Virus record (IMG/VR): IMGVR_UViG_3300031251_000098 | Location: 1 to 24,426 of that record | From: a virus | Direction: 5' to 3' (one strand) | DNA length: 24,426 bases | In this document: positions 1-24,426 of the stretch, piece after piece | Layout: each line of letters begins with the position of its first letter | How positions within the stretch are numbered: the stretch's first letter is position 1 | Program-made: the position numbers and the translations under genes | The notes under the pieces: model-generated | Seen by the model: the letters and a program-made list of their open reading frames with translations, nothing else | Database searches by the model: none | What the model was told of the DNA's origin: nothing

Positions 1-1
1 C

Positions 2-28
2 GATGAAGCTAAAGTGGACGAGAACTGA
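2..28 (+). CDS. Possible 3' end of a gene upstream of the window
   Basis: Reading from base 2, eight codons (ending DEAKVDEN) run to a TGA stop at 26-28. Only the tail is visible, so no family can be named. An acidic/basic tail of this kind would fit the end of a preceding gene that overlaps the possible membrane peptide starting at base 3, an arrangement common elsewhere in this genome. Eight codons without a stop is weak evidence. Confidence 0.2.
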   Translation, partial: DEAKVDEN

Positions 29-95
29 TAGCGTTTGTTTGAGCCTGACGGTCATCTGGGCTATTGGGTTCTTGTGGGTTATCAATGGTTGTTAG
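3..95 (+). CDS. Possible small single-pass membrane peptide (30 aa)
   Basis: ATG at base 3 opens a 30-codon frame ending at TAG 93-95. The peptide has a short basic start (MKLKW, then TRTD) followed by the hydrophobic stretch CLSLTVIWAIGFLWVINGC, long enough for one membrane helix with the basic end inside the cell. Small membrane peptides are common in phage genomes as holin-like, superinfection-exclusion or accessory proteins, but nothing here identifies which. The ribosome binding site would lie outside the window, so the start is unproven, and the frame may belong to a longer gene entering from the left. Confidence 0.35.
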   Translation: MKLKWTRTDSVCLSLTVIWAIGFLWVINGC

Positions 96-301
96 AGTTT
101 AGAGCAGTAACCATGAGGCGTTGGAACGCCGGCCTCTATGCGGTGCCTCTGCATAGCGCGGGCCCACCGGATTGGTTGTGGAAAACCCGCGTGATCTGCC
201 GGTCTGCTCTAATTAGTCCGTCGTGCTCCGAGGCGTCAAAAATATCGGGTCGTCAAGCCGGGAGACGTTAAAAGCCCTGGCGCTTATAGTGTGAGTGAAC
301 A
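96..301 (+). other. Gap with tandem hairpins; no convincing gene
   Basis: This 206-base stretch precedes the small gene at 302. Two adjacent inverted repeats are visible: GGCGT/ACGCC at 117-121/126-130, and CTATGC/GCATAG at 136-141/151-156 flanked by GGCC on both sides (131-134, 161-164). A frame from ATG 113 to TAA 269-271 (52 aa, rich in Trp and Arg) is open, but it has no clear ribosome binding site and resembles nothing I recognise. The stretch may be a structured leader or a small RNA. I found no tRNA-type T-loop here. Confidence 0.35.
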
Positions 302-553
302 ATGACCGACTACCCGCGACTCGTAAGATACATCGCCGCGCCAACGCCAGAAGCCTATCATGTGCCGCCTGTGTGGAACATGCTTGGCCTGCCAGTTGCG
401 AGCGTGACGCAGGGGTCGAGCGGTCCTGGCGGCGGTATGCTGCTGCCTAACCCGACGACGCCAGCAGCGCCGATGTTTCGCGCGCAGACGCCTAGCGCTC
501 CGCTGGCTCGGCTTGTTCCGACGCGAGCGCCTTTGATGGGTGGGATGTTCTAG
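302..553 (+). CDS. Hypothetical proline-rich small protein (83 aa)
   Basis: ATG start at 302 follows a modest GTGAGTGAA stretch that could serve as ribosome binding site. The product is 83 residues with no charged core. After a short ordered start (MTDYPRLVRYIAAP) it becomes rich in Pro, Ala, Gly and Met, including GSSGPGGGM and repeated PxxP-like spacing, so it is probably largely unstructured. It sits before the 91-residue helical gene and the terminase. No family is recognised and no function can be assigned. Similar Pro/Ala/Gly-rich composition is seen in the N-terminal half of the virion protein at 11528, so a minor virion or accessory role is possible but unsupported. Confidence 0.55.
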   Translation: MTDYPRLVRYIAAPTPEAYHVPPVWNMLGLPVASVTQGSSGPGGGMLLPNPTTPAAPMFRAQTPSAPLARLVPTRAPLMGGMF

Positions 554-590
554 TTATTTGCCGCGCAATTCACACTATGCAAATGTAATT
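554..590 (+). promoter_or_regulatory. Candidate promoter element (TTATTTGCC copy 1)
   Basis: TTATTTGCCG at 554-563 shares TTATTTGCC with the gap before the portal (2594-2602) and TTATTTG with the gap before the capsid (8164-8170). The TTG forms the start of a -35-like TTGCCG. A TGTAAT box (584-589) resembles a -10 element, but the spacing (20 bases) is longer than the sigma70 norm. Position right after a stop codon and before 676 fits a promoter or regulator site. Weak on its own. Confidence 0.22.
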
Positions 591-628
591 CGCCCATGGT
601 GGCGCGCGCTCGCGGTGGACGGTTTCTC

Positions 629-669
629 TCTCTCTTCCTGTTTGTCGCGGGCGCGTTTTACAAGAGAGA
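629..669 (+). promoter_or_regulatory. Possible hairpin masking the ribosome binding site of the 676 gene
   Basis: A polypyrimidine tract contains TCTCTCTT (629-636), which is perfectly complementary to AAGAGAGA (662-669), the ribosome binding site of the gene at 676. The 8-bp helix would enclose a 25-base loop. If it forms, it would limit translation of that gene. Simple-sequence complementarity of this sort can arise by chance. Confidence 0.3.
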
Positions 670-675
670 CGATCA

Positions 676-951
676 ATGTTCTTCTTCCGCTCGTCCAAGC
701 GCCGTCTGCGCGCTCTCGAACTCGACATGGAGTATGTGATGGCTGCTATTGATGATCTGAAGGCGCAGGGTGCTGATACCGTGACTGCGCTTGGTGAGGC
801 TGTTGTTCTGATCAACGACATCGCTGCGAAGCTTGCCGCTGCGGTCGCCGCTCATGACGAAGCCGCGCTCGTTCAGCTTGCTGCTGACCTGAAGGCCGCG
901 ACTGACCCGCTGAAGGCCATCGTTGCCGCGCACGCCGCGCCGGTTGCGTAA
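676..951 (+). CDS. Small helical protein upstream of terminase (91 aa)
   Basis: ATG at 676 follows CAAGAGAGAC, a good AGAGAG-type ribosome binding site. The protein starts with a basic segment (MFFFRSSKRRLRALELD) and continues as Ala/Leu/Asp-rich amphipathic helices with heptad-like spacing (about residues 15-85), predicting a coiled coil or helical bundle. It lies 25 bases before the large terminase, where many phages place the small terminase subunit. It lacks a visible helix-turn-helix, so calling it TerS would be a guess. Ala-rich helical proteins of about 90-110 residues are frequent in tailed-phage late regions with no known function. The partial gene at 24288 has a similar Leu/Ala helical style. 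Confidence 0.75.
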   Translation: MFFFRSSKRRLRALELDMEYVMAAIDDLKAQGADTVTALGEAVVLINDIAAKLAAAVAAHDEAALVQLAADLKAATDPLKAIVAAHAAPVA

Positions 952-976
952 GGTGAAGTGAAGAGAGAGCGTTCCC

Positions 977-2401
977 TTGGCGCAGATAACTTATACCCCG
1001 CCGCCTACGGTTGACGACTTCATACAGCACTATATCCCCGGCAAGTTGTTCTACAATTGGATTGTCGGGCCGGTTGGCTCTGGTAAGACTACCGGGCTGT
1101 TTTTCAAGCTTGCGTATATGGCGAAGCTGCAAGCGCCTGGTCCAGACGGTATGCGGCGCACGCGAGCGGTGATCGTTCGTAATACGCTTCCGCAGTTGCG
1201 TGATACGACCATCACGTCATGGAACTACTGGTTCAAGGATGGCGAGTCTGGAACATGGCGCGCGTCTGAGAACAAGTTCATGCTGCGCTTTGATGATGTA
1301 GAGTGCGAGGTTCTGTTCCGCCCACTAGATACGGCTGACGACGTTGCGCGCGTTCTGTCGTTGGAAGTGACGTTCGCCATCATTGATGAGTTTGTACAGA
1401 TACCGCGCGCCATCGTTGACGCGCTCTCGGCGCGTGTTGGCCGTTATCCAAGCAAGAAGGATGGCGGCGCGACTAACTTCGGAATTTTTGGTTCAAGCAA
1501 CCCTGATACAGAAGATAATTGGTATTATGATTACCTCCACCATAACCTGCCTGATAACGCCAAATTCTTTGTACAGCCTTCAGGGTTAAGCCCTGAAGCA
1601 GAGAACACAGAGAATCTGCCGCCAGGATATTATGAGAGTGCTATCCAGGGTAAGAGTGACGAGTGGATTAAGCAATACTGCGAATGCGTCTGGGGGTTTA
1701 CTGCAAATGGCAAACCTGTGGCCGCATCGTTCAAACCTGAGTGGCACGTTGCGAAGAAGCAGATACTCTTCAACCCGCACTTACCTTTGGTTTTTGGTCT
1801 TGACCCTGGTTACTCTGGGATGGCTGCTGTTTTTGGCCAACAGGATCTTGACGGGCGGCTCCTGGTATTCGGTGAAGTCACAGGTGAGAATTATAGCGCA
1901 CAGCGATTTATGGAAGAGCTTCTGACGCCGTATATCAGGCGCAAGTTTCCTGAAGCTTACGAAGTCTACTGCGCGCCCGATCCTGCTGCGTTCAACCGCG
2001 CCCAGACTGATGAGCGATCTGTCGTTGACATTATCAAGAAGCGCTACCCTGTTCCTAAGCCAGACTCAGATAACCGAATGGCGCTGCGAATGTCGGCAAT
2101 GGATTTCTTCATGACCGACCTGTCGCCAAAGGCTGGAACGTCGAAGCTGCTCATAGACGACAAGGCGTGCCCAAATCTCATGCGCGGGCTGCGTGGTGGC
2201 TGGCGGTGGGAGGTCAGCAAGAAGAGCGACACGATGAAGCCGGTTGTCGCTGATACTCCATACACGCACGTTTGCGACGCCTTTGCCTACCTGGCCCGCT
2301 ACTTCCACAAGCAGTCTGAGCGCGAGATGCGGTATGGGGCCGTGGGTGCGAGGAAGTTCACGCCGCCGCGTTCGTTTGGAAGTAGCTATCATTTTAGGTG
2401 A
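977..2401 (+). CDS. terL: Terminase large subunit (474 aa)
   Basis: Packaging motor that drives phage DNA into the prohead by ATP hydrolysis and cuts the concatemer. The ATPase domain shows a Walker A motif GPVGSGKTT (residues 31-39), Walker B with the catalytic pair DE at 137-138 (FAIIDEF), and a coupling motif FGSSNP (171-176). The C-terminal RNase H-like nuclease starts at LDPGYSG (D276), with further candidate metal ligands D335 (CAPDP) and D434 (HVCDAFAY). The length is usual for the family. The start is TTG at 977, 8 bases after AAGAGAGAG; no better ATG precedes Walker A. The short lead before Walker A (30 residues) argues against a truncated start being a problem. It is followed by a 260-base gap and then the portal gene, the normal order. 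Confidence 0.95.
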   Translation: MAQITYTPPPTVDDFIQHYIPGKLFYNWIVGPVGSGKTTGLFFKLAYMAKLQAPGPDGMRRTRAVIVRNTLPQLRDTTITSWNYWFKDGESGTWRASENKFMLRFDDVECEVLFRPLDTADDVARVLSLEVTFAIIDEFVQIPRAIVDALSARVGRYPSKKDGGATNFGIFGSSNPDTEDNWYYDYLHHNLPDNAKFFVQPSGLSPEAENTENLPPGYYESAIQGKSDEWIKQYCECVWGFTANGKPVAASFKPEWHVAKKQILFNPHLPLVFGLDPGYSGMAAVFGQQDLDGRLLVFGEVTGENYSAQRFMEELLTPYIRRKFPEAYEVYCAPDPAAFNRAQTDERSVVDIIKKRYPVPKPDSDNRMALRMSAMDFFMTDLSPKAGTSKLLIDDKACPNLMRGLRGGWRWEVSKKSDTMKPVVADTPYTHVCDAFAYLARYFHKQSEREMRYGAVGARKFTPPRSFGSSYHFR

Positions 2402-2428
2402 CGATGGCTGGTGGGGCGTTACTCACCA

Positions 2429-2501
2429 CTATCCAGTTCCGTCGCGGATCATAGGGAAGGTATCGACCCATACATCACTGGATAGCAGCGCCCTGGCTGC
2501 T
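2429..2501 (+). other. Candidate structured RNA element in the terminase-portal gap
   Basis: The gap 2402-2661 has no convincing gene but contains a perfect 9-bp inverted repeat, CTATCCAGT (2429-2437) with ACTGGATAG (2477-2485). Inside it lie two small hairpins: TCCG/CGGA (2438-2441/2445-2448), stacked directly on the outer helix, and GTAT/ATAC (2460-2463/2470-2473), giving a plausible three-way junction. Next comes AGCAGC/GCTGCT (2484-2489/2496-2501), which shares two bases with the outer helix and so would compete with it at the edge. No T-tract follows, so it is not a classic terminator. The function is unknown; leader RNA, processing site or packaging-related site are all possible. Confidence 0.35.
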
Positions 2502-2593
2502 TACCCTTCCCGCAACGATTAGCGTGTCTACATTCCACGCCGCAGCCATCTAAACCACCGTATATCACATCATCATCGCGGGCAAAACTCCCC

Positions 2594-2626
2594 TTATTTG
2601 CCAGCGCCTACGCTATACCACTAATA
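2594..2626 (+). promoter_or_regulatory. Candidate promoter element (TTATTTGCC copy 2)
   Basis: TTATTTGCCA at 2594-2603 repeats the element seen at 554 and, in part, at 8164. TTGCCA (2598-2603) is -35-like. No strong -10 box is visible at the right distance (CTAATA 2621-2626 is a poor match). It lies in the noncoding gap just before the portal gene, which suits a late promoter, but the support is position and repetition only. Confidence 0.2.
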
Positions 2627-2651
2627 GTAGCCGTGGATTTCTCGGCTACTA
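2625..2651 (+). promoter_or_regulatory. Perfect hairpin touching the portal ribosome binding site
   Basis: TAGTAGCCG (2625-2633) pairs perfectly with CGGCTACTA (2643-2651) around a 9-base loop. The 3' arm ends on the first base of AGGAG (2651-2655), the ribosome binding site of the portal gene whose GTG is at 2662. No run of T follows, so it is not a Rho-independent terminator. It probably affects translation or transcript stability of the portal message, for example as a 5' end stabiliser or protein-binding hairpin (inference). Confidence 0.45.
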
Positions 2652-2661
2652 GGAGTAGCGT

Positions 2662-4800
2662 GTGGCAGCTTATTTGCCTACTGTAGCTCAAGGTGAGCTA
2701 TCCCCGCCTGACGTTATGGTGAACGCGCCTGAGACGGCTCCTACGCCTGTTATCAAGTCAGAGGATCTTGCGGCTCTTGGGGATAAGCTAAAGAGCACCT
2801 TTGATTCCTACCGCTCAGACCGGCGCATCCAGGAACTGAAGTGGCTGCGCAACCTGCGCCAGTATCTCGGCGTCTACGATCCTGAGTTGGATCGCGAGCT
2901 ATCGTCTGCTCGCTCCCGCGCATACCCGCGCATTACGCGCGTCAAGACTATCTCCGTTCTATCACGCGTCATGAACCTTATGTTCCCCGGCAATGAGCGG
3001 AACTGGTCGCTTGAGGCGTCGCCGTCGCCAGACATGGACCCTCAAGATGTCATGAGTGCTATTCAGCAGATCATGGCGCAGAACCAGCAGTCTGGCGTTC
3101 AGATGCAGATGACGCCTGAGCTTATCAAGCAGGCTGTCAACAATCTTGCGCAGGACCGCGCGACTCAGTTGTCGCTTGTTATTGATGACCAGCTTGAAGA
3201 GTTGGGTGGAGACCAGACTATTGATTATGTGGCGCTCAATCGGTTGGCTCTCAAGTCTGGTATTCTGTACGGTCTTGGTGCTCTTGTTGGTCCGTTTGCC
3301 AGAATGGAGCAGACGACTACGTGGGAGATAGATCCTAATAGCGGTATGCCAATGCCGCAGGTTAAGGAAGTCTACAAGCCGCAGTTCGAGTTCGTTCCTG
3401 TGTGGGACTTATATCTCGATTTGTCGGCTAAGACGCTTAGCCAGATGGATGGCTACTTCCGGCGTATGGTTATGTCTCGCGCTCAAGTGCGCAAGCTGAT
3501 GGATAAGCCTGGATTTTTTGCTGACCAGATACGTGAATATCTCAAGCGCTACCCGAACGGCAACTATAAGCCGCAGCAGTTCGAGACCGAGCTGCGTTCC
3601 ATGGGCGTTAAGGTAAACGTCAACGAGCAAAAGACAGACGGAACGAAGTACGAAGTTATCATTTGGAGTGGCCCCGTTTCTGGGTCGTTGCTGAAGCTTG
3701 CCGGCGTTGAGATTGAGGAAGGCGCTGAGGCTGACGACATTGACGCTGAAGTGTGGATGATAGACGGCAATGTTATCAAGGCTGACATGAACCAGTGGCG
3801 TCAGCTTGGTTTCGACGTGAAGATGCTGCACACGTTCATCTTTGATGAGGATGATACAGCCCCTATCGGCAATGGTCTGCCAAACGTTATCCGCGATTCA
3901 CAGATGAGCATTTGCGCTGCGTCTCGCATGTTGCTTGATAATGCGAGCGTCGTGTGCGGTCCTAATCTGGAGCTAAACACAGACCTTCTGCGCCCGGACC
4001 AGGATCTTACCAGCACCAGCGCGTGGAAGATTTGGTACCGAGAAGGCACCGGTCCTGACGCTGTTCAGCCAGCTATACGCAATGTTCAGATCGACAGCCA
4101 TCTGCAGGAGCTACTGCAGATCATTGAACTGTTCATGAAGTTCGCTGACGCAGAGACGTTTGTTGGTCCTGCGACTGGCGGAGATATGGAGCGCGGCACG
4201 ATGCCGTCTGAGCCGATGAGGACAGCGGCTGGGGCGTCGATGCTGCGTGGCGATGCCGCTCTTCCGTTCAAGGACATCATCAGGAACTTCGACAGTTTTA
4301 CGCAGTCGATCATCCAGAGCTTGGTCTACTTCAACAGGCTGTTCAATCCTGACCTTGCTCCTGCTGGCGACTACAACGTCATTGCTCGCGGCGCTACGTC
4401 TCTTATCGCGAAAGAGGTTCGCGGTATGCAGATCGACCAGTTGATGCAGACGATGCCGACGCTGGCTGAGAGCGTTGCGCTGAATACGGATGACCGTAAG
4501 TTTGCGGAGGCTGTCTATAAGGTCCGCGACCTTAGTAACCTGCTTGTGTCGCCCGATGAGGCTGACCGCAAGAAGGCTGCGCAAGACCAGATGCAGCAGG
4601 CACAGGTTGCTCAGCAGCAGCAGTTGACTGAGGCGAACGTTCGCAAGCTTCTGTCTGATGCGTTCAAGAACATTTCACAAGCCAAGAAGAATGACGCCAA
4701 CGCCGATGCCACGCAATCTAAAGCTGCGCTCGACATACTGGAAGCAGGACTTGAACCAAATGACGCAAGAGAGACGCAAAAGCCAGCAGGAGTTAGCTAA
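2662..4800 (+). CDS. Portal protein, P22 gp1-like (712 aa)
   Basis: Forms the dodecameric ring at one vertex of the head through which DNA enters and leaves. GTG at 2662 follows AGGAG at 2651-2655. Length (712 aa) matches podovirus portals of the P22 type. Features visible: an N-terminal helical region with a basic patch (SYRSDRRIQELKWLRNLRQY, about residues 49-68), a conserved-looking stem/wing core with FEFVPVWDLYLDLSAKTL (about 249-266) and DTAPIGNGLPNVIRDSQ (about 398-414), and a C-terminal Gln/Ala-rich helical tail (about 635-680), as expected for a barrel helix. Position between terminase and scaffold supports the call. The last 41 bases overlap the next gene. I judge the family by pattern, not by search. 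Confidence 0.88.
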   Translation: MAAYLPTVAQGELSPPDVMVNAPETAPTPVIKSEDLAALGDKLKSTFDSYRSDRRIQELKWLRNLRQYLGVYDPELDRELSSARSRAYPRITRVKTISVLSRVMNLMFPGNERNWSLEASPSPDMDPQDVMSAIQQIMAQNQQSGVQMQMTPELIKQAVNNLAQDRATQLSLVIDDQLEELGGDQTIDYVALNRLALKSGILYGLGALVGPFARMEQTTTWEIDPNSGMPMPQVKEVYKPQFEFVPVWDLYLDLSAKTLSQMDGYFRRMVMSRAQVRKLMDKPGFFADQIREYLKRYPNGNYKPQQFETELRSMGVKVNVNEQKTDGTKYEVIIWSGPVSGSLLKLAGVEIEEGAEADDIDAEVWMIDGNVIKADMNQWRQLGFDVKMLHTFIFDEDDTAPIGNGLPNVIRDSQMSICAASRMLLDNASVVCGPNLELNTDLLRPDQDLTSTSAWKIWYREGTGPDAVQPAIRNVQIDSHLQELLQIIELFMKFADAETFVGPATGGDMERGTMPSEPMRTAAGASMLRGDAALPFKDIIRNFDSFTQSIIQSLVYFNRLFNPDLAPAGDYNVIARGATSLIAKEVRGMQIDQLMQTMPTLAESVALNTDDRKFAEAVYKVRDLSNLLVSPDEADRKKAAQDQMQQAQVAQQQQLTEANVRKLLSDAFKNISQAKKNDANADATQSKAALDILEAGLEPNDARETQKPAGVS

Positions 4801-4990
4801 GAAGCTTCACGAGAATCTTGGCAACTACGATGTCCAGAACATATTGGACTTAATTCGTAACCTGCGCGCTAATAGCCTTGAAGATTTGGTTACGTGTGAA
4901 GAGAGCCGCTTCAAGGAATATCAGGGTCGTATCAAGGCGTTCGATGATGTCGAGCGTATGATAACGCGCCCGCCTATCAGGAGTAACTGA
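4760..4990 (+). CDS. Hypothetical small charged protein overlapping portal end (76 aa)
   Basis: The frame is open from 4658, but the likely start is ATG 4760, which follows AGGA (4746-4749). An upstream start would lie deep inside the portal gene with no ribosome binding site. The 76-residue product (MTQERRKSQQELAKKLHENL at its start) is strongly charged and helical, with a middle ALIRN-like amphipathic stretch and a basic end. The gene overlaps the portal by 41 bases, and its TGA overlaps the scaffold ATG (TGATG), so it is translationally coupled to both. Small genes at this place occur in related phages without known function; an assembly accessory role is a guess. Confidence 0.7.
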   Translation: MTQERRKSQQELAKKLHENLGNYDVQNILDLIRNLRANSLEDLVTCEESRFKEYQGRIKAFDDVERMITRPPIRSN

Positions 4991-5916
4991 TGAGTGAAGT
5001 TGAGAAGAGTGAGAGCGAAGTTTTTACCGAGACTTTTAATACGCTTGCAGAGACCGGTGAGGTTCCTGGTTTTCCCGTAGAAGCCAAGGTTGAAGAGCCC
5101 ACGCCTGTTGTTGAGGAAGAGAGCCATGCGGACGATAAGCAGGAGCCTGTATCTTCCGAGTCTGATGCGCCCGTTCCCGCTGACGATGCACAGCCTGAAA
5201 CTGAGGCTGTGGCTGGTGCGGAAAAGAAAGAAGAACCCGCTCCGCAGAAAGAGCCTCAAAAGGCTGGAGCCGATCAAGACATCATCGACAGGCTTGCGCA
5301 GGCAGTTAAAGACAGAGTTCAGTCGCCTGTTCCTGAACAGCAGCCTCAACAGCCAGAAACCTACGAGCCGCAACCTGTTCTAACGCAGGAAGACTACAAG
5401 TCGCTAGAGGCGTTCGAGAAGGATTGGCCTGACGTTGCCAAGGCGATGGAACTGCGCGCCAAGGAACAGGCTAACGCTATCGTCAACCATGTCTTCAAGG
5501 AGTTTGCTGACGAGGCTCGCCCATATTTCAAGGCTGTGGCTGAGATGCGCCAGCAGTTGCACGCGCAGCAGTTGCAGCAGAAGGTAGAAGACTACCCTGT
5601 CGTCCGCGAGCAAGTTATGGAGTGGGCGAAAAAGCAGACACCAGTTCGGCGCGCAGTCTATGACCAGATTATTAATCGCGGGACGCCTGATGAGGTTGCT
5701 GAGCTTGTATCCATTTACAAGGCTGATACTGCCCCGCCGCCCGCGCCAGTTGCTCCTGTAGCGCCCGCTGCTCCAAAGCAGCTATCTCCCGCCGTCAAGA
5801 AGGCTGCGGCCGCTCTAGCGCCGGTGGCGTCTAAGCGCTCAAATGTCGTTCATGGCGATGACCCTATGGACTTCGACGGCGCGTTTAAAGAGGCGAACAA
5901 ATTCTTCTCGAACTAA
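4990..5916 (+). CDS. Scaffolding protein (308 aa)
   Basis: Internal scaffold that guides capsid shell assembly and is removed before or during packaging. The call rests on composition and position. Residues 1-115 are very rich in Glu, Pro, Ala, Val and Asp and must be disordered. Residues 130-235 form charged helices (EDYKSLEAFEKDWPDVAKAM, then QQLHAQQLQQKVEDYP). An Ala/Pro linker (about 245-275) leads to a basic-then-acidic C-terminus ending NKFFSN. P22-type scaffolds use a small helical C-terminus to contact coat protein. ATG 4990 overlaps the preceding stop and follows CAGGAG at 4978-4983. The gene lies between portal and capsid, but the usual direct adjacency to capsid is broken here by an accessory block of about 2.3 kb. 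Confidence 0.8.
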   Translation: MSEVEKSESEVFTETFNTLAETGEVPGFPVEAKVEEPTPVVEEESHADDKQEPVSSESDAPVPADDAQPETEAVAGAEKKEEPAPQKEPQKAGADQDIIDRLAQAVKDRVQSPVPEQQPQQPETYEPQPVLTQEDYKSLEAFEKDWPDVAKAMELRAKEQANAIVNHVFKEFADEARPYFKAVAEMRQQLHAQQLQQKVEDYPVVREQVMEWAKKQTPVRRAVYDQIINRGTPDEVAELVSIYKADTAPPPAPVAPVAPAAPKQLSPAVKKAAAALAPVASKRSNVVHGDDPMDFDGAFKEANKFFSN

Positions 5917-5931
5917 TGAAGGAGAGAACAT

Positions 5932-6168
5932 ATGGATTTCGGTGATGCTGTGCGTGCGTTGAAGGCTGGTAATAAGGTTGCTCGCGAAGGCTGGAACGGT
6001 AAGGGCATGTGGCTTGTGCTGGGTGACCCTGCCAATGTTCTTGTTTGGGATGATTACCCGATGCTGCCGTTTATTGCGATGAAGACGGCTGATGGCAAGA
6101 TGCTTCCTGGGTGGCTTGCAAGCCAGACGGATATTCTTGCGGAAGATTGGGTTGTTGTTTCAGCGTAA
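5932..6168 (+). CDS. tad2: Tad2-type anti-Thoeris protein, DUF2829 family (78 aa)
   Basis: Tad2 proteins are phage-encoded sponges. They bind the cyclic ADP-ribose isomer (1''-3' gcADPR) made by Thoeris ThsB TIR proteins and hold it away from the ThsA effector, blocking abortive defence in the cytoplasm. Here the family pattern is nearly complete: MDFGDAVRALKAG at the start, KVAREGWNGKGMWL (residues 15-28), LPFIAMKTADG (45-55) and the signature PGWLASQTDILAEDW (59-73). Length is normal for the family. A slightly extended loop with two Asp and a Trp (31-44) separates the two conserved halves and may tune the ligand pocket. ATG 5932 follows GAAGGAGAGAAC, a strong ribosome binding site, 15 bases after the scaffold stop, so it is likely expressed late with the head genes unless an internal promoter exists. 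Confidence 0.9.
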   Translation: MDFGDAVRALKAGNKVAREGWNGKGMWLVLGDPANVLVWDDYPMLPFIAMKTADGKMLPGWLASQTDILAEDWVVVSA

Positions 6169-6182
6169 GAGAGAGACTTGGC

Positions 6183-6374
6183 ATGGGAAAACGAAGCACT
6201 GTTCCAATAGATGAAGAAGAGCTTGCTTCGTTTGTGAGCAGGTTTGAGGAAGATGCGGAAGACGAGGCGTCGCTTAAGGAACTGGCGTCTCTTCACGAAC
6301 TAGCTGTCAGCGTCATAAAAAACTCGGAAGAGTTCCGGCGCGAATATAAGCGGAAGCAATCCGAAGATAAGTAA
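6183..6374 (+). CDS. Hypothetical acidic helical protein (63 aa)
   Basis: The start is taken as ATG 6183, which follows AAGAGAGAGAC (6167-6177); the frame is open further upstream but overlaps tad2 without a ribosome binding site. The 63-residue product is mostly helix-forming and acidic (EEEL, EEDAEDEASLKELASL at about 11-41) with a basic tail (REYKRKQSEDK). No transmembrane segment or known motif. It lies 14 bases after tad2 and 15 bases before the phosphoesterase, with the same AGAGAG ribosome binding site style, so the three are probably one transcript. No function can be assigned; small acidic phage proteins of this type sometimes act as inhibitors of host enzymes, which here is only a hypothesis. 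Confidence 0.7.
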   Translation: MGKRSTVPIDEEELASFVSRFEEDAEDEASLKELASLHELAVSVIKNSEEFRREYKRKQSEDK

Positions 6375-6389
6375 GAGAGAGATGCTGCC

Positions 6390-7466
6390 ATGGCTGTTGG
6401 TGAAGAACTTGCTCGAACGCGACAGGCTATAAACCGAACGCGCAATGCAGACGGGTCACAGAACCTGGCTTTGGCGGCACAAGAACTTGGTCTCTCAAAG
6501 GATACTTTGCGTAAGAGGATAGAGCGTAACCCTGGTCTTTTGGAGAAGTTCAAGAAGCCAAGCCTGCCATCTTCATCTCGAACAATTGACGAGTTGGTAA
6601 AAGATAAGATCGAGATTTCGCGCAGGGCTAAGGATGCCGACGAAGCGCGCGATCTTATTAAGATACCTGTCAATATAGATGGGCCGTTTGGGTTGCTGAT
6701 TTTTGGCGACCCTCACGTTGATGCTGATGGCTGCGACTTTGACACGCTGGCTAAACATAGGCAGATAGCGATTGACCATCCGTTCATAGTCGCCGGTTCG
6801 ATAGGCGACCACCAAAACGCGTGGGTTGGCCGTCTTGGCGCATTATACGGCGAGCAGAACGTAACAGCTAAGGAATCATGGAAGCTTGTTGAGTGGTTAA
6901 TAAACCCGATACAATGGCTATTTCTTATTGGTGGAAACCACGATCTTTGGGTCGGCTCAGGAGACCCGCTTGAGTGGATAGCCCGCCAAGCGAACAGTCT
7001 ATACGAACCTCATGGTGTTCGTATGCAGCTTGAACACCCATGCGGCGCTATGACGCGTATACACTGCCGACACGATTTTCCTGGGCGCTCAATTTACCAT
7101 GTCAATCACGGGCCAAAGCGCGAGGTATACTTTGGGTTCCGTGACCACCTAATCGTCGCCGGTCATTTGCACGTTGGCGGAGATGAGGGCATGGTTATGC
7201 CAGACGGCGTTTGCGCGCAGTTGGTCCGCGTTTCTGGGTTCAAGGTGGTTGACCATTATGCTCATCAGCTTGGCCTCAAGAAAGTCCCGATCCACCCTTC
7301 AGCGTTAGTCATTATCGACCCGCGAGAGCCTGAGACATCTCGGGCAAGGGTATGGTGCGCCCCAACTGTCGAGCACGGCGTCAAGTTTCTAGATACGTTG
7401 AGGGCAGAGTATGATGCTGAACGAGGCAATAAAAGACGAGAGAAGCGAGGCGGAGGACATCGTTGA
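6390..7466 (+). CDS. Calcineurin-like metallophosphoesterase with N-terminal helix-turn-helix (358 aa)
   Basis: A two-metal phosphoesterase. All hallmark motifs are present: GDPHVD (D107, H109), GSIGDH (D140), GGNHD (N183, H184), a His near 225-228 (HCRHD) and GHLHVGG (H259, H261), so it should be catalytically competent. Residues 25-50 form a helix-turn-helix (LALAAQELGLSKDTLRKRIE), an unusual attachment suggesting DNA binding or recruitment. The substrate (DNA end, cyclic nucleotide, other phosphodiester) cannot be read from sequence. ATG 6390 follows AAGAGAGAGATG. Phages often carry such enzymes near packaging genes, where nuclease or DNA-processing roles are suspected; next to tad2, cleavage of an immune nucleotide signal is an alternative. 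The last 56 bases overlap the next gene. The C-terminus is very basic (KRREKRGGGHR). Confidence 0.9.
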   Translation: MAVGEELARTRQAINRTRNADGSQNLALAAQELGLSKDTLRKRIERNPGLLEKFKKPSLPSSSRTIDELVKDKIEISRRAKDADEARDLIKIPVNIDGPFGLLIFGDPHVDADGCDFDTLAKHRQIAIDHPFIVAGSIGDHQNAWVGRLGALYGEQNVTAKESWKLVEWLINPIQWLFLIGGNHDLWVGSGDPLEWIARQANSLYEPHGVRMQLEHPCGAMTRIHCRHDFPGRSIYHVNHGPKREVYFGFRDHLIVAGHLHVGGDEGMVMPDGVCAQLVRVSGFKVVDHYAHQLGLKKVPIHPSALVIIDPREPETSRARVWCAPTVEHGVKFLDTLRAEYDAERGNKRREKRGGGHR

Positions 7467-7611
7467 ACAGCTTCTCAAGGCGAATGGTAAAGACCCAGTG
7501 GCGGCACTCTATGACGCGGGCCTATGGATACTTGAGGTCCACGCGCAACGCTTGCAGGCGGAAGGTGCGGTATCTGCTGGATACGTGAGGCGCGGCCCTA
7601 GTGGAGAGTAA
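7411..7611 (+). CDS. Hypothetical helical protein overlapping phosphoesterase (66 aa)
   Basis: ATG 7411 (or ATG 7414) follows GAGGGCAGAGT, with GAGGG six bases upstream of 7411. The 66-residue product reads as two amphipathic helices (AEDIVEQLLKANGKDPVAAL, then an ILEVHAQRLQAEG stretch) and a short basic end. It overlaps the end of the phosphoesterase gene by 56 bases, a sign of coupled translation. No family recognised. The helix-turn-helix-like layout is too short and irregular to be called DNA-binding. It belongs to the accessory block between scaffold and capsid. Confidence 0.68.
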   Translation: MMLNEAIKDERSEAEDIVEQLLKANGKDPVAALYDAGLWILEVHAQRLQAEGAVSAGYVRRGPSGE

Positions 7612-7615
7612 GACT

Positions 7616-7852
7616 ATGGACGACGATGACGACATCGAAGTCGTGTACAACGATCCTGAAATGCAGGATGCGATAGCTTCCAGAGCGTTCGCTTACGAGA
7701 AGGTGTTCGCCATCGTCTCAAAGGAGCGCGACAAGGCCATGCGGAAAGAGGGGCAGATGATGCTGTCTGCTATCCGGCGCTCGTTCAAGACGACGCCAAC
7801 GGCTGATGTCGTATCAATTCAGGGTGGCAAGGAATGCTCGTCGTCGTCATGA
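7616..7852 (+). CDS. Hypothetical acidic-start protein (78 aa)
   Basis: The start is placed at ATG 7616, five to nine bases after GGAGAG (7602-7607); an upstream GTG at 7601 would put that ribosome binding site inside the gene. The protein begins MDDDDDIEVVYNDPEMQ, a strongly acidic lead, followed by a helix (SRAFAYEKVFAIVSKERDKA) with many charges, and ends with a Ser/Cys tail. Similar small charged proteins are found in phage accessory regions without known function. Five bases separate it from the gene before, and it overlaps the gene after by 19 bases. Confidence 0.65.
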   Translation: MDDDDDIEVVYNDPEMQDAIASRAFAYEKVFAIVSKERDKAMRKEGQMMLSAIRRSFKTTPTADVVSIQGGKECSSSS

Positions 7853-8025
7853 TCTGCTCGAACCTGGTGGCATTCCGAGACTATAGGCCAGAGACGGCCC
7901 GCATGGTCGTCACGAAGCATGTCGAGCAGGTTGGATGCGCGTCTCCGTCTATGGCGCAGGACATCACCAGCGCTACTGGGGTTGATGGTGGTGAGTATTT
8001 CCGCATTCGCTGCATTATGAAGTAG
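7834..8025 (+). CDS. Hypothetical small protein with hydrophobic start (63 aa)
   Basis: ATG 7834 follows AAGGA (7828-7832) very closely and lies inside the end of the preceding gene (19-base overlap). The N-terminus MLVVVMICSNLVAF is hydrophobic but short, and its neighbour residues are uncharged, so it could be a buried strand rather than a signal peptide. The rest is soluble with three Cys (positions 8, 35, 60) that might form disulfides or bind metal. The product ends YFRIRCIMK. This alternating pattern (GGEYFRIRC) looks like a terminal beta strand. No family recognised. The gene continues the tight overlapping run from the phosphoesterase. Confidence 0.58.
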   Translation: MLVVVMICSNLVAFRDYRPETARMVVTKHVEQVGCASPSMAQDITSATGVDGGEYFRIRCIMK

Positions 8026-8032
8026 GCCCGTT

Positions 8033-8092
8033 ATGGCGTATGGGCTGTTTATAATCGTGTTCATCGTTCTGATCATATTGTCAGGCCAATGA
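8033..8092 (+). CDS. Hydrophobic micropeptide 1 (19 aa)
   Basis: ATG 8033 to TGA 8090-8092 encodes MAYGLFIIVFIVLIILSGQ, almost entirely a single membrane-spanning helix with no charged residue. An AGG (8024-8026) lies about seven bases before the start. Its TGA overlaps the start of the next micropeptide (ATGA, 8089-8092), the classic coupled arrangement, which makes translation of both more believable than chance hydrophobic frames. Function unknown; membrane micropeptides in phages may be holin-like, exclusion or defence-related. Confidence 0.5.
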   Translation: MAYGLFIIVFIVLIILSGQ

Positions 8093-8160
8093 TACAGCTT
8101 CTGTGGACATTCGCTGGCGTGACATTCGCGTTCGTCGTGCTGGCATACATCCTTCTGTAG
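8089..8160 (+). CDS. Hydrophobic micropeptide 2 (23 aa)
   Basis: ATG 8089 overlaps the stop of micropeptide 1 by ATGA and runs to TAG 8158-8160. The peptide starts MIQLLWTFAGVTFAF and ends VLAYILL; again it is one uncharged membrane-length helix. An AGG (8083-8085) lies just upstream. Two consecutive membrane peptides joined by a four-base overlap suggest a two-component membrane assembly, comparable in layout only to small holin or spanin pairs. There is no signal-peptidase II lipobox, so it is not a typical o-spanin. Confidence 0.5.
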   Translation: MIQLLWTFAGVTFAFVVLAYILL

Positions 8161-8163
8161 AGC

Positions 8164-8196
8164 TTATTTGACACATATTCGGTGTGGTATGTAAAT
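8164..8196 (+). promoter_or_regulatory. Candidate promoter before capsid gene
   Basis: TTATTTG (8164-8170) repeats the element at 554 and 2594. Here it forms a perfect -35 consensus TTGACA (8168-8173). Possible -10 choices are TATGTA (8188-8193, 14-base spacing) or GTAAAT (8191-8196, 17-base spacing); neither is strong. A promoter right before the capsid gene, the most abundantly needed product, makes biological sense. Confidence 0.3.
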
Positions 8197-8232
8197 ACCC
8201 TCGAAGCCAATCGCCCAAGCAAGCGGGAACTG

Positions 8233-8253
8233 GATTGAGCGCTTCACTCAATC
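8233..8253 (+). promoter_or_regulatory. Hairpin in capsid gene leader
   Basis: GATTGAG (8233-8239) pairs perfectly with CTCAATC (8247-8253) around a seven-base loop CGCTTCA. It ends 11 bases before the GGAG ribosome binding site (8265-8268) of the capsid gene. No T-tract follows, so it is more likely a 5' leader stabiliser or regulator than a terminator. Confidence 0.38.
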
Positions 8254-8274
8254 ATCCTCTGCTTGGAGACTACC

Positions 8275-9330
8275 GTGGCTCAGATTACCGCCTATGGCGA
8301 TATTTCGCCTGCGGTTGCTGCCTGGTCCGTCGTCAAGATGCTGAAGCGCGGTGTTCCGCTTTTGCAGCTTGAACAGTTCGGTCAGGCGTACCCGCTTCCC
8401 ACTAACAGCACCCAGACCGCCAAGTTCCGCCGTTACTTCCTGTCCGGCGCAACAGGCTCTGCTGGTTCTGGCTCTGCCGCTAACCCGTTCTTCATTCCGC
8501 TTGCGACGACTCCGCTGGTGGAAGGCGTGACGCCGGTTGGCAACAAGCTTGCGAACCAGGATTACACTGCGACGCTCGCTCAGTATGGCGACTTCATCAC
8601 GATCTCTGACGTGATTGTTGACACGCACACTGACGAGATTCTTGCGCAGGCGACTGACGTTCTCGGTGAGAGCGCTGCTTCGACTGTTGAGACGCTTCGC
8701 TACAATGTGCTGAAGGCCGGCACGAACGTCTTCTATGCGTCCAAGGCTGCTTCGCGCGCTGCGCTGCTTCAGCCGATTACGCTGGCTGACATTCGCCGTG
8801 TCGCGACTGGCCTGAACCGCCAGAATGCTCAGAAGATTTCGTCTGTGATCAGCTCGTCTGCTGATTACAACACGAAGTCGGTTGAGCGCGCTTACTTCGC
8901 CGTCGTGCATCCTGACGTTGAGAGCGACATTCGTAACCTCGCAGGCTTCAAGCCGGTTGCGGATTACGGTCCGCACACGTCTCCGCTGCCTGGCGAAATC
9001 GGTTCGGTCGAGCAGATCCGCTTCCTGACTTCCACGATCATCGCTCCGTTCGGTGATGCGGCGAGTTCGGGTGGCGCTTCTACCACGACTTTCCGTTCGA
9101 CTGCTTCTAACTACCCCGACGTTTACCCGGTTCTGTTCTTCGGCCGCGATGCTTTCGGTATCGTTCCGCTGAAGGGCAAGTCGAGCATGACGCCGATGGT
9201 TGTCAATCCGAAACCTGCTGCTGGCGACCCGCTCGCTCAGCGCGGCACTGTCGGTTGGAAGCTCTACACCACCACCGTGATTTTGAACGACGCCTGGATG
9301 GCTCGTCTCGAAGTCCTGGCCACCGCTTAA
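8275..9330 (+). CDS. Major capsid protein, N4-gp56 family (351 aa)
   Basis: Forms the icosahedral shell (HK97-type fold in this family). Family-like features by eye: a helical N-terminus (MAQITAYGDISPAVAAW), LVEGVTP at about 81-87, YGDFITISD at about 104-112, VHPDVESDIRNLAGF (about 214-228), a GEIGSVEQIRF segment (about 240-250), FFGRDAFGIVPL (about 294-305), and the end motif DPLAQRGTVGWK (about 322-333) before a short C-terminal strand. The length is normal. The frame opens at TTG 8263, but GTG 8275 is chosen because GGAG (8265-8268) sits six bases upstream of it; the resulting start MAQIT is also natural. It follows a leader with a hairpin and a promoter-like site. Confidence 0.92.
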   Translation: MAQITAYGDISPAVAAWSVVKMLKRGVPLLQLEQFGQAYPLPTNSTQTAKFRRYFLSGATGSAGSGSAANPFFIPLATTPLVEGVTPVGNKLANQDYTATLAQYGDFITISDVIVDTHTDEILAQATDVLGESAASTVETLRYNVLKAGTNVFYASKAASRAALLQPITLADIRRVATGLNRQNAQKISSVISSSADYNTKSVERAYFAVVHPDVESDIRNLAGFKPVADYGPHTSPLPGEIGSVEQIRFLTSTIIAPFGDAASSGGASTTTFRSTASNYPDVYPVLFFGRDAFGIVPLKGKSSMTPMVVNPKPAAGDPLAQRGTVGWKLYTTTVILNDAWMARLEVLATA

Positions 9331-9346
9331 TAGGGAGGGGTAACTA

Positions 9347-9664
9347 ATGGCTACTGTAACTTATCTTGCCCGCTCGGGCGGTGTCGTCAATACGGCGGTT
9401 GGTTCGTTCACTTCGGACGGCTCTGCGCAGACCATCACTCTTGGCTTCAAGCCGACCTGGATGAAGGTCTTCAACGAAACCGACGTGATCACCTGGGAAG
9501 TCAACCTGTCGTCTACCGCTACGAAAGTGTGGAAGACCGTCACGGCTGGCACCCTGACCGTCGATACCGGCTCGGCCATTGTCATCAACACTGATGGCAC
9601 TGTCACCCTGTCGTCTGGTGCGGTTGGTACGTCGAAGGTCATCAACTTCGTCGCCTACGCCTAA
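9347..9664 (+). CDS. Probable capsid-associated beta protein (105 aa)
   Basis: ATG 9347 follows AGGGAGGGG (9332-9340), one of the strongest ribosome binding sites in the window, consistent with abundant product. The 105 residues are Thr/Ser/Val/Gly-rich alternating strands (TITLGFKPTWMKVFNETDV, then TLTVDTGSAIVINTDGTVTL) with no Cys. It lies 16 bases after the capsid gene. Small all-beta proteins in this position usually decorate the capsid or form head fibres. The family is not recognised with certainty, and the role is inferred from position, composition and expression signal. Confidence 0.75.
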   Translation: MATVTYLARSGGVVNTAVGSFTSDGSAQTITLGFKPTWMKVFNETDVITWEVNLSSTATKVWKTVTAGTLTVDTGSAIVINTDGTVTLSSGAVGTSKVINFVAYA

Positions 9665-9682
9665 CAACGGAGGCAAACGAAG

Positions 9683-10126
9683 ATGGCACAGTTAGACTTA
9701 GACACGACTGGTAACGAGAATAACGACATTTCGTTTTGGAAGATCGAAACCATGTTTTCGGAGCTTTACAAGCTCCTGACTGGTACGGCTACCGCGAATG
9801 TCGGCTCGTTGCAGGTTGGCACCGGAACTCGAACTGCGACCGCTACGACTGGCGCGGCCACGTTGAACACTGCCTCTGGCATTGTTACTTCGGAGTCGAT
9901 CTCGACGGCGGCTGGCGCGAACTACACGCTGACGATCACGAACAGCGCTATCGCTGCGACTGACATCGTTCTGGCATCAGTTCAGTTCGGCACGGCGACA
10001 ACCGGCACTCCCGAAGTTACGAACGTGACCCCTGCGGCTGGTTCGCTGGTGATCATCATCAAGAACACGCACGCTTCCGCTGCCTTCAACGGCACGATCA
10101 AAGTCGCGTTCGTTCAGTTCAAGTAA
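9683..10126 (+). CDS. Probable virion decoration/head fibre protein (147 aa)
   Basis: ATG 9683 follows CGGAGG (9666-9671). The first 35 residues (NNDISFWKIETMFSELYKLL) form a helix likely to anchor on the capsid. The remaining part is Thr/Ala/Gly-rich beta structure. Its C-terminal half, from TLNTASGIVTSE (about residue 60) to the end, matches by eye the last 85 residues of the fibre protein at 22418: both have TLNTAxGxxT, a TxTNSxxAATDxV core, VTxVxxAAGS and a short final strand. It is therefore a reusable virion beta domain. Likely role: surface decoration or fibre on the head. Confidence 0.76.
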   Translation: MAQLDLDTTGNENNDISFWKIETMFSELYKLLTGTATANVGSLQVGTGTRTATATTGAATLNTASGIVTSESISTAAGANYTLTITNSAIAATDIVLASVQFGTATTGTPEVTNVTPAAGSLVIIIKNTHASAAFNGTIKVAFVQFK

Positions 10127-10141
10127 AAGTAGGGGGCGGGT

Positions 10142-10375
10142 ATGGGTGACTGCAGAGTAGTTATTGAGCGAGTAGCCAATGGCTATGAAGTTGAGGTCAC
10201 TGAACCCGCCCCAGACAAAAAAAACAGTCTGATGATGGATAACCGCAAGGAGTTCGTCTTCAAGACTGTCGATGAGGTTCTTAGTTTCCTGACAAAGAAT
10301 CTCGACAAAGCTCTCCCGGCTGATGAGTACGATTCAGCCTTTGATGACGCTGCAGAAGAGATGGAAGATGACTGA
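10142..10375 (+). CDS. Small acidic virion-region protein (77 aa)
   Basis: ATG 10142 follows TAGGGGGCGGG (10129-10139). The 77 residues start with a beta hairpin-like segment (CRVVIERVANGYEVEVTEP), have a linker KKNSLMMDNRK, then helix FVFKTVDEVLSFLTKNLDKA and a strongly acidic end (DAAEEMEDD). Small proteins with this layout are found between capsid decoration and adaptor genes in podovirus-type phages, function unknown. An A8 run (about 10217-10224) lies inside the gene, but the frame continues cleanly through it. The end overlaps the next gene by eight bases (ATG 10368, stop 10373-10375). Confidence 0.75.
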   Translation: MGDCRVVIERVANGYEVEVTEPAPDKKNSLMMDNRKEFVFKTVDEVLSFLTKNLDKALPADEYDSAFDDAAEEMEDD

Positions 10376-10688
10376 TATGGAAGTTGCTAAGCGTGGCCCT
10401 GGTCGCCCGCCTATGCACCGTGAAGAGTCCAAGGCTGTTGAGCCTATGAAGGAAGATCGCGTCAAGATCATCCTTGAAGAGAACGAGAATATCCCGCCTA
10501 CTGGTCAGTTCTTTGGGTTGAACGGAACTGGTTACATTCTCCGCGCTGGTGAGGTTGCAGAAGTTCCTGTCGGCATTATCGACATTCTCGACAATGCTAT
10601 AGAACTGTCTCCGGTTGTTGATCCGATGACCAAGCAGCCTGTGTCGCATCGTCCGCGTCATAGGTTCTCGTATCGGATGGTACGTTAA
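10368..10688 (+). CDS. Small virion-region protein with AT-hook-like motif (106 aa)
   Basis: The frame opens at 10323, inside the previous gene. The likely start is ATG 10368, seven bases after AGAAGAG, or ATG 10377, nine bases after GGAAG. Residues 7-15 (AKRGPGRPP) are an AT-hook-like sequence, which in other proteins inserts into the DNA minor groove. After a charged linker, the rest is a compact mixed domain: NIPPTGQFFGLNGTGYILR (about 43-61), AGEVAEVPVGIIDILDNAIE, then a basic tail HRPRHRFSYRMVR. Proteins with this core occur near the adaptor gene in podovirus-type phages and may be minor head components. The DNA-binding idea comes only from the motif and basic tail. Confidence 0.72.
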   Translation: MTDMEVAKRGPGRPPMHREESKAVEPMKEDRVKIILEENENIPPTGQFFGLNGTGYILRAGEVAEVPVGIIDILDNAIELSPVVDPMTKQPVSHRPRHRFSYRMVR

Positions 10689-10701
10689 TTAGGAGGCGGG
10701 C

Positions 10702-11475
10702 GTGACGCTGCAGGAACTTCTTGACACTCTGAGGGTGGATATTCTTGGAGACAGGACAGACCGTGTTGCTGGCACGCCCGACTATCTCTGGAGCGACGCG
10801 TTCCTTGTTCGTGCGATTAATGAGGCGCAGAGGCGCTTTGCCCGCAAGGGTCTAATTATCCGCGATGGCTCATCTGACCTGACGAAGGTTTGCTTGCAGA
10901 CCGGCCAGAACGAATATGCTCTGGATCCGTGCATTCTTGCTGTGATGTCTGCCCGCTATCAGGACGACAACACTGACCTGAAGCGCGCTGGTCATGCGGT
11001 TCTTGATACCTACACCATCCCAGATACATACTTCTTCGACCCGTCGCAGTTGTCGTCGTTCCCTGATGGCAAGCCTCTGGCGTTTGCTACTGACGAATAT
11101 CTGAGCACGGACGATTACGACAGCGTGAGCGCTGTGACGCTTCGTGTTTTTCCGACGCCAAGCGCGGACTACAACTGCAAGTATGTGAACCTTCGCGTTG
11201 TGCGTATGCCGCAGGTTGATCTGACGACGGCTGACATGACGGCCGTGCCTGAGATTCCGTCTGACCATCATTTCGAGATGCTGGACTGGGCGGCTTATCT
11301 TGCTCTGCGCATTGTCGATCATGACGTTGAGGATACAGGGCGGGCTGATCGGTTCAAGGCTTCGTTCGAAGAGAACGTGAAGCTGGCTCGTGATAATGCC
11401 ATGCGCAAGATGTTTACTCCTGCGGCGTGGGGTTTCGGCAAGAACGGCTTTAGTTGGACTCGCGACGCTTATTAG
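10702..11475 (+). CDS. Head-tail adaptor protein (257 aa)
   Basis: Head-completion or connector protein that sits below the portal. GTG 10702 follows AGGAGGCGGG (10691-10700), a full Shine-Dalgarno. N-terminal helices MTLQELLDTLRVDI and WSDAFLVRAINEAQRRFARK (about residues 29-48) are the typical start of P22 gp4-like / DUF6682 adaptors: a helical protein that binds at the bottom of the portal. A beta-rich middle (about 70-170) and a C-terminal helix pair (DHHFEMLDWAAYLALRIVD, about 193-211, then FKASFEENVKLARDNAMRK) complete the pattern. Length fits the family. Order capsid-decoration-adaptor-internal proteins supports it. The exact Pfam assignment is from recall, not from a search. Confidence 0.8.
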   Translation: MTLQELLDTLRVDILGDRTDRVAGTPDYLWSDAFLVRAINEAQRRFARKGLIIRDGSSDLTKVCLQTGQNEYALDPCILAVMSARYQDDNTDLKRAGHAVLDTYTIPDTYFFDPSQLSSFPDGKPLAFATDEYLSTDDYDSVSAVTLRVFPTPSADYNCKYVNLRVVRMPQVDLTTADMTAVPEIPSDHHFEMLDWAAYLALRIVDHDVEDTGRADRFKASFEENVKLARDNAMRKMFTPAAWGFGKNGFSWTRDAY

Positions 11476-11527
11476 ACGCGCCTTGTAGCGTGGGGTAATA
11501 CCATACCATCTATCCGCGCGAGGTTTG

Positions 11528-13141
11528 ATGATGGATTGGCCTACATTCAGAGATGCTCTTAAGACTTCTCTGACGAAGACAATTCCACCGACGCAAGAGG
11601 CCGCGCCTTACGCTGTTCGCGGGGCCACAAGCTCTGCTGCGCCCGCGCCCGTCCGCCCCAACATACCTGGCGGCATGGCTCGCCCGCCGCTTACGTCGTT
11701 CCCGTCTCCCATCGCTGATCCTGTGTATGCCCCGCCCCACGCCATTGGCGGTGGCGTCGCGCCAGAGATGTCTGTTAGCAGGTTCAACGATTTCCTTGGT
11801 AATGGCGGTCAGGCGTGGCGTCCAAGGGCTACTGTCGGCGCTCCAGCGTTTACTGATGTGTTCCCGCAGAGCACTCCACGTTCGATGCCGGCTCTTTCTG
11901 GTGGCGCTGTTACGCCAAGTGCGGCGCACTCCTATCTCCAGAGCGGCGGTGTTCTCCCGCCTGAAGCGCCTAAATCTACAATTGATATGTCTGCCATGCG
12001 CGGCGCTCCTGCATCTACGGTTGGTTACTCAATGGGGCAGGCGTCGTCTACCCCTCGCGGGGCTGGAGCCCCCTACTCTGTCGGGGATTACAGCGGCACC
12101 ATGAATGAGGCGCGGGGTTTGGCGCGAGCTGCGGGTGCTATCGGCGCTGTCGCAAAAGGCTCTCCAATGCTGGCGCTCGGTAGCGTGGCAGCTCCCGCCA
12201 TGTACCGTGAGGCAGGCGACCCGAGTTCTGAGTTTGGCGGGACGCTCAACGGTGTGAACGCCGCTATCCAGCGCGAGCCCACATTCGCCGGTAAGGTCGG
12301 TGCAGCGGCAAAAGGTCTGCCGTGGGTTATCGGCACAGCGCAGAAGGCCGCGCTCCGTCCGTTTCATGACTTCCTCGCTGGTGCTGTCGGCGGAGATGGT
12401 GCGCCGCCTATCACGCTCGATAGCCAAAGCCACGCCTTCTCTCGCGCTCCTACCAACATGGCTGAATACAAGCAGATGATGGCGCTGAAGGATGCGTCTC
12501 AGCCGGCGTCGAGCGCCCCAGCCAAGGTGATGAGCAATGATGTTTACGCACCAAGGGCGACGCCAGCCGCCCCCACAACCCAGAGCTACAACGACTGGGT
12601 TATGAAGCAGCCTGTCTCTAGGCTGAACGCTGCTGACTATGCCGAGCGTGTGAACCTTGAGACGGCTAAGCGTGCGCCTGAACTGGCGCAGCAGAACTTC
12701 TTGAAGGCCGCTTCGTATAGCATGAGCCACCCAGACATGGTGACGAGCGAAGAGCATCATAAGGATGGTAGCTGGGCAAAGACCTATGGCGACCGCAGCG
12801 CACACGCCATGCAGACGTACGGCACGTTCCGCGACGCACTTGCGAAGAACGATGTAGAAGGCATCAAGGCGCAGGCCGCCTTGGAGCGCGCTCAGAACAG
12901 CGAGAAGTTTACCGCTGGCGATAAGCTGAACATGGTTGATGCCGCACAAAAGCGCGTCGTTGATGCGCTGTTCGCCAACGGGTCGCCGCAAATTAACTTG
13001 CAACATGCGCGTGCTTATTTCCCAACTTACGCGGCTGCGCTTAAAGCTAATGGTATGGAACCGCCTGACTTTGATACGTTCCTGCAAGAGCAGTATGGCG
13101 TGACGAAGAACGTAGGCGGCTATTACAACGCGCCTAAGTGA
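11528..13141 (+). CDS. Probable internal virion protein (537 aa)
   Basis: Three starts stand in a row, TTG 11525, ATG 11528 and ATG 11531; GAGG (11520-11523) best fits ATG 11528 or 11531. Residues 1-190 are Pro/Ala/Gly/Ser-rich and probably disordered. Residues 195-290 contain Ala/Gly-rich hydrophobic helices (ARAAGAIGAVAKGSPMLALG) that could touch membrane. The C-terminal 180 residues are helical and charged (AADYAERVNLETAKRAPELA). No enzyme motif is seen. It lies ten bases before the 1822-residue gene. This pairing (medium-size Ala-rich protein, then a giant protein) mirrors ejected internal proteins of podoviruses, where they extend the tail across the cell envelope. The role is inferred from layout. 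Confidence 0.72.
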   Translation: MMDWPTFRDALKTSLTKTIPPTQEAAPYAVRGATSSAAPAPVRPNIPGGMARPPLTSFPSPIADPVYAPPHAIGGGVAPEMSVSRFNDFLGNGGQAWRPRATVGAPAFTDVFPQSTPRSMPALSGGAVTPSAAHSYLQSGGVLPPEAPKSTIDMSAMRGAPASTVGYSMGQASSTPRGAGAPYSVGDYSGTMNEARGLARAAGAIGAVAKGSPMLALGSVAAPAMYREAGDPSSEFGGTLNGVNAAIQREPTFAGKVGAAAKGLPWVIGTAQKAALRPFHDFLAGAVGGDGAPPITLDSQSHAFSRAPTNMAEYKQMMALKDASQPASSAPAKVMSNDVYAPRATPAAPTTQSYNDWVMKQPVSRLNAADYAERVNLETAKRAPELAQQNFLKAASYSMSHPDMVTSEEHHKDGSWAKTYGDRSAHAMQTYGTFRDALAKNDVEGIKAQAALERAQNSEKFTAGDKLNMVDAAQKRVVDALFANGSPQINLQHARAYFPTYAAALKANGMEPPDFDTFLQEQYGVTKNVGGYYNAPK

Positions 13142-13150
13142 GGCCGATAG

Positions 13151-16100
13151 TTGGTTTACCCGCTTCCTACTAACCGCAACCAGTTACCGTCGCTTCGGCA
13201 GGCCATGGGTCCGCTGGAGAACTTCACGTCTGGCGTCGGTCAGGGGTGGAACACTGGCCAGCAGATGTTTGACGCTGGCGTTGCTGGTTTGGCTCGGGCT
13301 GCTGGGTATCAGGATACCGCACGCGACTGGGAGCGTTCTGCTGATGAACAGGCGTCTGAAGCGCAGCGATATGCCAATCCGGCCGTACAGACAGCGCCGT
13401 GGCGAGAAGGTGGCGGCGGCTGGGGTAATGCGGTGCCGTGGGCGGCGAACCTCGCTGGTCAGTTCGTCGGCGGGGCCGCTCCTTTGGTTGCTGGTGGTCT
13501 GGTTGGGGCTGCTGCTGCTCCTCTTGTTCCAGAAGCTGTCGGAGGCGCAGCGCTTGCTAGTGGCCTTGGCATGGGGCTGGCGAGCTACCCGCAATCGGTT
13601 GGCTACAACTATCAGGCCGAGCGTGACGCCAATGCTGCGCAAGGCGGTGGCGAAGTTACGCCTGAACAGGCTCAGAGCGCTGCTGCGTGGGGTGTTCCTG
13701 GCGCGGCGCTGAATGCCTTCGCTCCTACGCGGGCGATAGGCGTTGGAAAGAGCGCGGCTGGAATTGCTGGCAGGACTATGCTCGATGCGGCCAAGGATGT
13801 GGCGCGAACGGGTATTGATAACGCCATCGCGACCGGCGCTCAGACAGCAATTACCCAGAGATTTCGCCCCGACGTATCCGAAGAGGACAAGCGTAAGGAA
13901 CGCGACGACGCGATCATTACCGGATTCCTTGGCGGCGTTGGTATGGGCGCTGCTGGTGAAGGCGTCGGGCGCATTATCAAGCGCGTTACCGGCAATACGC
14001 CTACGCAGGATATTGACGCTGTAACGAAGCAGGTGTTGGACCCAGAGAAGGCGCAGGCAGATGCCGTTCAAGAGCAAGGCCCAGAAGGGCTATATGTACG
14101 CGAACCTGCCGAAGTTGGCGGCGGAGTTCCAGAAGGAAACGCCCAAGGGGGCGAAGTTGCCGGAGCACGCCCACAAGTCGAAGGCGAAGTCAGCTTCCTC
14201 GATGAAGGAAAAGGTGAGCGCCCACAAGAAGTAGCGCCGCAGCCTGTAGAGCCACCAGACGTTCCCAAGCAATATCTCGCTGAAGCTGAGAAGGCTGCGC
14301 GTGATCGGTCTCTTGACGAGAAGATTGATCTTCTGCTGAAGAACCCTGCGCCGGAAGCGAATAAGCGGTTGAGCGCATTGCAGTGGGTGAAGTCGGCGCT
14401 TGGGGATGAAACTGGGGCGTTGAAGGTTGGGGATAAGGATTTATCTGGACTATCAAGGGATGAACTAAAAAGTACAAAGGGAGTTTGGTGGCACGGTTCT
14501 CCTAGTGGAGATATGCGAGGTGGTTCTTACGGCTTGCATCTCGGAACGTATGAAGCCGCAAAGCAGGCTCTTGAAGCACGCATTGGCACCCCCGCTGAGG
14601 GCGAGTGGGACGGCACGCGGAAGTATGGTGAGACTCTACTAGCCGGTAAAAAGCGGTTAGCAGAACTTGACCCAAATGGTTACAACGAAACTGGTTTTAA
14701 TGTTGACGCGCCGGAAGAGAATTACTTCGCATCTAAGATGCCTAACTATGGTTCTGGAGAAGCTATCAACCCAGAGCACACTCCTTCTATAGAGCCGTAT
14801 TCTCTGAATGGTAAAATGACTAATTCCCCACAGAATCCTCACGAGGATTCCATGGCTAATGGCTATATGCGGGCGGCACTAAAACGTGGCAATGCGAAAA
14901 GCGGGTATTATTACAAGAATGTTGGCGAGGACGCTGGCTCTGTATCAATAGTCGTCCCTAATTCTGGGCATATAGAGAAGATAGTAAATAAGCAGCAGTC
15001 AGGGCCACCAGAGATCGTTCGCAAGGTAGGCAACGCTGTTGCGCGCTTCGTGCGGAACGAAGATGGCATGTTGCGGTTGCCCGATGATCCTAAAGAGAAG
15101 CAACCAATAGACCGCCCCGCTGGCACGCCGCCGATTGACGGGCCGCTTGGCCCTGCGCCTGCTGTGCCTCCTGTTCCACCTAAGATCGTTGCACGCCCTC
15201 CTAGCGTTGACGAAGCCGCCGCCATGCGTCCTGCTACGGGGGGGGGTGATGGTGGCGTTAAGCCGCCTGGCGGAGGTGGTGAGCCGCCTGCTCCTATCCC
15301 TGACAAAGATTTTGAAGGCCATCCTATACGCACGATGGACGACGTTAACGGTTCATACCAGCGTCTCGTCCGTGCTGTGAAGGAAGGTAAGGTTGGGCAG
15401 GCGTTCCGACAGTTCGGGCTGTGGGGCTTCTCAGAGCACCATATCAACGAACAGTATAAGGCGCTTCTGCCGCAATACGACGCACTCACCCAAGAGCGAG
15501 AGAAACGGTCCGCGCTGAACCAGCGCATTCAGGCCAACGCTTGGCACATGCAGGCGGAGTCAAAATCGGCAGCAAAAGATACGAAGGCGCAGGAAGCCTA
15601 CAAGGCAATGCTCAAAGTTGAGCAGGCGCACCAGCTTGGTATTGATCCCTCTGTGCCGCTTGAGAAGCAATCTGAACGTATCAGGAAAGAACTTGCGCTG
15701 GATACCGGACGCTATAAGAACCTGCACTCGGAAGCCGAATCAGCGCTGAAGATCGCCAAGCAGAATCCAAAGGCTATGGCGGCGCTAGAGAACCTACGCG
15801 CTCAGTTTGAAACGAACTTCAGCCTTCCAGCCGCCGCTCTTATCTATAAGCATCTGAAGAACACGCTTCAGCCTGACGTTCCGCCAAAGGAGATTACGCC
15901 TGAGTGGACGGCGAAGGAACAGACGAAGGCAGAACTTCTCTCGCGTCTTGTAAGCCCAGCACATGAGCTTCTGAATAACCCAGAAGTAGATATGTCGCCG
16001 CAAGGCGCGATGAAGCACGCGGTTGGCTCGCTTGATCACGTTGTCGGAATCGCGAATGAATTGCTCAAGGCGCTCCCTGAGAACATAAAGGAAGAGATTG

Positions 16101-18619
16101 TTAAAGACGAGAACGGCAAGAAGATTGTTCAGGAAACAAAAGTTTCTTCTGATCCTCTACTGCAAAAGTTCGTAGAGAATGTCGAGGAAAACCGTGGCCG
16201 CTTAAAGGACGCTGTTTATTCTAACCTTATGCGCCAAGGCAGTCACGGCCTGTCGTTTAGCATCGCTGAAGAGAATGGGATGATCAAGCCTGAAGCGCTG
16301 AAGCGTGTTCAGGAAGCCGTCAAGGCTGACGGGTTCAACGTCGTCATTGATCCGCTGTCGCATCAGCCTGACGTATTTATCCGCTCAGACAATACTGCGC
16401 AGCTTGCAAACCTGAAGCGCACAATCATCAAACTTTCTGAAAAGGGTGCTGTCAGAAAAGACAACATCAAGCACGGCGCTATGGACGTGTTTAACAAGGA
16501 TAACTCGTCTTCCAAGCTGGTCGATCAGATGATCAATGTGCTGAACGCGAGCGACGAGTTCAAGGCTCCTGAAGGCTCGTCTCAGGAACTTATCGACTCT
16601 CTTGAACGGCGCAAGGCCGATAATATTGCCATGCTTAAAAACATGGCAATGCACTTCATACCAGAAGGTTCTGCCGCGAAGTCGAAACTTCATAGGCAAT
16701 ACATTGCCGGGTTCGAGGGTGATCCGTTCAGGGCTGTGGCAAAGCAGTCTCGGGAAGTCGCGCAGAACGTGTCGAATGTTCTCGGAACTGATGCCGTCAA
16801 CGACAGGCTCGGAGACGTAAAAAAGGGTTGGGAGGCGGCCAAGAACGTCGATCATCCAATGCACGCCTACGAGGCTACGCTTGCTGCGCTATATAACCAC
16901 GCCGCTGGACGAGAAGAAGATCGCCAGTTAACTGCTGGCGGTAGCTGGCAGGACTTCATTCAGTCGATGGTGTTTTCAAAAGGGCTTGGCTTCAACCCGT
17001 CTACCGCGATCCTACAGCCGTTGCAGCTTGCCACTTACGGTATGCCTGAGCTTGCCAAGAAGGTTGGCTTCATGAAGGCCACGACTAATCTTGCCGCCGC
17101 TACTGATAGCGCGAACAAGGTTATGAGGGCGCTGTGGTTGGAGGCCAAGAAAGAGGGTGGGCTGTCTTATACGGATATGCCGATCACGACTGAGGCGCTA
17201 AAGGCTGCTGGACTTGATAAAGAGACAGAGAAGTTCACCATCAGTCTCGTTAATATGGGCGGCATTGATACCGGCGGCATTAACAGAAGCCTTGGGCATA
17301 TTGCTGATGCGCGTCTTGATGGCAGTAAGTTAGCTAAGGGTATCGACGCATATACTCGTATGTCGTCCATGATGGGCTATTACGCGGAAACACATTCTCG
17401 CGTTCTCATGGGCCTTGCTGCGAAGAAGACGTGGGAGCAGCGTTACGGTAAGCCTGAGTTCGGCACGCCTGAATATACGAAGATGCTGGAGTTTGCAAAG
17501 CGTTCGATTGATGAGGCGCTGTTCAACTACTCAAATGAGAATCGCGCTCAGATGACTTCCAACGGGCCGAAGGGTCTGTTTGGCAATGCCACGAAGCTGG
17601 CTTTCGTATTCCAGTCTTACTGGATGATGGCTGCTGAGAAGATGTATCGCGAGATGCACGCCATCGCCACGGACAACCCGCATTTGACTAAGGAGCAGAA
17701 CGCAGAGCTACGCAAGGAAGCGTGGAAGTTCATGCTTGGACACGCGGCTGCTACTGCTGCTGTTGCTGGAACGCTTGGCCTTCCCGGTATGACTGTGTTC
17801 TCGTCAATCTACGATAAGCTTCACGACGCCGCCAGCCCTGAGACTGGCCCGTATGACATGAAACAGGCATTTGCCAACTGGTTGGAGATTCATGCCGGGC
17901 ACAGCGTTGGTGACGCCATTGCCTACGGCCCGTCTCGCTTGCTTGGTGCATCTGTTCATTCGCGCACGTCTGAAGCTGACTTCGCTCCGGTTCCGTCGTT
18001 CCTTACTGATCGCGGCCCTATGACGCCCGCCGTAAAAAAATGGATCGCTACTCGTCTTGGAGCTGGCACCAGCATCGTTGAAGAATTGGCACGCGGGTAC
18101 GATAAATACGACAACGGAGACTATATCGGTGCGGTCGCCTCACTGTTCCCGGCTGGCGGTAGGAACGTGGTTCTTGCTGGGCAGCAAGCTGCGTCTGGGT
18201 CATACCGTGATAACCGTGGTCGCGTAATCCCTAACGCCCCTGTTACCGCTCCCGCAGTTGCAACACAACTTGTCGGGTTCACACCTGTTCAGTTGGCTCA
18301 AGAGAAAGAAGCTGATCAGGCTCTTCGTCGCTACGACACGACGATGGACCAGAAGTCTGGAAACATCGTCAACCGTATGGTCAAGGCTCTACGCGACAAT
18401 GACAAGGTTGCATTCAATCGCATGTTGCCCGAAGCCCGCGCGTTCGAGAAGAACCACCCAGGCCATGAGATAGTTGACAGAGCTAAGGACGCATTCAAGC
18501 GCGAGTTCAAACAGCATGACGTGGCGCAGAAGACCGGGGTACCACATACACGCTGGACGAAGGATAAGCGGCGCACGCAGATGATCGCCCCTTACATTGA
18601 TAGCCTCAAGAACCAGTAG
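13151..18619 (+). CDS. Giant polyvalent / internal virion protein with ADP-ribosyltransferase-like domain (1822 aa)
   Basis: TTG 13151 follows GTGAGG, ten bases after the previous stop. Layout: residues 96-145 and about 215-280 are Gly/Ala-rich hydrophobic helices of the kind seen in membrane-penetrating ejection proteins; 285-440 is charged linker; 446-610 is an ADP-ribosyltransferase-like domain; 640-725 is a Pro/Gly-rich linker; 730-1270 is long charged helix; 1270-1822 is a helical C-terminal region with FNPSTAILQPLQLATYGMP (about 1280) and YAETHSRVLMG (about 1411), typical of domains that recur at the end of large phage polyvalent proteins (LPD38-like, from recall). Such proteins are thought to be injected with the DNA and to act early on the host. 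No lysozyme or protease motif was seen. A run of nine G at 15238-15246 does not break the frame. Confidence 0.85.
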   Translation: MVYPLPTNRNQLPSLRQAMGPLENFTSGVGQGWNTGQQMFDAGVAGLARAAGYQDTARDWERSADEQASEAQRYANPAVQTAPWREGGGGWGNAVPWAANLAGQFVGGAAPLVAGGLVGAAAAPLVPEAVGGAALASGLGMGLASYPQSVGYNYQAERDANAAQGGGEVTPEQAQSAAAWGVPGAALNAFAPTRAIGVGKSAAGIAGRTMLDAAKDVARTGIDNAIATGAQTAITQRFRPDVSEEDKRKERDDAIITGFLGGVGMGAAGEGVGRIIKRVTGNTPTQDIDAVTKQVLDPEKAQADAVQEQGPEGLYVREPAEVGGGVPEGNAQGGEVAGARPQVEGEVSFLDEGKGERPQEVAPQPVEPPDVPKQYLAEAEKAARDRSLDEKIDLLLKNPAPEANKRLSALQWVKSALGDETGALKVGDKDLSGLSRDELKSTKGVWWHGSPSGDMRGGSYGLHLGTYEAAKQALEARIGTPAEGEWDGTRKYGETLLAGKKRLAELDPNGYNETGFNVDAPEENYFASKMPNYGSGEAINPEHTPSIEPYSLNGKMTNSPQNPHEDSMANGYMRAALKRGNAKSGYYYKNVGEDAGSVSIVVPNSGHIEKIVNKQQSGPPEIVRKVGNAVARFVRNEDGMLRLPDDPKEKQPIDRPAGTPPIDGPLGPAPAVPPVPPKIVARPPSVDEAAAMRPATGGGDGGVKPPGGGGEPPAPIPDKDFEGHPIRTMDDVNGSYQRLVRAVKEGKVGQAFRQFGLWGFSEHHINEQYKALLPQYDALTQEREKRSALNQRIQANAWHMQAESKSAAKDTKAQEAYKAMLKVEQAHQLGIDPSVPLEKQSERIRKELALDTGRYKNLHSEAESALKIAKQNPKAMAALENLRAQFETNFSLPAAALIYKHLKNTLQPDVPPKEITPEWTAKEQTKAELLSRLVSPAHELLNNPEVDMSPQGAMKHAVGSLDHVVGIANELLKALPENIKEEIVKDENGKKIVQETKVSSDPLLQKFVENVEENRGRLKDAVYSNLMRQGSHGLSFSIAEENGMIKPEALKRVQEAVKADGFNVVIDPLSHQPDVFIRSDNTAQLANLKRTIIKLSEKGAVRKDNIKHGAMDVFNKDNSSSKLVDQMINVLNASDEFKAPEGSSQELIDSLERRKADNIAMLKNMAMHFIPEGSAAKSKLHRQYIAGFEGDPFRAVAKQSREVAQNVSNVLGTDAVNDRLGDVKKGWEAAKNVDHPMHAYEATLAALYNHAAGREEDRQLTAGGSWQDFIQSMVFSKGLGFNPSTAILQPLQLATYGMPELAKKVGFMKATTNLAAATDSANKVMRALWLEAKKEGGLSYTDMPITTEALKAAGLDKETEKFTISLVNMGGIDTGGINRSLGHIADARLDGSKLAKGIDAYTRMSSMMGYYAETHSRVLMGLAAKKTWEQRYGKPEFGTPEYTKMLEFAKRSIDEALFNYSNENRAQMTSNGPKGLFGNATKLAFVFQSYWMMAAEKMYREMHAIATDNPHLTKEQNAELRKEAWKFMLGHAAATAAVAGTLGLPGMTVFSSIYDKLHDAASPETGPYDMKQAFANWLEIHAGHSVGDAIAYGPSRLLGASVHSRTSEADFAPVPSFLTDRGPMTPAVKKWIATRLGAGTSIVEELARGYDKYDNGDYIGAVASLFPAGGRNVVLAGQQAASGSYRDNRGRVIPNAPVTAPAVATQLVGFTPVQLAQEKEADQALRRYDTTMDQKSGNIVNRMVKALRDNDKVAFNRMLPEARAFEKNHPGHEIVDRAKDAFKREFKQHDVAQKTGVPHTRWTKDKRRTQMIAPYIDSLKNQ
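14486..14986 (+). other. ADP-ribosyltransferase-like domain inside the giant protein (residues about 446-612)
   Basis: The segment opens with WWHGSPSG (H448), an HG(S/T) strand as in H-Y-E-type ADP-ribosyltransferases, followed by GLHLGTYEAA (461-470), where H463 stands near the usual second position. It closes with YYYKNVGEDAGSVSIVVP (about 585-602), which follows the pattern GxxYxNxxEDxGSxSxVV that ends many phage polyvalent toxin-like domains; E593 is a candidate catalytic acid. Substrate unknown. The usual middle Tyr is not obvious, so activity is uncertain. Confidence 0.6.
15238..15246 (+). repeat. Nine-G homopolymer inside the giant gene
   Basis: Nine consecutive G, coding for Gly-Gly-Gly in the Pro/Gly-rich linker downstream of the ADP-ribosyltransferase-like domain. 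The frame is intact at this length. A one-base slip would cut the protein after the toxin-like domain, so the tract is either a slippage-prone switch or a simple sequencing risk. Confidence 0.8.
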
Positions 18620-18637
18620 CTTATTTGGAGCAGAGAG

Positions 18638-18814
18638 ATGAGTAAGTTAGAGATTAAGGGCGGCGCGAAGGAAGCGACTATCGAGGCTGTTATCATTCGC
18701 GCTGACGGGACTATCGAGGAACTTGGCGTCGTTTCCTACTGGCACAAGAACCCTCTTAAACGATTGGCTTGGCGGATGAAGAGAGCCATCAAGCAGGCCA
18801 TCGGAAGGAAGTAA
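18638..18814 (+). CDS. Small basic protein between internal protein and fibre genes (58 aa)
   Basis: ATG 18638 follows GGAGCAGAGAG (18627-18637). The 58 residues read as a short beta-rich half (LEIKGGAKEATIEAVIIRAD, then GTIEELGVVS) and a basic, Trp-containing helix YWHKNPLKRLAWRMKRAIKQ ending IGRK. Short proteins with the LGVVSYWHKNPLKRL pattern are familiar from phage late regions next to fibre genes, with no established function. The amphipathic basic C-terminus could lie on a membrane or on nucleic acid. It is separated from the next gene by only three bases, so the two are coupled. Confidence 0.78.
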   Translation: MSKLEIKGGAKEATIEAVIIRADGTIEELGVVSYWHKNPLKRLAWRMKRAIKQAIGRK

Positions 18815-18817
18815 GTT

Positions 18818-19204
18818 ATGGTTGCCCGAGTTCAGAACAACGGCCTCGCCAACATCACTGCTGGTTGGGTCGCTTACACATCTCGCCCGCTTTATCTTCA
18901 GTGGGGCACCGGCTCCGCTGCCGCCGCTTCAGCAAACGTCGTGACGACCACGACTACGACTGAGGCCCGCACGACCGGCTCTTCGTCTCAGGTCACGACG
19001 ACCCAGACGAACGACACTTACCAGGTGACTGGTACGATCACGGCTGCTGGAACGCGCGCTATCACTGAGGTTGGCGTGTTCGACGCCGCCGGAACTGGCT
19101 CGCCTCCGACTGGCGGCAACATGGATATTTACGGCGACTTCTCGGTTATCAACCTGGCGTCGTCTGATTCCATCGCGTTCACTGTGAAGGTTGCATTCAC
19201 CTAA
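18818..19204 (+). CDS. Probable virion (neck or fibre-associated) beta protein (128 aa)
   Basis: ATG 18818 follows GGAAGGAAG (18802-18810) at the end of the previous gene. The 128 residues are Thr/Ala/Gly-rich beta structure. Visible pattern: YLQWGTGSAAA (about 27-37), TTTQTNDTYQVTGTITAAG (about 60-78), then ITEVGVFDAAG and a final strand DSIAFTVKVAFT. This WGTG...NDTYQVxGT...GTRxITExGxFD arrangement recurs in small phage structural proteins just upstream of fibre genes. It probably forms an oligomeric appendage or neck piece. No catalytic motif. One base separates its stop from the next ATG. Confidence 0.78.
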   Translation: MVARVQNNGLANITAGWVAYTSRPLYLQWGTGSAAAASANVVTTTTTTEARTTGSSSQVTTTQTNDTYQVTGTITAAGTRAITEVGVFDAAGTGSPPTGGNMDIYGDFSVINLASSDSIAFTVKVAFT

Positions 19205-19205
19205 C

Positions 19206-20039
19206 ATGACGCTCCGTAACGCAGACCGTGTTTTCGACACATCAACAACGACCGGCACGGGCAATATCACCGTGTCGGGGTCTGCGGCGTCGAGCTACAT
19301 CACGTTCAGTCAGATTCCCAGCATCACGACGAACGATACGTTTTGGTACTCGATCTACAACACGTCTGCCAATGAGTATGAGACCGGGCTGGCGACGTGG
19401 CAAGGGTCCAATGTATTTGCGCGAACGACTGTGATTCAGTCGTCCAACAGCAATGCACTGGTTAGTTTCTCGGCAGGCACCAAGAACTGCTTCTGCGCAC
19501 CACTAGGGGCTCTTCAGAGCGGCAAGGTGCTTCTTGGCGCGACATCTGTATCGGGTGCCACCTCGCTGGCGCTGACTGGATGGTACTCGTCCCTATACGA
19601 TGTCTATGAGGTGGAGGTTTTCGACATCGTGCCGGGCACAGATAACGTTCAGTTTGCCATGCAGGTGTCTACCGATAACGGCTCCACGTATGACACCACA
19701 GCGGCGAATTACACTAGCCTCTATGGCTTCATATATGGTTCGTCTTTGCAGGGCTCCGTTCTGACCACTACTGTTGCTGGGGTCGATATTGGCGGTAACA
19801 GATCGAACATCGCGAATCGCGCATCCTCTTCAAGAATAGAGTTGATCAACCCCGGTGGTGTGACACGATACAAAACCTTCAGAATGCACAGCTTCTACTA
19901 CAACGCATCGTCTGGCACGCTCTTGGATCTTGTTGGGTCGTCGGAATGGGCAAACACGGCGGCGTATAACGCGGCAAAGTTCACGATAGCATCTGGAACC
20001 ATGAGCGCCTCTGCGCGCATCTACGGATTGACGCACTAG
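19206..20039 (+). CDS. Fibre/adhesin protein with conserved N-terminal module (277 aa)
   Basis: The frame opens at TTG 19191, but ATG 19206, one base after the preceding stop, is preferred; translation is likely coupled because no clear ribosome binding site is seen. Residues 1-100 contain the module ADRVFDTSTTTGTGNITVSG, then YITFSQIPSI, DTFWYSIYN, GLATW and ARTTVIQSSN, a virion attachment module also present, diverged, at the start of the protein at 22418. Residues 105-277 form a separate beta-rich domain with YEVEVFDIVPGTDNVQFAM, likely the receptor-facing part. No catalytic motif for depolymerase activity is recognised. It probably attaches to the tail or head as a trimer (inference). Confidence 0.8.
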   Translation: MTLRNADRVFDTSTTTGTGNITVSGSAASSYITFSQIPSITTNDTFWYSIYNTSANEYETGLATWQGSNVFARTTVIQSSNSNALVSFSAGTKNCFCAPLGALQSGKVLLGATSVSGATSLALTGWYSSLYDVYEVEVFDIVPGTDNVQFAMQVSTDNGSTYDTTAANYTSLYGFIYGSSLQGSVLTTTVAGVDIGGNRSNIANRASSSRIELINPGGVTRYKTFRMHSFYYNASSGTLLDLVGSSEWANTAAYNAAKFTIASGTMSASARIYGLTH

Positions 20040-20048
20040 GAGCGAGCG

Positions 20049-20357
20049 ATGGCTGACAACACCGTAATCAATGTAGGCTCTGGAGGAGACACGATCCGTG
20101 ACATCCAGCGCACGACTGGTGGGCCAAAGACGCAGGTTGTCCAGATCGACATGGGCGGCGCTTCCAGCAACGCTGAGCAGTTTCTGGATGGCGGTCAGAG
20201 CAACTCAGCGGGCTCTCTTCCGGTTGTTCCAGCGTCTGACTGGAGCGATCCTTCACTGCAGAGGCTTCTTATTATTAAGCAGCAATCTCTGATGTTACAG
20301 CAAGCCAGTTTACAGGACGGTTTCGTCCCGTATGAAACGCCGTCCATAGGAGCATAA
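20049..20357 (+). CDS. Hypothetical virion-module protein (102 aa)
   Basis: ATG 20049 follows TAGGAGCGAG (20037-20046). Start MADNTVINVGSGGDTIRDIQ is followed by KTQVVQIDMGGASSNAEQFL, a pattern seen at the start of phage proteins that precede or fuse to structural beta domains; the C-terminus (LIIKQQSLMLQQASLQDG) is a Gln/Leu helix that may be a short coiled coil. It stands one base before the next gene's ATG, with its ribosome binding site inside the end of this one, so the two products are probably made in equal amounts and may act together. Function not established. Confidence 0.72.
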   Translation: MADNTVINVGSGGDTIRDIQRTTGGPKTQVVQIDMGGASSNAEQFLDGGQSNSAGSLPVVPASDWSDPSLQRLLIIKQQSLMLQQASLQDGFVPYETPSIGA

Positions 20358-20358
20358 A

Positions 20359-21132
20359 ATGGCTACGTCACCGCAGGCACTAATAAAGGGTATCGTCTCA
20401 CGCATCCTGCCGAGTTCTAACCCTGACTCTACGAATACCGATGTCGCGCTTCGCCAGCATACTTACGGCGAGTTGATGACGATGCCGGTCGTGCGCAAGT
20501 CTCACGTTCTTGCCGACGAAGGATCCTACTTCGTCCTTCATAACAACCAGACAGCCATTGCGCCGCCTACCGCTACTGCATTCGTTGCGACCACGCCGAC
20601 TCTGGTTCTGACGAACCTAGACCCAGTGAAGCGTATGTACATCGACTACATCTCGCTATCAGTTGTCACGGCGTTCACCGCCGCGTCGGCTACTGGCACG
20701 ATGTATGGCGCGATTGTTCTCGATAACTCTGCGGTCGGTCGTTACACCTCTGGCGGCACGCAGCTTACGACGGCCCCTCAGTCTCCGAACATGGCGGTTA
20801 TGTCTACCGCACAGGTCAACGCCTACTTCGGCGCGATCACTGCGACGGCGGCTTCGGCTGCGGCGCGCACCATAGTTGGCCAGAAGGTTCTGCGTCCTGC
20901 TGCGTCTGCCACCGCTGTCACCGTTATTGGCGACACTATTATCATGAACTCTGGTGGCGTCGAAGCGGCGGTCAACGGCTCAATCACTCTGCTGAACCCC
21001 AACATCATCTCGGTGCCGATCCCGCCGATCATTCTGGCTCCGACGCAGACTCTTCTGGTCTACACCTACCAGGCCGCGACAACCCCTGTTGCCGGAACGA
21101 TCCTGCCGGAAGTCGGATTCTGGCTGCGCTAA
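20359..21132 (+). CDS. Probable structural beta protein of the fibre module (257 aa)
   Basis: ATG 20359 follows ATAGGAGCAT (20347-20355) one base after the previous stop. The protein starts with a polar helical segment (ALIKGIVSRILPSSNPDS), then a long Thr/Ala/Val/Ile-rich beta region with few charges (for example FVATTPTLVLTNLDPVKRMY and TAASATGTMYGAIVLDNSAV). It ends in strands with IISVPIPPIILAPTQTLLV. Low charge, no Cys and regular strand spacing suggest a beta-sandwich virion protein. No named family recognised. Its neighbours suggest a fibre, base or whisker component. Confidence 0.75.
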   Translation: MATSPQALIKGIVSRILPSSNPDSTNTDVALRQHTYGELMTMPVVRKSHVLADEGSYFVLHNNQTAIAPPTATAFVATTPTLVLTNLDPVKRMYIDYISLSVVTAFTAASATGTMYGAIVLDNSAVGRYTSGGTQLTTAPQSPNMAVMSTAQVNAYFGAITATAASAAARTIVGQKVLRPAASATAVTVIGDTIIMNSGGVEAAVNGSITLLNPNIISVPIPPIILAPTQTLLVYTYQAATTPVAGTILPEVGFWLR

Positions 21133-21136
21133 CAGG

Positions 21137-21174
21137 TATAAAATATATAGGCCACAATAACAGATAGGAGTGGC
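21137..21174 (+). promoter_or_regulatory. AT-rich start region and small hairpin before the repeat protein
   Basis: The 47-base gap contains TATAAAATATATA (21137-21149), the most AT-rich spot nearby and a possible -10 region, but no good -35 is at the right distance. GCCAC (21151-21155) can pair with GTGGC (21170-21174), putting most of the ribosome binding site TAGGAG (21165-21170) in the loop. Promoter assignment is weak. Confidence 0.22.
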
Positions 21175-21179
21175 ATCGA

Positions 21180-22418
21180 ATGTCGTTGCTACTCCTATAC
21201 CAACAAAATCTAGGCGCACCAGCAGCAAACCCAGGCCCGTTCGGCACGTTCGCTGATACCCCGTTTGCTGGTGGCCCGTTCGCTGGTGCTGTTCCAGCAG
21301 GTGGCGGGGGAGGCGGTGGAACAACAAATAATCAGACCGTCTCGGCTACGGCTACAACCGTCGCTACATGGATTAAGGCTGCGGCCAAGGGCATAGCGTC
21401 CTCTTCTATTTCGGCAACAACGCTTCGCCGTTCTGTAGGCAAAACTGTATCTGTCGTTTCTGCTTCCGCGACCACACTTATTAGGTCTGCCGGTAAGATT
21501 GTTTCGGTGTCGTCGGTTACGACCACAACCGCGACGGCTATCAAGGTATTTCTGAAGACCGTATCAGCGGCGTCAACGACAACCACAAGTTTCTTGCGCT
21601 CGGTCGGGAAGAGCGTCCCGGTTGTTTCAGCCTCTTCCACGTCATTCTTCAAGTCTGTCGCGAAGAAGATAGCCGCGTCGTCTGCAACGGCTACCATTGC
21701 CAATGCGTCGAAAACATTCCTAAAGACCATAACCGTAACAGCAACGACAGCCACGGTTGTTTTAGCCAATAAGGCGTTCCTGAAGACTATAGCCGTTACT
21801 TCTGCCACTGCGGCGTCGTTTAGTCGTGCCGTAGGAAAGATAGTCTCTGTCTCATCTACATCGTCCGTCGCTTTGGCTGCTGGCAGGGCATATACGAAAC
21901 TGATATTGGTTGCGTCTGCGACGACTACGACAACCACGTATCTTAGGGTTAAGCTCGTCTCAATTCTAGCGACTGCATATACGACATCTGGCGTCGTGAA
22001 GTTGTCTGGTAAGATTGTAGCCCCGGCAGTATCCACGGCGTCTTCGTTTACTAGATCGGCGGCAAAGCTGATTGTTGGTTCGTCAATCAGCTCCGTCTCT
22101 TACGCGAAGGCGGGCGCTAGAACCATATCCGCGTCAAGTTCCACATCCACATCAACTGTCAGGAACAGGACTATCAGCCGCGCTATAAGCGCTGTTGTCT
22201 CATCAACTGTTAGCATCAGGAAGCTGGCCGGTAAGATTGTTGCTGTTGTGGTGTCGTCGCTCACCAAGACGCTTGGAACACCATCCCAATCCTACTTCGG
22301 TGACGACGCTGAGTTCACATGGAGCGCGCCAACTACCGTCGCTTATTTGTCGGCACCAACTGTAAGTTCTACTGTTTCCCCGCAAAGCGTTACGAAATTC
22401 GAGTGGAGTGACGAGTAA
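21180..22418 (+). CDS. Tandem-repeat virion protein (412 aa)
   Basis: ATG 21180 follows TAGGAG with a nine-base gap. After a short hydrophobic start ([12 protein letters not shown]), a Pro/Gly/Phe-rich stretch ([20 protein letters not shown]) and a run of seven Gly, residues 51-366 consist of about 17 degenerate repeats of 18-20 residues. Each begins with K-[TIS]-[VI]-x-V and has Ser/Ala/Thr filler and often R-S-x-G before the next Lys (for example [18 protein letters not shown]). The last 46 residues are an unrelated, more ordered end with several aromatics. Repeats of this K(T/I)(V/I)SV type are common in environmental phage fibre regions and probably form an elongated beta solenoid or fibre shaft. 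The next gene starts on the last base of its stop (TAATG). Confidence 0.8.
21330..22277 (+). repeat. About 17 degenerate 18-20-residue coding repeats
   Basis: The repeats are clear at protein level (Lys every 18-20 residues followed by a hydrophobic strand) but diverged at DNA level, so recent slippage is not evident. The periodic composition also keeps one antisense frame open (21332-22036), which is a side effect and not a gene. Confidence 0.75.
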
Positions 22419-24274
22419 TGGGTTTGTTCTACGACAGAGCAGCAATGACTGTATCTGGCACGCCTGGAACTGGGCCTGTTACTCTTGCAGCCGCATATAC
22501 CGCTCACCAAACGTTCTCCGCCGCCGGCGTCGTGGACGGCCAGACCATTGCATACACGATAGAAGACGGTAATCTGTGGGAGATCGGGCGCGGTACGTAT
22601 AGTTCTACCGGTCCGGCTCTCACGCGAACGACGATCTTGTATTCGTCCGGCGGCGGTGGCGCTATCAGCGCTACGTCTGCGGCTATTGTGTTCATCCCGT
22701 TCATTGCTGAGAATGTGCATGACACGACCACCGTGTTGCCTGTTGCGAGCGGGGGCACTGGAACGGCGTCGCCTAGTATCGTCGCCGGGACTAACGTAAC
22801 TGTTACGGGGACGTGGCCGAACCAGACGGTAAATTCTACCGCGGGCGGTATGACTTACCCTGGCGCTGGCATTGGCAACTCAACTGGGTCTGCGTGGGGA
22901 ACTTCCTACACGACAAGCGGCTCTGGAACTGTTCTGGCGCTGACTACCAGCCCTACGTTTGTTACCCCTGCCTTGGGCACGCCGGCCAGTGGCGCGCTTA
23001 CGAACTGCACAAGCATCCCTGTCGCCAATGCTACGGGCAACCTCCCGGTTGCCAACCTTGGTTCTGGAACGAGCGCGTCGTCGTCTACGTTCTGGCGTGG
23101 TGATGGAACATGGGCGACGCCTGCTAGCGGAAGTCTGACGATCGGCACAACGTCTATCGCGAGCGGCACGACAGGCCGCATCCTATACGATAACGCCGCC
23201 GTGGTAGGCGAGGCGCTTTTAACCTATTCTGCGGCGAACTTGCAGCTTGGTGCTGCTGACGTTGCCGGCGCTCCTGTTGCTCAAACACTATCAGCGCAGT
23301 CTGCGAGCGGCATATCGAACACAGCAGGTGCTAACCTCACAATCAATGGGTCTGCTGGAACAGGCACGGGAGCTGGCGGTTCGATTATCTTACAAGTAGC
23401 TCCTGCTGCGACGACGAACACTACGAAGAATGCTTATGCCACGGCACTGACCATAGCAGGCGATAAAAGTTTTACGTTTGCTGGTAACATCTCTGTCGGA
23501 GCCAACGATGTACATGTAAACAACTCTTGCTACGTTGGGTGGCAGGGAAACCTTGTTTCCAAGAGTTCCGGGCAGATTGGTTTTACGAACGGAGTCGCTA
23601 ACGGCGGCAATAACTCGCCTGATACAATGTTTACGCGCTTCGCCGCTGCGAACCTACAGCTTGGCGCTGCCGACGCCGCCGCACCTGTCGCGCAAACCCT
23701 CCAGGTACAATCTGTCGTTGCTGGAACTACAAACACCGCTGGCGCTGCGTTGGTGATTGGTGGCTCTAAATCAACCGGCACAGGTGTCGGTGGATCTATT
23801 GTCATTAAAACATCTGCGTCTGGCTCCACAGGCTCTACGCAGAACGCGTTTGTTACGGTTCTAACAATCAATGCCAGCCCGACGACGACTTCAACGCCGG
23901 GTTCTGTGGTTGCGTCAGGTGCGCTCACGTCTGCCTCTGCTACAGGCGGCATTGGTTACTCAACCGGTGCTGGTGGAACTGTCACTCAGGCGACTTCGCG
24001 CACAACTGGCGTAACGCTCAATACGGCGACCGGTGCAATCACGCTTGTTAGTGCCGCTGGTTCTGCGACGTTCCAGACATTCACTGTCACCAATTCATCT
24101 GTCGCTGCGACAGATGCTGTCGTCGTTGTGCAGAAGTCTGGAGCTGACTTGAACGAGATACACGTTACTGCAGTTGCGGCTGGGTCGTTCAACATCTCAT
24201 TTAGAACAACGGGCGGCACCACTACTGAGCAGCCGGTGTTCAACTTTACCGTCATAAAAGGCGTGACGGCTTAA
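22418..24274 (+). CDS. Large tail/head fibre protein with repeat shaft (618 aa)
   Basis: ATG 22418 overlaps the previous stop. Modules: residues 1-105, N-terminal attachment module ([18 protein letters not shown], then [34 protein letters not shown]) resembling that of the 19206 protein; about 105-250, shaft repeats of the [33 protein letters not shown] and [16 protein letters not shown] type, very common in phage fibres; 271-348 and about 408-485, two related 78-residue units with NLQLGAAD...[16 protein letters not shown] and [10 protein letters not shown]; and about 530-618, the beta domain shared with the 9683 protein. No catalytic residues for a polysaccharide depolymerase and no chaperone domain were recognised. 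Likely the main host-contact fibre or a capsid-attached adhesin. Confidence 0.85.
23228..23460 (+). repeat. Fibre unit copy 1 (78 aa)
   Basis: First copy of an internal duplication in the fibre gene, starting [11 protein letters not shown] and ending ATALTIAG. It aligns over its whole length with the second copy at 23640-23874, with a one-residue shift near the start and roughly half of the residues shared by eye. Confidence 0.7.
23640..23874 (+). repeat. Fibre unit copy 2 (78 aa)
   Basis: Second copy of the unit, starting [11 protein letters not shown] and ending VTVLTINA. Between the copies lies a spacer of about 60 residues with a different composition ([13 protein letters not shown]), which could be a separate small domain or a loop at the fibre tip. 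Confidence 0.7.
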
Positions 24275-24287
24275 TGAGGAGAGAAGG

Positions 24288-24426
24288 ATGAATAAGATTC
24301 TTGTGGAGTTAGATCAGGATGACCTGAACACGCTTCAGGCGCTTCTTGATGCTGCTGTCAAGGCCACTGGGCTACAGGGCGCAAAAGCGGCTATTGGCAT
24401 TATGGCGAAGCTTGAGGCCGCTGTTG
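24288..24426 (+). CDS. Partial helical protein cut by the window end (46+ aa)
   Basis: ATG 24288 follows GAGGAGAGAAGG, a strong ribosome binding site, 13 bases after the fibre stop. The visible 46 residues start MNKILVELDQDDLNTLQALL and continue as Ala/Leu-rich amphipathic helix (KAAIGIMAKLEAAV), a likely coiled coil. It is open at the right edge. The style resembles the 676 protein. No function can be given from this part. Confidence 0.75.
   Translation, partial: MNKILVELDQDDLNTLQALLDAAVKATGLQGAKAAIGIMAKLEAAV

Follow-up and report, generated by a model that had tools for sequence, protein, structure and literature searches.

A probable membrane micropeptide gene in an accessory island, and a likely nucleotide element, upstream of a phage capsid gene

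Do the very short hydrophobic frames found at the end of a phage operon encode membrane peptides, or are they a by-product of the composition of the DNA between two genes? Two such frames, of 19 and 23 codons, precede the major capsid protein (MCP) gene in a 24.4-kb viral record, itself a fragment, which was analysed over its full 24,426 nucleotides (the window). The window encodes a terminase (977–2401; Terminase_6N match), a head-tail adaptor/portal protein (2662–4800; PHROG 332), a scaffold-like protein, so named from its position (4990–5916), and the MCP (8275–9330, plus strand), which matches annotated phage major capsid proteins. An island lies between the scaffold and MCP genes. It starts with a Tad2-like protein (5932–6168; PF11195, E = 6.4e-26) and continues with a small gene, a 358-aa exonuclease/phosphoesterase-like protein of the DNA repair type (6390–7466; PHROG 7339) that heads an operon-like module, a conserved 66-aa protein (7411–7611), a conserved 78-aa protein with an acidic start (7616–7852) and a 63-aa protein with a short hydrophobic N-terminus and three invariant cysteines (7834–8025); all genes given here with island coordinates are on the plus strand. 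The 63-aa gene overlaps the 78-aa gene and is directly upstream of the two micro-frames. Among the reference phages, we found neither a DNA match to positions 7400–9400 nor a match to the 63-aa protein at E = 1. The Tad2-like gene is a candidate anti-Thoeris gene, and a rhizobiophage with a Tad2-like protein has been described (PMC13299392). The C-terminal part of a 1822-aa protein encoded downstream of the MCP gene (13151–18619) gave matches to PHROG 11358 and to a DarB-like family of antirestriction proteins.

The first micro-frame, MAYGLFIIVFIVLIILSGQ (19 aa), extends on the plus strand from the ATG at 8033 to the TGA at 8092 and starts 7 bases past the stop of the 63-aa gene. The second, MIQLLWTFAGVTFAFVVLAYILL (23 aa), extends on the same strand from the ATG at 8089 to the TAG at 8160, and the ATGA at 8089–8092 is common to both. 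The coordinates and the overlap reported by the initial annotation are thus exact, and so is its description of one uncharged hydrophobic helix per frame: D, E, K, R and H are absent from both products, the mean hydropathy is 2.38 and 2.12, respectively, and a predicted membrane helix spans most of each, with hydrophobicity sums favouring insertion, as judged on composition scales rather than by a trained predictor. Both frames are shorter than the usual gene-calling limits and stand at the end of the island, as had also been claimed. They are followed by a TTGACA box with the palindrome GGTAT-N4-ATACC (8168–8199, plus strand) and by an MCP leader containing CCAAGCAAGCGG and the inverted repeat CCAAGCA...TGCTTGG (8214–8268, plus strand).

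Frames of this kind are infrequent. Over the six reading frames of the window, 3 out of 261 frames of 15–40 aa are uncharged and reach a mean hydropathy of 1.5 or more, the micro-frame pair accounting for two of them; the corresponding counts are 3/604 in a 64-kb relative (G001) and 0/135 in the first 20 kb of another (G003). Of 5000 dinucleotide shuffles of positions 8026–8262, 0.14% contained one or more ATG frames of this kind (of at least 19 aa) and none contained two, although the frame counts and shuffle figures overstate significance somewhat, because an earlier reader had chosen this place out of 24 kb.

The relatives were then considered. A capsid scan found 449 loci, of which 80 were kept, and an MCP scan of the genome contigs gave 13 loci. 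By our own count from the listing, a long frame ends at most 61 bases from the capsid match in 54 of the 80 loci, which therefore have no island. The island next to this MCP gene was found in three other contigs only, all from sample 3300043449: 000929 (L001, G001), 001881 (L002, G002) and 001412 (L084, G003). When the viral contigs were scanned, an alignment of the 63-aa protein matched the L002, L084 and L001 contigs only, an alignment of the 23-aa product matched the L002 contig only, and the 78-aa protein had no matches. The 700 bases upstream of the capsid match were scanned in the 80 related loci (four of them shorter than the full 700 bases) and in the window for hydrophobic micro-frames of 14–60 aa with a hydropathy peak of 1.9, which were flagged only in L002 and in the window; a micro-frame of L001 was missed because an endonuclease gene separates it from the capsid gene. 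The capsid gene of L002 contains a Group I intron (1096–1322; RF00028), and in L001 (4718–5572 and 5726–6007) the capsid gene is interrupted near its start, with a GIY-YIG homing endonuclease gene upstream.

The initial annotation had suggested a search for conserved pairs of short hydrophobic frames at this position, and its outcome is divided: two of the three relatives with the island have a counterpart of the 23-aa frame at this position, and one of the comparisons shows constraint at the codon level, while the 19-aa frame has no counterpart. In L002, where a related MCP gene adjoins, the 23-aa frame occupies the same place with 17 of 23 residues identical to the window. The two sequences differ at 19 nucleotides, distributed as 6, 2 and 11 over codon positions 1, 2 and 3. 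When these changes were re-placed at random in 20,000 trials, identity as high was reached in 0.3% and stop codons arose in 47%; among the six frames of the stretch, the 23-aa frame keeps the most residues (18/24 including the stop, the next best keeping 12/24). As for L001, it carries at the same position a 26-aa frame ending in VFVLLAYVLL, a weaker match. Leaving aside the L002 peptide's matches to itself and to the window, it scores best against this frame (E = 0.025 in 1.2 Mb of loci), and the codon test of the L001 frame is not significant on its own (P = 0.39 versus the window and 0.15 versus L002). Homologues of the 23-aa frame thus number only three including the window, the others coming from one sample, and the peptide had no match in Pfam or PHROGs, nor in the reference phages at E = 10.

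The third relative, L084, is informative in another way. Here the 23-aa cistron is cleanly absent, and the stop of the 63-aa gene is followed closely by the promoter box. Since L084 and L002 are nearly identical on both sides (62/63 residues in the 63-aa protein, 101/105 bases in the promoter/leader), a single cistron of 23 codons has been gained or lost cleanly, which fits a discrete gene. The 23-aa frame is also not needed ahead of the MCP gene, because L084 keeps the MCP promoter/leader without the micropeptide. As far as can be judged from sequence comparison, this cistron is probably a genuine accessory gene for a membrane micropeptide, and a dispensable one.

The 19-aa frame behaves differently: it is absent from L001, L002 and L084, and has no relative in the 1.2 Mb of loci. 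Both frames occur together in none of the three island-bearing relatives, the second only in two, and neither in one, so that a conserved pair was rejected, and the conserved two-part membrane system first envisaged finds no counterpart. The 19-aa frame would be a lineage-specific addition, as yet unproven, and may or may not encode a useful peptide.

Translation of these frames would have to rely on coupling, because their ribosome-binding sites are weak. The anti-SD duplex energy is −3.1 at the 19-aa start (8033) and −1.9 at the 23-aa start (8089), values equalled or bettered by 29% and 53%, respectively, of 407 plus-strand ATGs; the site is good for the 63-aa gene and fair for the 23-aa gene of L002 (−6.2, better than that of the window). 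This weakness is among the points in favour of a different, somewhat unlikely reading, namely that neither frame is functional and that both are hydrophobic through base composition (T-rich second positions) in an indel-tolerant spacer before the capsid promoter. The stretch does differ in length among the four contigs, the 19-aa frame is found in no relative and L084 is empty at this place. However, the rarity of one such frame in the shuffles and the failure of two to appear argue against a non-functional spacer, as do the codon-position pattern and the kept identity when the 23-aa frames of the window and L002 are compared.

Downstream of the 63-aa gene and ahead of the capsid promoter, there is no micropeptide cistron in L084, one each in L002 and L001, and two in the window. 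We consider it doubtful that this gap serves as a docking site at which cistrons for single-helix micropeptides would be gained, lost and stacked singly, each coupled stop-to-start to the operon, with the two of the window cooperating as a minimal two-peptide membrane device. It is improbable that the pair arose when a frameshift broke up an earlier membrane protein with two helices: fusing these adjacent helices, which lie in overlapping frames, would give a helical hairpin, but in L002 the 23-aa half occurs by itself and has a better ribosome-binding site of its own, and a fused version is present in no relative.

Holins and pinholins are hydrophobic helices, and the uncharged membrane helices of the micro-frames resemble them; the micro-frames are, however, shorter, with one helix and without an adjoining endolysin, lying as they do between the 63-aa gene and the MCP gene rather than in a lysis cassette. 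The window being a fragment whose own lysis genes are not seen, the evidence comes from the 64-kb relative G001, in which an endolysin (PF11860, PHROG 1224) is grouped with a spanin-like gene (PHROG 1403, E = 5e-4) at a distant site, adjoined by a weak holin match (PHROG 920, E = 0.033). Because these genes sit elsewhere in G001, and given that the close relative L084 has neither frame, a holin- or pinholin-like lysis role is quite improbable. Very little also speaks for leader peptides, or translation of the spacer, that would regulate the capsid gene: the frames end 114 bases upstream of the capsid start, but the promoter-like box and the leader intervene, and L084 manages with both of these and without either peptide. 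Finally, we give hardly any credence to a 19-aa type I toxin-like peptide that would resemble IbsC in size and composition and be paired with an antisense RNA, since, even though IbsC (19 aa) and ShoB (26 aa) are both membrane depolarising and are named with DinQ as exceptions lacking positive C-terminal residues (PMC8309996), the 19-aa frame is unconserved, no promoter-like site was found on either strand of 5800–9500 (an unusual promoter could escape such a consensus scan) and nothing in the window matched Rfam at the gathering score.

IbsC and ShoB (PMC8309996) are like the micro-frames in length, in the single hydrophobic helix and in the uncharged C-terminus, and a type I toxin-like action is possible by this analogy; the micro-frames differ in belonging to a phage operon where no antisense RNA was found. 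The phage small proteins (<100 aa) acting on the host (PMC11323111) are, as a broad kind, likewise very short, accessory and easily missed by gene callers.

The exonuclease-like, 66-, 78- and 63-aa genes recur together. In L117 and L125, exonuclease-like, 78-aa and 63-aa-like genes stand in the same order, the last with 33% and 24% identity, respectively; in L119 and L121, the exonuclease-like gene is accompanied by the 66-aa gene, and in L121 by the 78-aa gene as well. In none of these four loci did tblastn reveal a relative of the window's capsid protein. Since a search with the 63-aa protein of the window alone reported no match in the records behind L117 and L125, their relation to it is based on position, overlap and alignment. 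Immediately after the 63-aa-like gene, neither L117 nor L125 has a hydrophobic micro-frame on the plus strand; therefore, the micropeptide is not a fixed part of the module.

The DNA between the micro-frames and the MCP gene has features of its own. The TTGACA box and palindrome are common to all four island-bearing contigs, as is the CCAAGCAAGCGG-type leader, and the box with its palindrome may be a regulated promoter; a generic sigma-70 scan of both strands over 5800–9500 gave no promoter. A nucleotide element, CCAAACAAGCGG...(TTGGCCCCAGTC), is found at 8207–8268 in the window and upstream of the MCP gene in L003–L080. It is unusually conserved, being non-coding in some phages and located inside the end of the scaffold gene in others. 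The CCAAGCAAGCGG-type 12-mer, a pattern picked after some of the loci had been seen, occurs within 160 bases upstream of the capsid gene in 55 of 81 loci. A second pass, using 165 bases with L084 added and duplicates removed, gave 18 sequences with the 12-mer 60–88 bases before the start, non-coding where inspected, and 28 with the 12-mer 133–165 bases before the start, in which the scaffold gene nearly reaches the capsid gene.

The bias of this pattern was avoided in a codon test on 29 distinct abutting scaffold genes picked by the protein motif KQA..LAPV; 58 abutting frames were examined, and duplicates, frames in another register and genes without the exact motif (e.g., KKA) were left uncounted. 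Although the scaffold sequences are related and the counts therefore non-independent, codon use at the motif departs from that elsewhere in the same genes: glutamine is CAA in 29/29 (24% elsewhere), alanine GCG in 29/29 (33%), proline CCA in 25/29 (10%), valine GTC in 28/29 (31%) and leucine TTG in 20/29 (13%). The 28 coding-type sequences gave a consensus fold whose ends pair, with pair 18–67 occurring both as U-A and as C-G; 15 non-coding sequences (three of the 18 left out) gave a two-pair fold only. No Rfam family matched at the site of the element, and positions 8020–8300 gave only a chance-level match. Judging from these sequence patterns, an overlapping RNA or DNA element, possibly regulatory, is likely to be present before the MCP gene, and it may matter more than the micropeptides.

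For the micropeptides themselves, we favour, with middling confidence, a real but dispensable single-pass membrane micropeptide gene in the 23-aa frame. This gene would close the accessory module that is inserted in the phage between the genes for scaffold and capsid, as its final cistron, and would be translated by coupling to the preceding gene. In the window, the inserted 19-aa frame would occupy the position after the stop of the 63-aa gene and pass ribosomes on via the ATGA overlap. The 23-aa product, once translated, would span the inner membrane of the host as one uncharged helix, and we infer that during infection it could bind or disturb a membrane protein of the host, or disturb the membrane itself, for host takeover or exclusion. 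For hydrophobic micro-frames at the ends of operons, synteny together with the codon pattern allows a judgement even when family searches fail on length. If translated, the 23-aa frame would be a membrane gene of very small size for a phage, and its recent gain or loss among phages that are otherwise almost the same would provide a natural comparison of phages with and without it.
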